Shown: piece by piece, positions 1 to 64,000 of the stretch
Layout: the number at the start of each line of letters is the position of its first letter
How positions within the stretch are numbered: the stretch's first letter is position 1
Assembly (NCBI RefSeq): GCF_000147075.1
Contig: NC_014484.1
Location: forward strand, 248,001 to 312,000
Source: Spirochaeta thermophila DSM 6192
GTDB taxonomy: Bacteria > Spirochaetota > Spirochaetia > Winmispirales > Winmispiraceae
DNA: 64,000 bases
Direction of reading: 5' to 3'
Made by a program: the position numbers and the translations under genes
Notes under the pieces: model-generated
Told to the model about the DNA's origin: nothing
The model's database searches: none
Seen by the model: only the letters and a program-made list of their open reading frames with translations

Positions 1-2
1 AT

Positions 3-197
3 CTCCCCGAGGCGGTCCATGAGGCCTTGTATGCGGCCCTCGTCCGATTCGACTGGCAGGCCGAGGACAGGAAGATCATACTGGTGGGAGACGCACCTCC
101 TCATCCCAGACCCCGTGGGGCGGTCACCGAGGAGATGGTACGCCGGGAGGCGGAGAGGAAGAAGGTGCGGATCTACCCCGTGCTCCTCCCCCAGTAG
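3..197 (+). CDS. C-terminal end of a vWA-like domain protein (partial)
   Basis: Open reading frame entering from the left edge and ending at TAG 195-197; the last 64 codons are visible. The segment KIILVGDAPPHPRPRG followed by a basic helix and a final strand (VRIYPVLLPQ) looks like the second half of a von Willebrand factor A (Rossmann-like) domain, where an extended 'VGDAPPH' turn follows the fourth strand. The start, any signal peptide and the MIDAS motif lie outside the window, so location and function cannot be given. It converges with the lipoprotein gene that ends at 199, one base past its stop. Other Rossmann-type folds remain possible. Confidence 0.5.
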   Translation, partial: LPEAVHEALYAALVRFDWQAEDRKIILVGDAPPHPRPRGAVTEEMVRREAERKKVRIYPVLLPQ

Positions 198-198
198 G

Positions 199-612
199 TC
201 AGGAACCCTGTGCCTCCTGTTCGGCTTCCTTCTCCTGGATCCAGGAGAGGTGTTTCTCGGAGAGGACCTTGATCCAGAGGGGAAGCGAGGTTCCCTCCTG
301 CGTGTCATAGTAGGACAGGATGGTGAGGAAGAGGTCCTTCGCTTCTCCGTAGAGCCCCTGTTTGTAGTAGATGTGGGCGATCTCGTACTCCGCGGCGGCC
401 CGTCCCTCGAGATCGTCGGGATAGCGTTCGAGGACCGTCTGATAGTAGAGGAGCGCCGTCTGTTCGTCCCCCCGATCGACGGCCTCCTGTGCCCGCTGGA
501 AGAGCTCTTCCCGGGAAAGACCCTCGGGGATCTCGGGCGGGGTGCTCTTGCATGCACCTGTCGAGAGGATCGTGATCACAAGGACGCCGACCAGAAACGC
601 TGTACGCCGCAT
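199..612 (-). CDS. TPR-like lipoprotein
   Basis: A 137-residue protein with a type II signal peptide: basic MRR, a hydrophobic stretch and the lipobox STGAC, so Cys21 should be lipidated and the protein anchored to a membrane. The mature part holds at least two helical repeats of tetratricopeptide type (ERAQEAVDRGDEQTALLYYQ and AEYEIAHIYYKQGLYGEAKD are the clearest helices), ending in a charged tail. Such small TPR lipoproteins usually scaffold envelope complexes; nothing here identifies the partner. The start follows GGAGG with a six-base spacer. It lies 20 bases downstream of the cysteine-rich gene on the same strand, so the two are probably cotranscribed. Confidence 0.7.
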   Translation of the reverse strand: MRRTAFLVGVLVITILSTGACKSTPPEIPEGLSREELFQRAQEAVDRGDEQTALLYYQTVLERYPDDLEGRAAAEYEIAHIYYKQGLYGEAKDLFLTILSYYDTQEGTSLPLWIKVLSEKHLSWIQEKEAEQEAQGS

Positions 613-632
613 CGCATGCCTCCACCTGATGG

Positions 633-938
633 TTAGGATGAAATCTCGTAGGGGTCGTCCTGCACGGGAAGGGTCTTCTTGAGTTCCCTGAGAAACTCCT
701 CCTCGTCTCCCATCGGTTCATAGGCCTCACATTCCGTCATCACCCTTCTCATGACGGTGGAGAGGCGGTAGAGCTTCTCGGCACCCATCTTCTTCCTCCA
801 TTTGCCCGCAGCACAACGTACCCTGAGCAGGTACCCCCCTCCGGTTGGTTCTGCAGACACCTTGCAGTGAATGCAGTTTGCACAGTAGATCTTCTTCTTT
901 TTCTCTCTGGATGAGAGAGTGGAACCCGACTTTCCCAT
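633..938 (-). CDS. small cysteine-rich protein, spirochaete type, unknown function
   Basis: About 101 residues. The N-terminal third is basic (SSREKKKKIYCANCIHCKV) with closely spaced cysteines C-x2-C-x2-C and another cysteine about 20 residues on (RVRCAAGKW), suggesting a small metal-binding (zinc) domain; the rest is helical and charged. I know similar short Cys-rich proteins from spirochaetes but no function. The reading frame could extend upstream to 971, but the ATG at 938 is preceded by AAGGGGGGAGG and has a promoter just upstream, so I prefer it; the GGAGG abuts the ATG, so the AAGGGG part may be what pairs. First gene of an operon with the TPR lipoprotein. Confidence 0.6.
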   Translation of the reverse strand: MGKSGSTLSSREKKKKIYCANCIHCKVSAEPTGGGYLLRVRCAAGKWRKKMGAEKLYRLSTVMRRVMTECEAYEPMGDEEEFLRELKKTLPVQDDPYEISS

Positions 939-958
939 CCTCCCCCCTTGGCACCGGT

Positions 959-988
959 ATACTACTATCATCGTGGTTTACCGGTCAA
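959..988 (-). promoter_or_regulatory. promoter of the cysteine-rich/TPR lipoprotein operon
   Basis: On the minus strand TTGACC (983-988) and TAGTAT (959-964) are separated by 18 bases, giving a start about 14 bases before the ATG at 938. Confidence 0.45.
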
Positions 989-1006
989 TAGTTTAGATAT
1001 ATCTCT

Positions 1007-1034
1007 TTTACATGTAACGAGCTTCTGATATACT
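1007..1034 (+). promoter_or_regulatory. promoter of the DUF554 gene, apparently leaderless
   Basis: TTTACA (1007-1012), 16-base spacer, TATACT (1029-1034). The ATG at 1042 begins eight bases after the -10 box, so the predicted transcription start is 1041-1042. No Shine-Dalgarno sequence lies between the -10 box and the ATG. Confidence 0.55.
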
Positions 1035-1041
1035 ACGCTTC

Positions 1042-1728
1042 ATGATAGCGACGTTCGTGAACATGGTGACGGTGATCGTGGGATCCCTGCTGGGGCTTCT
1101 GTTCCATGCGAGGATCTCGGAGGACTTCAAAAAGGTGGTCTACCAGGGGGTGGGGATCTTCACCCTGGTGATCGGGTTGAGCATGGCCCTCGAGAGCCAG
1201 CGGGTGCTCTGGATGGCCCTTTCCCTCGTCGCGGGAGGGATCCTCGGCACGTGGTGGGACATAGAGGGAGGGATCTACCGCTTCGGGGAGTTCCTCAAGC
1301 GCAGGGTGGCGCGGGCGGAGGGTGAGAGTACCTTCGCCTCGGGGTTCCTCGACGCCTCCATCCTGTTCTGCGTGGGTGCCATGACCCTGGTGGGGGCCTT
1401 CAAGGCCGGGACCGAGGGGGATTACACCCTCCTCCTCACCAAGTCGGTGATGGACGGCTTCATGGCCATCCTCCTCACCGCGGCCCTGGGGATGGGGGTG
1501 GCCTTCTCCGCCCTCACCATACTGGTGTATCAGGGGGGGCTCACCCTGCTCTCGGGGTTCCTCCAGCCTCTCGTCACGGAGACGATCCTCAATGAGGTGA
1601 CAGGGGTGGGAGGGGCCATGGTGATGATGATAGGTCTCAACCTCCTGGGAGTGACCAGGATCAAGACCGGCAACTTCTTTCCCGCCCTCATCCTGGTGGT
1701 CCCCCTCTGTTTCGTGCCCTGGTTTTGA
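1042..1728 (+). CDS. DUF554 family membrane protein
   Basis: A 228-residue polytopic membrane protein (about six or seven hydrophobic segments) of the DUF554/YdfK type. The N-terminal signature MIATFVNMVTVIVGSLLGLL, the glycine-rich GGILGTWWDIEGG turn and the segment FCVGAMTLVGAFKAGTEGDY are characteristic. Function in the family is unknown; it is probably an inner-membrane transporter or channel-like protein. It is a single-gene unit: its own promoter places the RNA start at the ATG, and a hairpin shared with the convergent homoserine dehydrogenase gene follows the stop. Confidence 0.85.
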   Translation: MIATFVNMVTVIVGSLLGLLFHARISEDFKKVVYQGVGIFTLVIGLSMALESQRVLWMALSLVAGGILGTWWDIEGGIYRFGEFLKRRVARAEGESTFASGFLDASILFCVGAMTLVGAFKAGTEGDYTLLLTKSVMDGFMAILLTAALGMGVAFSALTILVYQGGLTLLSGFLQPLVTETILNEVTGVGGAMVMMIGLNLLGVTRIKTGNFFPALILVVPLCFVPWF

Positions 1729-1743
1729 TGGTTGTATGTGGAA

Positions 1744-1768
1744 GGGGGCGAGGGGTTCCCTCGCCCCC
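1744..1768. terminator. bidirectional hairpin between DUF554 gene and hom
   Basis: Perfect 11-bp stem GGGGGCGAGGG / CCCTCGCCCCC with a three-base loop. It touches the last base of the hom stop codon. There is no U-run on either side, so termination efficiency is uncertain. Confidence 0.6.
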
Positions 1769-3090
1769 TATCCTATGGACTCTTCGTGTTCGTCCACGAT
1801 GGGGATGATGACGGGTCGCTCGTGTACCGTGGGAAGGTTCCCTATGCGGTCCGCCGCCTCCTGAACACGGGCTTCTCCCACCGTGTGGGTGATGATCACG
1901 ATGGGCACGTGGTTCGTGCTCCTGCCCTCGGGGACTTCCTTCTGGAGCACGGAGGAGATGCTGATGTCGTGCTCTCCCAGGATACCGGTGATCCGGGCGA
2001 GGACACCGGGACGGTCTTCCACCATGATGCGGAGATAGAACCGCGAGATGGTGGCCTCGAGGGGGAGGTATGTCGGAGGAGTCCCCCTGTCGGGCCAGAG
2101 GGGGAGGGCCTGGAACAGCCGGGGATAGGTGCCCGTCACCAGGGCCACGATGTCGGCCACGATGGCGGAGGCGGTGGGACGGGAGCCGGCGCCCCTCCCG
2201 TAGTACATGGTGTGGCCTGTCGCATGGCCGTAGACGCTCACGGCGTTGAACGAGCCGGAGACCCACGCGAGGGGGTGTTCGGTGGAGATGAAGGAGGGTC
2301 TCACCACCAGAGAGAGACCCCCTTCCTCCCGTCTCGCCACGGCGAGGAGCTTCATCACGTATCCGAGCTCTCGACCGTAGGTGATGTCGAGGAGCTCGAG
2401 CCTGTGGATACCCTGCACGGGGACGGCGTTGAGATCGACTCTGCAACCGAAGGCGAGCGATGCCATGATGGTGAGTTTGTGTGCGGAGTCCATGCCCGAG
2501 ACGTCGAGGGTGGGGTCTGCCTCTGCAAAACCCTGTTCCTGCGCCTCTTTCAAGGCCGCTTCATAGGGTATCCCCTCTCCTATCATGCGGGTGAGAATGT
2601 AGTTGCAGGTGCCGTTCACGATGCCGTAGAGGGCGTCGATGCGGTTGGCGATGAGGCCGTCGTAGAGGGCGCGGATGATCGGGATCCCTCCTCCACAGCT
2701 TGCCTCGAAGGCGACGGCCACTCCATGCTCCCTCGCGAGGCGCAGGAGGTCGGGGCCGTGGTGCGCGAGGAGGGCCTTGTTCGCGGTGACCACGTGTTTG
2801 CCCGCCTTGAGGGCCTCCTCGGTGATGGTCTTCGCTACACCGGTGCCGCCCACGAGCTCCACGACGATCTCCACCTCGGGGTCTGCGAGGGCCTTCCGGT
2901 AGTCGTCGCAGAAGAGGCGCTCGTCGAGGCCCAGGGCGCGCGCCCGGGAGAAGTCCCTGTCCACGACATAGGCGAGATGGAGGTGTCGACCGGTCCTCTG
3001 TGCGAGAAGATCCGCATCCTTCGTGAGGAGGGCGGCCACGCCGCTCCCCACCGTGCCGCAACCTATGAGGGCGATCTTGTGTCGGTCCAT
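1768..3090 (-). CDS. hom: homoserine dehydrogenase with C-terminal ACT domain
   Basis: A 440-residue enzyme reducing aspartate semialdehyde to homoserine with NAD(P)H, the branch point to threonine and methionine. The N-terminal dinucleotide fold begins IALIGCGTVGSGVA; the catalytic domain has the family signatures VVTANKALLAHHG, SCGGGIPIIRAL and NGTCNYILTRM. A C-terminal ACT domain (from about residue 350, VEDRPGVLARITGILGEHDI) suggests allosteric feedback, usually by threonine. The start at 3090 is set by AAGGAG five bases upstream. Monocistronic; ends in a hairpin shared with the DUF554 gene. Homoserine also feeds the methionine route completed by MetH, encoded elsewhere in this window. 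Confidence 0.95.
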   Translation of the reverse strand: MDRHKIALIGCGTVGSGVAALLTKDADLLAQRTGRHLHLAYVVDRDFSRARALGLDERLFCDDYRKALADPEVEIVVELVGGTGVAKTITEEALKAGKHVVTANKALLAHHGPDLLRLAREHGVAVAFEASCGGGIPIIRALYDGLIANRIDALYGIVNGTCNYILTRMIGEGIPYEAALKEAQEQGFAEADPTLDVSGMDSAHKLTIMASLAFGCRVDLNAVPVQGIHRLELLDITYGRELGYVMKLLAVARREEGGLSLVVRPSFISTEHPLAWVSGSFNAVSVYGHATGHTMYYGRGAGSRPTASAIVADIVALVTGTYPRLFQALPLWPDRGTPPTYLPLEATISRFYLRIMVEDRPGVLARITGILGEHDISISSVLQKEVPEGRSTNHVPIVIITHTVGEARVQEAADRIGNLPTVHERPVIIPIVDEHEESIG

Positions 3091-3110
3091 AGCTGCTCCT
3101 TGGTGCCGGT

Positions 3111-3140
3111 ATGGTACGGGCAACCTCGTGGAGGTGTCAA
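3111..3140 (-). promoter_or_regulatory. promoter of hom
   Basis: TTGACA (3135-3140), 18-base spacer, TACCAT (3111-3116) on the minus strand, about 20 bases ahead of the ATG. Confidence 0.5.
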
Positions 3141-3185
3141 TATCGGCGGTGGCCGCATGACCGGGTTGCATGGTAGAGTAGGGGC

Positions 3186-4073
3186 ATGAAGCGTGCGGTC
3201 TATCCTGTATCGGCGTTGAAGAGGAGACTCCCCGAGGCGGAGATCTGGGAGGAGCCTTCCCTCCCTTCCGAGGGTGCGCTCCGAAGGGGGGTGGTCCCCC
3301 CGCTCCTCTGGGCCCCTGACGGGCTCGTGTGGAGCGGGGCCCTCTGCGATCGTCTCCGGGAGGCGGGGTGGAAGGAGATCCCCGTGGTACTGCTCGAGGG
3401 GGAGGAGGCACGTCCCCTCAACCGGATCACGGCCGCCTTGGAGTGCGAGAACAGGGCAGGGGCCTACACCTGGGAGGAACAGGCGCATATCTACGAGCTC
3501 TGCAGGACCTACGGCCTCCTCGAGGAGGCGGAGCGGATCGTCCCTCTCGTGGTTCCGGGCAAGCGCGATTTCTCCCACGTGGAGCGTTACCTGTCCCTTC
3601 CTGCGTCGTTCAGGGAGATGGTCCGTGAGGGCAAGGTGGATCTCAAGACGGCCTGGGAGGTGAGGGATCTCCCGGATCCGGTGGGAGGGCTCGTTTCCTA
3701 CTATCCCCACAGGATGACCTTCTCGGAAAGGAGACAGATCCTCGTGATGCTGGCCGAGATCGTCCGGCGGGAGGGGCTCGACGAGCGTGCGGCGATGCAC
3801 CGCGCGGGGGAACTGCTCGCGTCGCCCAAACCCCTCGAAGCGGTGCGGAGGGCCCGTTTCCCACGCCTCGCCGGCATGGAGGATTCCTTCACTGCGTCGA
3901 GGCGAAGGCTCCTCGACGGTACCGGGGTGGCACTGGAGGCGCCCCCGGGATTCGAGGGGCATTCCCTGAGGGTGAGTTTCCGGTTCTCCTCCCGTACGGA
4001 GTTTGCGCGGAGGATGAAGGCGCTCTCGAAACTCGAGGAGCATCTGGATGAGTTCCTTTCGTTCCTTGGCTGA
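3186..4073 (+). CDS. ParB-like protein (nuclease-like N-domain plus KorB/HTH-like region)
   Basis: A 295-residue protein. Residues about 1-80 are a ParB/Srx-like alpha-beta domain (VSALKRRLPE..., DGLVWSGALCDRLREAGWKEIPVVLLEG) with the usual R-rich strand order but no obvious GERR box. Residues 80-165 look like the ParB helix-turn-helix region (LECENRAGAYTWEEQAHIY, then HVERYLSLPASFREMVREGK and KVDLKTAWEVRDLP). The C-terminus is helical and charged. It is not the chromosome-partition ParB in context: no ParA neighbour, and its 3' end overlaps the radical SAM gene by 26 bases. Translational coupling suggests the two act together, with this protein perhaps giving DNA binding. The latter is inference. 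Confidence 0.65.
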   Translation: MKRAVYPVSALKRRLPEAEIWEEPSLPSEGALRRGVVPPLLWAPDGLVWSGALCDRLREAGWKEIPVVLLEGEEARPLNRITAALECENRAGAYTWEEQAHIYELCRTYGLLEEAERIVPLVVPGKRDFSHVERYLSLPASFREMVREGKVDLKTAWEVRDLPDPVGGLVSYYPHRMTFSERRQILVMLAEIVRREGLDERAAMHRAGELLASPKPLEAVRRARFPRLAGMEDSFTASRRRLLDGTGVALEAPPGFEGHSLRVSFRFSSRTEFARRMKALSKLEEHLDEFLSFLG

Positions 4074-5136
4074 GATCGGTCACGTCTACGTAGAGCGGGG
4101 CGCGCTCTCCCTCCCTGCAGTTGAGCGGGCGAGGGAGTCCCTCGCAGGGGCCTCGTGGCACGTGGTGGAAGGGAAGGAGGAGATACCTCCCGAAGACCTC
4201 AACAGCAGGACGCTCTTCCTCACCCGGCCGAAGGGGAGGATCGTCGGGCGGTGTCCCGGGTCACGAGGGCACGTGTGCTGCAACTACCTCACGGTGGACC
4301 TCTACGTGGGATGCCCGCTCGGCTGTTCCTACTGTGTGATGAGGGGATATCTCAACTTCTCCCCGCTGGTGGTGCACGTGGATCCTCGACCCGCCGTGGA
4401 GGAGCTGGTGCGGCTCGCGGAGACCCATCCCGACCGGCCGATACGGGTGGGCACGGGTGAGGTGGGGGATTCGCTATTCCTCGACCCTGTGTTCAGGCTC
4501 TCGGAGGAGTTCATCCAGGCTCTCGCCCCTTATCCCCATGTGAGCTTCGAGCTGAAGACCAAGACCGCGTCGGTGGATCACCTGCTCGGGGTGACTCCCA
4601 AGGGACGGGCCGTGGTGGGATTCTCCCTCAATCCTCCCCGGGTGGTGGCGGAAGAGGAAGGAGCCGCTGCTCCGCTGGAGGAACGTCTCGAGGCGGCGGG
4701 GAAGGCCCTTGATGCCGGATTCCGCCTCTCCTTCCATTTCGACCCCGTCTTTCGTTTTCCCGGCTGGGAGGATGCCTATGCCCGGGTGGTGAAGGCCCTC
4801 GCCTCGTTCCCGGCCGAGCGGATCGCATGGGTGAGTCTGGGGACCATCCGGTACCTGCCGGCCCTGAAGGAGAGGATGGCGGGGCGCCCCTATCTCTACG
4901 ACGAGTTCGTCCTCTCCCGGGACGGCAAGTTCAGGTACCTCCAGTCGATGAGGGTGGAGGTGTACCGGCGGATGAGGGACCTCGTCACGGGTATCTGGCC
5001 CGGGGTCCCCGTGTACCTGTGCATGGAGAGCGCCGCGGTCTGGTACCGCGTATTCGGTGCGCTCCCCCAGAAAATTCCCGGGCTTTGGGCTATATTTGAG
5101 AGGGTAGCACTCTCAGGAGAAAGGGGGAAGCGATGA
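4048..5136 (+). CDS. spore photoproduct lyase-like radical SAM enzyme
   Basis: A 362-residue radical S-adenosylmethionine protein. The cluster motif GCPLGCSYC supplies Cys89, Cys93 and Cys96 in the C-x3-C-x2-C spacing typical of spore photoproduct lyase, not the common C-x3-C-x2-C with aromatic before the last Cys alone; flanking VGTGEVGDSLFLDP, FELKTKTASVDHLL and GFSLNPPRVV match that family too. In Bacillus the enzyme reverses a UV thymine dimer formed in spores; spirochaetes do not sporulate, so the substrate here is unknown (perhaps another DNA lesion). The start at 4048 has GAGGAG seven bases upstream and overlaps the ParB-like gene; its stop overlaps the next ATG (ATGA). Confidence 0.85.
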   Translation: MSSFRSLAEIGHVYVERGALSLPAVERARESLAGASWHVVEGKEEIPPEDLNSRTLFLTRPKGRIVGRCPGSRGHVCCNYLTVDLYVGCPLGCSYCVMRGYLNFSPLVVHVDPRPAVEELVRLAETHPDRPIRVGTGEVGDSLFLDPVFRLSEEFIQALAPYPHVSFELKTKTASVDHLLGVTPKGRAVVGFSLNPPRVVAEEEGAAAPLEERLEAAGKALDAGFRLSFHFDPVFRFPGWEDAYARVVKALASFPAERIAWVSLGTIRYLPALKERMAGRPYLYDEFVLSRDGKFRYLQSMRVEVYRRMRDLVTGIWPGVPVYLCMESAAVWYRVFGALPQKIPGLWAIFERVALSGERGKR

Positions 5137-6197
5137 AACGTATGGTGCTCGTGTCCCTGCTCGTATGGGTGGGCCTGTATGCCGCGGGCTCCGAGGTGGG
5201 TATGGTGAGCTATGTGGAAGGCGAGGTGGTGCTCCTCAGAGAGGACAGGGAGCCTCTCCCGGTGGACTTCGGGATGGAGGTGCGAGAGTACGACCTCATA
5301 AGGACGGGGGACGACGGGTACGTGGTGGTGGACTTCCTGGAGGAGGGGGGCATATCCGGTTCGGTGGAGATACGGCCGGGAAGCGTGTTCCAGGTGGTGC
5401 GCGAGGAAGAGGAGAAGACCACGGCCATGGAACTCTTCGCCGGTCAGGTCTTCCTGAAGGTGAAGCGGCTCGCGGGCACCGACGAGGTGGTGGTGCGTAC
5501 CGAGGGTGCGGCGATGGGGGTACGGGGGACGGAGTTCGAGGTGATCACCTCCGCGGGGGGCGATCTCCTGGTGGTCTGTACCGAAGGGAGGGTGGCGTGC
5601 CGGACTGGGGAGGGAGAGACCGCCTTCGCCGAGCCGGGTAAGGCCGTGGAGCGCCGGGTGGGGGAACGGCTGAGAACCGTGCTCTTCCGGCTCGCCGAGG
5701 CCGAGGACCTCAAGCGGAACTGGCTCACCGAGCGGATGGAGGCCTTCAGGGCCAACGCACCCCGCGTCTTTTCGCTCTATGCCCGCCTCTATCGGGAGAG
5801 GAAGGGGGCCTTCGATGAGGCCTACAGGGATCTCCTCAGGAGGCAGGAGGTGGTGAACGAGTGGATACGGCGCTACAAGCAGGGGAGGCTTTCTGAAGGG
5901 GGACCCGAGGCCTTACGGGAACGCAAGGAGCTTGCGGGGGTCATGCTCCGATTGAGGAAGGAACTGTTCCTCTTCTCGCGCGTCTACTACAGGTTGGTCG
6001 AGCTGGTGTCGTACTACCACGAGGGAGTGGGGCACGGCAGGCTCGATACCGGCGAGGGGATAGGGAGCTTCGTCGCACAGGTGGAGAAAGAGGCGAGGGA
6101 GCTGGCCTCGAGGCTCCAGTACGTGCGGTTCGTCATGTTCCTCTTTGAACAGCGGGGACGTTCGCTCCTGGGCGAGTCGCTCCTCTTCGAGGACTAA
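5133..6197 (+). CDS. exported FecR-domain protein
   Basis: A 354-residue protein with a cleavable signal peptide (MKRMVLVSLLVWVGLYAAGS). Residues about 22-170 form a FecR-type beta domain (VSYVEGEVVLLRE, FGMEVREYDLIRTGDDGYVVV, VVRTEGAAMGVRGTEFEV, CTEGRVACRTG). The remaining half is helical and rich in Arg/Glu with likely coiled coil. FecR domains bind ligands or partner proteins at the cell surface or periplasm; there is no FecI-like sigma factor nearby, so regulatory signalling is unlikely. The ATG overlaps the preceding TGA, making it the third gene of the ParB-like/radical SAM operon, an odd partner for DNA repair genes. Followed by a hairpin. Confidence 0.8.
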   Translation: MKRMVLVSLLVWVGLYAAGSEVGMVSYVEGEVVLLREDREPLPVDFGMEVREYDLIRTGDDGYVVVDFLEEGGISGSVEIRPGSVFQVVREEEEKTTAMELFAGQVFLKVKRLAGTDEVVVRTEGAAMGVRGTEFEVITSAGGDLLVVCTEGRVACRTGEGETAFAEPGKAVERRVGERLRTVLFRLAEAEDLKRNWLTERMEAFRANAPRVFSLYARLYRERKGAFDEAYRDLLRRQEVVNEWIRRYKQGRLSEGGPEALRERKELAGVMLRLRKELFLFSRVYYRLVELVSYYHEGVGHGRLDTGEGIGSFVAQVEKEARELASRLQYVRFVMFLFEQRGRSLLGESLLFED

Positions 6198-6222
6198 AAT
6201 GAGGGGTGCGCCTATGGAGAAA

Positions 6223-6244
6223 GGGGCTGCCGTACGGCAGCCCC
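6223..6244. terminator. bidirectional hairpin after the FecR gene and the ABC ATPase gene
   Basis: Near-perfect palindrome: GGGGCTGCC / GGCAGCCCC, 9-bp stem with a GTAC centre, between convergent stops at 6197 and 6264. On the minus strand it is followed by TTTCTCC, a weak U-tract. Confidence 0.65.
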
Positions 6245-6263
6245 GTCGGTTTGAAGGGTAGGT

Positions 6264-7361
<1,098 letters not shown>

Positions 7362-7430
7362 ACGAACCTCCGATAGGTATATCTTATCGTTCCCATGATA
7401 CGGTATGGCGGAGGATTTGTCAAACAATTC

Positions 7431-8615
7431 TCACGGGGAGAGGGGTTTCCCGGCTTCCCCTTCGAGTGCCGCCTCGAGCCAGGGGAGGAATGATTCGGCG
7501 TAGAACCGTCTCACCTCTTCACGGGGAGGGGGGGTGAAGAGGATGGCGTTCGGGGGTGGGATCTCTCCTGCGAGTCGGGGGTGGATGCGCGGGAGGATGC
7601 CTTCACTCACCTCCACGAGGCTGCTCAGGCCTCCCGCGAGGCCGAAAAAGGGGATCCCCGTACGGCCCAGGTGGGCGAGGATCTCTTCCTGTCCCTCGGG
7701 GCTGAGGAGCCATCGGAGGAAGTGCTCGGCGGTATCGCGGTGGGGGGCATCTCTCAGTATGGAGGCGGTGGTCACGGGGGGAATGGCCGGCACCCGTCCC
7801 CGATGGGAGAGGTAGACGAAATCGAGGGAGGATCGGGCCTCCTCCGGTATCATGAAGAAGGTCGCGAGGGAGAGGTATACCATGGTAGCCCTCCCCTGGC
7901 GGAGGTTCTCTGCAGGGGGGAGGGTGAGGTAGCGTTCCCTGTAATGGACGACCTCCCGATGGGAGATGCCGGCCCGGTTATACCAGGAGGTCAGAAAGTC
8001 CATGAATCCTTCGAGCGAGCGCTGGTCCCATATGATCTTCCCGCCGGGGCCGAGGAGGAAGGTGACGTCGAAGAGGGGCAGGTAGTGTTCCACCCACGAG
8101 GGTGCGAGCCCCGGGAAGAATCCGATGCGGGTGATGGCGCCCCTCCTCGTGGTGGTATGGTCTGCGCTCAGTTCGATGATGGTCTCGAGATCGGTGAGGG
8201 AACCGGGTTGGAGCTCGGTGAGGGACGCACTCTCATAGGCAAGCACGGGAAGAGAGAACGAGAGGGGATACCGGATGAGGGTGCTGCCGTTGCCCAGGGC
8301 CGCGAGGATACCGGGATAGAACGAATCCGGGTCACACAGGGGGTTCTCCGCTCCCGGAGGATAGGGGAAGAGCCTGGAGGCCGGGAGGGTTTCTTCCGAG
8401 ATGACGAGGTCGATGTCGCGGTAGCGTGAGAGGCCTTCCTCGAGCGAGGGAGCATAGAGGACCTCGATGTGGTCGTGAGAATAGGTGCGATGGAAGGCCT
8501 CCACCCACAGGGTGGTCTCCGGGATCGTGGTGAGGAGACGGGCCGAGAAATCCACGGTGGTCTCGCATCCTATGAAGGAAAACACGATGAGGAGGAAGAG
8601 GAGCACGCCTCTCAT
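7431..8615 (-). CDS. extracellular solute-binding lipoprotein
   Basis: A 394-residue protein with a type II signal peptide and lipobox FIGC (Cys17 lipidated). The body follows the two-lobed ABC solute-binding fold: 'VEAFHRTYSHDHIEVLY' near the N-terminus, YPLSFSLPVLAYESASL at the hinge, and late helices HFLRWLLSPEGQEEILAHLG typical of family 1 (sugar) binding proteins. Ligand unknown. It precedes the UgpC-type ATPase gene, yet no permease gene is adjacent. Expression starts from a near-consensus promoter whose predicted start coincides with the ATG; GAGG ends two bases before the ATG, too close to act as a normal ribosome site. Confidence 0.75.
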   Translation of the reverse strand: MRGVLLFLLIVFSFIGCETTVDFSARLLTTIPETTLWVEAFHRTYSHDHIEVLYAPSLEEGLSRYRDIDLVISEETLPASRLFPYPPGAENPLCDPDSFYPGILAALGNGSTLIRYPLSFSLPVLAYESASLTELQPGSLTDLETIIELSADHTTTRRGAITRIGFFPGLAPSWVEHYLPLFDVTFLLGPGGKIIWDQRSLEGFMDFLTSWYNRAGISHREVVHYRERYLTLPPAENLRQGRATMVYLSLATFFMIPEEARSSLDFVYLSHRGRVPAIPPVTTASILRDAPHRDTAEHFLRWLLSPEGQEEILAHLGRTGIPFFGLAGGLSSLVEVSEGILPRIHPRLAGEIPPPNAILFTPPPREEVRRFYAESFLPWLEAALEGEAGKPLSP

Positions 8616-8621
8616 GGCCTC

Positions 8622-8650
8622 ACTCTAGAGACGGTGCACGCTCTTGTCAA
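8622..8650 (-). promoter_or_regulatory. promoter of the solute-binding lipoprotein gene, apparently leaderless
   Basis: TTGACA (8645-8650), 17-base spacer, TAGAGT (8622-8627) on the minus strand. Six bases separate the -10 box from the ATG at 8615, placing the RNA start on the A of the start codon. Confidence 0.6.
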
Positions 8651-8676
8651 TCCGTGGTGTATGGGTGACTATTGAG

Positions 8677-9633
8677 ATGATGGGAAACCGAGAAGGACTG
8701 CGATACCGCTCGTTCTCGCGTTATCTCAAGGAACGCTTCGGCGGGATGGTCTACCGGGTGGGAGTCGATGCGGGATTCTCCTGCCCCCATCGGGACTCGA
8801 GGGAGGGACGGGGGTGCGCCTTCTGCGATGTGGAGGGGTCCCGGGCTCCCTATCTCGGTGATGTCCGGGGGCTCGAGGAGCAGGTGCGGCGGGCCAAGGG
8901 GTTCCTGAAGGCGCGCTACGGGGCCTCGCGGTTCCTGCTCTACTTCCAGGCGTACACCAATACGTACGGCCCGGTGGAGGAGCTCCGGAGGGTGTACGAG
9001 GCGGGGCTCGCGGCGGATGAGGGGGAATGGGTGGGGCTGATCGTCTCTACCCGACCGGACTGCCTTCCCGACGAGGTGCTCGACCTCCTCGCTTCCTACA
9101 AGGCGCGGGGCCTCGAGGTGTGGGTGGAGCTGGGGCTCCAGTCCGCCTTCGACGAGACGCTCAGGCGGATACGGCGGGGGCACACCGTGGCCCAGTGGGA
9201 GGATGCGGTGCGGCGGGCAGGTGAGGCCGGGCTCCTCCGCGCGGCCCATCTCATCGCAGGCCTCCCCGGGGAGGGGCGGGAGGAGTTCTGGGAGAGCGCC
9301 CGGTTCGTGGCCGAATCCGGAGTGGAGGGGATCAAGTTCCACGATCTCCACCTCCCGGTGGGTGCACCCCTCTTCCGGGAGTACCTGAGGGGTGAGCTCT
9401 CCCTCCTCTCACGGGAGCGCTACCTGGACTACGTGATGGGAGCCCTGGAACGGATACGGCCCGAGATGGTGGTGATGCGGCTCGTCACCGACACCCCGCC
9501 TGAGAGGAGGGGGATGCCGAGACACTACATGCCCAAGGGCCGGTTCTTGAGGAGGCTCGAGGATGAGATGAGGAGGAGGGGGACACGGCAGGGGAGGCTG
9601 TGGGTTGAAGCCGGGGGGAGAAATACGAGGTGA
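8677..9633 (+). CDS. radical SAM protein, YhcC family
   Basis: About 318 residues. The cluster-binding stretch [17 protein letters not shown] has the long first spacing and C-x2-C end typical of the YhcC/TIGR01212 family; other marks are [39 protein letters not shown] and [20 protein letters not shown]. Family members bind one or two Fe-S clusters; the reaction is not established. Two ATGs occur in tandem (8677, 8680); neither has a ribosome site, and a divergent promoter (TTGTCA 8644-8649, 17 bases, GACTAT 8667-8672) would start RNA at about 8679, favouring a leaderless message beginning at the second ATG. Confidence 0.85.
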
Positions 9634-9731
9634 ACATAATAGGGAGATCGATGATCCTGGAGGTTCGTGTCCGAAGGCTTGGTTTTCCCCTGGATGTTGA
9701 CGATACAGACATTAGCAAGGAGGAACGAGGT

Positions 9732-11357
9732 ATGTGGTGGAAACGTGTATTGGAGAGATCGTATCAGGGGGCCGACCTCATCGTGAAGCGGAAGGTCTCC
9801 TCCCTCCTCTTCCTCGATACGTTCCTTGGTATAGGGTTCGTGTGCCTCGCCCTGGTGCGCCTCTTCCAGGGGATGGTGCGGATGGGGGTGGGGGAGCTGG
9901 TCGTGGCGGGGGTGTTCCTCGTCTACGTGGCACTCCTGCTGCTGGGCCGTTTCAAGCTGGTGAGCACGGGGAACGTCTTCCTCATGTGGTTGGCTGCGCT
10001 CGTCTTCTTCTTCATGCGGGAGATCGTCTCCCCTCGGGACATCTACGTCCAGGCGACGTATCTCATTCCCACGCTCATCTCTCTTCCCCTGCTCGCCTAT
10101 GCCTCGTGGCAGGTGATCACCCTCATCGTCCTGAACGTGCTCACGCTCGTCTTCGCGTATGCGGTCCGGATCCGACCCGTGGCCCTCTCTGCCGGTGCGG
10201 GGGATGGCCTTTCTGAGGCGCTGGTGGCCCTCATCCTCATGATCTTCAGCGCTGCGTTCATCGTACACATCTTCAACCTCCAGTACCGTTCGTTCAGGGA
10301 ACTCCAGGAACAGGCGCAGGTTGCCGTGGCCCGGTACCGAGGCCTTCACGGCCTGGTGGAGGAGTCGGCCGTGGCCTTCAACCTCGGCGAGCACCTGAGC
10401 GAGCACGCCGCGAGGAACGCCCAACGGTCCTCCGAGATGAGGGAGGGGCTCGTTCGCATGGGTGAGCTCGTCCTTCAGCTCTCGGACTATGCGGCGAGCG
10501 CCGGAGAGGCGGAAGGGCGGGTGAAGGGGGCGAGGGGGCTCGTGAGGGAACGGATGGGGGCGGTGAAGGAGGCGGTGGCCCAGACCTCCTCTGCGGTGGA
10601 GGAGCTCCAGGCGCAGGTGCGGAACATGGCCTCCACTGCTTCTTCACGTCGGGAGGAGCTGGAGGCTCTTGCGGGCGAGGCGGCTGCAGTGCTCGGGAGG
10701 TTCGAGGGGGCGCGGGAGCTCTTCCACAGGATCGGTGCGCACTCCGGAGAGATCCTCCAGATCGTCCAGACCATCACGAAGATCGCCGGAAGCACCAACC
10801 TCCTTGCCCTCAATGCGGCCATAGAGGCGGCCCATGCCGGTGAGGCGGGTAAGGGGTTTGCCGTGGTGGCCGAGGAGATCCGTAAGCTCGCGGAGGAGAG
10901 TAACGCCCAGGCCCGGAGGATCGGCGAGACGCTTGGGGAGAACAACGCCCTGGTGCAGGAGGCCGTCCAGGCATTGGAGGAGTTCAGGGAGGTGTTCGCG
11001 GGGATGAAGGAGAGGATAGAGGAGACGAGGGATTCGCTCGTGGAGATACTCGGAGGCATGAGTGAGTCGGCGGCCGGGTATCGTCAGATAGAGGAGGCCG
11101 TGGCGAGCCTCTCCACGCTTTCCCAGGAGGTGGAGGAGGCGCTCGGGAGGATGGAGGGAGAACTGGATGCGAGCGGGGCTTCCATCAAGAGGATGCGGAA
11201 TCTGGTGGATGTGGTGCGCGAGGAGGTGGAACGCGTGGCGTCTCATGCGGATGCCGTCTTGGAGAGCACACGGGAGCTCTCCCGGAAGGGTGAGGAGAAC
11301 CTCGCGGCCTACAGGCGGGTGATGGAGGGGCTTAAGGAGCTCGACAGGATGGGATGA
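9732..11357 (+). CDS. methyl-accepting chemotaxis protein with polytopic membrane sensor
   Basis: A 541-residue chemoreceptor. Residues 1-210 hold about six transmembrane helices with only short loops, so it has no large periplasmic sensor and may sense membrane state or a small ligand. From about residue 215 a long coiled coil leads to the signalling hairpin tip [20 protein letters not shown], followed by [20 protein letters not shown], which binds CheA/CheW. No HAMP domain is evident. The reading frame is open upstream to 9630, but the ATG at 9732 has GGAGG ahead (GCAAGGAGGAACGAGGT) and is preferred. Single gene ended by a hairpin shared with the convergent aminotransferase. Confidence 0.9.
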
Positions 11358-11359
11358 GA

Positions 11360-11385
11360 ACGGTCCGGAGACCTCTCCGGACCGT
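11360..11385. terminator. bidirectional hairpin after the chemoreceptor and aminotransferase genes
   Basis: Perfect 11-bp stem ACGGTCCGGAG / CTCCGGACCGT with a four-base loop between convergent stops at 11357 and 11399. No U-run. Confidence 0.65.
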
Positions 11386-11398
11386 GGTGGATCGCCTC

Positions 11399-12691
11399 TC
11401 ATGCGAGGTTGCGGGCGGTCTCGAAGATCTCCGAGAAGAGTTCCTCCAGGTGTTCCTCAGGGATACTCGCGAAGGTCACGCGGAGCACGTCCCTTCCCAG
11501 AGAGATGGTCCCGATGCCCTTCTCCAGGAGAGTCTGTCTGAGTGCCTCTGCATCGATCCCCCTGGTCTTGAAGCACATGAAGTAGCCCGAGTTGAAGGGT
11601 TGGGGGACGAGGGGGACGTCGTCGCCCATGCGCGAGAGGATCTGGCGGGTCTTCTGATAGCGGGCCTTGAGGAGGTCGGCCCACTTCGCGAGTTCTGAGG
11701 GGGTGTGGGCGCTCGTGAGGGCGCGCTTGAGGAGGCTCTGGGCGAGGCGGTTGGAGTTGGAGACGGTGGCGCGGAGGGATCCTGCGAGCTTCTGGTTGAG
11801 TGCGTCGAACTGGGCTGCGGTGAGGACCGGGGATCCGAAGGTGAGGAAGCCGATGCGGAAGCCCCACACGTAGAGCTCTTTGGTGGGGCCGTCCACCTTG
11901 ACGGCGAGGAGGTTGGGGTGCGCGGTGGCGAGGAGGTTGAAGAGGGAGTGGGGGTAGATCCCTTCCTCGTAGAAGAGGCCGAAGTAGGCGTCGTCGCAGA
12001 CCACAAGGAGGTCTTTCTCCTCGGCGCACCTGGCAAGGAGGCCGGCCATGGCCTGTGCCTCATCCACGGTGGGGGTGTAGCCGGTGGGGTTGTTGGGGAA
12101 GTTGAGGACGAGGACGGCCTTCTTCGCGGGGATCTCCCTGAGCGTGCGCTCCATGGCCTCCAGGTTGAGGGAGCCTTCCTCGGTGAAGAGGGGATAGGTG
12201 ACGAGCTGAGCCTCGCGCCGTCCTTCGAAGAGGAGGCGGTAGTTGCCCCAGAAGAAGTCGGAGACGAGGACGTGGTCGTGCGGGTTCACGAAGAGGTCGG
12301 CCACCTGGCTCAGGGCACCGGTGAGACCCGAGGTGACCATGGGGAGGGAGATGCGATCCAGTGGTACCTCAGGGTTTTTCCTGAGGATCTCCTGCTGCCA
12401 GAGCTTCCTGAGTTCCGGATCGCCGGGGGTGGGGGCGTAGGAGACGATCTCCGCAGGGGAGAGCTCGGGGACCCACCGGTGGATCTCTTCGAGGATGATG
12501 GGTCTTCCCTGCTCCACGTTCGCGATGCCCACGGTGGCGTCGAATCGGTGGGCCTTCTCCTTGGCCTCCATGCTCTGGGCTGCGACTCCTCTGGGGAAGA
12601 ACATGCGTTTCCCCACATCCGACAGGAGCCTGTAGGCGACGCTCCCTTCCAGGGTCTGGTTGAGAGACTGGGCGAGTGGGTTGAGTTTCAT
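11399..12691 (-). CDS. class I/II pyridoxal-phosphate aminotransferase
   Basis: A 430-residue fold-type I aminotransferase. Recognisable parts: VTSGLTGALSQVADLFV (cofactor phosphate cup), NFPNNPTGYTPTVDEA (substrate/PLP contacts), VVCDDAYFGLFYEEG (Asp and Tyr to the ring) and the Schiff-base lysine in DGPTKELYVWGFRIGFL. The last segment differs from the usual SFSK box, placing it in a spirochaete/anaerobe branch of aspartate/aromatic aminotransferases; substrate not assignable. No ribosome site at the ATG; the promoter predicts a leader of only two or three bases. Confidence 0.85.
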   Translation of the reverse strand: MKLNPLAQSLNQTLEGSVAYRLLSDVGKRMFFPRGVAAQSMEAKEKAHRFDATVGIANVEQGRPIILEEIHRWVPELSPAEIVSYAPTPGDPELRKLWQQEILRKNPEVPLDRISLPMVTSGLTGALSQVADLFVNPHDHVLVSDFFWGNYRLLFEGRREAQLVTYPLFTEEGSLNLEAMERTLREIPAKKAVLVLNFPNNPTGYTPTVDEAQAMAGLLARCAEEKDLLVVCDDAYFGLFYEEGIYPHSLFNLLATAHPNLLAVKVDGPTKELYVWGFRIGFLTFGSPVLTAAQFDALNQKLAGSLRATVSNSNRLAQSLLKRALTSAHTPSELAKWADLLKARYQKTRQILSRMGDDVPLVPQPFNSGYFMCFKTRGIDAEALRQTLLEKGIGTISLGRDVLRVTFASIPEEHLEELFSEIFETARNLA

Positions 12692-12700
12692 GGCAAGCCT

Positions 12701-12743
12701 ATGATGGCGGAACGGGAGAGGTTTGTCAATGCATATTAATGCA
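12701..12743 (-). promoter_or_regulatory. promoter and adjacent palindrome of the aminotransferase gene
   Basis: Minus strand TTGACA (12724-12729), 17-base spacer, CATCAT (12701-12706), start predicted near 12694. Directly upstream of the -35 box is the palindrome TGCAT-ATTA-ATGCA (12730-12743), a possible operator in an otherwise GC-rich region. Confidence 0.45.
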
Positions 12744-12784
12744 AAAATAGGGACGTTTCTGTATATTTATGCTTTCATCCAGGT

Positions 12785-13735
12785 TCATGAGAGACGGTGG
12801 AGGGCCCACCGGGCCGCGTCCCTGAGGACGGGGTCTGGGTGGGTGAGGTAGGGTTCCACGTAGTGGAAGAGGGGGCGGGCTCCGGTGGCGGCTGCGGCGA
12901 GGAGGGCGTTGCGCTGGAGGGTGAGGGGGGAGAGCCAGCCGAGCTGGAGAGCGGAGCTCCGGAGGAGGGCCTTGAGGAGGGAGGCGGGGGTGCCGAGGAG
13001 GAGGGTGAGGGGGAGGGTGGGGCCTATCCGGCCGCGGAGGACGGGCCTGCGTCCGGGGGCGGGGCGTCTATTGTAGGGGCAGGCGGCTTGGCAGTGGGGG
13101 CAGCCGTAGAGGGTGGGGCCCCAGGCGGCCTTGACGGGGTCGGGGACGATCCCGTGGGTGCCCGCCCAGTACTGGATGCACCGGTCCTTCCTGAGGGTGC
13201 CGTCGCCGGGGAGGGCGTGGGTGGGGCAGGCGGTGAGGCAGGCGGTGCAGGGGCCGCAGGGGGAGAGGGGTGGCGGGGGGGGTGGGGGTGGGGGGATGTC
13301 GAGGGGGAAGGGGAGGAGGATGCCGCCGAGTGCGATGTAGGAGCCGTAGACCGGGTGGATGATGAGCCCGTTCCTCCCGGGGACCCCGAGTCCCGCACGG
13401 TGGGCCATGGCCCGTTCGGGGAGGGGTGAGTTGGAGAAGACGCGGAAGGCGGACTTCGGGTGGCCGGTGCGCTGCCCGATGAGTGAGACGAGCCTTCTTA
13501 GGGTGTGGGAGAGTTCCCGGTAGTGGTTCGCGCAGGCGAAGGGGGCGATGCGGGCGGAGGGGAGGGGGGAGGGGCGGGGGGTGGGGACGGTGTAGGGGAG
13601 GTGGGTGATGAGGAAGGAGGGGTGGCGGTGCGGGTCGAGGCCGGGGATGCCTTCGGAAGAGGCCGGGTAGACCTCCGTGAGACCCGTCTCCCGGGAGAGG
13701 TCGAGAATCGCTTCGAAGGTGAGGCCCTTGCTCAT
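12785..13735 (-). CDS. QueG-like epoxyqueuosine reductase / 4Fe-4S protein
   Basis: About 316 residues. The ferredoxin part has CGPCTACLTACPTHAL and, further on, YGCPHCQAACPYNR, the eight-cysteine pattern of two [4Fe-4S] clusters found in QueG. The N-terminal half corresponds to the cobalamin-binding reductase domain, and the C-terminus (HYVEPYLTHPDPVLRDAARWAL) to the short HEAT-like repeat. QueG performs the last step of queuosine synthesis in tRNA and needs B12, in line with other B12 enzymes here. At 316 residues it is shorter than most QueG proteins (about 350-380) and is glycine/proline-rich in the middle, so some doubt remains. The ATG at 13735 lacks a ribosome site. Confidence 0.75.
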   Translation of the reverse strand: MSKGLTFEAILDLSRETGLTEVYPASSEGIPGLDPHRHPSFLITHLPYTVPTPRPSPLPSARIAPFACANHYRELSHTLRRLVSLIGQRTGHPKSAFRVFSNSPLPERAMAHRAGLGVPGRNGLIIHPVYGSYIALGGILLPFPLDIPPPPPPPPPLSPCGPCTACLTACPTHALPGDGTLRKDRCIQYWAGTHGIVPDPVKAAWGPTLYGCPHCQAACPYNRRPAPGRRPVLRGRIGPTLPLTLLLGTPASLLKALLRSSALQLGWLSPLTLQRNALLAAAATGARPLFHYVEPYLTHPDPVLRDAARWALHRLS

Positions 13736-13741
13736 ATTTCG

Positions 13742-13771
13742 TTGACAGTTCAGTATATTTTCACCTAGTAT
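13742..13771 (+). promoter_or_regulatory. promoter of the 13779 gene, apparently leaderless; shared divergent region
   Basis: TTGACA (13742-13747), 18-base spacer, TAGTAT (13766-13771); the ATG at 13779 sits eight bases after the -10 box and has no Shine-Dalgarno. On the opposite strand TATACT (13752-13757) could serve the QueG-like gene, giving a leader of about nine bases, also without a ribosome site. Both genes share this 43-base gap. Confidence 0.5.
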
Positions 13772-13778
13772 GTAAAGT

Positions 13779-15353
13779 ATGAGTGACGGTATTCCGGGAA
13801 CCGCTCCGGTGCGGAAAGGGTTTCTGGGGAGGATACTCGACATCATCCTGGGGGCGAACGATCCCGCTCGTCAGAAGAGGCGCGCCCTCAGACAGATCGC
13901 GAAGGAGATACGCAGGAGCAAGTATCGCTTCTACAACCCCCGGTCGGATGAAGCCCTCCCACAGCTCGCCCAGTTCTTCTTCCAGATATACCAGGTGATC
14001 GGTCCAGCGCAGACACTCCTCCAGCACGCCGATTCTTCGAAGGCGCTGAGGCGTCTCGTGGTGGAGTCCTTCCTCCCCGAGGAGAAGCGAGGTATCCTCG
14101 CCCGGCTCGATCCAGGGGCGCTCCGCGTGAGGGTGAAGGAGGTGTCGCTCGAACAGCTCACCGAGGAGGTGAAGGGCGACCTCGTCGAGCTCTACGATCT
14201 GTGCAGCCGCGACAGAGCCGAGCGGATGAACAGGGTCTACGAGACCATCCTCTACCTCGTGGGATTCGTGAAGTTCGATTTCTACTTCCTCCTCAAGAAG
14301 TTCGACGCTTCCTTCCCCGAGCAGGACCCCTCGTATACCCCCAGGTTCGAACCCATCTCGGCCGAGTACGTGGTGGACGATCTCAAGGACTTCCTGGATG
14401 TGATAGGGCCCCTCGATCCAGCCCTTCCGTGGCAGGAGGTCTTTCCCGTCCTCAGGCTCTACAAGGGCGTGGAGGTGGTCGATCCGAGGCTCTGGCAGCG
14501 GATGTTCAACGCCCTCATGGCGGTGAAGCGGAGCGATATCCTGGTGAAGATCGTGCAGCATGTGGAGAAGAATCCTGCCTTTCAGCCGGAGGTGAGGGGC
14601 TCACGCCAGGATATCGTCGAGGGGGTGCTCGAAGAGCTCAGACGGGATGCGGAGGCCGTGATACGAGGACTCAGGGAAGAGAAGCGGAAGGTGAAGCTCG
14701 GCCAGCTCCTCAGGATGGTCTTCGGGACCGATGCCGTGGCGAGGTCCCGGTACTACACGGAGGCCACGGCTTCGGCCTTCGCCCGTCACGATGTGGGGAC
14801 CTTCCTCTACGTGGAGCCGTTCAACTACCTCAAGGCCTTTCTCCTGGACTTCTACAAGCGCGACGTGAGGATGCTCGCCGAGCTTTTCATCGTGCGCGGG
14901 AAGTGGACCGCTCCCCAGGTCTCCCAGGAGCTCTCGGACGCCTACTACCGGGTGATGGACATCGCCCAGGAGGTGGTGGAGCTCGACGAGTCCCTGAGCG
15001 ATGAGGGGGAGCGGGGACAGAAGATCCGTCAGTACCTCCACCGGAGCGGGAGCGGAAAGGAACCGGCGGTGAAGCGCGTCCTCAAGCAGTACATAGACGA
15101 CGTGAACGAGGCCGTCCGGCGGATGGTGATGGAGACCGCCCAGAACCTCATCTCGATAGGCAAGATCTTCAAGAGTCTCATAGAGGACTCCCAGGGGTCG
15201 AAACGGGAGGTCATCCTCAACTGGCGCGAGGTGGAGAACGCCTATGAGGGGGAAGACCTCCAGAGGGATATGGTCGAAACGTACAAGAAGATCTACTACT
15301 TCATCCAGATCCTCCAGCTGTTCTTCACCAGGAAGCGGCAACCCGAGGAGTGA
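13779..15353 (+). CDS. large spirochaetal protein of unknown function (DUF5312-like)
   Basis: A 524-residue soluble protein, mostly helical and charged, without signal peptide or membrane segments. Notable conserved-looking stretches are RRALRQIAKEIRRSKYRFYNPRSDE near the N-terminus, EPISAEYVVDDLKDFLDVIGPLDP in the middle and YFIQILQLFFTRKRQP at the end. It resembles spirochaete-restricted proteins grouped, as far as I recall, as DUF5312; no function is known. It is transcribed alone, divergently from the QueG-like gene, from a promoter that places the RNA start at the ATG, and ends at a strong hairpin. Confidence 0.6.
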   Translation: MSDGIPGTAPVRKGFLGRILDIILGANDPARQKRRALRQIAKEIRRSKYRFYNPRSDEALPQLAQFFFQIYQVIGPAQTLLQHADSSKALRRLVVESFLPEEKRGILARLDPGALRVRVKEVSLEQLTEEVKGDLVELYDLCSRDRAERMNRVYETILYLVGFVKFDFYFLLKKFDASFPEQDPSYTPRFEPISAEYVVDDLKDFLDVIGPLDPALPWQEVFPVLRLYKGVEVVDPRLWQRMFNALMAVKRSDILVKIVQHVEKNPAFQPEVRGSRQDIVEGVLEELRRDAEAVIRGLREEKRKVKLGQLLRMVFGTDAVARSRYYTEATASAFARHDVGTFLYVEPFNYLKAFLLDFYKRDVRMLAELFIVRGKWTAPQVSQELSDAYYRVMDIAQEVVELDESLSDEGERGQKIRQYLHRSGSGKEPAVKRVLKQYIDDVNEAVRRMVMETAQNLISIGKIFKSLIEDSQGSKREVILNWREVENAYEGEDLQRDMVETYKKIYYFIQILQLFFTRKRQPEE

Positions 15354-15360
15354 GTGAAAA

Positions 15361-15384
15361 GGGGAAGGGGGTTTCCCCTTCCCC
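15361..15384. terminator. bidirectional hairpin
   Basis: 10-bp stem GGGGAAGGGG / CCCCTTCCCC with GTTT loop between convergent stops at 15353 and 15392. An AAAA run just left gives a short U-tract for leftward transcripts. Confidence 0.7.
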
Positions 15385-15391
15385 GTGTGGT

Positions 15392-16558
15392 TCAGAAGGT
15401 GTAGCGAACCCCTCCTGCGAGGGCGATGCCTCCGGGGTGCGAGGGGCTGTAGAGGTCGGTTTCCTCCCCCACCTGGAGGGAGAAGAAGGAGTAGAGGTGG
15501 AGGCCCTGGTCGAGGTTCCAGTCGAGACCGGCGATTCCCACGCCGCTCAGATCGATGGGAGAGAGGAGCCCCCGGAAGAGGAGGGTCAGCCGGTCCGAGG
15601 GGGCCAGGCTGAGCTCGTGGTAGAGGTGGATGCCGTAGTCCGAGAGGTCTCCTGCCGTTCCCTCCTCCCACGATGCGTCGGGGATGACGAGGGCCTCGAT
15701 CCTGAGGCTGAGCCCCTCACCCACCTCTATGGGGTTGAGCCAGAAGGCGCCGGTGGAGATGATGAGGCCCTCTTTAAGGGAGGAGAGGATGTCGTCCGTC
15801 TCGCCCGGGAGGGAGGAAGAGACGGAGAGGTAGAGGTCGGCCCCCAGGTTGCCCTGGAGGGTAAGGGCCCCTACGTGCCGGGCCTCTCTTCCGTCATGGA
15901 GGTAGGCGGCCTCGAGGAGAAGGGGGCCGGCCTTGGTGTGGAGCCGTGCGCCGAGCGATGTCTCCTCCGGTGTGGGGAAGAGGGGGGCCTCCGAGGCAGG
16001 GGCGAGGGCCACGAGGGCCACCGGTTCGAGGAAGGCGTAGGTGCCGAGCGGGAGGTAGAGGGAGGCGTACCACGCGGTGTCCTCCCTCACCGGGCCTTCC
16101 ACCGCGAGCAGACTCGCCCCTTGCGTGGCCGTGGGGTTGAAGGCGATGTTTCCCGCGTTGAAGAGCGAGCCGACCCCCCAGGTGAGGGCGTTCTTTCCCA
16201 TGGAGAGACGCACGGCGTACCGCTCGGCGAGGGGGATGCGGACCTTCACGTAGGCGTAGTGGATGCCGAAGGTGGCGGTCTCCCTTCCCGTGAGGCTCGA
16301 CGTGCCTTCGTCGGTGCCCACCTCCTGGCCGAGTGAGGCGGTGAGGGAGAGACGGGCCCGCACGTTCCTGTTCCCCCTGCTCTGGAGGTCGAGTTCACCG
16401 CTCCCCGTCGAGAAGAGCGACCACGTCTCCTCGTCGATACGCATACCGAAGAGGGCGGTATCCATGATCACCCTGATCTGTTGCTCCGACCACAGGGGGA
16501 TGACCCCGAGGAGCAGGACCGTCGAGAGGATGATCCACTTCGAGCGGTGGGTTACCAT
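15392..16558 (-). CDS. predicted outer-membrane beta-barrel protein
   Basis: About 388 residues with a cleavable signal peptide (MVTHRSKWIILSTVLLLGVIPLWS). The mature sequence alternates short amphipathic strands and turns, with many aromatic strand ends and a final strand GGIALAGGVRYTF ending in Phe, the usual sign of a barrel inserted by BamA. It is the last gene of the TetR-ABC-LolA-like operon: its ATG overlaps the stop of the LolA-like gene by seven bases with GGAGGAG in front. It may be the cargo or the outer-membrane partner of that transport system. Confidence 0.7.
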   Translation of the reverse strand: MVTHRSKWIILSTVLLLGVIPLWSEQQIRVIMDTALFGMRIDEETWSLFSTGSGELDLQSRGNRNVRARLSLTASLGQEVGTDEGTSSLTGRETATFGIHYAYVKVRIPLAERYAVRLSMGKNALTWGVGSLFNAGNIAFNPTATQGASLLAVEGPVREDTAWYASLYLPLGTYAFLEPVALVALAPASEAPLFPTPEETSLGARLHTKAGPLLLEAAYLHDGREARHVGALTLQGNLGADLYLSVSSSLPGETDDILSSLKEGLIISTGAFWLNPIEVGEGLSLRIEALVIPDASWEEGTAGDLSDYGIHLYHELSLAPSDRLTLLFRGLLSPIDLSGVGIAGLDWNLDQGLHLYSFFSLQVGEETDLYSPSHPGGIALAGGVRYTF

Positions 16559-17292
16559 GTGAGCTCCTCCAGCGAGAAGATGCGTTCGTCGAGGGGGATG
16601 TCCACTTCGATCCCGGAGATGAGGAACTCGGTGGAGGAGTTGCGCTTCAGCATGTCCCTGAAGACGTAGTGGACCGGTATGGAGTGGCCCTTTATCTCCT
16701 CGATCTCCTTCACCTCGACCTCCTTGAGCACCTTGCCCGAGAGGGCGAAGTACTGGGCCTTCCATCCCACGAACAGCTCTTTGTCCACCCAGAGCTTCTG
16801 TCTGGGATAGGCCACGTCCTTCACCTTGGCCTCGAGCACCAGCACGTAGCAGGGACGACCGTTGGCCGTCTCCTCGCCTTCGAGTCTCACGCGGTACTTG
16901 TCCTTGAGCTCCTTGCCGCCGGTGAGGTCCTCGTACGAGAGGTCGGAGCCTGCGACCGATTCCCTCAAGGCCGCCCCTTGGAGGCGGATGAGCTCCTCGG
17001 CGTCGGGGTAGTAGAGGTAGATCTCGTCCTCGGTGCGGAGGATCTTCTGTCCTGCCTCGTCTATGCTCGTGAACTCGATGAGGGACTGTTCCTCGCCTTT
17101 TGCGTAGAATCTGAAGGTCTTGGTGCGGGTGCCGAACCTGTCGGTGATCACCATCTTGCCCTCTCCCCGGAAGGTGGAGAAGGTCTGATTCTCCTCCACC
17201 AGGTCGAGGATCTCCTCGGGCGTGAGGGCGGAGAGGAGCCCTCCTGCGAGGAGGAATACGAGCAGTGTCGATGCGATGCGTCGTGTGTTCAT
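16552..17292 (-). CDS. outer-membrane lipoprotein-sorting (LolA-like, COG2834) protein
   Basis: A 246-residue periplasmic protein with signal peptide (MNTRRIASTLLVFLLAGGLLSA). The mature part follows the LolA/LppX-type incomplete barrel: EGKMVITDRFGTRTKTFRFYAKGEEQSLI, then EIYLYYPDAEELIRLQG, RPCYVLVLEAKVKDVAYPRQKLWVDKE and a C-terminal EVDIPLDERIFSLEEL. Such proteins carry lipid or lipidated cargo across the periplasm. It sits between two FtsX-like permeases and an outer-membrane protein, as expected for a Lol-like export route. Confidence 0.8.
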   Translation of the reverse strand: MNTRRIASTLLVFLLAGGLLSALTPEEILDLVEENQTFSTFRGEGKMVITDRFGTRTKTFRFYAKGEEQSLIEFTSIDEAGQKILRTEDEIYLYYPDAEELIRLQGAALRESVAGSDLSYEDLTGGKELKDKYRVRLEGEETANGRPCYVLVLEAKVKDVAYPRQKLWVDKELFVGWKAQYFALSGKVLKEVEVKEIEEIKGHSIPVHYVFRDMLKRNSSTEFLISGIEVDIPLDERIFSLEELTW

Positions 17293-17302
17293 GACACGCC
17301 TC

Positions 17303-18556
17303 CTATATGGTCCTGAGTGCCTGTATGGGATTGAGCTTCGCCGCCCTCCGTGAGGGGATGAAGGATGTGACGGCCCCCACCACCACGGAGAAGAGGAAGA
17401 CGAAGAGGTAGGTGCGCCACGTGGGGGTGCAGTAGTAGATGCTGGAGACCGGCCACTGGATGTCCTGGGTGGCGGCGGTGTAGTCGATGCCGTAGATGCC
17501 CAAGGGGTAGGCGAAGAGTGCGCCGAGGCCCACCCCCACCGCGGCCCCGATGAGTGCGAGGTAGAGGGCCTCGAGGAAGAAGAGCCGCACGAGCTGGCCC
17601 CCCTCCATGCCCATGGCGCTCATGGTCCCTATCTCCCTCATGCGCTCGTAGATGACCATCATGGTGGTGTTGATGATGACCGTGCTGCCCAGGAGGAGGA
17701 AGAGGAGCCCTATCACGTTGTAGGTGATCTCGGTGATCCGGATGACGGAGTAGAGGGTGGGAAGCTCCTGCCAGGGCCTGGCCTCGACGTCTCCGTAGCT
17801 CCCCGTGGCGAGGAGCGACTGGATGTGCGGCAGCACGTCTCGTTCCTTCACCCCCTCCTCGAGGAGCACCACCACCTCGCTCGCGGCATCGAATGTGCTC
17901 CCGTCCTGGGATCGCATCCTGAGGAGCCGTTGTCCGGTGTCGAGGGGGATGAAGAAGGCCCGGTCGAGTGAGCTGAAGGGAAAGCGGACCAGTCCGGTGA
18001 TCGTGAAGGTCATGGCGTTGGTGCCGTAGGTGGCGGTCCGGGCCATGAGGGTGAGGGTGTCCCCCACCTGTTTGCCGAGTTCCTCTGCGAGGGAGGGGGT
18101 GAGGAGGATCTCCCTCGACCCTGCCTTCGGGAACTCGCCAGTGAGGAGGTACTCGTCGAGGTTCGCCACCTTTCGCTCCTGTTCCATATCCATGGCCCTG
18201 CCGTAGACGCCGAGGAAGGTGCCCTCCTCTTCCAGGACCATGGCCGGGAAGCCTATGCGGGCTGCGGCCGCCCTCACGCCGGGGATCTGTTCGATCTTTT
18301 CCACCAGGTCGAGGGCGTGCTCCACCTTGAGGTGGAGGGGGGAGAGGTGCTCGTAGGTGTCGAACTCTCTGTCCCGGATGCGGATCTGGCCGGTGTAGAA
18401 CCTGAAGAGGTTGGTCCTGAAGTCGTCCTTCATCCAGTCTATGAGGCCGAAGAGGAGCACCAGGCTCATGGCCGCGATGGCCAGGGCGAGCACCGAGAGG
18501 AGGCTCCTCCTCCTGTTCCTGAAGATGTTGCGCCAGGCGATCTGTGAGAGTTTCAT
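17303..18556 (-). CDS. FtsX/MacB-like ABC permease (second of pair)
   Basis: About 417 residues: an N-terminal membrane helix after LSQIAWRNIFRNRRRSLLSV, a large periplasmic domain of MacB-PCD type (about residues 45-260) and three C-terminal helices in the FtsX pattern, ending SRRAAKLNPIQALRTI, which is diagnostic for LolC/LolE/MacB permeases. Two ATGs lie in tandem; AAGGAGG spacing favours 18556. It starts ten bases after the first permease stop. Works with the ATPase at 19829 to extract substrate from the inner membrane and hand it to the LolA-like protein; substrate unknown. Confidence 0.88.
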   Translation of the reverse strand: MKLSQIAWRNIFRNRRRSLLSVLALAIAAMSLVLLFGLIDWMKDDFRTNLFRFYTGQIRIRDREFDTYEHLSPLHLKVEHALDLVEKIEQIPGVRAAAARIGFPAMVLEEEGTFLGVYGRAMDMEQERKVANLDEYLLTGEFPKAGSREILLTPSLAEELGKQVGDTLTLMARTATYGTNAMTFTITGLVRFPFSSLDRAFFIPLDTGQRLLRMRSQDGSTFDAASEVVVLLEEGVKERDVLPHIQSLLATGSYGDVEARPWQELPTLYSVIRITEITYNVIGLLFLLLGSTVIINTTMMVIYERMREIGTMSAMGMEGGQLVRLFFLEALYLALIGAAVGVGLGALFAYPLGIYGIDYTAATQDIQWPVSSIYYCTPTWRTYLFVFLFSVVVGAVTSFIPSRRAAKLNPIQALRTI

Positions 18557-18566
18557 CATCTCCTCC

Positions 18567-19832
18567 TTAGTGGTAGTAGAGGCAGTCCACGATGCTCTTC
18601 TTGAAGGCCCTGCGGACCGGGAATACGGCGACCACCGTGGCGATGAGCACACCCATGACGAACGCGGTGAGGAAGGAGCCCGGATCCCATGTCCCTTTGA
18701 AGGCCCCGGCGATGCGGTAGCCCACGTCCATCTCTCTGATGAGCCAGCCGTAGTCGATCCCGTACTCCACCAGGAAGTAGTTGATGGGAACGGCGAGGAT
18801 CACCCCCATGAGGGCGCCGAGGAAGCCTATGCCCGCCGCCTCGAGGAGGAAGGAGAGTCCGATCTGCGACTCCTTCATGCCCAGGGCCCGCATCATGCCG
18901 ATCTCGCGGAACCGCTCGTAGATGGACATGAGCATGGTGTTGGAGATCCCCACCGCGGCGATGACGAAGAGGAGGAGCAGGATCATGCTCGTGCCTCCCT
19001 GCTTTGCCTGGGCGATGGCCACGTACCCCGGTGCGAGGTCCTTCCACGTCTTGAGGGTGAGGCCGGGGAAACGGGCCGCAAGCTCGGGCCCGAGTGCGGC
19101 GACCTGTTCCTCCACGGGGATGTGCTCGGGCAGGGAGAGGGCGATGGAGGTGACCGTCCCTCCCATGTCCAGGTAGAAGTCGGCGGTGTCGAGGGGGAGA
19201 TACACCCCGGTCCGGTTTACCACGGGGTTGGGGGTCGCCACGATCCCCACGATGGTGAGGTCCATGGTCTGATAGGCCCCGTCCCGGGTGCGGGTGACGA
19301 GCGTGACGGGGTAGCCCACCCTGGCGCCGAGGTCCTCTGCGAGCCACTGGCCCAGGATCACGCCCTCCTCACCGGGCGATCCCGAGAACCAGGAGCCCTC
19401 CACCACCTCGTCCTCGAGCCTGAAGACCTCGGGGTCACGTACCGGGTCCACGGCGGTGATCCGTACCTGGAGCGAGCCGTCCTCGGGATAGGGGTCCTTG
19501 TAGACCACGAGCTCGCCCAGGGCGGTGATGCGGGGGGCTGCCTTCACGCCTTTCGAGGCGAGGAACGAGACCACCTCGTCCGGCTCCTCGATACCCTTGT
19601 TGAGGGGGAGGCGGTCCTTCTCCTCCCAGAACTCCCCGGTGAAGACCTGAGCGCTCCCGGTCTCGTACCAGAGGAGGTTGCGTTCCGAGTCCCTCTCTGC
19701 ACCTTTGAGTATGGAGTCCACGAAGATGAAGAGGAGGATCCCCACGGCCACGGCCGAGGCGGTGATGATGGTACGCCTGGTGTAGCGCGTGAGGTTCTTC
19801 AGAGAGAGTGAGAAGAGGGTCTTTGCCTTCAT
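18567..19832 (-). CDS. FtsX/MacB-like ABC permease (first of pair)
   Basis: A 421-residue permease with the same plan as its neighbour: [31 protein letters not shown] at the N-terminus, a periplasmic domain, and the FtsX segment NTMLMSIYERFREIGMMRALGMKESQI before three membrane helices. The two permeases probably form a LolC/LolE-like heterodimer. Its ATG overlaps the ATPase stop by four bases (ATGA). Confidence 0.88.
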   Translation of the reverse strand: MKAKTLFSLSLKNLTRYTRRTIITASAVAVGILLFIFVDSILKGAERDSERNLLWYETGSAQVFTGEFWEEKDRLPLNKGIEEPDEVVSFLASKGVKAAPRITALGELVVYKDPYPEDGSLQVRITAVDPVRDPEVFRLEDEVVEGSWFSGSPGEEGVILGQWLAEDLGARVGYPVTLVTRTRDGAYQTMDLTIVGIVATPNPVVNRTGVYLPLDTADFYLDMGGTVTSIALSLPEHIPVEEQVAALGPELAARFPGLTLKTWKDLAPGYVAIAQAKQGGTSMILLLLFVIAAVGISNTMLMSIYERFREIGMMRALGMKESQIGLSFLLEAAGIGFLGALMGVILAVPINYFLVEYGIDYGWLIREMDVGYRIAGAFKGTWDPGSFLTAFVMGVLIATVVAVFPVRRAFKKSIVDCLYYH

Positions 19833-20518
19833 GACTCCCTCCTTATGTCTTCCTGGATGAGTCCGTCGTGCAGGAGCACGAGCCTGCGGGCGTGGTCCAT
19901 CACCATCTTGTCGTGGGTGGAGAAGATGAAGGTGGTGCCGTACTTCTCGTTGAGCTCCTGCATGAGGTGGACGATGGCCTCTCCGGTCTCGGAGTCGAGG
20001 TTGGCGGTGGGCTCGTCGGCCAGGACGAGGATGGGGTTCTTCACCAGGGCCCTGGCGATGGCCACGCGCTGTTGCTGACCACCCGAGAGCTGGGCCGGTC
20101 TCCTGTCCTCCATGCCCTCGAGCCCCACGTCCTTGAGGATCTGCATGGTGCGCTCCCTCACCTCGCGTTCAGGAAGGTCGAGGAGGTCGAGGGCGAAGGC
20201 CACGTTCTCGTAGGCCGTGAGTACGGGGATGAGGTTGAAGGTCTGGAAGACGAAGCCGATCTTTCCGCGTCTGAAGCGGGCTCGCTCCTTCGGATCGAGG
20301 GACGGGATATCGGTGTGGTCGATGATCACCGTCCCCTCGTCCGCGGAATCGAGGGTGCCGACGATGTTGAGGAGGGTGGTCTTGCCCGAACCCGAGGGTC
20401 CGGCGATGGCGAGGAACTCGCCCGGTTCCACCTGGAGGTCCACCCCCCTGAGGGCGTGTACCACGGTCTCTCCCGTGTGGTAGTCCTTCTTCACTCCGGA
20501 AAGTTCAACGATCGCCAT
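19829..20518 (-). CDS. LolD/MacB-type ABC ATPase
   Basis: A 229-residue ATPase of the LolD group. Walker [11 protein letters not shown]-loop [18 protein letters not shown], signature [16 protein letters not shown], Walker [19 protein letters not shown] and H-switch [10 protein letters not shown] are all present. The FNLIP after the Q-loop is typical of LolD/MacB/FtsE systems that act on membrane-embedded substrates. It overlaps the TetR gene upstream by 14 bases and the permease downstream by four, so the operon is translationally coupled. Confidence 0.92.
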
Positions 20519-21224
20519 TGTCTGCTCCTTTCTCTAGGTATGCCTTGGTGGCCCGGAGAAACTCTCCGATCCTGGAGTCCAGATATCCCTCCGGGAGCCC
20601 CAGCATCCGCTCGTAGGCGTACTGGAAGCTCTCGTAGAGGGTGGTGAACTTCTCCTCGTACTCGGGATGATCCTTAAGGCCCAGGAGGTATTCGGCGGTC
20701 TCGTTGGTGATGGCGAACGAGAGGGTCATGATGAATCGCGCCACGTCCCGGGGCCTCATCCTGCCTATGTGGAAGATCCCGGCCTCGGTACCTTCCTCGA
20801 TGAAGCGGGCCATGAGGGGGAGGAATTTCTCGAGTGAGAGCTGCTCCATCTTCTCGCGGAAGGTGACATTGGCGGGGTCGAGCCATGTCTTGAGGATGGT
20901 GAGCATGAGGGGGATGCTCTCGAGCTTGAACTGCACGGACTGGTTGATGAGGAGCGTGAGCTTCTCCTCGATGGGGATGGAGGTGTCACGAAGGGTCTTG
21001 TCCAGCCGGTCGATGATCGAGTCGGTGAAGGTCTCGACCACGGCGTCCAGCAGGTCTTCCTTCGACCGGAAGTGGTGGTAGAAGGTGCCTTTTGCGATGC
21101 CCACCTCACGAATGATCCGCTCTACAGGGACGCGATCGTAGCCGTGCTCCCAGAAGAGTCGGGAGGCGGTCTCTATGATACGGGCGCGTGTGTCGCGGAC
21201 CGTGTGAAGATCTGATCCGGTCAT
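20505..21224 (-). CDS. TetR family transcriptional regulator
   Basis: A 239-residue regulator. Residues about 10-60 carry the TetR helix-turn-helix ([20 protein letters not shown], then [23 protein letters not shown]). The C-terminal helical ligand domain is not diagnostic. It is the first gene of the Lol-like operon and lies just downstream of a promoter whose start region contains a 7+1+7 palindrome, so autorepression released by a lipid or envelope ligand is likely (inference). Confidence 0.92.
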
Positions 21225-21252
21225 GCAGGCAATTCCTCCGCAGGACGTACTC

Positions 21253-21267
21253 GACCGACCGTCGGTC
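21253..21267. promoter_or_regulatory. TetR-type operator of the Lol-like operon
   Basis: Perfect inverted repeat GACCGAC-C-GTCGGTC, immediately downstream of the predicted transcription start (about 21269, minus strand) and 29 bases ahead of the TetR ATG. Position and form suit steric repression by the encoded TetR protein. Confidence 0.65.
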
Positions 21268-21275
21268 TAATGGGA

Positions 21276-21304
21276 AGTATAGTGTGTTTCGTGCGCATCG
21301 TCAA
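21276..21304 (-). promoter_or_regulatory. promoter of the TetR/Lol-like operon
   Basis: TTGACG (21299-21304), 17-base spacer, TATACT (21276-21281) on the minus strand; start near 21269. Confidence 0.65.
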
Positions 21305-21404
21305 GCGCGATGCTCGAAATATCGCAATCCCTGCTCGAACCGGGCGACACGATTGGACAGAATGGACCCTTTTGTGCTACTCTTACGGATCGAGGAGGCA
21401 AGAG

Positions 21405-22199
21405 GTGAACGTTCGGAGTTTCCTTGCCCGTAAGAGGCAGGGCAAGAAGATCTCCATGGTGACGTGTTACGATGCGAGCTTCGCACGGGTCCTCAACGAG
21501 ACCGAGGTGGATTGCCTGCTCGTGGGGGACAGCCTCGCCATGGTGATCTACGGGTATCCCACCACGGTGCACGCAACCCTGGAGATGATGGTCCGGCACA
21601 CCGAGGCGGTGCGACGGGGGGCGCCCGACAAGATGATCATCGCCGACATGCCCTTCCTCTCGATGCAGCAGGGCAAGGCCCATGCGGTGCACGCTGCAGG
21701 GGAGCTCATACGGGCAGGGGCCGATGCGGTGAAGGTGGAGGGGTGGAAGGGGATCGAGGAGGAGATCGCCCACCTGGTGCAGGCCGGGATACCGGTGATG
21801 GGGCATCTGGGCCTCACCCCGCAGTTCTACTACGCCTTCGGCGGGTTCAGGGTGCAGGGGAGGGACGAGGCCTCCCGCACCTACATCCTGGAGGGCGCCG
21901 GGAGGCTGGAGGCGCTCGGGTGCTTCGGGATCGTGCTGGAGTGCATCCCCTCCGGACTCGCCCGTGTGGTGACGGAGCGCATCTCCATTCCCACGATCGG
22001 GATAGGGGCGGGATCCGACACCGATGGCCAGGTGCTCGTGCTCTACGACCTTGGGGGGGTGGGGCTGGAGAAGCCTTTCAGGTTCGTGAGGCGGTACGCC
22101 GAGGTGGGGCTCGCGGTGAAAGAGGCGGTGGATCGGTTCGTGGAGGACGTGGTGGAGGGTCGGTTCCCCACCCGGGAGGAGAGTTTCGAGGACGAGTGA
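21405..22199 (+). CDS. panB: 3-methyl-2-oxobutanoate hydroxymethyltransferase (ketopantoate synthesis)
   Basis: A 264-residue enzyme, the usual PanB length, transferring a one-carbon unit from methylene-tetrahydrofolate to 2-oxoisovalerate. Signatures: MVTCYDASFARVL, VGDSLAMVIYGYPTT, ADMPFLSMQ, KVEGWKGIEEEI, MGHLGLTPQFYYAFGGFRVQGR and IPTIGIGAGSDTDGQVLVLYD. The frame is open further upstream, but GTG at 21405 with GGAGG seven bases ahead gives the family N-terminus. First gene of the forward CoA operon. A weak extended -10 (TGCTACTCT, 21375-21383) may be its promoter, inside the gap divergent from the TetR operon. Confidence 0.93.
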   Translation: MNVRSFLARKRQGKKISMVTCYDASFARVLNETEVDCLLVGDSLAMVIYGYPTTVHATLEMMVRHTEAVRRGAPDKMIIADMPFLSMQQGKAHAVHAAGELIRAGADAVKVEGWKGIEEEIAHLVQAGIPVMGHLGLTPQFYYAFGGFRVQGRDEASRTYILEGAGRLEALGCFGIVLECIPSGLARVVTERISIPTIGIGAGSDTDGQVLVLYDLGGVGLEKPFRFVRRYAEVGLAVKEAVDRFVEDVVEGRFPTREESFEDE

Positions 22200-22256
22200 G
22201 GCCGGTCTCTTCGATGGGCCTCCCCCGCGCATGAACGGATGAGGAGGATGGTGACG

Positions 22257-22796
22257 ATGGCGAAGCGCATACTCCTGCACCTGACGGGCTCGGTGGCCTG
22301 TTTCAAGGCGGCGGCCCTCGCCTCGATGCTCGTGAAGGATGGGTACGAGGTCCAGGCCACGGCCACCGAGCGCGCCCTCCGGTTCATTGGCCCTGCAACC
22401 TTCGAGGGGATCACCGGACGGCCCGTGCTCACCGACATGTTCGCGGGCCGGCCCGACTTCATCCCCCACATCACCCTCGCCCAGGAGTGGGCCGATCTGC
22501 TCCTGGTGTATCCCGCCTCGGCGAACTGCATCGCGCGCCTGGCTGCAGGGCTTGCCGACGACCTGTTCGGCGCGATCTTCCTCGCGAACAACTTCCAGAG
22601 GCCGGTGTGGCTCGCCCCGGCGATGAACACGCAGATGTACCTCCACCCCGCCACCCAGCGCAACCTGAAGGTCCTGGAGGAGTGGGGGGTGGTGATCCTT
22701 GCCCCGGTGGAGGGGAGGCTCGCCTGCGGCACGGTGGGGACCGGGAAGCTCGCGGATCCCGAGCTCGTCTTCCAGAAGATAAAGGAGGAGCTGTGA
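22257..22796 (+). CDS. coaC: phosphopantothenoylcysteine decarboxylase, stand-alone CoaC
   Basis: A 179-residue flavoprotein of the HFCD family that decarboxylates 4'-phosphopantothenoylcysteine. Visible: the FMN-binding start KRILLHLTGSVACFKAAAL, the catalytic His in FIPHITLAQEWADLLLVYPASAN, the substrate clamp PAMNTQMYLHPATQRN and the Cys of the lid in GRLACGTVGTGKLADP. Most bacteria have CoaC fused to CoaB; here it is separate, as in streptococci. ATG 22257 is nine bases after AGGAGG; an earlier ATG at 22239 lies before this ribosome site. The stop overlaps the coaB start. Confidence 0.88.
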   Translation: MAKRILLHLTGSVACFKAAALASMLVKDGYEVQATATERALRFIGPATFEGITGRPVLTDMFAGRPDFIPHITLAQEWADLLLVYPASANCIARLAAGLADDLFGAIFLANNFQRPVWLAPAMNTQMYLHPATQRNLKVLEEWGVVILAPVEGRLACGTVGTGKLADPELVFQKIKEEL

Positions 22797-23479
22797 GGAT
22801 CCTGGTGACGGGTGGGGGGTGCCGGGAGCCGGTGGACGGGGTGCGTGCCCTGGTGAACACCTCCACGGGGAGGACCGCGGCCCTGGTGGCAGAGGAGGCG
22901 GCGCGGAGGGGGCATGAGGTGACGGCCCTGGTGGGGGTGGCGGAGGTGGTGCCGGAGGGGGTGGAGGTGGTGCGCTTCTCCTGTTTCGCCGAGCTTGCCG
23001 GGCGGCTCGAGGGGCTCCTGCGTGGGGGTGTCTGGGATGCGGTGGTGCATGCGGCTGCGGTGAGCGATTTCAGCGTGGCAGGGGTGTGGGAGGAGGAGGC
23101 GAGGGAGGAGGAGGAAGGGAGACTGCGGGTGGTGCTGAGGCGGGTGGAGGGGGGCGGGAAGGTGGACTCGGCCGGGCCGGTCTGGATCGGGCTCGCGAGG
23201 AACGAGAAGCTCCTCGCCGGGATCAAGGGATGGGCGCCGGGGGTGGTGCTCGTCGGGTTCAAGCTCACGGTGGGGGCGCGGGACGAGGTGATGGAGGAGG
23301 CGGTGAGACGTATCTTCGAGGAGGGGGCCGATCTCGTGGTGCACAACGACATGGAGGAGATGGGGAGGGGGGTGAGGGCGCGGATCTTCACCTCGCCGGG
23401 GGAGGCGGAGGAGGTGCCTACCACCGAGGCGCTCGCCTCCCGGCTTGTGGGCCTTCTGGAAGCGCGGGTCCTTTCCTGA
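22793..23479 (+). CDS. coaB: phosphopantothenate-cysteine ligase, stand-alone CoaB
   Basis: A 228-residue ligase joining cysteine to phosphopantothenate. N-terminal RILVTGGGCREPVDGVRALVNTSTG is the nucleotide/phosphopantothenate loop of CoaB; VVHAAAVSDFSV, GFKLTVGARDEV and DLVVHNDMEEMG are the other family blocks. Length and separation from CoaC match the monofunctional bacterial type (streptococcal) and not the fused Dfp. GTG start with AAGGAGGAG ahead overlaps the coaC stop (GTGA). The nucleotide used (CTP or ATP) cannot be told from the sequence. Confidence 0.85.
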   Translation: MRILVTGGGCREPVDGVRALVNTSTGRTAALVAEEAARRGHEVTALVGVAEVVPEGVEVVRFSCFAELAGRLEGLLRGGVWDAVVHAAAVSDFSVAGVWEEEAREEEEGRLRVVLRRVEGGGKVDSAGPVWIGLARNEKLLAGIKGWAPGVVLVGFKLTVGARDEVMEEAVRRIFEEGADLVVHNDMEEMGRGVRARIFTSPGEAEEVPTTEALASRLVGLLEARVLS

Positions 23480-23540
23480 ACAGTGAGTTTCTAGTATCTT
23501 TTCTTAAAAGATTCCTTTGAGGGATGTAAGGAAGAGGCTG

Positions 23541-23897
23541 ATGTTCATAGAGGTGCTCAAGTCCAAGATCCATAGGGCTGTGGTGACCGAGACGAGACTC
23601 GACTACGAGGGGTCGATCTCGGTGGATCCCGAGCTCTACCGAGCGGCGGGTATGTTCCCGCACGAGAAGGTCGATGTGTTCAACCTCAACAACGGCGCCC
23701 GCTTCACCACCTACCTCATCGACGGGAGACCCGGGGAGATCTGCATAAACGGCGCGGCCGCGAGGCTCGCCCAGCCCGGCGACCTGGTGATCATCGTCTC
23801 CTATGCGCACCTCACCCCGGAAGAGGCCTCTTCCTGGCAGCCCACCGTGGTGCTGGTGGACGATCGAAACACGGTGAAGGAGGTGCTGAAGCCCGGC

Positions 23898-23903
<6 letters not shown>
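23541..23903 (+). CDS. panD: aspartate 1-decarboxylase
   Basis: A 120-residue pyruvoyl enzyme making beta-alanine. The self-cleavage site is present as Gly24-Ser25 in RLDYEGSISVDPELYRAAG; the catalytic Lys (KSKIHRAVVTET) and the C-terminal NGAAARLAQPGDLVIIVSYAHL match the family. The frame is open upstream to 23517, but ATG 23541 gives the canonical N-terminus. Last gene of the forward CoA operon, supplying beta-alanine to the phosphopantothenate synthetase encoded at 27556. Its last six bases overlap the metH 3' end on the other strand. Confidence 0.93.
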
Positions 23904-27539
<3,636 letters not shown>

Positions 27540-27555
27540 CGGACCTCCCGTGCAC

Positions 27556-28314
27556 TCAGTCTGAGAGCTCGTGGGCTATGGCGGTGAGGTGGCGCACGAT
27601 GGCCGAGAGGGCCTCGGCCAGGATCCTCTTATTGTCGTAGTCGGGGACCGCGAGGGAGGAGGGGTCATCCCTGTGGCGTTCGATCACCTCTATGAAGAGG
27701 GGAAGGGCGCGCACGATGTTGTCCACGATGGTCACCGTGGCGGTCCGGGCCGTGCGGGAGAGGGGGTTGAGGTCCACGGTGATGACCTTCTTTCCCAGGC
27801 GCACGAGGGCCTCGGTGCGGTCGCCGTCCTCCAGAGGCACGAAGACGCAGTCCGCCTCGAGGATCCCCTCGGGATCGACCCTGCGCCGCTCGCTCGAGAG
27901 CTCGGGGATGACGGCCTCGGCCCCCACGCCGAGCACCCGCTCGGCACCGTGTTCCCTGAGCACCCGTGTGATCGCCTCCTCGCGCTCGCGGCTCCGGTAG
28001 AAGAGGTTCACCTCGAGGGGGGCCCCCGTCACCTTGGAGAGGCGGACCAGCTCCTCGGGGCAGAGGGCCGCCACGTTCCCGTTCACCGAGACGACCGGGT
28101 GCCTGCTCGTGAGGAAGAGGAAGGCCGCCTGACGTATGGCCGTGTGGGCGTGGGGATGGGTCCGCTCGCCCAGGAGATAGTCGAAGGCCTCGCCCCTCCC
28201 GTGGGCGATGAGCCCTGCGGGCGCGGTGACCTTCTTCTCCATCCCTTCGATGAGCCGTTCCCTGTAGAGGAGGGAACGGTACCTCGGATGGTCGGGGGGG
28301 ATCTCCACGCTCAT
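27556..28314 (-). CDS. 4-phosphopantoate-beta-alanine ligase, archaeal type (phosphopantothenate synthetase)
   Basis: A 252-residue protein matching archaeal PPS, which joins 4-phosphopantoate and beta-alanine with ATP. Hallmarks: PPDHPRYRSLLYRERLIEG at the N-terminus, GLIAHGRGEAFDYLLGE, PVVSVNGNVAALCPEEL, and the ATP/substrate region ECADCVFVPLEDGDRTEALV-like segment followed by KVITVDLNPLSRTARTAT. It replaces bacterial PanC (pantothenate synthetase) in the order of reactions. Its ATG overlaps the pantoate kinase stop (ATGA), so the two are coupled, as expected for consecutive steps. The bacterial PanC and CoaA/CoaX are not seen in this window. Confidence 0.85.
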   Translation of the reverse strand: MSVEIPPDHPRYRSLLYRERLIEGMEKKVTAPAGLIAHGRGEAFDYLLGERTHPHAHTAIRQAAFLFLTSRHPVVSVNGNVAALCPEELVRLSKVTGAPLEVNLFYRSREREEAITRVLREHGAERVLGVGAEAVIPELSSERRRVDPEGILEADCVFVPLEDGDRTEALVRLGKKVITVDLNPLSRTARTATVTIVDNIVRALPLFIEVIERHRDDPSSLAVPDYDNKRILAEALSAIVRHLTAIAHELSD

Positions 28315-29216
28315 ACCACCTTCCCCCTCTCCCTGGTGATGGAGCACACGAAGATCGTGGCGCCGGGGAGGAGCCTTCGGTAGAGGGCCTCCACCTCGGG
28401 GGCGCGGGCCTCCTCCACCAGGGAGTAGAGGCCGTCGCCGAACATGAGCATGGCGTGGTGGATCCCCTCCTTGGCGCAGGCCTCTGCAAGGGGGCGGACC
28501 GCAGGGGAGAAGAGGTCCACCCTGCGGGAGAACTCCCGGGAGAGGTCGAGGAACCGCTCGAAGGTGGGCTCTGCGGCGAGTGCCGCATGGAGGGCCCTCC
28601 CTGCCTCCTCCACCCGGGCCCTCACCCCCTCGTCCTGGAGGGCCGTCTGGGTGGGGAAGGGGCCTGCCACCCCTATCACCACCCGGATCGTCTCGGGTGC
28701 CTCAATGGTCCGCGCCTCGCCCCTCCCCGGCGCGCCCATCGTCACGCTCACCTTGCATCCCCCGGCGTAGAGGCCGAGGACCGTGCCGAGGCCGGTCTGT
28801 GCGAGTATCTCGGCCTTGTGGGCCACCTGGTAGACCTCTTCCTCCGAGAGCTTCCCCCCCACGAGGGCGTTGAGGCCGAGGGCGATCCCCACGGCCGCGG
28901 CCCCGCTCGTCCCGAGTCCTGCGCCCACCGGCACCTCGGGCTCGTGGCGCACCACCACCTTGCCCTCGGGGAGCCCTCCGGCCGCGCGGGCAAAGGCGGC
29001 CACGGTCTGCACCGAAAGCTGCGGATCCTCGGCCTCCGTGCCGCCGATGTACACCTCGATCCCCTCGCCCTTTTCGATCGAGACCGTGGTGCGCACCCCA
29101 CGGTCGATGGAAAAACCCGCACCGAGCGATCCCTGTGAGAGGAGGTCGTCCGGCTGCGGGGGGACATGGAAGAGCCCGGTGACGTGACCGGGACAGAAGA
29201 CGGTTACCTGCTGCAT
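28311..29216 (-). CDS. pantoate kinase, archaeal type (GHMP kinase)
   Basis: A 301-residue GHMP-superfamily kinase. The N-terminal VFCPGHVTGLFHV and the ATP loop PVGAGLGTSGAAAVGIALGLN are typical of archaeal pantoate kinase (PoK), which makes 4-phosphopantoate; a third block GVAGPFPTQTALQDE and a late GIHHAMLMFGDGLYSL also fit. Homoserine kinase and mevalonate-pathway kinases are related, but the coupling to a PPS gene argues for PoK. ATG 29216 has GAGGGGTG upstream. First gene of the PoK-PPS-metH operon with its own promoter. Confidence 0.82.
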   Translation of the reverse strand: MQQVTVFCPGHVTGLFHVPPQPDDLLSQGSLGAGFSIDRGVRTTVSIEKGEGIEVYIGGTEAEDPQLSVQTVAAFARAAGGLPEGKVVVRHEPEVPVGAGLGTSGAAAVGIALGLNALVGGKLSEEEVYQVAHKAEILAQTGLGTVLGLYAGGCKVSVTMGAPGRGEARTIEAPETIRVVIGVAGPFPTQTALQDEGVRARVEEAGRALHAALAAEPTFERFLDLSREFSRRVDLFSPAVRPLAEACAKEGIHHAMLMFGDGLYSLVEEARAPEVEALYRRLLPGATIFVCSITRERGKVV

Positions 29217-29250
29217 CGCACCCCTCGCTGTGAAAGATACGCGTCTCTTT

Positions 29251-29279
29251 ACAGTAGAAGGGTATGGGGAAGTTGTCAA
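29251..29279 (-). promoter_or_regulatory. promoter of the pantoate kinase-PPS-metH operon
   Basis: TTGACA (29274-29279), 17-base spacer, TACTGT (29251-29256) on the minus strand; leader about 28 bases containing a ribosome site. The remainder of this 170-base divergent gap carries an AT-rich segment with TATATT that may serve the 29387 gene. Confidence 0.55.
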
Positions 29280-29386
29280 CATCATCGGTCTGAGGGGGAT
29301 AGACTTCTGAGATCAAATATATTAGTCTTTCCGTAGACCGTGTTACTTGTGAGCATGGGGTATCCATCTGTTGTTGAGGAGGGTAT

Positions 29387-30403
29387 ATGTCAGAGCGCAT
29401 GATCACCACCACGCCCGAATGGCTCAAGGAGAAGGCTGTACTCAGGCTCTCGGAGGCAGGGTTGCCTCGTGACCAGGCCGCTGTTGTGGCCGAGGTGCTC
29501 GTCTTCGCCGACCTGCGGGGCGTCCATTCCCACGGGGTGATGCGGATCCCCCACTATGCCGAGCGGATCAGGAGGGGAGGCATCAACACCTCCTCCACCT
29601 TCCCGATCTCTCCCCGGGGCAGAGTGGCCTTTCTCCTGGATGCCCAGGGAGGGATGGGACACGTGGCTGCGAACAAGGCCACCGAAGCCGCTCTGGAGCT
29701 CGTCTCGAAGGAGGGACTCGCCCTCGCCGGCATCCGTCGTACCAGCCACGCCGGCGCCATGTCGTACTACGTGCAGAAAGCCCTCGATGCGGGGGTTGCG
29801 GCCCTCGTGGTGGCGAACACCGATCCCGCGGTGGTCCCTCCCGGCGGCAAGGTTCCCTTTCTCGGCACGAACCCCCTCGCCTTCGGCTTTCCGGGGCTGA
29901 AGGACCACGTGCTCCTCGACATGGCGACGAGCGAGGTGGCCCTGGGGAAGGTGCTCTACGCGAGGGAGAAGAACACCACCATCCCGCCCACCTGGGCCGT
30001 GGACGAGGAGGGCAATCCCACCACCGATCCCCACAGGGCGAAGTGGCTCCTCCCGTTCGGCGGCTACAAGGGCTACGGTATCATCCTCATGATCGAGCTC
30101 CTCACCAGTGTGCTCATAGGCGGGGCCTTCGGACCTCACCTGGTGAAGATGTACGGCGAGCTGGAGAAACAGCGCAACCTCGCCATGTGGATGCTCTTCA
30201 TCGACCCCGGGCTGTTCAGGGCCGCCGACGAGGTGAAGGCTCTCTGTCAGGAGCTGGTGGACGAGATCCACGCACAGCCCTCTGTCTCGGGTGAGCAGGT
30301 GATGGTTCCCGGGGAACCGGAGCAGAGGACCATGGAACGGTATCTCAAGGAGGGGATCCCCCTCGCCGAACCGGTGTGGCGCTATCTCGAAGAGGGGCGG
30401 TGA
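29387..30403 (+). CDS. LDH2/malate dehydrogenase (YlbC/AllD) family oxidoreductase
   Basis: A 338-residue NAD(P)H-dependent 2-oxoacid/2-hydroxyacid dehydrogenase of the family that includes ureidoglycolate, sulfolactate and 2,3-diketogulonate dehydrogenases. Signatures: FADLRGVHSHGVMRIPHYAERI (catalytic His), LDAQGGMGHVAANKA, TSHAGAMSYYVQKA, NTDPAVVPPGGKVPFLGTNPLAFGFP, DMATSEVALGKV and PFGGYKGYGIILMIELL. Substrate not deducible. It is divergent from pantoate kinase, and ketopantoate reductase is the one reduction missing in the CoA cluster, so a role there is a testable guess. ATG with GAGGAGG five bases ahead. Confidence 0.85.
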   Translation: MSERMITTTPEWLKEKAVLRLSEAGLPRDQAAVVAEVLVFADLRGVHSHGVMRIPHYAERIRRGGINTSSTFPISPRGRVAFLLDAQGGMGHVAANKATEAALELVSKEGLALAGIRRTSHAGAMSYYVQKALDAGVAALVVANTDPAVVPPGGKVPFLGTNPLAFGFPGLKDHVLLDMATSEVALGKVLYAREKNTTIPPTWAVDEEGNPTTDPHRAKWLLPFGGYKGYGIILMIELLTSVLIGGAFGPHLVKMYGELEKQRNLAMWMLFIDPGLFRAADEVKALCQELVDEIHAQPSVSGEQVMVPGEPEQRTMERYLKEGIPLAEPVWRYLEEGR

Positions 30404-30498
30404 GGGATCTCCCCCCCCTCGCAGAGGGGATTCTCCGGACGGACTGGTTGTTTTCCCCAACAATCGATGATACGATGAACACAAAAAAGGAGGACACG

Positions 30499-30885
30499 AT
30501 GCGTAGACCGAGTCCCCTCACCTTCGTCATCGGTCTCCTGCTGCTCGGGTATGCGGTGTACCACTTCGTGGTGGGGCTTACCCTCTGGGCCGTGGTGAAG
30601 CTCCTCATAGGGGGAGGCCTCATCGCGGTCTCGTTCACCGAGGCCCGCTGGGCCCTCGTGCTCCTCGGCCACCTCATCATGACCTGCGGCGCGCTCCTGG
30701 TGGCCGCCGGGGTGTACTACGCCCCGATCGTCCAGCGCGCGGTCGAGGAGACGGGGAGGCTCTCCCTCCTCCAGATCCTCGGCCAGCCCCTCTTCTGGGG
30801 GGTCTTCGCCATCCTTGGCGGGGTGTGCGCCACCATGCACGGGTTCTGCCGCTGCGTGCGCAAGGAATGGAGGCTCCCCGGATAG
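30499..30885 (+). CDS. small integral membrane protein, unknown function
   Basis: A 128-residue hydrophobic protein with about four membrane helices (FVIGLLLLGYAVYHFVVGLT, VVKLLIGGGLIAVSF, ALVLLGHLIMTCGALLVAAGV, LFWGVFAILGGVCATM) and a short cysteine-bearing tail (HGFCRCVRKE). ATG 30499 follows AAGGAGG with six bases spacing; the frame is open upstream but without a site. It lies 95 bases after the dehydrogenase gene on the same strand. No family recognised. Confidence 0.6.
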   Translation: MRRPSPLTFVIGLLLLGYAVYHFVVGLTLWAVVKLLIGGGLIAVSFTEARWALVLLGHLIMTCGALLVAAGVYYAPIVQRAVEETGRLSLLQILGQPLFWGVFAILGGVCATMHGFCRCVRKEWRLPG

Positions 30886-31006
30886 ATCCCCGGGAGCACG
30901 TCCCCATGACTGCGCCGGGGTGTGCCCTCGGGGAACCGCACATGCGGGGTCCGTGAACGCGTCCCCGCGGGTGCCCTTCGGTGAAGGGCAGCTCCGGTCG
31001 GCACGC
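30886..31006. other. GC-rich spacer with imperfect repeats and a hairpin
   Basis: Between convergent genes. It contains several short GC-rich near-repeats (CGTCCCC, GTGCCCT, GCGGG) and an 8-bp hairpin TGCCCTTC-GGT-GAAGGGCA (30972-30990) that may act as terminator for one or both sides; no U-run is present. Confidence 0.4.
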
Positions 31007-32029
31007 TCAGGGCTGGATCCGGTCTTCCAGGGTCTCGAGGATGTCCTCGAGTTCGCGGAGTCCGTGTGTCATGCGTTGCTTCGTCTCTTGGAAGGAGTGG
31101 AGGGTGCGTTCCTGGAGGGAGACCAGCTCCTCCTTGAGCGTCCGGAGGCGCGAGGTGAGGCTGCCCCTCTCTCCTTCGAGGGTGGGGCGCGCGAGGTCTT
31201 CCTCGAGCTGGAGGATCCGATCGAGGAGTTCCTGGAGCCGGGTCTTGAGGGGGGAGAGGGTCCGTTCGGGGGTGAGGGTGGTGGTCGTCTTGAGGGTGGT
31301 GGTGAGGGTGGTGACGGCCGAGGAGATGGAGGTGGTGTGCTCCGCCGTGGCCTCGGCGAGTTTCTTGATCTCGTCCGCCACCACCGAGAAGCCCCTTCCT
31401 GCTTCGCCTGCGTGGGCGGCCTCGATGGCTGCGTTGAGGGCGAGGATGTTGATGCGTTCCGAGATCTCGTCTATGGCCTGGAGGAACTCCTCCACTTCGT
31501 GGGTAGTGGTCTGGACGGTCTCCATGTGGAGGAGGGCCTCTTCCGCTTCGTCTTCGTAGCGTTCCAGGTCTTCGAGGAGCGACCGGATGGTCTCGGTGAG
31601 GTGCTGGAGTGAGGAGGGGGGGCGGGAGGGGGAGGGTGCAGAGATCTCTGCGAGTGCGGTGTCGATGGAGGAGAGGAGGGCTTCGAGCCGGGGGGGCGGG
31701 GTGAGGGATTCTACGGCCTTGAGGAGCGAACTCAGGACTTCCCGTTGCCGCTCAAGGAGCGGGGTGAGGGATGCGAGGTGGAGGGTGGCGGGTAGGGTCG
31801 GAGGAGCGGTGGGGGCGGGTGTCGGGGGTTCCGGGATGGGGTGTGGAGGCGTGGTGGGGGGTTCAGGGGGAGTGGAGGAGGGCGGTGCGGAGGGGGGCTC
31901 AGGGGGTGAGGGTTCCTCCGTGGACGGGGGGACGGGCTGTGGAATGGAGGAGGGCTCGGGTTCGCGTTCGGGGGAGCGGCGGTCGAGGATGCCGGATGTG
32001 CGCGCTGTTCCCTCCGCCCGGTCCGCCAT
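31007..32029 (-). CDS. chemoreceptor signalling half with proline-rich linker (frameshifted from the 32976 gene)
   Basis: Reading frame of 340 residues starting at an ATG with no ribosome site, inside the preceding frame. Residues about 20-80 are a striking Pro/Ser/Thr/Glu-rich stretch, followed by a coiled coil and the receptor tip [20 protein letters not shown] with [18 protein letters not shown]. There is no membrane segment in this frame. The frame upstream encodes a Cache domain and two membrane helices, and stops being protein-like exactly where this one begins, so the two are best read as one receptor interrupted by a frameshift near 32000-32040, or joined by ribosomal slippage. A separately translated soluble signalling module is a third option. 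Confidence 0.6.
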
Positions 32030-32976
32030 CGCAGGAAGGGGAGGGTGATGAGCACGAGAGACACGGAGAGGACGAGTGGGAGGCGGTCGGCGGGTGTGGG
32101 GGTGAGGGGGAGGACGGCGACGAGGGTGCGGCCGTCGGGGAGGGGAGAGGCCGCGATGAGCTGGCCGTGCACTTCACGAGGGCTTGTCAAGGCCTCCTGG
32201 ATGAGGGCTCGACGCTCCTCCGGGGAGAGGGAGGAGAGGATGGGGACCCCCTCCACTTCCCCGTCGGGGGAGAGGAGGGCGAGGCGGATTCCTTCGGTGT
32301 CCGACTGGAGGGGGAGGGCCCGGCGGGCTTCTTCGAGGAGGCGCTCCCACCTCCTCTCGTGAGTGTCCATGTACTCCGAGGTGCCGAGGACCCAGCCCCA
32401 CGGCTCGAAGAGCCTCGCATATCCCCACTTCTTCACCGGTTCCCCTCCGGAGAGGTGGGGGAAGTAGTACTCCTGGAAGCTCTCTCCACGGGCCTTTGCG
32501 GTGTCGATCATCTGTTTCACATAGGGGGTGCCGGTGATGTCGGTGAGGTTCTCCCTGTCGAGTCCCTCCTGCTCCGGGTTGGGCGGATTCACCAGGGAGA
32601 TGTAGGTGACGGTGTCTGCGAAGAAGTAGCCTTCGTCCTCGTAACGGATGTTCCGGAGAGCCTCCCGGGCCCTCCGTTGGGCCTCCTTGGTGGAGAGGAG
32701 ACGGACACGGGAGAGTTCATGGTAGGTCTCCACGATGGCGAGACCTATACTGAGCCGTTTCTCGAGTTCGGATCTGATCTCTTCCTTCTCTTCTCGTATG
32801 CGGGCCTCTACGCTCTGGTAGTGACGGGTGTACAGGTCGGAGATCCGCCGGATCTCGGACCGGAGCAGGGTTTCTGCGTGATCGATGTCCTGTTGCGGGA
32901 ACGACAAGGTGAGCAGGAAAGGAAAGGCTGCGAGGATGATGAGATAGAGAGGGAAGAGGATTCTGTACCACTTCAT
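31732..32976 (-). CDS. chemoreceptor sensor half (sCache domain and two membrane helices), frame disrupted
   Basis: N-terminal membrane helix ([19 protein letters not shown]), periplasmic sCache_2-type domain (about residues 45-220) with [20 protein letters not shown] and [20 protein letters not shown], which bind small carboxylates or similar ligands in known members, then a second helix ([19 protein letters not shown]) and a basic stop-transfer RTGRREQR. After this the frame runs 100 residues of Pro/His-rich sequence with no family character to a stop at 31732, while the chemoreceptor signalling domain continues in another frame. ATG at 32976 has TAGG ahead; TATACT (about 12 bases upstream of the ATG) gives a very short leader. 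Confidence 0.65.
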
Positions 32977-33035
32977 CCTACCTACCATAGTATAGAGGAC
33001 TCCGGTGGCGTGCAAGCGTTTTTTGGGTGGGTTCG

Positions 33036-33064
33036 TTGCAATCCATCCCTGCTCCCACTACACT
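33036..33064 (+). promoter_or_regulatory. promoter of the hybrid kinase gene, near-leaderless
   Basis: TTGCAA (33036-33041), 17-base spacer, TACACT (33059-33064). The predicted start (about 33071) is four bases before the ATG at 33075. Confidence 0.5.
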
Positions 33065-33074
33065 ATAGGTGCAC

Positions 33075-35777
33075 ATGAAAGGTGTGTCCTGTGTCCTGCT
33101 CCTCTCCCTTGTCGTGGGGATCCTGAGCGGGGAGGAGGGGTTCGTCCTTCCCCATGAGCTTTCCTCGGGATGGACCCTCGTCCCCCTCTTCCCGGGTGGT
33201 GGACCCCAGGATGTCTCGCTTCCCCTCGATTATCGACCCGCCGGACCGCGGGGAGAGATCCTCCTCCGCTGTACGTTCACCCTCCCCTCGTCTCCCACGG
33301 AGCCGGTGTACCTCCTGGTGGATCGTCTTCCGGGAGCCTACCGCTACATCTTGAACGGCGTGTTCCTCGACGAAGAGGGAGGGTTCCCTCCACGGTTCGC
33401 CCATTCGAGGAGGGATATCTATGTGCGGTACATCCCCCCCATGCAGCTCAGGGAGGAGAACGAGCTCGTCATCGTGGCCTATGAGGAGAGGAGCAGGATA
33501 CGTATCCGACGCGTGGCCCTCGTGGACGAGAGGGAAGCCTTCCTTGTGCGGAACGTGCGCAATGTCCTCAACGCCCGCATCTACGGGTATTTCGCGTTCC
33601 TGAGTCTCTTCGTCTCTCTCTACTTCTTCGGTCTCTACGCGAACCGGAGGAGGGAGCGGGGGTTCTTCTTCTATGCGGTGAGCAATCTGGGGATCGCCCT
33701 CTATTTCGTGCGCATGGCATCCCCCCTCGCCTTTCTGCCCCCCGTCCTCAGCTACTCGGTCTCGAAGGCTGGGCTCATCGTCTCCCTGGGATATCTGTTC
33801 GTCTTCTATTTCGAATTCTTCTCGCTCCGGGGTTCGGATCGTCTCAAACGGTATGTCCTCACCCTCGTTTGGGTGGTGGGAGGGTTCATGGTGCTCGTGC
33901 CTCAGACCCTCCAGGATGCGGAACGCGTGTTCGCGTCATCCCTCGTGCTCGGGTTCGCCTTCCTCGTGTCATACGTGGTAATAAGTATCATCATCTTCCG
34001 GCATGGAGCACGGGAAGGGGGATTCCTCCTCATCGGTACCGGTCTCCTCGTGCTCCTGGGAGGGCACGATATCGTCTACAAGGTGATGGGTCGGGAACCG
34101 TTCGTATGGCTCCAGGGGATAGGGATCTTCATCTTCGAGGCCATGATCTTCATCACGCTCGCTTCGCGCACCATGCGGGTGTACGCGAGGCTCGAGGAGT
34201 ACTCCACGGGGATCGAAGAGGAGGTGGCGCGGAGGACCCGGGAGCTCAGAGAGGCGAACCGGCTCCTCGAGAAGGCGAACCGGGCCAAGAGCGAGTTCCT
34301 CGCCAACGTGAGCCACGAGATGCGGACCCCGCTCCACGCGATCATGGGTTTCGCCGAGGCCCTCAAGGGAGAGCAGGATCCGAGGGAGCGTGAGGGACAC
34401 CTCCAGCTCCTGCTCTCGGAGGCTCAGCGTCTCAAGGTGCTCATCGACGAGATCCTGGACGTGGAGAAGATGGAGCAGGGGAAGCTCACGCTCGATGAGA
34501 GTCCGTTCAACCTCCACGAGGTGGTGGGGTATGTGTGCAGGGTGATGGAGGAGAATGCGCGAAGGAAGGGGCTCTCGTTCTCTTTCGAGATAGAGGACGG
34601 TGTGCCCGTGTGGGTGGTGGGGGATCCGTTCAGGTTGCAACAGGTGATCATGAACCTCGTGGGGAATGCGGTGAAGTTCACCGAGGAGGGGGGGGTGCGG
34701 GTGAGGGTGGGGTGTGTGGAGGAGGGGGAAGGGCGTTGGATCGAGGTCGAGGTGCGGGATACGGGGATAGGGATACCGGAGGAGATGCGGGAGAAGGTCT
34801 TCGAGAGTTTCGTCCAGGCAGATACGAGCACTACCCGGCGGTACGGTGGGTCGGGATTGGGGATGACGATCGCGCGGGAGCTCGTGCGGCTCATGGGAGG
34901 GGACGTATGGCTCGAGAGCGAGGTGGGAAAGGGGACGAGGGTGTGGTTCAGGATCCCCTGTGTGGAGGCGATGGCCGGGGTGGAGGCGGAAGGTGGAGCC
35001 CTGGAGGAGGGGACGAGGGGAGTGCTGGAGGGCCACCGCATCCTGGTGGTCGAGGACTACATGCCCAACCAGAAGATCGTCTCCCTCGTGCTCTCGGAGG
35101 CGGGGGCCGAGGTGGAGGTGGCGGTGAACGGGAGAGAGGCGCTGGAGAAGGTGGCGCAGGGACGGTACGACCTGGTGCTCATGGATGTCCACATGCCGGT
35201 GATGGACGGACTGGAGGCCACGCGGCGTATCAGGGCCCTGGTGGGAGGGGATCTCCCCATCGTGGGGCTCACGGCCGATGCCTACCGGGAGGACGTGCGG
35301 CGGTGCAGGGAGGCGGGGATGGACGGGGTCCTCATAAAACCGATCCGCCGGAAGGAGATGGTCGAGGAGGTGCGGCGGCTGCTCTCGGGACGCGGGGGAT
35401 CGGAGGGGGAGGAGGACGCCCGGGAAGGGATCGGGGCGTTCGTGGAGGAGTTCGGCGATCTCCGGGAACGGGCCTTCGAGATACTGGAAGGATTCCTGGA
35501 TGAGGCGGAGCGCCAGTGGGAGAGGATCGAAGGTGCCTGGGAAGGGCGGGATTGGGAGGCCCTCCACCGGGAGGTGCACGCCCTCAAGGGGGGAGCGGCC
35601 AACCTCTACGCCCGGTCGCTCCGGGACGCGGCCCTCGCGGCACAGGAGGCGGCGAGGCAGCACGACGAGGGAAGGATGCCCGACCTACTCGATGCGGTAC
35701 GGAGGGAGCTCTCCCGTCTCCAGGAGGAGATCAGGACGTTTCTCGCAGGGCGCGGCGGTGGAGAGCCGGGAGGATGA
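33075..35777 (+). CDS. hybrid sensor histidine kinase (7TMR-DISM, HisKA, HATPase, REC, HPt)
   Basis: A 900-residue phosphorelay protein. Signal peptide (about 1-20), an extracytoplasmic jelly-roll-like 7TMR-DISM domain (about 25-165), seven membrane helices (about 170-370), a short coiled coil, HisKA with phospho-His414 in NVSHEMRTPL, HATPase with NLVGNAVKF, RDTGIGIP and GGSGLGMTIA, a receiver with phospho-Asp704 in LVLMDVHMP, and a C-terminal HPt with His835 in VHALKGGAANL. All relay residues are present, so a four-step relay to an unlinked regulator is expected. The ligand of the DISM domain is usually a carbohydrate. Its 3' end overlaps the convergent transporter gene by 47 bases. Confidence 0.92.
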   Translation: MKGVSCVLLLSLVVGILSGEEGFVLPHELSSGWTLVPLFPGGGPQDVSLPLDYRPAGPRGEILLRCTFTLPSSPTEPVYLLVDRLPGAYRYILNGVFLDEEGGFPPRFAHSRRDIYVRYIPPMQLREENELVIVAYEERSRIRIRRVALVDEREAFLVRNVRNVLNARIYGYFAFLSLFVSLYFFGLYANRRRERGFFFYAVSNLGIALYFVRMASPLAFLPPVLSYSVSKAGLIVSLGYLFVFYFEFFSLRGSDRLKRYVLTLVWVVGGFMVLVPQTLQDAERVFASSLVLGFAFLVSYVVISIIIFRHGAREGGFLLIGTGLLVLLGGHDIVYKVMGREPFVWLQGIGIFIFEAMIFITLASRTMRVYARLEEYSTGIEEEVARRTRELREANRLLEKANRAKSEFLANVSHEMRTPLHAIMGFAEALKGEQDPREREGHLQLLLSEAQRLKVLIDEILDVEKMEQGKLTLDESPFNLHEVVGYVCRVMEENARRKGLSFSFEIEDGVPVWVVGDPFRLQQVIMNLVGNAVKFTEEGGVRVRVGCVEEGEGRWIEVEVRDTGIGIPEEMREKVFESFVQADTSTTRRYGGSGLGMTIARELVRLMGGDVWLESEVGKGTRVWFRIPCVEAMAGVEAEGGALEEGTRGVLEGHRILVVEDYMPNQKIVSLVLSEAGAEVEVAVNGREALEKVAQGRYDLVLMDVHMPVMDGLEATRRIRALVGGDLPIVGLTADAYREDVRRCREAGMDGVLIKPIRRKEMVEEVRRLLSGRGGSEGEEDAREGIGAFVEEFGDLRERAFEILEGFLDEAERQWERIEGAWEGRDWEALHREVHALKGGAANLYARSLRDAALAAQEAARQHDEGRMPDLLDAVRRELSRLQEEIRTFLAGRGGGEPGG

Positions 35778-36954
35778 AGGATGAGAAGATGCCCATCGCG
35801 AGGACGAGTATGGCGGCATCCACGCCGAAGAAGACCCGCACCGAGGTGTGCTCTATGATGATGCCTCCGGCGAGCCCTCCGATGGAGGCGCCCAGGCCCC
35901 ATGCGAACTGCTGGAGGTTCTGGTAGGTCGCACGCAGCGTGTGATGGGACAATCCGTCCACGATGGAGATGTGTCCCAGGTAGTAGAAGGCGTACCCGCA
36001 CCCGTGGAGGATCTGGACAAGGACGAAGAGGAGGGCGGATGACCCCTGCGGGATGAGCAGGAAGAGGACGAGCTTGAGGGCATGGAGCCCCACACCCATG
36101 AGGAAGAGGGAGCTCATACCCCAGCGCGCGAGCAACCTCCTGCCCAGGTACATGAGGGGGATCTCGGGGAGGCTCGCCACTGCGAACGAGAGACCCATGA
36201 GGAGGTAGCTCACCTCGGATTCCTCCATGAGGTAGGTGGTGAAGCTGTAGCTCCCCATCACGCTGAAGCCCACCAGGAAGATGACGGAGAGGTAGCCGAA
36301 GAAGAGGCGGTCCTTGAGGAGGTGTTCCCATCTCGTGGGCTCGGAGGTGCGGGGTGTCCCACTGGGGGGAAGGGCGATGAAGGCGAAGAGGAGGAGTCCG
36401 GTCACGTGGACCGCGATGGGGTAGACGAGCTTTCCGGTGAGCTGGAGGAGGATGCCGCTCGCCACGAGGCTGAAGGCCCAGGCGAACGAGCCCATCCAAC
36501 GGATGGTTCCGTAGTTACGGGCGTTGCCCTCCGCATGGTGGAAGTAGGCGAGGATCTGTGCGTCGAGGAGGGGGATGATGGGGCGCATGAATATGCCCCT
36601 CAGGACGCTCCCCGCGATCACGAGGGCGTACGCGAGGCCGTAATAGGAAGGGGGGAGGAACCAGAGCACCATGTAGAGGAAACTTCCCAGGGCGTACATG
36701 AGTCCCGAGATGGAGAGGAGCCTGTTCTCCGCATGAAAGGTGTCGGCGATATAGCCTGCCGCCGGCGAGGCGACGAGGCCCGCGAGCCCGGAGACGAGGA
36801 AGAGCCCCCCTATGAGACTGTAGGCGGGGCTGCCGTCGGGGTAGAGGAGCACCTCCTTCAAGTAGAGGGTGAGGAAGGGAAGGGCGCTCCCCCCTGCGAA
36901 GAAGTAAAAGAACTGGAGGAGATAGAGTCTGAACTTCTCCGAGGGGGCTCCCAT
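35731..36954 (-). CDS. major facilitator superfamily transporter (PPP/LacY-like)
   Basis: A 407-residue permease with about twelve membrane helices, beginning LYLLQFFYFFAGGSALPFLTLYLKE, which resembles the MFS_1-like/3-phenylpropionate transporter group; the loop 2-3 motif is SPAAGYIADTFHAENRLL. Substrate unknown. It is the last gene of a leftward cluster (LUD protein, RidA, cyclo-ligase, unknown, MFS); it starts 31 bases after the unknown gene. GGAG lies nine bases before the ATG. Confidence 0.82.
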   Translation of the reverse strand: MGAPSEKFRLYLLQFFYFFAGGSALPFLTLYLKEVLLYPDGSPAYSLIGGLFLVSGLAGLVASPAAGYIADTFHAENRLLSISGLMYALGSFLYMVLWFLPPSYYGLAYALVIAGSVLRGIFMRPIIPLLDAQILAYFHHAEGNARNYGTIRWMGSFAWAFSLVASGILLQLTGKLVYPIAVHVTGLLLFAFIALPPSGTPRTSEPTRWEHLLKDRLFFGYLSVIFLVGFSVMGSYSFTTYLMEESEVSYLLMGLSFAVASLPEIPLMYLGRRLLARWGMSSLFLMGVGLHALKLVLFLLIPQGSSALLFVLVQILHGCGYAFYYLGHISIVDGLSHHTLRATYQNLQQFAWGLGASIGGLAGGIIIEHTSVRVFFGVDAAILVLAMGIFSSFILPALHRRALRETS

Positions 36955-36985
36955 GTGCGAGTCTCCGGATCATGTACAGGGTGTG

Positions 36986-37573
36986 CTAGGCGAGGAGCAT
37001 CTTCCGGATCTGGGCCTTTACCTGGGAGAGATGCTGTTCATACTGTGCCCTCACCTGGCCGATGTGCTGTCTGAAGGCCGCCTGGTATTCGGGATCGGTC
37101 TCCGGGGCGACCTTCACGGGCATGCCGAGTTGCTGGGAGAGGAGCGTCTCTTTCTCCCGGAACCTGGGTGCGAACTGCTGGAGGAGGGCCGTCTCAACCT
37201 GCCGGTAGGTGGCCAGATACTGGGAGAAGAACTGCGAGAGCTGTTGCTCGAGCATGCCGAAGAGAGGGGCCTCTCCGAGCACCTTCCTCAGCCCCTCCAT
37301 GACGAGGGGAAGCCGCTCGAGCTCCTCCTCTCGTGAAGGAAGGGTGAGGTTGGCGAGGAATGTCTCCACGGATCCTTTCACGAACCATGACCGCTGTTCG
37401 GCGGAAAGCCCTTTGAGTTCCTTCTTTATGTCGAACTCGCGGTCCTCGAGAAAACGGGCGGCGCTCTGCTTGCCCTTCGTGATCCACCGTTCCTCTTCGA
37501 GCTTTCCCTTGTCGGGCTCTATCGCGGCAGCCCGCTCGAGGGCCTTCTCCAGTGCCGATTTTATCTCTCCCAT
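36986..37573 (-). CDS. conserved-looking helical protein, unknown function
   Basis: A 195-residue soluble, helix-rich protein without signal peptide or motifs I recognise. Landmarks: KQSAARFLEDREFDIKKELK, PLVMEGLRKVLGEAPLFGML and a final coiled coil RAQYEQHLSQVKAQIRKMLL. It has no ribosome site; TTGACA (37605-37610) with a weak -10 (CATTCT, 37581-37586) seven bases before the ATG hints at an additional, leaderless internal start. Otherwise it is cotranscribed with the cyclo-ligase upstream. Confidence 0.55.
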   Translation of the reverse strand: MGEIKSALEKALERAAAIEPDKGKLEEERWITKGKQSAARFLEDREFDIKKELKGLSAEQRSWFVKGSVETFLANLTLPSREEELERLPLVMEGLRKVLGEAPLFGMLEQQLSQFFSQYLATYRQVETALLQQFAPRFREKETLLSQQLGMPVKVAPETDPEYQAAFRQHIGQVRAQYEQHLSQVKAQIRKMLLA

Positions 37574-37606
37574 GTGCTATAGAATGCGCATGAAGGGGGA
37601 CGCCTG

Positions 37607-38161
37607 TCAAGTGTAACAGCGGAAAAATCCTTGTTCGGTCACCACATACGCCACCCGCACGTCGTGTTCTTCCTCGGGGACCGCTTCCACCACCTGGCAC
37701 CCGAAGCACACCCCCACCGCCCGCGCCTCCCCCGCGAGCAGCCGGTCGTACCACCCCCCACCCCTCCCCAGCCGCCTCCCCGCCCTGTCGAACCCCAGCC
37801 CCGGCACCAGCACCACCTCGGGCCTCACCCCACTCTCCCCCTCCTCCTCCGGCTGCAGGAACCCGAGCTCCTGCCGCACGAGCCCGACCCCCGGGCCATA
37901 CCGCCCCCACCCTATGCGCCCTCCCGCGATCCTCGGCACGTACACACGTTTCCCCTCTCGCAGGGCCTCGTCCAGGAGCGGGCGCACGTCCGGCTCGTCG
38001 CGCAGCGGGAGGAACCCGCCCACCACCCTCGCCTCGCGCCAGCGCTCCCAGGCTGCGATGCGCTCCCGTATCGCCCTGCCCGCCTCCTCGCGTGCCTGCG
38101 CCCCCATACCGGCCACACGCGCCCGCAGCACGGCCCGCAGCCGCGCCTTCTCCTCACTCAT
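37607..38161 (-). CDS. 5-formyltetrahydrofolate cyclo-ligase family protein
   Basis: A 184-residue enzyme converting 5-formyl-THF to methenyl-THF with ATP. The C-terminal signature GFDRAGRRLGRGGGWYDRLL (variant of GxGxGYYDR) and the N-terminal basic helix EKARLRAVLRARVAGM support this, as does VVGGFLPLRDEPDVRPLLDEAL. The ATG overlaps the RidA stop by four bases. Folate one-carbon chemistry links it loosely with PanB and MetH. Confidence 0.88.
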   Translation of the reverse strand: MSEEKARLRAVLRARVAGMGAQAREEAGRAIRERIAAWERWREARVVGGFLPLRDEPDVRPLLDEALREGKRVYVPRIAGGRIGWGRYGPGVGLVRQELGFLQPEEEGESGVRPEVVLVPGLGFDRAGRRLGRGGGWYDRLLAGEARAVGVCFGCQVVEAVPEEEHDVRVAYVVTEQGFFRCYT

Positions 38162-38532
38162 CGGCGCACCGCGATGCACTCCACCTCCACCCGCGCCCCC
38201 CTCGGGAGGGCCTTGACCGCCACCGTGGAGCGGGCGGGCCGGTGCGGGAAGTACCCGCCGTAGATCCGGTTCACGGCCTCGAAGTCCGCCATATCGACGA
38301 GGAAGATCGTGGTCTTCACCACGTCCTCCCTCGTGCAGCCTGCAGCCTCGAGCACCGCCGTGAGGTTCTCGAGCGCCCTCCGTACCTCCGCCTCGATGGA
38401 GCCGCTCACCAGGCTCCCCGTGGCGGGATCGAGCCCTATCTGGCCCGAGCAGAACACCATCTCCCCTGCGCGAACGGCCTGGGAGTAGGGGCCTATCGCC
38501 TCGGGAGCACCTTCGGCATGCACGTACTCCAT
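38158..38532 (-). CDS. RidA family 2-iminobutanoate/2-iminopropanoate deaminase
   Basis: A 124-residue protein of RidA type. AIGPYSQAVRAGEMVFCSGQIGLDP, VVKTTIFLVDMADFEAVNRIY and RSTVAVKALPRGARVEVE (with the active-site Arg) are diagnostic. RidA removes reactive enamines/imines formed by PLP enzymes. ATG 38532 follows GAGGAGG; the frame is open further upstream without sense. Cotranscribed with the LUD-domain gene (23-base gap) and coupled to the cyclo-ligase. Confidence 0.93.
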   Translation of the reverse strand: MEYVHAEGAPEAIGPYSQAVRAGEMVFCSGQIGLDPATGSLVSGSIEAEVRRALENLTAVLEAAGCTREDVVKTTIFLVDMADFEAVNRIYGGYFPHRPARSTVAVKALPRGARVEVECIAVRR

Positions 38533-38555
38533 ACCACCTCCTCGTGACGGGTCTT

Positions 38556-39200
38556 CTAGAATCCCAGCCTCTGTCCCACCAGGATGAGCTTGATCCTTCC
38601 CCGGGGCACGGAACGCCTGGTGATCACCGTGTGGGAGCAGATCGACTCGTCCCCCAGGCAGTCCTCGCACACCGTGCTCCTCCTGCACGGCGTGTGCTTC
38701 TCGAGGCGCGTCGCGTTGAGTGGCGCGGCTAGGTGTTTCGCCCTGGCGAGGGCCTCGTCGAGGGTCGCTACCACCTTGTTCCACCCCACCACCATCACCA
38801 CGTACCTGGGGCCGAAGAGCAGGGCCGCGAGCCTGTTGCCCCTGCCGTCGATATTCACGATGTGTCCATCGAGCGAGAGGGCATTGGCGCTCATGAAGAA
38901 GTAGTCACAGGAGAAGGTCTCCCTGTAGATCCGCTCCACCTCCTCGGCGGAGGCGGCCCTGTCCCTGTCGAGGACCCGATAGGGGCCCGTCCGAAGCAGG
39001 TCCTTTATCCCCGACTCCTCGAGGGTCATGGACCCTCCCCAGGCGACCAGTGCATCCTCGGGCACGATCCGCTCCACCACCTCGCGTGACTCGGCCACCG
39101 ACGAAGCCACGAACACCTCGAAACCCCGGCGCTCGAAGACACGTTTGACCTCCTTTGCGCGTGCGAGCGAGAACTCCCTGAGCACCTCTGCGGTCGGCAT
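38556..39200 (-). CDS. LUD-domain (LutC/DUF162-like) protein with C-terminal cysteine cluster
   Basis: A 214-residue protein of the lactate-utilisation domain group: WGGSMTLEESGIKDLL, ALSLDGHIVNIDGRGNRLAALLFGP and VMVVGWNKVV are typical. Unlike LutC, the C-terminus has CRRSTVCEDCLGDESICSH, four cysteines and a histidine that could bind a metal or Fe-S cluster. LutA and LutB partners are absent, so a classic lactate oxidation role is doubtful. ATG 39200 follows AGGAGGTG. First gene of the leftward cluster. Confidence 0.82.
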   Translation of the reverse strand: MPTAEVLREFSLARAKEVKRVFERRGFEVFVASSVAESREVVERIVPEDALVAWGGSMTLEESGIKDLLRTGPYRVLDRDRAASAEEVERIYRETFSCDYFFMSANALSLDGHIVNIDGRGNRLAALLFGPRYVVMVVGWNKVVATLDEALARAKHLAAPLNATRLEKHTPCRRSTVCEDCLGDESICSHTVITRRSVPRGRIKLILVGQRLGF

Positions 39201-39285
39201 ACGCACCTCCTGTCTGAGACGTGAGGCCTCTCGCGGCCTCTCGAGGTATCAGCCTACCCGTTGAGAGGGGATATGTGAAGGGGAA

Positions 39286-39807
39286 TCAGACCCCGGCGCG
39301 TTGGTTGCACGAGAGGGCGATCTTCGCCTCGAGGGCCCTGAGCAGGGGGAGGAAGGACTCCTTCAAGGCCGGCGCGGCCTTCACCAGGCACTCGTGGGTC
39401 TCCTTGAGGTACCACGGTGCGAGGAACCTCTTGTCGATCATCGGCACGGAGTCGAGCACCTTCTCCCGCACCCGTGAGAGCGCCTCGTCGCTGAAACGGG
39501 AGAAATAGTCGTAGAGGTGCATGTCCGAGAGGATGCGCGCCACCTTGGGGTGGAGATTGGCGAGGAGGAAGGCCCCCTGCCTTCCGAGCATACAGGCCCT
39601 GAGTTTGAGGAAGGTGCCGATGGTGGTGCTGTCGATGTATTCGGTACCACTCAGGTCGAGGAGAAGCGCCGAGGGGTTGTGTTCCTGGATGAGCTTCTCT
39701 GCATGGGTGAAGAGGGAATACGCGCCCACCGCCCTCAGGTGGCGGGGAAGGAAGAAGATGAGCTTGTCACCTTCCTTGAGGTAATGAATGATCTCTAAAG
39801 TCTCCAT
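39286..39807 (-). CDS. STAS-domain protein (anti-anti-sigma factor-like)
   Basis: A 173-residue protein. Residues about 10-110 form a STAS domain: SALLLDLSGTEYIDSTTIGTF contains the phosphorylatable Ser of SpoIIAA-type antagonists. A C-terminal extension of about 60 residues (REKVLDSVPMIDKRFLAPWYL onwards) is helical and not part of the domain. It probably belongs to a partner-switching pathway, but no anti-sigma kinase or phosphatase is nearby. Confidence 0.78.
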   Translation of the reverse strand: METLEIIHYLKEGDKLIFFLPRHLRAVGAYSLFTHAEKLIQEHNPSALLLDLSGTEYIDSTTIGTFLKLRACMLGRQGAFLLANLHPKVARILSDMHLYDYFSRFSDEALSRVREKVLDSVPMIDKRFLAPWYLKETHECLVKAAPALKESFLPLLRALEAKIALSCNQRAGV

Positions 39808-39902
39808 AATCTCTAATTTCTCTACCTAACTAAGATACCACATACATGCGACTTCATCCACCCCTGGAGGCGACTCAGGTAACCCATGATTGGTTTATAG
39901 CA

Positions 39903-40448
39903 TCACACAACCTCGTCGGGCAATACCCCCTTGCGCACGTGATGTTTGAAAAGGGGTTTCTGCCAGAGCACCTTCCAACGCACCGCCCGCCAGGGCTCCT
40001 CCCCGTCCTCCCAGTCGAAGAGGGCCGAGAAGAGGATCGGCGCCTTGATGGTGCGCCCCGCGAGCGGTTCGAGGGGTGGGGGCGCCTTCTCTCGGACGGC
40101 GATGAAGAACCCCGTCCCCGGGACCCAGTGCGGCCACGGGCCTTGCGCGCCGGCCGTGCCTTCGAGCCATCTCCTGAGGCGGTCCCACGGGTCCGGGGGA
40201 AGGGTGGGGAGGACGAGGAAATCGCCTTCCCGGCGGACGAGGCCGCCCCGGAAGGGGAGGAATCCCACCTTCCGCGCCCCCTCGAGCACGGATACGGGGA
40301 GGGGCTCCTCGTCCACCCTGAGGGCGTAGAAGGGGAAGGCGGACCGTGCGGTGAGTATCCCGTGCTCGTGGAAGAGCCTGGCCCGTGCCTCCTCGACGAG
40401 GGCCTCCATGTTCCCCGGGAGCCGTACGCCGGTCACCACCAGCTCCAT
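39903..40448 (-). CDS. protein of unknown function
   Basis: A 181-residue soluble protein starting MELVVTGVRLPGNMEALVEE after a good ribosome site (AGGGAGGAACC). It has alternating strands and helices, SAFPFYALRVDEEPLPVSV and a tryptophan-rich end (WEDGEEPWRAVRWKVLWQ). No motif is recognised. Divergent from the 40523 gene with a 74-base gap. Confidence 0.55.
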   Translation of the reverse strand: MELVVTGVRLPGNMEALVEEARARLFHEHGILTARSAFPFYALRVDEEPLPVSVLEGARKVGFLPFRGGLVRREGDFLVLPTLPPDPWDRLRRWLEGTAGAQGPWPHWVPGTGFFIAVREKAPPPLEPLAGRTIKAPILFSALFDWEDGEEPWRAVRWKVLWQKPLFKHHVRKGVLPDEVV

Positions 40449-40522
40449 GGTTCCTCCCTCTTCACTTCTCATTGTCCCTGTCGCATGCTACTATGTAAGA
40501 GGAGGCGGTACAAGGAGTCTTC

Positions 40523-41323
40523 ATGGGGGTTCCGATGCGGATGAAGATCGAAGCGGTCCTGGAGAGACTCGTGGAGGTGCTCTCACGCTGGGATGCGGTG
40601 GATACCGTGTGTTTCCTCGATCGGGATCGCGAGGACATCTACGACCCCTACTTCTTCATCAGCCTCGACGTGTATTTCTCGGGCGAGCTTCCCTCCTACA
40701 AGGAGCGGATGGAAGAGCTGTCCTTCACCGGGGCCTTCGAGTCCGCGCCCGGCAATCGCAAGGACCGGTTCCTGGTGGGCGATCTGCCCGTGAGGCTCGA
40801 ATACAAGTCCATACCGGACGTGGAAGCCGTGCTGGGTGCGGAGCCCGGGGCCTTCGAACTGGTGGAGGACAGGGTCAGCTACATGTTCTACCGCCTCGTG
40901 AACGGCACGATCCTCTTCTCCCGCTCCGACTGGCTCGCCTCGGTGCGTGAGCGGCTCGAGGATCTGCCCTCCTCCTTCTGGAGGGTACTCCGCGACGAGG
41001 CGAGGGCCAAGATGGAGCACTTTCTCTCCGATCTCTGTGCCGCAGCGGCCCTCGAGGACGAGTACTTCTTCCTCGTCTCGGCCTCCGGGTTCATCCAGAG
41101 CGTGTGCGCCGTGCTCTTCGCCGTCAACCGGCGTTTCGAACCGGGGGGAAGGGAGATGGAGCGCCATGTCTTCTCCCTTCCTCAGCTCCCCTACTCGTTC
41201 AAGGGCTACTTCCAGCAGTTCGTGAGGTACTCGCACGACTTCCCCATGGAGAAGAAGCGGGAGATCGCCGAGAACCTGGCCCGTCATGTCGTGAAGATGT
41301 GTCTCGCGGACGAGGGATCATGA
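40523..41323 (+). CDS. unknown protein, possibly nucleotidyltransferase-like
   Basis: A 266-residue cytoplasmic protein. The N-terminal VDTVCFLDRDREDIYDPYFFISLDVYF has acidic pairs on alternating strands resembling minimal nucleotidyltransferases (DUF4037-like), and the C-terminal half is helical, as in the substrate-binding bundles of that group. No clear GS motif precedes the acids, so the activity is uncertain. AAGGAG five bases before the ATG fixes the start. Its stop overlaps the ATG of the exported metallopeptidase-like gene. Confidence 0.5.
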   Translation: MGVPMRMKIEAVLERLVEVLSRWDAVDTVCFLDRDREDIYDPYFFISLDVYFSGELPSYKERMEELSFTGAFESAPGNRKDRFLVGDLPVRLEYKSIPDVEAVLGAEPGAFELVEDRVSYMFYRLVNGTILFSRSDWLASVRERLEDLPSSFWRVLRDEARAKMEHFLSDLCAAAALEDEYFFLVSASGFIQSVCAVLFAVNRRFEPGGREMERHVFSLPQLPYSFKGYFQQFVRYSHDFPMEKKREIAENLARHVVKMCLADEGS

Positions 41324-42249
41324 GATCTTCCTTTCCTTCGGGCCTCCTCGGCGCCTGCCTGCTCGCACTGGTTCCGATGGGCGTCTCCCTGGGTGCGCAG
41401 CCCCCGGAGCCTGCCTCCGTACCGAGGGTGAGCCTCGACCGGGTGCTCGAGATGCCCCAATCCCAGCCGGTGCACGTCTTCCGGTGGGAGGTGCTGCCCG
41501 ATTTCCTCATCCTCGTGTTCGATTCCTACGGGAGGCAGGACAGGACGCTCAAGCGACTCGCCTTTTTTGCGGAGAAGCCGGGGTATCGTGGGCGGATACC
41601 TTCGTGGGAGGAGGTCGCCTCTCTCCACGGATGGAACGCCCACGACTACGAGGACGTCGTGCTCGCGCGGTTCTTCTCCATGGCCCGGGAGAGGGGAGTG
41701 CCCCTTTTGGAAGAGGAGGAGTGGCTGAGGGAGGTGCTCGTGTCCGCCGGGGTGCTCGTCCCGCTGAGGGCGGGGTATGCACCGGGCGGGGGAGGGCTCA
41801 TTTCCGTGAGCAGGGAGAGTCCTCCCGCCCTCCTCTCGATGCTCCTCACGCACGAGTCGCTCCACGCACTCTACTACGCCGACCCTCGTCTCAGGATGGC
41901 GACGTATCGGGTGTGGGAGGGATTCTCGGAGGAGACCCGGCGGGTCTTCAGGGGGTTCCTCTCCTGGATGGGCTACGATGTGGGTTCCTACGGTCTGGTG
42001 GTGAAGGAGCTCTTCGCCTATCTCCTCCAGCAGCCTCTTCCTGAGCTCCCCTGGTACATCCGTGCCCGGATCCTCCCACGGGCCGGGGCGGTGGGGATGG
42101 GGCCTGAGCAGCCGCCCGAGCGGGTGGTGGGGGAACTCCTCCAGGGGGCGGCTGCACTCGAGGAGTCGCTGGAGAGGGGGTTCGGGTTCGGTGCAGGGGC
42201 TACCTCGGGACGGGTGGCGGGGGGTGCGACTGAGGATCCACTTCAGTAG
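41320..42249 (+). CDS. exported putative zinc metallopeptidase (HExxH)
   Basis: About 309 residues with a signal peptide (MRSSFPSGLLGACLLALVPM...SLGA). The segment LLTHESLHALYYADPRLR contains HESLH, an HExxH zinc-site, on a helix; VVKELFAYLLQQ about 60 residues on could give the third ligand Glu, as in gluzincins. No family name is recognised. A low-complexity Gly/Ala tail ends the protein. Its start overlaps the previous stop (ATGA), so it is coupled to the cytoplasmic 40523 protein. Confidence 0.6.
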   Translation: MRSSFPSGLLGACLLALVPMGVSLGAQPPEPASVPRVSLDRVLEMPQSQPVHVFRWEVLPDFLILVFDSYGRQDRTLKRLAFFAEKPGYRGRIPSWEEVASLHGWNAHDYEDVVLARFFSMARERGVPLLEEEEWLREVLVSAGVLVPLRAGYAPGGGGLISVSRESPPALLSMLLTHESLHALYYADPRLRMATYRVWEGFSEETRRVFRGFLSWMGYDVGSYGLVVKELFAYLLQQPLPELPWYIRARILPRAGAVGMGPEQPPERVVGELLQGAAALEESLERGFGFGAGATSGRVAGGATEDPLQ

Positions 42250-42266
42250 CTGGGGAAGATCATGTG

Positions 42267-43205
42267 ATGTCTCCGGAGGTCATGGTGGGGATACACTACC
42301 CGTTTCTCCTCTCGCTCTCGGTGATCGTCCTGGGGTATGGGCTCACGCGTGCGGGGGTGCTCTCGCTCGAGATGGGGCGGAGTGCCTCGAGGCTGGTGAT
42401 CAACGTGACCCTCCCCGCGGTGATCCTCACGACCCTGCCCGAGGTGGAACTGGTACCGGCGCTCCTCTCCTTCCCCCTCATCTGTCTGGGTGTGGGGATG
42501 CTGAACCTGCTCCTCGCGGGTCTCCTCTTCGGCAGGCTCGAACGGCCCTTCCTGGGGAACGCCCTCCTCGTGGTGGTGGGCTACAACATAGGGCTCTTCG
42601 CCTATCCGCTCGTCGAGGGGCTCTACGGCAGGGAGGGGCTCGCGGGGATGGCGATGTTCGACGTGGGGAACGCCTTCCTCACCTTCGGGTTGCTCTACCT
42701 GGTCTCGTGGTACTTCGGGGGGGAGGGGGAGAAGCGGATCTCTGCAGGGAGGATCGCGCGGACCCTCCTGGGGTCCATCCCGTTCATGAGCTACATGGTG
42801 GGGGCGGGGATGAATCTCTCGGGGCTCTCCTTTCCCGGACCGGTGGAGGAGGTGCTCGGGCTCCTCGCACGGGCGAACAACGGTCTCGTGCTTCTCGTGC
42901 TGGGGATGACCCTCAGGTTCCGCTTCCCTCGTGAGGTGCGCCGCCTCCTGGGGAGGACCCTCTTGTTCCGGTATGGGGTGGGGCTTGCGGCGGGTCTTCT
43001 CCTCTGGGTGATCCTCCCGCTCGATGTGTTTCTCCGGCGGTTGGTGCTCATGGGGGTGGTCCTCCCGGCTCCGTTGGTGGTGATCCCCTATGCGGTGGAG
43101 CACGGGCTCGATGTGGAGTACGCGGGGACGTATGCGAATGTCTCGGTGGTGGTGAGTTTCTTCCTCCTGTGGGGGATCGCGGCGGTCACGGCGGGGTGGG
43201 GGTGA
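42267..43205 (+). CDS. AEC (auxin efflux carrier) family permease
   Basis: About 312 residues with ten membrane helices in two repeats. INVTLPAVILTTLPEVEL, the NxG-type FMSYMVGAGMNLSGL and VLGMTLRFRF, and PAPLVVIPYAVEHGLDVEYAG match the AEC/bile-arsenite-riboflavin transporter superfamily. Substrate (malate, amino acids, others in the family) unknown. The start is one of several codons (42264 GTG, 42267, 42282 ATG); 42267 has GGGGAAG at suitable distance. Confidence 0.85.
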   Translation: MSPEVMVGIHYPFLLSLSVIVLGYGLTRAGVLSLEMGRSASRLVINVTLPAVILTTLPEVELVPALLSFPLICLGVGMLNLLLAGLLFGRLERPFLGNALLVVVGYNIGLFAYPLVEGLYGREGLAGMAMFDVGNAFLTFGLLYLVSWYFGGEGEKRISAGRIARTLLGSIPFMSYMVGAGMNLSGLSFPGPVEEVLGLLARANNGLVLLVLGMTLRFRFPREVRRLLGRTLLFRYGVGLAAGLLLWVILPLDVFLRRLVLMGVVLPAPLVVIPYAVEHGLDVEYAGTYANVSVVVSFFLLWGIAAVTAGWG

Positions 43206-43228
43206 GATCCTCGGGGTGGGTGGTTCTA

Positions 43229-43257
43229 TTGATGGGGAGAGGGGCGGTGCGTATACT
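43229..43257 (+). promoter_or_regulatory. promoter of the 43264 gene, apparently leaderless
   Basis: TTGATG (43229-43234), 17-base spacer, TATACT (43252-43257). The GTG at 43264 begins seven bases after the -10 box, exactly at the expected RNA start; no ribosome site exists. Confidence 0.55.
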
Positions 43258-43263
43258 TTTCGT

Positions 43264-44217
43264 GTGAGGCTGGTGGCGGTGCTCGTGACAGGCGACTGGC
43301 TCGAGGCGGAGCGGGCGAGGCAGGCACTGGAGGAGGCAGGGGTGGGGTGCGTGGTGCCCGAGGAGGGGGTCTTCCGTCTCTTCCCGGTGCCGGATGCGCA
43401 GCCTGCGTGTCGGGTGCTGGTGAGGGAGGAGGACAGAGACGAGGCGGTGGGGGTGCTGCAGGAGGCGGGGCTCCTCGAGGCGCCGTTCTCGGTGTTGAGG
43501 TCTGTTCCTCCCGCCTGTCCTGTCTGCGGGGGGGAGCCGGAGCCGAGGCCTGCGGGAGGGGTGTTCGGAGCGCTGGGGAGGCTCGCGGGGCTAGAGCGGG
43601 TGGGGTGTCGCGGCTGCGGGCTCGTCTGGTGGAGAAGCACACGTGTCGGGAGGTATGAAGATGGTGCTCGAAGGAAAGAGGACGGACGCATGGCGGGATC
43701 GGAGGGTGTGGTACGGGACGGCCGAGTGCGGTTTGGGGTGGGTGCTGGCGGCGGCGACGGAGCGGGGGGTGTGCAGGGTGGCGTTCGGCGAGGGGGAGGG
43801 GGAGCTCGTGGGGCTGCTCGTGAGGGAGTTCGCGGGGGCCCTGCTCGAGGAGGGGGGAGAGGGGTTTCGCGAGGGGGTGCTGGCCGGCGTGCTGGAGGCG
43901 GTGGAGGAGCCGGGGGGGGAGGTGGGGATGGACGTCGACCTCGTGGGGACGCCGTTCCAGCTGGCGGTGTGGGATGCGCTTCGGGGGATTCCGGCGGGGC
44001 AGGTGAGGACGTACGGCGAGGTGGCGCGGGCGGTGGGGCGGCCGGGGGCGGCGAGGGCCGTGGGTGCAGCGTGCGGGGCGAACAGGGTGGCGGTGCTGGT
44101 GCCGTGCCACCGGGTGGTGGGAGCCGGGGGGAGCCTGGGGGGCTATCGATGGGGGGTGTGGAGGAAGAGGGTGCTCCTGGAGCGGGAGGGATGGCGGGGA
44201 TAAGACCGGATATGTGA
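43264..44217 (+). CDS. DUF2007-like/Zn-ribbon protein whose frame runs through the next gene
   Basis: The first about 130 residues are protein-like: a DUF2007-type domain (RLVAVLVTGDWLEAERARQAL, CRVLVREEDRDEAVGVLQEAG) and a zinc ribbon (CPVCGG and VGCRGCGLVWW). Beyond about 43640 the frame stays open to 44217 but becomes Gly/Arg-rich, a shadow of the alkyltransferase gene in another frame. A stop in a third frame (TGA 43656-43658) overlaps the ATG at 43655 in the ATGA manner usual here, so a one-base deletion or insertion near 43600 may have removed the natural end. Real product probably ends near 43650. Confidence 0.45.
   Translation: MRLVAVLVTGDWLEAERARQALEEAGVGCVVPEEGVFRLFPVPDAQPACRVLVREEDRDEAVGVLQEAGLLEAPFSVLRSVPPACPVCGGEPEPRPAGGVFGALGRLAGLERVGCRGCGLVWWRSTRVGRYEDGARRKEDGRMAGSEGVVRDGRVRFGVGAGGGDGAGGVQGGVRRGGGGARGAAREGVRGGPARGGGRGVSRGGAGRRAGGGGGAGGGGGDGRRPRGDAVPAGGVGCASGDSGGAGEDVRRGGAGGGAAGGGEGRGCSVRGEQGGGAGAVPPGGGSRGEPGGLSMGGVEEEGAPGAGGMAGIRPDM
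43661..44203 (+). CDS. methylated-DNA-protein cysteine methyltransferase
   Basis: About 180 residues. The C-terminal domain has the helix-turn-helix QVRTYGEVARAVGRPGAARAVG, Asn hinge ACGANRVAVLVPCHRVV with the alkyl-accepting Cys, and the substrate loop GAGGSLGGYRWG. It repairs O6-alkylguanine by irreversible transfer. The N-terminal domain is poorly conserved. GGAGG seven bases ahead favours ATG 43661 over 43655. It overlaps the open frame of the zinc-ribbon gene. Confidence 0.9.
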   Translation: MVLEGKRTDAWRDRRVWYGTAECGLGWVLAAATERGVCRVAFGEGEGELVGLLVREFAGALLEEGGEGFREGVLAGVLEAVEEPGGEVGMDVDLVGTPFQLAVWDALRGIPAGQVRTYGEVARAVGRPGAARAVGAACGANRVAVLVPCHRVVGAGGSLGGYRWGVWRKRVLLEREGWRG

Positions 44218-44286
44218 AGACGCCTCGTGAGGACGCTCCGATCGTCGGGCTGGGTGCGGTTTCTTGACTTTTTTTGTCGTCTACCC

Positions 44287-44315
44287 TTTACAGCCCCACA
44301 TATAGGTGATATATT
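44287..44315 (+). promoter_or_regulatory. promoter of nrdJ
   Basis: TTTACA (44287-44292), 17-base spacer, TATATT (44310-44315); start about 44322, leader about 40 bases with AAGGAG/GGAGG before the ATG. Confidence 0.6.
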
Positions 44316-44349
44316 CCATACTTGTGAGATAGAACCCTACATATAGCGC
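44293..44349. promoter_or_regulatory. tandem NrdR-box-like sites
   Basis: Two related sites, GCCCCACATATAGGTG (44293-44308) and ACCCTACATATAGCGC (44334-44349), share the core ACATATAG and lie 41 bases apart, four helical turns. The first fills the -10/-35 spacer and the second lies just past the start. Pair spacing and core resemble the consensus bound by the repressor NrdR ahead of ribonucleotide reductase genes. Confidence 0.55.
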
Positions 44350-44361
44350 AAGGAGTGGAGG

Positions 44362-47300
44362 ATGAAGATAGCGCGTCGTTTCACGGAGGGGCTCTCCGAT
44401 CCGTACGATGGGATCACCTGGGAGACGAGGGTGAGTGAGATCCGGGATGTGGAGGGGAGGGTGATCTTCCGCCAGGAGAACGTGGTGGTACCCTCCTTCT
44501 GGTCACAGATCGCCACCGATATCCTCGCGCAGAAGTACTTCAGGCGCAGGGGAGTGCCGGTGGAGGTCTCTCCCGACGGAAGGGAGTATGACGCACGGCA
44601 GGTCTTCCACCGGCTCGCCTACACCTGGATGTGGTGGGGCAAGGAGGCGGGCTACTTCGACTCAGAGGAGGATGCGCGGGTCTTCTATGACGAGGTGTGT
44701 TACATGCTCGCTCACCAGATGGCGGCGCCCAACTCGCCGCAGTGGTTCAACACGGGGCTCCACGCGGTCTACGGGATAGAGGGGCCGCCGCAGGGCCACT
44801 ACTACGTGGATCACCGGACGGGGGAGCTCAAGAAGTCCGCGAATGCCTACAGCAGGCCCCAGCCGCATGCCTGCTTCATCCTCGACGTGGAGGACGACCT
44901 GGTTGGTGAGGGGGGGATCATGGACGCCCTCCACAGGGAGGCCCGCATCTTCAAGTACGGGTCCGGAACCGGGAGCAATTTCTCCAAGATCCGGGCCGAG
45001 GGCGAACCCCTCAGCGGCGGGGGGATGTCCTCCGGGCTCATGTCGTTCCTCAAGGTCTTCGACCGGTCGGCCGCGGCGATAAAGAGCGGTGGTACCACGA
45101 GACGCGCGGCGAAGATGGTGGTCCTCGATGTGGATCATCCGGATATCCTCACCTTCGTGCGGTGGAAGGTGGAAGAGGAGTACAAAGTGGCGTCCCTGGT
45201 GGCGGGCAGCCGCCTCGTGGCACGACACGCCCGGGAGATCCTCTCGGCCTACCGGAGCGAAGGTGATGTGGGGGCCGCGGCCGTCCGCGACGCGGTGGGG
45301 AGGGCCCTGGAGGCGGGCGTGCCGGAACAGTTCGTCCATCAGGTGCTCAGGCTCGCCGAGGAGGGGATGGGGCCCGAGGAGTTTCCGGTGTACACCACCG
45401 ACTGGGAGGGCGAGGCCTATGCCACGGTGAGCGGGCAGTCCTCGAACAACTCCGTGAGGGTCCCGCACGAGTTCATGCTCGCGGTGCAGGAGGACAGGGA
45501 GTGGCCGCTCACCGCCCGCACCACGGGGGAGGTGGTGCGCACGGTGAGGGCGCGGGACCTGTGGAACGAGATCGTGCTCGCGGCCTGGCGGTGTGCGGAT
45601 CCCGGACTCCAGTTCGATACCACCATCAACGAGTGGCACACGTGTCCCGCGGACGGTCGTATCCGGGCCTCCAACCCCTGTTCGGAGTACATGTTCCTCG
45701 ACGATACGGCATGCAACCTGGCCTCCCTCAACCTCCTCGCCTTCTACGACGAGGAAGAGGGGAGGTTCGACGTGGAGTCCTTCGTCCATGCGGTGGACAT
45801 CTGGACCCTCATCCTCGAGATCAGTGTGGTGATGGCCCAGTTTCCTTCCGCCGAAGTGGCCCGGAGGAGCTACCTCTACCGGACGCTGGGCCTCGGCTTC
45901 GCCAATCTGGGGAGCCTCCTCATGGTGATGGGGCTTCCCTACGACAGCGAGGAGGGTCGTGCGGTGGCGGGGGCGATCGCGGCGATCATGACCGGAAGGG
46001 CGTATCACATGTCGGCGAGGATGGCGGCCGAGTGGGGGCCGTTCCCCAGGTTCGAGGCGAACAGGGAGCACATGTTGCGGGTGATCCGCAACCACGCGAG
46101 GGCGGCGCGTCACGCCCCGCCGGAGGAGTACGAGGGGCTCTCGGTCACTCCCATGGGCCTCGATCCCGACCACACCCCGGGGTACCTGTTGGAGACTGCG
46201 AGGCGGGTGTGGGACGAGGCCCTGGAATGGGGGGAACGGCACGGCTTCAGGAACGCGCAGGTGAGCGCCATCGCCCCCACGGGGACGATAGGGCTGCTCA
46301 TGGACTGCGATACCACGGGGATAGAGCCGGATTACGCCCTCGTGAAGTTCAAGAAGCTCGCAGGAGGGGGGTACTTCAAGATCATCAACCGGTCGGTACC
46401 GCCGGCCCTCAGACGGCTCGGCTATTCGGCCGAGCAGGTGGAGGAGATCGTGCGGTACTGCGTGGGGCGAGGGACGCTCAAGGGTGCGCCCGGGGTCTCG
46501 TACGAGGCCCTGAGGGAGAAGGGGATCCCCGAGGAGGAGCTCGAGGCCGTGGAGGAGCGGCTCAGGGGGGCTTTCTCCTTGAGGGGCGTCCTGGGGGTGT
46601 GGGCCTTCTCGCCGGGGACGCTCGATCGGCTCGGGGTGCCGGAAGAGGCGCGCAAGGATCCGTCGTTCGATCTCCTCGGGTTCCTGGGGTTCTCGGAGGA
46701 GGAGGTGTCGGCGGCCGAGGAGTGGGCCTGCGGTGCCATGACCCTCGAGGGAGCGCCGCATCTTCGCGAGGAGCACCTGCCGGTCTTCGACACGGCTACC
46801 CCTTCGGGGCGGAAGGGGAGCCGGGCGATCTCGTGGCGGGGACATATCCTCATGATGGCGGCGGTGCAGCCGTTCGTGAGCGGGGCGATCTCCAAGACCA
46901 TCAACATGCCCCAGAGCGCCACGGTGCGGGATGTCGAGGAGGCCTACCTCCTCTCCTGGCGGAGCATGCTCAAGGCGGTGGCCCTCTATCGGGACGGGTC
47001 GAAGCTCAGCCAGCCGCTCGTGGGGGCGGGGAGCGCGCGGGACAGGGCCGCGGAGGTGATCGCGGAGACGGAGAGGGGGGTGGGGACGGCACGGCCTGCC
47101 GGGCGGGTGGAGGATGGGGGACTCCCTCGGGGGAAGCGACGGGTCCTCCCGCCACGGCGTACGGGGTACACGCAGAAGGCGAAGATAGGGGGACACAGCC
47201 TCTTCATCAGAACCGGCGAGTACGAGGATGGAACCCCGGGCGAGATCTTCCTCGACATGTACAAGGAGGGTGCAGCCTTCAGATCCCTCCTCAACAGTTT

Positions 47301-47724
47301 CGCCATCGCAGTCTCTCTGGGGCTCCAGTACGGTGTGCCGCTCGAGGAGTTCGTGGACGCCTTCGTCTTCACCCGGTTCGAGCCCAACGGCATGGTGCAG
47401 GGACACCCCTACATCAAGATGGCCACCTCGGTCATCGACCTCATCTTCCGTGATCTGGCCATCTCCTACCTCAAGCGCTACGATCTCGCCCACGTGACTC
47501 CGGAGGACCTCTCTTCCACCGAGTTGCGGAGGGAGGTATCCCTCGAGGAACCTCTGCATCGAGGAGAGGAGGTCCCTCGTTCGCGGAAGGATGTCCTGCG
47601 GGAAGAGGCCCGCAGGAGGGGCTACGAGGGCGATCCGTGCCCCGTGTGCGGCAACTTCACCATGGTGAGGAACGGTACCTGCCTCAAGTGTGAGACCTGC
47701 GGGGCCACCACCGGGTGTTCGTGA
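44362..47724 (+). CDS. nrdJ: vitamin B12-dependent (class II) ribonucleoside-diphosphate reductase
   Basis: A 1120-residue enzyme making deoxyribonucleotides with adenosylcobalamin, so oxygen-independent. Signatures: [36 protein letters not shown], the active-site region [22 protein letters not shown] (about residue 440), [21 protein letters not shown] and [19 protein letters not shown]. The C-terminus has the family's extra domain ([20 protein letters not shown]) and a zinc-like [22 protein letters not shown]. No ATP-cone is seen at the N-terminus. Regulation by NrdR is suggested by paired boxes on the promoter. Confidence 0.97.
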
Positions 47725-47787
47725 GACGGGTGGACTCTGTTGGAACGGTCTTCGAGGCGAGGTGCGGTGGGCCGGGATGGGGGTAAC

Positions 47788-47816
47788 TTTACAGGGATAC
47801 GGGTTTCTGGTATAGT
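47788..47816 (+). promoter_or_regulatory. promoter of rpmB
   Basis: TTTACA (47788-47793), 17-base spacer, TATAGT (47811-47816), followed by a leader of about 25 bases with GAGGGAG. Confidence 0.65.
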
Positions 47817-47846
47817 GGTGCCACATTTCGCACGAGGGAGTTACCG

Positions 47847-48038
47847 ATGGCACGGCGTTGTGAAATCTGTGGGAAACAGACGCGCAGTGGATTTACGGTG
47901 AGCCATGCCCACAACCGGAGCAAGCGCACCTTCAAGCCGAATATCCAGAAGATCCAGATCGTGGACGGTAAGCGCGTGAGGACCATCAAGATCTGTACGA
48001 GGTGTCTGAAGTCGGGGAAAGTGGTGAAGGCGGTCTGA
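47847..48038 (+). CDS. rpmB: 50S ribosomal protein L28
   Basis: A 63-residue basic protein. MARRCEICGKQTRSGFTVSH and KRTFKPNIQKIQ are the L28 signatures, and CEIC with CTRC makes it the zinc-binding form. Single gene with its own strong promoter and a textbook terminator. Confidence 0.97.
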   Translation: MARRCEICGKQTRSGFTVSHAHNRSKRTFKPNIQKIQIVDGKRVRTIKICTRCLKSGKVVKAV

Positions 48039-48061
48039 CGCGGACCTCTGTGCAGAGAGGG

Positions 48062-48086
48062 CTCCCCGGAGAGGGGAGTCTTTTTT
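48062..48086 (+). terminator. intrinsic terminator of rpmB
   Basis: Stem CTCCCC / GGGGAG with a five-base loop followed by TCTTTTTT, the only hairpin in the window with a full U-tract. Confidence 0.85.
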
Positions 48087-48400
48087 CGTCCCCGGCCTTC
48101 TCGTTCGGAGGAGACAGGGCCCCGCTTCCTGTCGGCTGCGGGGTGCCCATGGACTGGAAGAGGAGGGGTGGTGTGCCGGCCCGAGCCCACGGGCCTCCCC
48201 GCCTTCGAGGGGATGCGGGAGGTGTGGGGGAAGGCCGCCCCGCGTGGATCTGGATGGTCTCGGGGATGGTGAGGCGGTGTTCCTCCGTGCACCTCGCCTC
48301 CGGATCGCCCCCCGGTTCCGGAGGAAGAGGAGCGCTCCTTGCGCCCGCCCGGGCGAGGGTATATACTTTTCCTGTCGATCAGAATCACGAGGAGGAGCGT
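48087..48400. other. GC-rich intergenic region with the SOR promoter; otherwise unexplained
   Basis: No reading frame here has a start, ribosome site and protein-like composition. Short self-complementary pieces occur (for example GGCCCG/CGGGCC near 48179-48197). The right end carries the superoxide reductase promoter. I recognise no known RNA family, but a structured RNA cannot be excluded. Confidence 0.35.
48339..48367 (+). promoter_or_regulatory. promoter of the superoxide reductase gene
   Basis: TTGCGC (48339-48344), 17-base spacer, TATACT (48362-48367); leader about 27 bases with GAGGAGGAG. Confidence 0.6.
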
Positions 48401-48796
48401 ATGGCCCTTGGAGAATGGATCAAGAGCGACGACTTCAAGACCGAGAAACATGTGCCGGTCATCGAGCTTCCCCGGGAGGTGAAGAAGGGGGAGGCGGTGC
48501 TCGTCACGGTGACGGTGGGCAAGGAGATCCCCCATCCCAACACCACCGAGCACTTCATCCAATGGATCCGCCTCTACTACAAGGATGTGGATGGAAAGTT
48601 CGCCATCGACCTGGGGTGTGCCGAGTTCAATGCCCATGGCGCCACCACTGCGGGGCCGAACACCGGTCCTGCCTACACCGAGCCGGTGGCGGTCTTCAAG
48701 GTGAAGCTCGACACACCCGGCACCTTGGTGGCCGAGAGCTACTGCAACATCCACGGCCTCTGGGAGAGCAGTGTGGAGGTGAAGCCGGAGGCCTGA
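48401..48796 (+). CDS. superoxide reductase (neelaredoxin type)
   Basis: A 131-residue one-iron superoxide reductase. The iron ligands are visible: EKHVPVIE (His), HPNTTEHFIQWIRLYY (His, His) and the C-terminal CNIHGLW (Cys, His). The Glu/Lys of the active-site loop (EKH) is present. The N-terminal desulforedoxin domain of two-iron desulfoferrodoxin is absent. It reduces superoxide to peroxide without making oxygen, as expected for an anaerobe. Single-gene unit. Confidence 0.95.
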   Translation: MALGEWIKSDDFKTEKHVPVIELPREVKKGEAVLVTVTVGKEIPHPNTTEHFIQWIRLYYKDVDGKFAIDLGCAEFNAHGATTAGPNTGPAYTEPVAVFKVKLDTPGTLVAESYCNIHGLWESSVEVKPEA

Positions 48797-48917
48797 GGAG
48801 GCCTGTCCTCCCTTCACAGGAAAAAGCAAGGGCTGTGGTGTATCCTGGAATGGGAGCCACGGCCCTGTGCCTCTGGAGGGCTTTGCGACGGGCCGCTCCG
48901 CCAGGAGGGGAGGGACC

Positions 48918-50204
48918 ATGAAGACATTCGTCCTCGACACCAACGTCCTCATCCACAGGCCTGATGCCATCCTCAGCTTCAAGGACAACGAGGTGGTGAT
49001 ACCCATCTGGGTGCTCGAGGAGCTCGACAAGCTCAAGACGTTCAGCGATGAGCGGGGCAGGAACGCCCGTGCCGCGATCAGGTTCCTGGACGAGCGACGC
49101 AAGAGGGGAAACCTGAGCGAGGGAGTGGCGATAGAGCACGGGATCGTGCTCCGTGTGCTCCTCGGCTTCTGGAAAGACGAGAAGGGGTTCCTCTCGGAAA
49201 GGCCGGACAACCAGATCCTCCTCGCCGCTTACCACCTGCAGAAACACGGGAAGGAGGTCTTCTTCGTCTCGAAGGACATCAATGCCCGGGTGAAGGCCAC
49301 GGCCCTCGGGCTCAAGGCCGTGGACTACGAGAAGCAGAAGGTGAACATCGAGAGTCTCTACAGCGGGTACGTGGAGCAGGACGCAAAGGAGGAGACACTC
49401 GACGAGCTCGACCGGGAGGAGGCCGTGCCGGCGCCCGGCGCGTTCTATCCCAACCAGTTCGTGGTGCTCAAGGGTGCGCACTCGGGCAGGGAGATGCTCA
49501 CGCGGTACCACCACGAGACCAATACCCTCAGGTACGTGATCCCCCGACCTTCGAGCGTCTGGGGGGTGAAGCCGCGCAATCGCGAGCAGGAAATGGTCTT
49601 CGACCTGCTCCTCGACGACGAGGTGCAGCTCGTGACCCTGGTGGGCAAGGCCGGTACGGGAAAGACCCTTCTCGCCCTCGCCGCGGGACTCAAGAAGGTG
49701 CTCGAGGAGAAGGCGTACAAACGTCTCCTCGTGACCCGTCCGGTGGTGCCCATGGGCAAGGATATCGGCTTCCTCCCCGGCGACAAGGAGGAGAAGCTCT
49801 CCCACTGGATGCAGCCGATCTTCGACAACCTCGACTACCTGGTGAGCGTGTACTCCAGGGGACACGTCAAGAGCGTGGAGGAGCTCCTCGCACAGGACGT
49901 GATCGAGATGGAGGCGCTTTCCTTCATCAGGGGGAGGTCCCTTCCCTACCAGTACATCATCATCGACGAAGCACAGAATCTCTCGCCCCACGAGATAAAG
50001 ACCATCGTGAGCAGGGCGGGCCACCACACCAAGATGGTCCTCACCGGCGATCCTTTCCAGATCGACAGCCCTTACCTCGATGCGAACTCCAACGGCCTCA
50101 CCTATCTCGTGGAGGCCTTCAAGGGTGAGGAGATCTTCGGTCACGTGACGCTCCACAAGTCCGAACGGAGCACCCTTGCGGAGCTCGCCGCCGAGCTCCT
50201 CTAG
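48918..50204 (+). CDS. PIN domain-PhoH ATPase (PhoH2/YlaK type)
   Basis: A 428-residue fusion. The N-terminal PIN nuclease domain (about 1-150) keeps its acids: VLDTNVLIHRPDAI, EELDKL, PDNQILLAA and VSKDINARVKA. The C-terminal PhoH P-loop domain has GKAGTGKTLLALAAG, TRPVVPMGKDIGFLPGDKEEK, YIIIDEAQNLSPHEIKT and LTGDPFQID. PhoH2 proteins are reported to be RNA helicase-nucleases. ATG 48918 begins the PIN strand; GAGGGGA precedes it. Confidence 0.92.
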   Translation: MKTFVLDTNVLIHRPDAILSFKDNEVVIPIWVLEELDKLKTFSDERGRNARAAIRFLDERRKRGNLSEGVAIEHGIVLRVLLGFWKDEKGFLSERPDNQILLAAYHLQKHGKEVFFVSKDINARVKATALGLKAVDYEKQKVNIESLYSGYVEQDAKEETLDELDREEAVPAPGAFYPNQFVVLKGAHSGREMLTRYHHETNTLRYVIPRPSSVWGVKPRNREQEMVFDLLLDDEVQLVTLVGKAGTGKTLLALAAGLKKVLEEKAYKRLLVTRPVVPMGKDIGFLPGDKEEKLSHWMQPIFDNLDYLVSVYSRGHVKSVEELLAQDVIEMEALSFIRGRSLPYQYIIIDEAQNLSPHEIKTIVSRAGHHTKMVLTGDPFQIDSPYLDANSNGLTYLVEAFKGEEIFGHVTLHKSERSTLAELAAELL

Positions 50205-50251
50205 GGAGGTTCTCCTCAACCGGGAGGTGTGATCTGCCGAGAGTAAGAGAG

Positions 50252-52534
50252 ATGTGGCGTCGTCTCCTCGTGAGTCTGGGTCTCCTCTGCTCGTTTCCTC
50301 TCGTTGCGGAGGAGGTGGTCTTCTCGGACCTCGTGCTCTCTCCGCTCAACACCGTGCTCTTCACCGCCTCGCTCTCCGTGCCCGGAGTAGGAGCGTATCG
50401 TACCGCCTTCTGGGCCGAGCCGGGTACCGGCACACTCCAGCAGCTCTCGTTCTTCCCTGAACGGATGAGGTTCCTTCCCGCCCTGGGAAAGGTGCAGATC
50501 TACAATCGCTACGGCCTCTTCCGTATCCCTCTCGAGGGGGGAAGGGTCGAGGTGGTGGAGGGATTCCCCGCCTTCGTGAAAGGAGCCGAGATCGCGACCA
50601 CTTCTCCGCTTCCCATCGCTACTTCGCCCGACGGCCGGTACCTGGTCCACTTCGAGAAGGACTCCCCGGCCTACGGCAGCCTCGTGATGGTGGACCTCGA
50701 GACCGGGGAGGAGGCGGTGGTGGCCGAGGGGATCGAGCTCTCGTACCGGGAGATCCCTGTCTCCTGGGCCCCTGACAGCTCGCTCTTTCTCTACGCCCAC
50801 GATGGTATGGTCTACTACTTCTCGATCTCCCAGTGGCGGGAGGGGCGGGTTCTCTCTCCGGAGCGGAGGGTGATAGGGCGGGGAAAGATCGGCTCGGTGT
50901 TCTGGGGAGGGGGAGGGCGTCTCTACTTCGTGGAGGGCACGGTCATAAAGGTCTTCCGGAAGGAGGAGATCTTCACCCATGGGTTCTACTACGGGGTGGT
51001 GAAGGTGGGCCGTGTGGTGGGGAAGCTCCCCTTCCATTTTGATCCCAATTTCGACCGATTGTGGATCGGACCGGAGGAGAACTTCGTGTTGCTCTGCAGG
51101 GCAGGGCGGGACATCTTCCTCTATCCCCTCGACCGTGAGGACTACGAGGGGGGTGCCCTTCAGGAACCGTCGCTCGTGCTCCCACGACGCATGTACCTCG
51201 AGGACGTGGTGTGGGACGACGAGGGAAAGCTCACCCTGTTCGTGAAGGAGGTGCACGACGGCACGGTGGAGAGGCGCCTCTTCTGGATGGTGGTGGGTTC
51301 CCAGCGGGCCTTCGAGGAACGAGAGGAACGACCTCAGGTGTGGGCCCTGTCCGAGGACGGGTCCTACCTCGCCCTGGCCATGGAGGATGGGATCCGCCTC
51401 TACCGCTACGACTCGTGGACCGAGGTGGGGAGGATCGATCACCCCGAGCCCGTGGTGCTCGCATGGGCAGGAGACGACCTCGTGGTGGGCGGCAGGTGGT
51501 CGGTGTCCCGATACGGCAGGGACGGGAGGCTCAAGGCCCTGCTCTGCATCTCTCAGCCGGAAGGACTCGGTTTCACGGTGGGGGACTACCGGCCCGTGGT
51601 GTGGGCAGGGGAGGATACGGTGCAGTGGGATGTCGACCGGGCGGTCTTCGAGGTGCGGGAGGATCGTCCTGCCGCCGGGGCGCCCGTCCTCAGCACGAGT
51701 GCCTACCGTGTGTATCTCCAGGATCTCCCCGAACAGCCCTACCGGAACATCGTGATGGTGAGGGATCTGCAGGGGCTCTCGACATACCCGCTCTTCCCCC
51801 CGCCCGAGCGTTCGTACGAACCCTTTCCCGAGAAAGACGAACCGGTGGACTTCATCTACTTCACGCATGGCTCCCGGCTCAGGAGACGGGAGGTGGCCCT
51901 GGTGTTCAACGCGATCTCCTCTGCCGAGGGGTTGGCCCGGGTCCTCGAGCTCCTCAAGGAGTACGGGGTGAAGGCCACGTTCTTCTTGAACGGCGACTTC
52001 ATGAGGGAGAATCCCGGGGCTACGAGGCAGATCTCCACCTTCGCGGCTGAGGTGGGATCGCTCTTCTACACCCATTTCGACATGTCGGATTCCCGCTTCT
52101 CACTCTCCGAAGAGTTCATACAACAGGGACTCGCCCGTACCGAGGACGAGTATTTCGAGATCACCGGCAGAGAGCTTGCCCTTCTGTGGCACGCGCCGTA
52201 TTATTTCGTGAGGGAGGATCTCCTCAAGGCGGCGGCGGCCATGAACTACGTGTACGTGGGCTGTGATGTCGACAGCCTCGACTGGGTGCCCCAGTTCACA
52301 AGGGAGGGGGAGTCGAGGCTCTACGCCCCGGCCGCCCAGCTCGTGGAACGGATCGTGCGTATGAAGAAGCCTGGGTCGATCGTGGCCTTCACCGTGGGAA
52401 GGCCGGACGAGAAGGACCCGGTTCGGCGGCGTGAGGACTATCTCTTCCAGAAGCTCGACGTGTTCCTGAATGAACTCATCGCGAGGGGATACCGGTTCGT
52501 GACGGTCTCGGAACTCATGGAGCACGCGCGGTGA
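50252..52534 (+). CDS. exported beta-propeller-like protein with degenerate polysaccharide deacetylase domain
   Basis: A 760-residue exported protein (signal peptide MWRRLLVSLGLLCSFPLVAE). Residues about 20-500 have repeated beta segments with WD40/PD40-like phrases (ATSPDGRYLVHFE, SWAPDSSLFLYAHDG, ALSEDGSYLALAMEDGIRLY). The C-terminal 220 residues follow the NodB fold (LARVLELLKEYGVKATFFLNGDF, YVYVGCDVDSLDW), but the catalytic motif TFDDG reads VFNAIS, the first His of NHxxxH is lost (GSLFYTH) and RPPYG reads HAPYY. It is thus probably non-catalytic, perhaps a glycan-binding protein. Confidence 0.75.
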   Translation: MWRRLLVSLGLLCSFPLVAEEVVFSDLVLSPLNTVLFTASLSVPGVGAYRTAFWAEPGTGTLQQLSFFPERMRFLPALGKVQIYNRYGLFRIPLEGGRVEVVEGFPAFVKGAEIATTSPLPIATSPDGRYLVHFEKDSPAYGSLVMVDLETGEEAVVAEGIELSYREIPVSWAPDSSLFLYAHDGMVYYFSISQWREGRVLSPERRVIGRGKIGSVFWGGGGRLYFVEGTVIKVFRKEEIFTHGFYYGVVKVGRVVGKLPFHFDPNFDRLWIGPEENFVLLCRAGRDIFLYPLDREDYEGGALQEPSLVLPRRMYLEDVVWDDEGKLTLFVKEVHDGTVERRLFWMVVGSQRAFEEREERPQVWALSEDGSYLALAMEDGIRLYRYDSWTEVGRIDHPEPVVLAWAGDDLVVGGRWSVSRYGRDGRLKALLCISQPEGLGFTVGDYRPVVWAGEDTVQWDVDRAVFEVREDRPAAGAPVLSTSAYRVYLQDLPEQPYRNIVMVRDLQGLSTYPLFPPPERSYEPFPEKDEPVDFIYFTHGSRLRRREVALVFNAISSAEGLARVLELLKEYGVKATFFLNGDFMRENPGATRQISTFAAEVGSLFYTHFDMSDSRFSLSEEFIQQGLARTEDEYFEITGRELALLWHAPYYFVREDLLKAAAAMNYVYVGCDVDSLDWVPQFTREGESRLYAPAAQLVERIVRMKKPGSIVAFTVGRPDEKDPVRRREDYLFQKLDVFLNELIARGYRFVTVSELMEHAR

Positions 52535-52553
52535 GATCCTCGGGACATTTCCA

Positions 52554-52581
52554 TAAAGGGGAGCGTCCGTCGCTCCGATAG
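52554..52581 (+). promoter_or_regulatory. sigma-28-like flagellar promoter of fliS
   Basis: TAAA (52554-52557), 16-base spacer, TCCGATAG (52574-52581), close to TAAA-N15-GCCGATAA; located 24 bases before the fliS start. Confidence 0.5.
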
Positions 52582-52604
52582 ATAATGCAGAGAGGGGTAG
52601 GACC

Positions 52605-53000
52605 TTGAAACCACAGAACGCCATCAATGCCTACAAACAGACCTCGATCAAGACCGCGAGCCAGGGGAAGCTCATCGTCATGCTCTACGACGGGGCCATA
52701 AGGAACATCGATACGGCGATCGAGCTCCTCGAGCAGGGGACCAGGCAGCTCGACAGGGTCCACAATGCCGTCATCAAGGCTCAGGATATCGTGGCTGAAC
52801 TGGCCTCCTCTCTGGATCTCGATCGGGGGGGGGACCTCGCGAAGAACCTCTTGAGTCTCTACCTCTTCTTCGACGAACAGCTCATGGAGGCCAACATCCG
52901 CAAGGATCCGGAGCTGCTCAGGAAGGTGCGGGATATGCTCGCTTCCCTCCGGGAGGCGTGGGCGCAGATCGCCCACATGGCCCCTGAGGCGCAGGTGTAG
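52605..53000 (+). CDS. fliS: flagellar export chaperone FliS
   Basis: A 131-residue helical bundle protein. NAINAYKQTSIKTASQGKLI followed by VMLYDGAIRNIDTAIELLE is diagnostic for FliS, which binds the C-terminus of flagellin and prevents early polymerisation. The start codon is TTG, with GAGGGG seven bases ahead; no in-frame ATG lies upstream. A flagellar sigma-28-like promoter precedes it and a FlgN-like gene follows after eight bases. Confidence 0.93.
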   Translation: MKPQNAINAYKQTSIKTASQGKLIVMLYDGAIRNIDTAIELLEQGTRQLDRVHNAVIKAQDIVAELASSLDLDRGGDLAKNLLSLYLFFDEQLMEANIRKDPELLRKVRDMLASLREAWAQIAHMAPEAQV

Positions 53001-53008
53001 GAGGATGC

Positions 53009-53473
53009 ATGGCGGATATGCTCACCATGGAGGAGCTTGACGCCCGTGTGGCGCTCCTCAGGAGATTGAGGGACTACCTCGTAAAACAGCGGGAACGGCT
53101 GGTGGACTACCTCGAGCTCCTTGATCGCGAGGAGGAGGCCATCACCTCTGAGGACGTGGAGCGGCTCCACATCCACGTGGAGATGGAGCACCGCATCCTC
53201 AAGGATCTCTTCTCGCTCCAGAGGGTGATCGTCCCTCTCAAGGAGATGTACCGGGCCATGTATCCCACGGGACACAGAGAGATCGAGCACCTGGAACGAT
53301 CGGTGGGAGAGCTCACCCGCAAGGCCTTCGCGCACAACGAGGAGAACCGGAAGCTCCTCCAGCTCCAGATGGCTTCGCTCAAAGAGCGGATAGAGGCCCT
53401 GCGTATCCCTCAGTTCAGGAAGAATCTCTTCGCCTCTTCCCATACCTCCCATTCGGTTGATATCCTCACCTAA
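53009..53473 (+). CDS. FlgN-like flagellar protein
   Basis: A 154-residue, almost wholly helical coiled-coil protein (LRRLRDYLVKQRERLVDYLE, EEEAITSEDVERLHIHVEME, RKLLQLQMASLKERIEALR). It resembles FlgN-type chaperones for hook-associated proteins in length and helix layout, and its position directly after fliS supports this, but the family signature is weak. AGGAGG lies just upstream of the ATG. PolA starts three bases after its stop. Confidence 0.6.
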   Translation: MADMLTMEELDARVALLRRLRDYLVKQRERLVDYLELLDREEEAITSEDVERLHIHVEMEHRILKDLFSLQRVIVPLKEMYRAMYPTGHREIEHLERSVGELTRKAFAHNEENRKLLQLQMASLKERIEALRIPQFRKNLFASSHTSHSVDILT

Positions 53474-53475
53474 GG

Positions 53476-56169
53476 ATGAAACCGCTCTTCCTCATAGATG
53501 CCTACGGCCTCATCTATCGCGCCTACTTCGCCCTCATCCGGGCCCCCATGCGGACCAAGGACGGGCGCAACACGTCCGCGATCTACGGTTTCTTCCGTAT
53601 GCTTTTCAGGTTCGTGAAGGAGTACGATCCGGTCTACTGCGGAGTGGTGCTCGATTCCCTCACGCCCACCTTCAGGGAGAAGACCTTCGAGGCCTACAAG
53701 GCCACCAGGCAGAAGACGCCGGAGGATCTCCACCCGCAGATCCCGGTGATCGAGGAGATCCTCGAGGCCTTGGGGTTCGCCACCGTCCGGATGAACGGGT
53801 TCGAGGCGGACGACGTGATGGGTACGCTCGCCGCCATGGCCCAGGCGGAGGGGCGTCCGTGTTTCGTGGTATCGGGCGACAAGGACCTCGCCCAGCTGGT
53901 CACGAAGGGCGTAAAAATCGTCCGGATGGACAAGGACGATTTCGTGGTGCTCGACGAGGAGGGGGTGAAGGAGAAGTGGGGGGTGCGGGCCGATCAGATC
54001 GTGGACTTCCTGGCCCTGGTGGGGGATGCATCCGACAACATCCCGGGTGTGGAGGGGATCGGTGAGAAGACGGCCCAGCGACTCCTCGCCGAGTATGGGT
54101 CGCTCGAGGGAGTCTATGCCCACCTCGACGAGCTCTCCCCTTCGCTGAGGAGAAAGCTCGAGGAGGGAAGGGAGCGGGCCTTCCTGAGCAGGGATCTCGC
54201 CACGATACGGACGGATCTCGATCTCTCCCTCACGATAGGGGATCTCAGGCGCAGGGAACCCGAGGTACAGCGGGCGAGGGAGCTCTTCCTGGCCTACGAC
54301 ATACGGAGCCTGGCTCAGGAGGTGGGGGGGAGTCCTTCCGTGGGGGAGAAGCCGACCCTCGAGGTGGAGGGTCCCTCCAGGGCGGGTGTCTCCTACGAGG
54401 TGGTCACCGACCGGGCCTCCCTCTCCCGATGGGTGGAGGAGGCCCTGGAGAGGGGGGCGGTGGCCGTGGACACCGAGACCGATGGGCTCGACCCCCTCAC
54501 GTGCCGTCTCGTGGGTGTCTCGTTCGCGGTGGACGAGGGGCGGGCGTGCTACGTGCCGCTCGCGGCCCCGGATGTGCGGCCGCTTCCCGCCGACGTGGTA
54601 CGCGAGGTCCTCTCACCGCTCCTCGTGTCCACCGAGGTGGTGAAGGTCGGGCAGAATCTGAAGTTCGATTACCACGTGCTCAGGCGGTGGGGCGTCCGTC
54701 CGGAGGGGCCGTTCTTCGACACCATGGTGGCGGCATGGCTGTTGGAGTCGGATGCCGGGCGCTACAACCTCGACAGGCTCGCGGAGAAGTATCTGGGGTG
54801 GCGCACCATCCATTACAAGGACGTGGTGGAGAAGGGGGCCTCGTTCGAGACGGTGCCGGTGGCGGAGGCAGGGGTGTACGCGGCCGAGGATGCGGACATC
54901 GCCTTGCGGCTCTCCCGGGTCTTGAAGGAGCGTCTCGAGGCCGAGGGGCTCGGGCGGGTCTTCTACGAGATGGAGATGCCGCTCCTCTCCATCCTCGCTC
55001 GGATGGAGGAGTGGGGGATCGGGCTCGACGGGGAGGCCCTGTCGGCCTTCGGCAGGGAGCTCGAGGAACGCATCTCTACCATAGAGAAGGAGATATTCGA
55101 GCTCGTCGGGCACGAGTTCAACGTGGGTTCCACCAAGCAGCTCCAGGAGGTGTTGTTCGTGGAGCGGGGGCTGCCGCCGGTGAAGAAGACCAAGACCGGT
55201 TTTTCCACGGACACGAGCGTGTTGGAGGAGCTGGCCGCTCGGGATCCGGTGGCGGCGAAGGTGCTGGAGTACCGAAGTCTCACCAAGTTGAAGAACACCT
55301 ATGTGGACGTGCTTCCCGGGCTCGTGAACCCGGGGACGGGTCGGCTTCACACGTGGTTCAGCCAGGTGGGGACGGCCACGGGTCGGCTCTCGAGCAAGGA
55401 TCCCAACCTCCAGAACATCCCGATCAAGACCGAGGAGGGCCGCCGGATCAGGGAGGCGTTCGTGCCGCAGCGGGGCTGGTGGTTCCTGAGCGCGGACTAC
55501 TCCCAGATCGAGCTGGTGATCCTGGCCCATCTTTCGGAGGATCCGGCTCTCTGCAGGGCCTTCAGGGAGGGCGAGGACGTACACCGGGCTACGGGGAGTC
55601 TCCTCTTCGGGGTACCGCCCGAGGCGGTGACGCCCGAGCAGCGGAGGATCGCCAAGACGATCAACTTTGGCGTGATCTACGGGATGTCGGCCTTCCGGCT
55701 CTCGAGGGAGCTCGGTATCCCGCGTAAGGAGGCCGAACGGTTCATCGATGCGTACTTCACCACGTATGCGGGGGTGAGGGCGTTCATCGAACGGACGATC
55801 GCCGAGGCGGAGGAGAAGGGGTACGTGACCACCCTCTTCGGGAGGAAGCGGCCGCTTCCCTACATCACGAGCCGGAACAAGACGCAGAAGACAGGAGCGG
55901 AGCGGATCGCGGTGAACACGCCGATCCAGGGGTCGGGAGCGGATATCATCAAGCTGGCGATGATCGATCTGGACGCCCAGATGCGCAGGATGGGGCTCGC
56001 CTCCCGGATGATCCTCCAGGTGCACGACGAGCTCATCTTCGAGGTGCCTCCCGAGGAGCTTGAGGTGATGAAGCGGCTGGTGAGGGAGCGGATGGAGGGG
56101 GTGGTGCGGCTCTCGGTGCCGCTCCGGGTGGAGATGGGTGTGGGGAGGAACTGGGGAGAGGCCCACTAG
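53476..56169 (+). CDS. polA: DNA polymerase I
   Basis: A full 897-residue Pol I. The 5' nuclease (about 1-290) starts FLIDAYGLIYRAYFALIR and has GFEADDVMGTLA and GVEGIGEKTAQRLL. The 3'-5' exonuclease (about 310-500) keeps DTETDGL, GQNLKFDYHVL and YAAEDADIALRL, so proofreading looks active. The polymerase (about 520-897) has motif A DYSQIELVILAHLS, O-helix RRIAKTINFGVIYGMSA and motif C QVHDELIFEV. It is cotranscribed with the flagellar pair upstream and coaE downstream. Confidence 0.97.
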   Translation: MKPLFLIDAYGLIYRAYFALIRAPMRTKDGRNTSAIYGFFRMLFRFVKEYDPVYCGVVLDSLTPTFREKTFEAYKATRQKTPEDLHPQIPVIEEILEALGFATVRMNGFEADDVMGTLAAMAQAEGRPCFVVSGDKDLAQLVTKGVKIVRMDKDDFVVLDEEGVKEKWGVRADQIVDFLALVGDASDNIPGVEGIGEKTAQRLLAEYGSLEGVYAHLDELSPSLRRKLEEGRERAFLSRDLATIRTDLDLSLTIGDLRRREPEVQRARELFLAYDIRSLAQEVGGSPSVGEKPTLEVEGPSRAGVSYEVVTDRASLSRWVEEALERGAVAVDTETDGLDPLTCRLVGVSFAVDEGRACYVPLAAPDVRPLPADVVREVLSPLLVSTEVVKVGQNLKFDYHVLRRWGVRPEGPFFDTMVAAWLLESDAGRYNLDRLAEKYLGWRTIHYKDVVEKGASFETVPVAEAGVYAAEDADIALRLSRVLKERLEAEGLGRVFYEMEMPLLSILARMEEWGIGLDGEALSAFGRELEERISTIEKEIFELVGHEFNVGSTKQLQEVLFVERGLPPVKKTKTGFSTDTSVLEELAARDPVAAKVLEYRSLTKLKNTYVDVLPGLVNPGTGRLHTWFSQVGTATGRLSSKDPNLQNIPIKTEEGRRIREAFVPQRGWWFLSADYSQIELVILAHLSEDPALCRAFREGEDVHRATGSLLFGVPPEAVTPEQRRIAKTINFGVIYGMSAFRLSRELGIPRKEAERFIDAYFTTYAGVRAFIERTIAEAEEKGYVTTLFGRKRPLPYITSRNKTQKTGAERIAVNTPIQGSGADIIKLAMIDLDAQMRRMGLASRMILQVHDELIFEVPPEELEVMKRLVRERMEGVVRLSVPLRVEMGVGRNWGEAH

Positions 56170-56177
56170 GGGGGCGT

Positions 56178-56795
56178 GTGGGAGAGGGTGTACGGCCGCC
56201 GGTGATAGGGGTGACGGGGCCTGCAGGGGCGGGGAAGAGCCTGGTGGCGCGGATGGTGGCGGAGCTGCTCGGCGGAGAGGTGGTGGATGTGGACGAGGTG
56301 GGCCACAAGGCGTTGGATGTGTGTCGGGGGGAGGTGGTGCGGATCTTCGGGGAGGGGGTGGTGAGGGAGGGGCGGGTGGACAGGTGGGCGCTCGGCAGGC
56401 TGGTCTTCGGCGACGGGAGGGCGCGGGAACGGCTGGAACGGGTGGTGCACCCGTGGATGCGGGAGGAGGTGATACGGCGGGTGGGGGGGAGGAGGGGGCC
56501 GGTGGTGGTGGATGCGGCGCTGCTGGGGAGGATGGGGCTGGAGGCGGTGTGTGATCGGGTGCTGGTGGTGCGGGCGCCGTGGTGGGTGCGGGTGTGGCGG
56601 CTTGTGCGGAGGGATGGGAGGTCGGTGTGCGAGGCGGTGAGGATCCTCCGGGCGCAACGTGGTCTCTTCTCTCAACCTTTTTCCTGCGGTGTCGATACTG
56701 AATATGTGATCAACGTGGGATCGAAACGGCATCTCAGACAGAAGATCGCCACCCTCCTCGTACGGTGGGGGTATCTCAGAGAGGGGGTTTCATAG
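56178..56795 (+). CDS. coaE: dephospho-CoA kinase
   Basis: A 205-residue P-loop kinase catalysing the last step of CoA synthesis. VIGVTGPAGAGKSLVARMVAE is the Walker A, DVDEVGHKAL the CoA-site acid, ERVVHPWMREEV the conserved HP motif, and VVVDAALLGRMGLEAVCDRVLVV fits the family VPLLFE segment. GTG start preceded by AGGGGGGC, nine bases after polA. GC content and GTG usage are very high (many GGG/GTG). Confidence 0.88.
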   Translation: MGEGVRPPVIGVTGPAGAGKSLVARMVAELLGGEVVDVDEVGHKALDVCRGEVVRIFGEGVVREGRVDRWALGRLVFGDGRARERLERVVHPWMREEVIRRVGGRRGPVVVDAALLGRMGLEAVCDRVLVVRAPWWVRVWRLVRRDGRSVCEAVRILRAQRGLFSQPFSCGVDTEYVINVGSKRHLRQKIATLLVRWGYLREGVS

Positions 56796-56798
56796 GAT

Positions 56799-57473
56799 AT
56801 GGACAGAGAACGCATCCTTGTCGTGCTCGTGGGTGTGAGTGTATTTCTCCTCGTGGTGGTTCTCGTGGGGATGTGGTGGCTTTCCCCTCGGGAGGAGAAG
56901 CCTGTGCAGGTGGTGACCGCCGGGGAGCAGCCCCAGCAGAGCGGCTTCGATGCAGTGGAGTGGGTGAGGGAGGGGGAGGGGTTCCCCGGCCTCCTCGAAG
57001 GGGAGGAGCCCCTGGAAGACGAGTTCATCGTGACCGAGACCCTCTTCGGGAGCGAGTCCGCCACGCCCTCTCCTGCCCCCGTGGCGGTACAGGCCGCCCC
57101 CTCACCGACCCCGGTGCGCCCGGTCTCCCGGGGTGACCGGGCTCCCGTCCCCGCTCCCACCCGAACCCCGGCTCCCCGGGTGGAGACGAGGGCGGTGGAG
57201 CATACTCCCACTCCCGTGGTGCGGGAGGAGTTCTGGATCCAGATTGCCTCGTTCACGTCCCAGGCGAGGGCCGCCCACGTGGTCGAGGATCTCAGGGAGA
57301 AGGGGATCACGGCCAGGATCGTCACCAAGACCATGGATGGGGTCACCTACTACAGGGTACGCCTCGGTCCCTACGAGAAAAAGGCCGAAGCCGAGAAGTT
57401 CCTCGCTTCCATACGGAATCTCGAGGGGTACGAGAAGAGCTACATCTCCCTGGTGTACCGAAGGGATCCCTAG
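56799..57473 (+). CDS. membrane-anchored SPOR-domain protein
   Basis: A 224-residue protein with one N-terminal membrane helix (ILVVLVGVSVFLLVVVLVGMW), a Pro/Thr-rich periplasmic linker (about 60-140) and a C-terminal SPOR domain (FWIQIASFTSQARAAHVVED, YYRVRLGPYEKKAEAEKFLA). SPOR domains bind denuded peptidoglycan, often at the septum. It starts three bases after coaE and converges with cysE, one base apart. Confidence 0.85.
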   Translation: MDRERILVVLVGVSVFLLVVVLVGMWWLSPREEKPVQVVTAGEQPQQSGFDAVEWVREGEGFPGLLEGEEPLEDEFIVTETLFGSESATPSPAPVAVQAAPSPTPVRPVSRGDRAPVPAPTRTPAPRVETRAVEHTPTPVVREEFWIQIASFTSQARAAHVVEDLREKGITARIVTKTMDGVTYYRVRLGPYEKKAEAEKFLASIRNLEGYEKSYISLVYRRDP

Positions 57474-57474
57474 G

Positions 57475-58398
57475 CTATATCTGGAAGTCGTGTGGCTCCT
57501 CTTTCCCGGGTTTTATCACGTAACGGGAAGGCTGGTTGTAGATCTTGCTGTAGGGAGGCACCGAGCTCGTGAGCCACACGTTGCCCCCGATGATGGAGTG
57601 GTGTCCTATCACGGTGCTCCCCCCGAGGATGGTGGCGCCAGCGTAGATGGTGACGTTGTCCTCGATGGTGGGATGACGCTTCACATTCGCTTCCGATTTC
57701 TTCACACTCAAGGCGCCCAGGGTGACCCCCTGATAGATCTTCACGTTGTTGCCTATGACCGTGGTCTCGCCTATCACCACACCGGTACCGTGGTCGATGC
57801 AGAGTCCTTCCCCTATGGTGGCGCCGGGATGGATGTCGATCCCCGTCTTTCCGTGGACGTACTCCGTCATCATCCGGGGGATGAGGGGGACGCCTTCGGT
57901 CCAGAGAATGTGGGCCACACGATACACCAGGATGGCCTCGATCCCCGGGTAGGAGAGGATCACCTCTTCCTCCGATTTCGCGGCCGGGTCGCCCTCGAGG
58001 GTGGCCTTCACGTCGTACATGAGAAGCCGTCGCACCTCGGGGAGGCGCTCCAGGAAGCGATAGGTGATCTCCTCGGCCTCCTCCCTCACCTTGATCCTGT
58101 GTTCCCGGGAGAGCCCGCCCCGCGTGCGCCGTTCGCTGAAGTGGATGCTCTTCTCCACCTCCTCGGAGAGGTCGCGGAAGAGGCGTGTGAGGATCTCCTG
58201 CGTGAAGAGGCGGACGGTGTCCCGGCGTATCCCGTCGTTCTCCCTGAAACCCGGGAAGAGGAGAGCCTCTATATCGGAGAGGATGCGGATCACCCCCATC
58301 TTCGAAGGGAGGTTGCACTCATCCGTGTAGTTGATGCCCCCCTCTCTCTCGTAGGAGGATATGAGCATACCGGTTATCTTCTCCAGTCTGGCACCCAT
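57475..58398 (-). CDS. cysE: serine O-acetyltransferase (SrpH/EpsC-like)
   Basis: A 307-residue enzyme forming O-acetylserine for cysteine synthesis. The C-terminal left-handed beta-helix is clear: [64 protein letters not shown]; the helical N-terminal domain is long, as in the SrpH/EpsC group. AAGGAGG precedes the ATG. It overlaps the patatin gene by 25 bases, an unexpected partner; cysteine produced is also the substrate for CoaB. Confidence 0.92.
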
Positions 58399-59294
58399 CG
58401 TTTCCTCCTTATGTATGAGATGAGCCTGTCGGGGAGGTGTATGAGACGGGAGAGCCCCGGTCTCACGAGGGCCTTTATCCTGTCCCTGTGGGCGAGGGTG
58501 AGGTCCTTTCCCAGGCGGATGAGGACGTCCTTCCGTGAGAAGTCGAAGGGGGAAGTCCCATCGCTCGCCACGATCTCAAGGTCGGGTACGTTCTGGTAGT
58601 GGCGCGGTATCCGGGACGCGACGAGGGAGAAGGAGCGCATGATCACGTCGATCCCGTTCTGGATGTGCACCTCCTTCACCGGGGTCTTCGGCGCCACGTT
58701 CACGGCGATGACCGGAGAGTAACCCATCATCCTCGCGATCCACACGGGCATGTTGTCCACGATCCCGCCGTCCACGTAGAGGCCCTCGCCTATCTTCCAG
58801 GGCTTGAAGACACCGGGGAAGGACATGGAGGCCCTGATCGCATCGGCAAGCCTTCCCTCGGAGAAGACCTGCTGGATGCCGGAGATGAGGTCCACGGCAT
58901 TGCACCTGAAGGGAAGGGCGAGCTCCTCGAACGAGAGATCCTGGGTGAGGTCCCTGATCAGTTCGTAGATCTTGGTGCCGGGTTCCATCCCGGTGTCCTT
59001 GAGGAGATTGCCGAGTGCCTCGCCTGCCTGGAGGATGCGGATGAAGGGGAGATTCTCGGGGAGCTGGAATGAGAAGCCTGTGAGGTAGTCCCTGATGTCG
59101 AAGTCCTCGAGGAAGTCCCTCATGCGGGCAGGACCTATGCCCGTGGCGTAGAGACCGCCCACGATGGCGCCCATGGAGGTGCCCACCACGAGCGAGGGTC
59201 TGTACCCCAGCTCCTCGAGGGCCTCGAGGACGCCCACGTGAGCGAGGCCCTTGGCTCCACCGCCTGAGAGTACCAGTGCCCATCGTTTCGCCAT
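58374..59294 (-). CDS. patatin-like phospholipase (RssA/YchK-like)
   Basis: A 306-residue cytoplasmic serine hydrolase. Oxyanion loop [22 protein letters not shown], nucleophile GTSMG, and the catalytic Asp in [13 protein letters not shown] form the Ser-Asp dyad of bacterial patatins. No signal peptide. The start at 59294 is supported by GGGGGTGA; the upstream extension to 59327 is not. Preceded by a consensus promoter. Substrate unknown (phospholipids in the family). Confidence 0.92.
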
Positions 59295-59309
59295 GTCACC
59301 CCCGGGGTC

Positions 59310-59338
59310 ACAGTAGAATATGGACATGGCGCTGTCAA
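59310..59338 (-). promoter_or_regulatory. promoter of the patatin-cysE operon
   Basis: TTGACA (59333-59338), 17-base spacer, TACTGT (59310-59315) on the minus strand; leader about eight bases. Confidence 0.55.
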
Positions 59339-59373
59339 TAGAGAGCGGGAGTGAGGGATCGGTCGTAAACGAG

Positions 59374-59410
59374 TTGCACGCAGTATATGTACGGTTTTAT
59401 ACTATACTGC
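59374..59410 (+). promoter_or_regulatory. promoter and inverted repeat of the LacI-domain chemoreceptor gene
   Basis: TTGCAC (59374-59379), 18-base spacer, TATACT (59398-59403), overlapped by a second TATACT (59403-59408). GCAGTATA (59380-59387) and TATACTGC (59403-59410) are perfect inverted arms enclosing the spacer and -10, a possible operator. Confidence 0.5.
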
Positions 59411-59438
59411 AAGAGGACAATGCGCAGGAGGATGGGGT

Positions 59439-61739
59439 ATGCGGGTGGCATTCCTTATCAACAGGCTCATGAACGACTATCAGCTCGCACTCTGGGAGGG
59501 GGTGCAGGAGGAGGCCGAGAAGCTGGGTGTCCAGTGCATCGCGTTGCCCGGAGAACTCATCGACAGCCCCGATCCCGAAGACCGGGTGGTCAACACCCTC
59601 TACGACTTCTTGAGGAATCCCTCGTGGGATGGGTGCATCGTGGCGACGAGCACGTATGCGACACATGGGGACCCCGCCCGGATCCTTTCCTATGTGAGGG
59701 AGCGTACCTCGGTGCCGCTCGTCTCCATCGGGGTGGAGTACGAAGGCCTGCCCGTGGTCGGGGTGGACAACGAGGCCGGCATGCGTCTCCTCGTGGAACA
59801 TCTGGTTCGTCACCATGGGGTGCGGGAGCTCGCCTTCATCGGGGGGCCGCACCACAACCCGGAGGCTCGGACTCGGTGGAGGGTATTCGAGAGCGTCCTC
59901 GATGCGCATGGAATTCCCGTGAGAGAAGAGTGGGTAGGGAAAGGTAGCTTCGAGAAGGAGAGCGGCTCTGCGGCCATGGAGGCGATATGGGAGGCCTCCG
60001 ACAGGAAACCCCGGGCAGTAGTCGCTGCGAACGACCTCATGGCCCTGGGAGCCTATGAGTACCTCGTGAAGCGGGGTGTGGGAGTTCCTGATGATGTACT
60101 CCTCGCCGGATTCGACGATATCCCCGCCGCGAGGAGCAATGAGGTGCCGCTCTCCACGGTGTATCAGCCCGTCAAGGAGCAGGGGATGGAGGCGCTCCGG
60201 CTCCTCCACGAGTGGATCTCCTCCGGGGAGAGGCCCGGGTCGAAGGTCGCCGTCGCGCAGGCGCGGTTCCGGGATTCCTGTGGGTGTTTCTCGCGGAACG
60301 TGGAGATGGCGGGAGGAGAGATGGCCTTCACCTTCGAAAAGGGCGAGGAAGAGAGACCGGAGGAGGTCCTCATTCGTTTCTGCGAGGAGCGTCTCGACAT
60401 ATCCTTCACGCCTGTCGAGGAGTCCCTCCTGAGCACACTCGTGGGACATCTGGATGCCTACCTCGATCTGCCGGACAGGGACCACCTGGAGGCCTGTCTG
60501 AGGACCGCGTTCGCCGTATTCGTCCACGAGAGGAGGGAAAACCAGGACATGGAGCGGTGGCTCCGGATCTTGGGGGCGATCGCCTCCTCGTATCAGCATT
60601 ACAGGCCCGAGCGGTATTCCCAGTTCACGATATTCCTCCAGAAGGCCTACGTGCTCTTCATAGAGGCGGTCTCCCACGAGGCACAGAGTCATCTCATGAG
60701 CACCACGGAGAAGTTCCTTCGTTCGCAGGATCTCCTGCGGGCGATCCGCTCGTCCGAAGACATGGGAATGCTGAAGTCTTCGCTCCTGGAACTGAAGGAG
60801 AGGCTCGCGATCTCGGATCTCCATCTCGTCCTCTTCCCCTCCGAGAAGTGGGAATCCTGCTATACCGGGGCCGTCCTTCCGGAGACCTCCTCGCTCCTCG
60901 TTTCAGGAAAAACCGGAGGGGAAGGCGATGTCGGTTTCAACACACTCGAGTTGCTTCCTCCCCGCATCCTTCCCCCGGAGCGCCCCGGCGCCTTCTCCAT
61001 CTTCCCTCTGCTCATCGGGCAGCGTTATCTGGGCTACATGATGGTGTCAGCCGGTGAGATCTTCACCGGGTTCTACCATTCGCTCGCCTCCCAGGTGGCG
61101 AGCACGGTGCTTTCCATTCGTACTCTCGTGATGATGCGAAAGACCGCGGACCAGCTCCAGGTGTGGGCCGATGAGATCCGGACCACGGTCTCCTCGCTCT
61201 TCGATGCACTCGAGTCGGTGGGGGCCATATCGGGGGAACAGGTTCAGGAGATGACGAGGATCACCGAGGAGATCTCGCGGAAGAGTGGGATGTTCGAACA
61301 GAATCTCCAGCTCACCACTTCCATCGCAGAGCACACCCGGTTCATGCAGGACCTGCTCTCGCTGATCGACGATGTGACTCAGCGGATCAATCTCCTGGCC
61401 ATCAATGCCTCGATAGAGGCCGCCCGGGCCGGAGAGCACGGCAGGGGGTTCAAGGTGATCGCGGAGGAGGTGAGAAAACTCGCGGATACCACCGCCCGGC
61501 GGGCGAAGGAGACGACTGAGGTGCTCAAGCAGGTGGTTGCCAACATAGAAACTTCTCGGACGCTTGGAGAGAACCTCTACAATACGTATGCAGGTTTGAA
61601 GGAGGAGATGGACAAGTTCAAGACCGCGCTCACTACTATTGAAGCGCACCTTTCTCGGTTCTCTGATCAGGGGAGGAGACTTGCCTCCCTGGTGGAGCAA
61701 CCGGAGGGGGCCCCTAATCCCCTTCCTCATGGATCTTGA
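59439..61739 (+). CDS. soluble chemoreceptor with LacI-type periplasmic-binding-fold sensor
   Basis: A 766-residue protein with no signal peptide or membrane helix. Residues 1-285 are a LacI/PBP1-type sugar-binding fold lacking the DNA-binding helix-turn-helix: [80 protein letters not shown], ending in the DSCGCF motif often found where this fold joins signalling domains. Residues about 300-580 are helical with a GAF-like part. The C-terminus is a short chemoreceptor signalling hairpin ([20 protein letters not shown], then [20 protein letters not shown]). AGGAGG eight bases before the ATG. Overlaps the next receptor gene tail-to-tail by 26 bases. Confidence 0.85.
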
Positions 61740-63837
61740 ATTGTGAGAGGGCCTGCGAGAGGGCCTGTATGTGGGTACGGTTCTCCTCGCTCTGGGCGCG
61801 GACCTTGAGGATGGAGTCCACGATGCGGGACGTGCCCTCTTCCACCTCACGTATGGCCTGCTTCACCTCTTCAGTGATCTCCTTGAGGTTGGTGGTGGCT
61901 TCCAGTATCTGCCTGTTGCCCTGTTCCATCTCCCGTGCGCCGCTCCTCACCTGGTGGGTGAGGTCCTTCATCTCCACGAGGGAGGAGACGATCTCCTGAC
62001 TCCCCGTGCGTTGCTGGGTGAGGGCCGCCTGAATCTCCTGGATGAGGCCGGTCAGCTCGTTGATCCTCCCCAGGATGGTGCCGAAGGCGGTATCCGCCTC
62101 CCCAGAGGCTGCGGCCATCTGTTCGATGGCGCCGGTGATGTCCTTGATCTGGAGCCGGATCCGTTTGGAGTGGGAGCCCGCCTCCTCTGCCAGCTTTCGG
62201 ATCTCATCGGCCACCACGGCGAAGCCCTTGCCCCTCTCTCCCGCATGGGCGGCCTCTATGGCGGCGTTCATCGCGAGGAGGTTGGTCTGTGAAGCGATGG
62301 TCGCGATGACGGTGTTGGCGTCCTGGAGCTTCGCAGAGGCCTCCTGAACCAGACCGGTGAGATCGATGAGCGAAGAGAGCTTTTCCTTGCCGGTGTCGGA
62401 GGCCTGATGGAGGTCCTCGACCCCCTTCATGAGGCGGTTCGCGACCTCCGCGAGGGAGTCTATGTTGGCCACGAGCTCTTCGATGGAAGCCGAGGAGACC
62501 TCGATGGTGGAGGTGTGATGTTCGATGGCCCTCGTGAGGGTCTCTATGTTCTTCGCCATCTGCTCCATGGCTGCCGAGGTTTCCACCACGCTGGTGGTCT
62601 GGCTGTGGGCGTGCTGGGTGAGTTGTTCCATGGTCCGCTGTATTTGCTCGACCGCGGTGGATGTCTCCTCGGCGATCTCTTCCAGGGTGATGCCCGTATG
62701 CTCGAGCGCCCCCATCCTGCGCCGTACGTCGAGAAGCAGGTTCCGGAGGGTGGCGAGGAATTCCCTCAAGAGGTGGAAGATGTAGGCGATTTCGTCGTCG
62801 CCTCTCACCCGTGGCTGGACGGTGAGATCGCCCTGGGAGGCCCTGGTGAAGTAGGTCTGAAGGAGTTCTATCCTCCTTCCCACCAAGGCCCGGAGTATGA
62901 GGAGAATCAATACCACTGCCCCGGCCAGGCCGAGGAGGATGATGCCTGCCGAGTAGGTGAAACTCCGACGGAGGGTCGAGAGGAGGTCAGCCTCTTCAAT
63001 AGAGAACGCCACGGCCCAGGGCATATCCTCCTGGGGGATCCAGTAGTAGGCGACCACGATGTTGCCCCTTTCCCCTTTCAAGGAGAGGGAGCCGGCGGTG
63101 CTTCCCTTGTTCGTCCGTTCGGTCGAAAGGGCCTGGAAGAGTGGAGTATCCCGAAATGAGGTGAGGAGCTGTGTGGCATCTCTGTAGCCGAGGACCGTGC
63201 CCTCGTCGTCGATGAGAATGGTGCCTCCGGTCTTTCCCTGTGAGTGATAGAGGAAGCGTACGAACAGAAAATAGAGGTCCAGTCCCCAGGCCAAATAGCC
63301 TTCAAGTTCTTCGCTCCCCGGTCGGAACACGGGTGTCACCAGATAGGCGAGGACTCCTCCCTGAGTGGGGAGGTATGTGTCGAGGAGGACGGGTGACCGG
63401 GTGCGGCTGTAGTTCGATGCGATCGAAGATGGAGAGAGACCGAGCTGTGACACCGTGCTCCTGTCCCGTGCTGCGAGGGCTTCTCCCGAGGGGGAGAGGA
63501 ATATCACGTCCTTGCACACCCCTTCGGTCTGGAGTGAGATGGTGGTTTCCACCTCATCGAGGATCGAAGGGGTGGGGTTCCGGAACGCCGAGAGGACGTT
63601 GGGGTTCTGGGAGGAGAGTTGAAGGAGGAGCCTCATTTGAGAGATGTAGATCCTCAGGAGCGTCCCTCCCTCCTCCACGATCTCCGTGAGGTTCTCTTTC
63701 TGCACGGCGAGGACATAGTCCCTTACGTTCCCATAGGTGAGGACGAGCGTGACGGCGCCTGCGATCCCCATGACGAGAAGCATGGCGAGTGTGAGACGTA
63801 TGAAGAGTTTACCCGGTCCGAGTTTTCGTTTCGGCAT
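61714..63837 (-). CDS. methyl-accepting chemotaxis protein with dCache sensor
   Basis: A 707-residue receptor of standard plan: N-terminal membrane helix ([19 protein letters not shown]), periplasmic double Cache domain (about 45-310; [18 protein letters not shown] and [17 protein letters not shown]), second helix ([21 protein letters not shown]), HAMP (about 345-400) and signalling domain with tip [20 protein letters not shown] followed by [23 protein letters not shown] 63837 has GAGGAGG ahead. Ligand not predictable. Confidence 0.93.
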
Positions 63838-63861
63838 GGAATCCTCCTCGTTCTCTTGTTC

Positions 63862-63890
63862 ACTATAGGGCAAACGCGGGCGGTGTGCAA
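63862..63890 (-). promoter_or_regulatory. promoter of the dCache chemoreceptor gene
   Basis: TTGCAC (63885-63890), 17-base spacer, TATAGT (63862-63867) on the minus strand; start near 63855. Confidence 0.6.
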
Positions 63891-63941
63891 CATCGAGATT
63901 CGTACCTGTGTTCATGTCTGTGAGAGAAGGGAGATCAAGAA

Positions 63942-63965
63942 GGGCTGCTTCATACGAAGCAGCCC
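63942..63965. terminator. hairpin, probably terminator of a gene beyond the right edge
   Basis: Perfect 10-bp stem GGGCTGCTTC / GAAGCAGCCC with ATAC loop; on the minus strand it is followed by TTCTTGAT. A leftward gene ending just outside or at the window edge would use it. Confidence 0.5.
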
Positions 63966-64000
63966 AAATGGAAGGGGGTTATTATGGGGGAGGGATTCAT

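Follow-up and report, generated by a model that had tools for sequence, protein, structure and literature searches.

Introduction

MCP chemoreceptors (PF00015) carry a signalling hairpin with a conserved tip and unite it with the sensor and membrane parts in a single chain; a sensor of the sCache_2 type (PF17200) is a periplasmic single Cache fold. A HAMP domain between the second membrane segment (TM2) and the signalling domain is usual in MCPs, though not universal. Two kinds of system in which a change of reading frame is part of normal expression can be recognised by what stands at the switch: programmed -1 frameshifting by an in-frame slippery heptamer with a stimulator, conserved in relatives, and a phase-variable gene by a long homopolymer or a short tandem repeat, with tract lengths that differ within a strain. 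In a recent frameshift pseudogene, the base is missing from the DNA of the cell itself.

Here we analyse a receptor locus in a 64,000-nucleotide window, positions 248001-312000 of the complete genome of Spirochaeta thermophila DSM 6192 (G000; 2,472,645 bases), and compare it with a same-genus genome (G001; 2,560,222 bases) and a same-family genome (G002). We consider it highly likely that the locus is one chemoreceptor gene whose indel-prone proline-rich linker is one net base out of length, through either a commonplace mutation or an error in sequencing.

Results

Two minus-strand frames of the window share the parts of a receptor between them: one encodes a Cache-domain sensor with two membrane segments, the other an MCP signalling domain. 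The first of these, the front frame, begins at an ATG at 32976, with an in-frame TTG upstream at 33015, ends at a stop at 31732, and matches the Pfam profiles dCache_2 (4.5e-33) and sCache_2 (PF17200, 5.7e-29), an assignment to the single periplasmic Cache fold that is made from sequence alone. Its in-frame part (32976-32021) comprises an N-terminal membrane segment, the Cache sensor and TM2, the membrane segments having been read by eye, and the sensor matches the sequences of the solved receptor sensor domains 5g4y (9.5e-22), 4k08, 2qhk and 4exo. The back frame (31007-32029, minus strand) has a Pfam MCPsignal match at residues 159-251 (8.4e-28) that spans 93 of the 172 positions of PF00015, and its signalling half (31007-31765) includes the hairpin with its conserved tip and shows phmmer similarity to 2ch7, 1qu7 and others. 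In a single-sequence AlphaFold2 model of this half (mean pLDDT 78.1, pTM 0.57), which we treat as weak evidence, residues 51-118 and 120-162 form long helices, and there are two more helices, 166-191 and 197-250. No further stops were found inside either half. The paper PMC10653840, in the portion available, concerns a CheW-type sensor and is not relevant to this receptor. Divergent from the receptor, with its start about 90 bases from the receptor ATG, lies a hybrid histidine kinase-like open reading frame (33069-35777, 902 aa), in which a membrane part, a kinase, a receiver and apparently an Hpt end were recognised by eye.

Both relatives carry the gene whole. The same-genus counterpart is one open frame of 657 codons from the matching ATG, with 95% identity in the sensor, and the same-family counterpart is one frame of 706 aa; sensor, membrane and signalling parts thus stand in one polypeptide in both, but not in the window as written. 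An earlier note on this DNA had described a receptor split over two frames and had asked for comparison with relatives: the split is confirmed by Pfam domains on separate minus-strand frames and by the alignment to G001, and the comparison, now made, finds the gene in a single frame in G001 and in G002. When the signalling half was searched against 148 genomes of the class, the hits in G001, G000 and G002 scored 475, 472 and 360 bits and all others at most 105 bits, so that the search yields three orthologues in all, of which only the one in the window is split. Within the 148 class genomes sampled, these scores suggest that receptors of this type occur in the family only. A scan of the genome contigs returned two distant MCPs only.

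The whole genes in the relatives bear directly on the idea that each of the two frames is a functional gene in its own right, the first for a sensor that lacks an output and the second for a soluble signalling protein initiated at the ATG at 32029 (32029-32027, minus strand). Both frames are open with possible starts and the signalling half is conserved, as this idea would have it, but the proposed start lies upstream of the switch and within the front frame, with no Shine-Dalgarno-like sequence before it; the G001 protein contains nothing that corresponds to the stretch between this ATG and the switch; and the gene is fused in both relatives. Since the locus is a single gene in G001 and in G002, we reject the reading as separate genes and consider it exceedingly improbable.

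The break was located by global DNA alignment of the window with the G001 gene, which contains four indels (+9, -1, -6 and -6 in the window), all within the proline-rich linker (31766-32020, minus strand). The +9 and both -6 changes keep the frame; the net -1 alone splits the gene, and the frame offset changes once. A separate semi-global alignment gives the same one-base gap, plus a second one-base gap in the last few bases that we take as an end effect. The alignment places the frame switch, where the window has one net base fewer than G001, within 31958-31980 (minus strand), at about 31970 and adjoining a run of five C; substitutions are also present in the immediate surroundings. This net -1 is present in the sequence of this strain and absent from both relatives carrying the gene. 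A single switch had been expected at 32000-32040; the singleness holds, and the position has to be moved 30-60 bases further on.

That all four indels fall within the linker indicates a tract that gains and loses bases over evolutionary time, and this would be in keeping with phase variation, in which slippage in the tract would leave the receptor on in some cells and off in others. The switch, however, adjoins no more than five C, and such runs are common: across the 64 kb of the window, 255 C/G runs are exactly five bases long and 92 are six to nine, which makes the one at the break unremarkable. No tandem array covers the site: the nearest begins at 32092, and none in the gene scores above 46. 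Of the four indels, only one disturbs the frame. With neither a long homopolymer nor a short tandem repeat at the switch, we judge phase variation very unlikely.

Selection has acted on both sides of the break. Between the window's genome and G001, dN/dS is 0.375 in the sensor, 0.30 in the signalling part and 0.134 in the hairpin-tip region, and on the two sides of the break substitutions at codon positions 1, 2 and 3 number 7, 7 and 14, and 15, 7 and 37; both measures place the constraint in the original frames. A signalling half under no selection since the two strains diverged would, by our estimate, show roughly twice the nonsynonymous changes. Purifying selection on both halves means that the break is recent, or exists in the assembly only.

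Such constraint would also be expected if programmed ribosomal frameshifting at the C-rich tract fused both halves into one protein, and the proline-rich tract with its adjoining run of five C could be read in the same way. Against this, both relatives carrying the gene read through without a shift, the zero frame at the switch reads GCT CCC CCG AAC, which is not an X XXY YYZ heptamer, and the 77 bases downstream fold no better than expected by chance (-11.1 kcal/mol, z 0.08), 98 of 200 shuffles folding at least as well. Lacking a slippery heptamer, a downstream structure and a counterpart in relatives at the switch, programmed frameshifting is rejected, and we give it almost no probability. 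The earlier note had listed sequencing error, real mutation, programmed frameshifting and phase variation and had chosen none of them; the whole genes in the relatives and the one-base difference favour the first pair and disfavour the second.

The linker itself was compared across the three genomes. In G001 it is proline-rich (40% of 83 residues), and in G002 it is polar and not proline-rich. Searches at E up to 0.1 gave no HAMP match between TM2 and the signalling domain in the two halves of the window or in the G001 or G002 copy. In the copies of all three genomes, a long low-complexity linker joins TM2 to a short signalling hairpin without a detectable HAMP; a sensor tethered to a short hairpin in this manner is a slightly unusual receptor layout. 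The C-rich linker is open in more than one frame, as had been described from the letters: the unused alternative frame in the G001 linker is open for 90 codons and the out-of-frame tail of the window for 79. When the codons of the G001 linker were shuffled (5000 shuffles), an alternative frame was open for at least 80 codons in 79% of shuffles for one shift (median 89) and in 33% for the other. Two open linker frames are therefore no more than chance would give, and C-rich codons account for proline being encoded in both frames.

We consider a recent inactivating mutation in the cell and an assembly error in the C-rich tract about equally likely as sources of the missing base. Genes written in two frames were counted over the first 800 kb of each genome, G000 against G001 and the reverse (hits of at least 80% identity; a first round covered 400 kb), which gave 3 of 488 in G000 and 10 of 475 in G001. 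There is thus no excess in the window's genome, and a generally error-rich assembly is rejected. On inspection, the three in G000 are an upstream-extension artefact in what we take from its sequence to be a UTP-glucose-1-phosphate uridylyltransferase gene, a gene with two G-run indels that is frame-ambiguous in both genomes, and the present receptor, leaving at most two genuine; nine of the ten in G001 were inspected, and several reflect larger sequence differences. The few splits in G000 argue against a generally error-prone assembly and not against one error, which is possible. Outside the window, the frames of G000:C1:336414-337284 and G001:C1:308319-309194 differ through two single-base differences at G runs.

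Across G000 there are 20 MCPsignal matches (18 separate frames by count); that of the split receptor lies in a 388-codon frame, and the other 19 (17 frames) lie in frames of at least 528 codons. In G001, the MCPsignal match at G001:C1:568125-568409 lies in a frame of just 253 codons and could belong to a soluble short receptor or to another truncated one.

Discussion

We propose that the locus is one chemoreceptor gene that is split in this sequence by a single net -1 change in the linker. Translated as written, it would yield a membrane sensor followed by a 79-residue out-of-frame proline-rich tail (31970-31732, minus strand, 79 codons from the switch to the front-frame stop) and no signalling domain. 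A receptor of this form would be unable to contact CheW/CheA, and the gene as written would be a null allele. From this we infer loss of receptor function.

On a broader reading, the GC-rich, disordered linker of this HAMP-less receptor would be a place where indels are frequent and tolerated. Those of non-triplet length would silence or restore the receptor from one strain to another, and the linker would serve chemotaxis as a contingency locus that operates slowly. We regard this as a very improbable extension of the data.

The main consequence is for annotation: the two open reading frames are to be recorded as one frameshifted chemoreceptor gene. Pending any resequencing result to the contrary, the receptor is to be counted as absent from this strain. 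Should the mutation prove real, the strain could be compared with its sister to learn which ligands the receptor detects; solved sCache relatives make short carboxylates a guess.

Set against described systems, the receptor resembles sCache_2 (PF17200) chemoreceptors in its sensor (sCache_2/dCache_2) and in its output (PF00015), and differs from them in having no HAMP match, a long low-complexity linker that is proline-rich only in the genus, a partial PF00015 match and a split gene. The split itself has its counterpart in the frameshifted genes of finished bacterial genomes, whether pseudogenes or indel errors: here as there, a single non-triplet indel in a low-complexity stretch separates the gene from an intact orthologue, and the locus shows no notable difference from that class.
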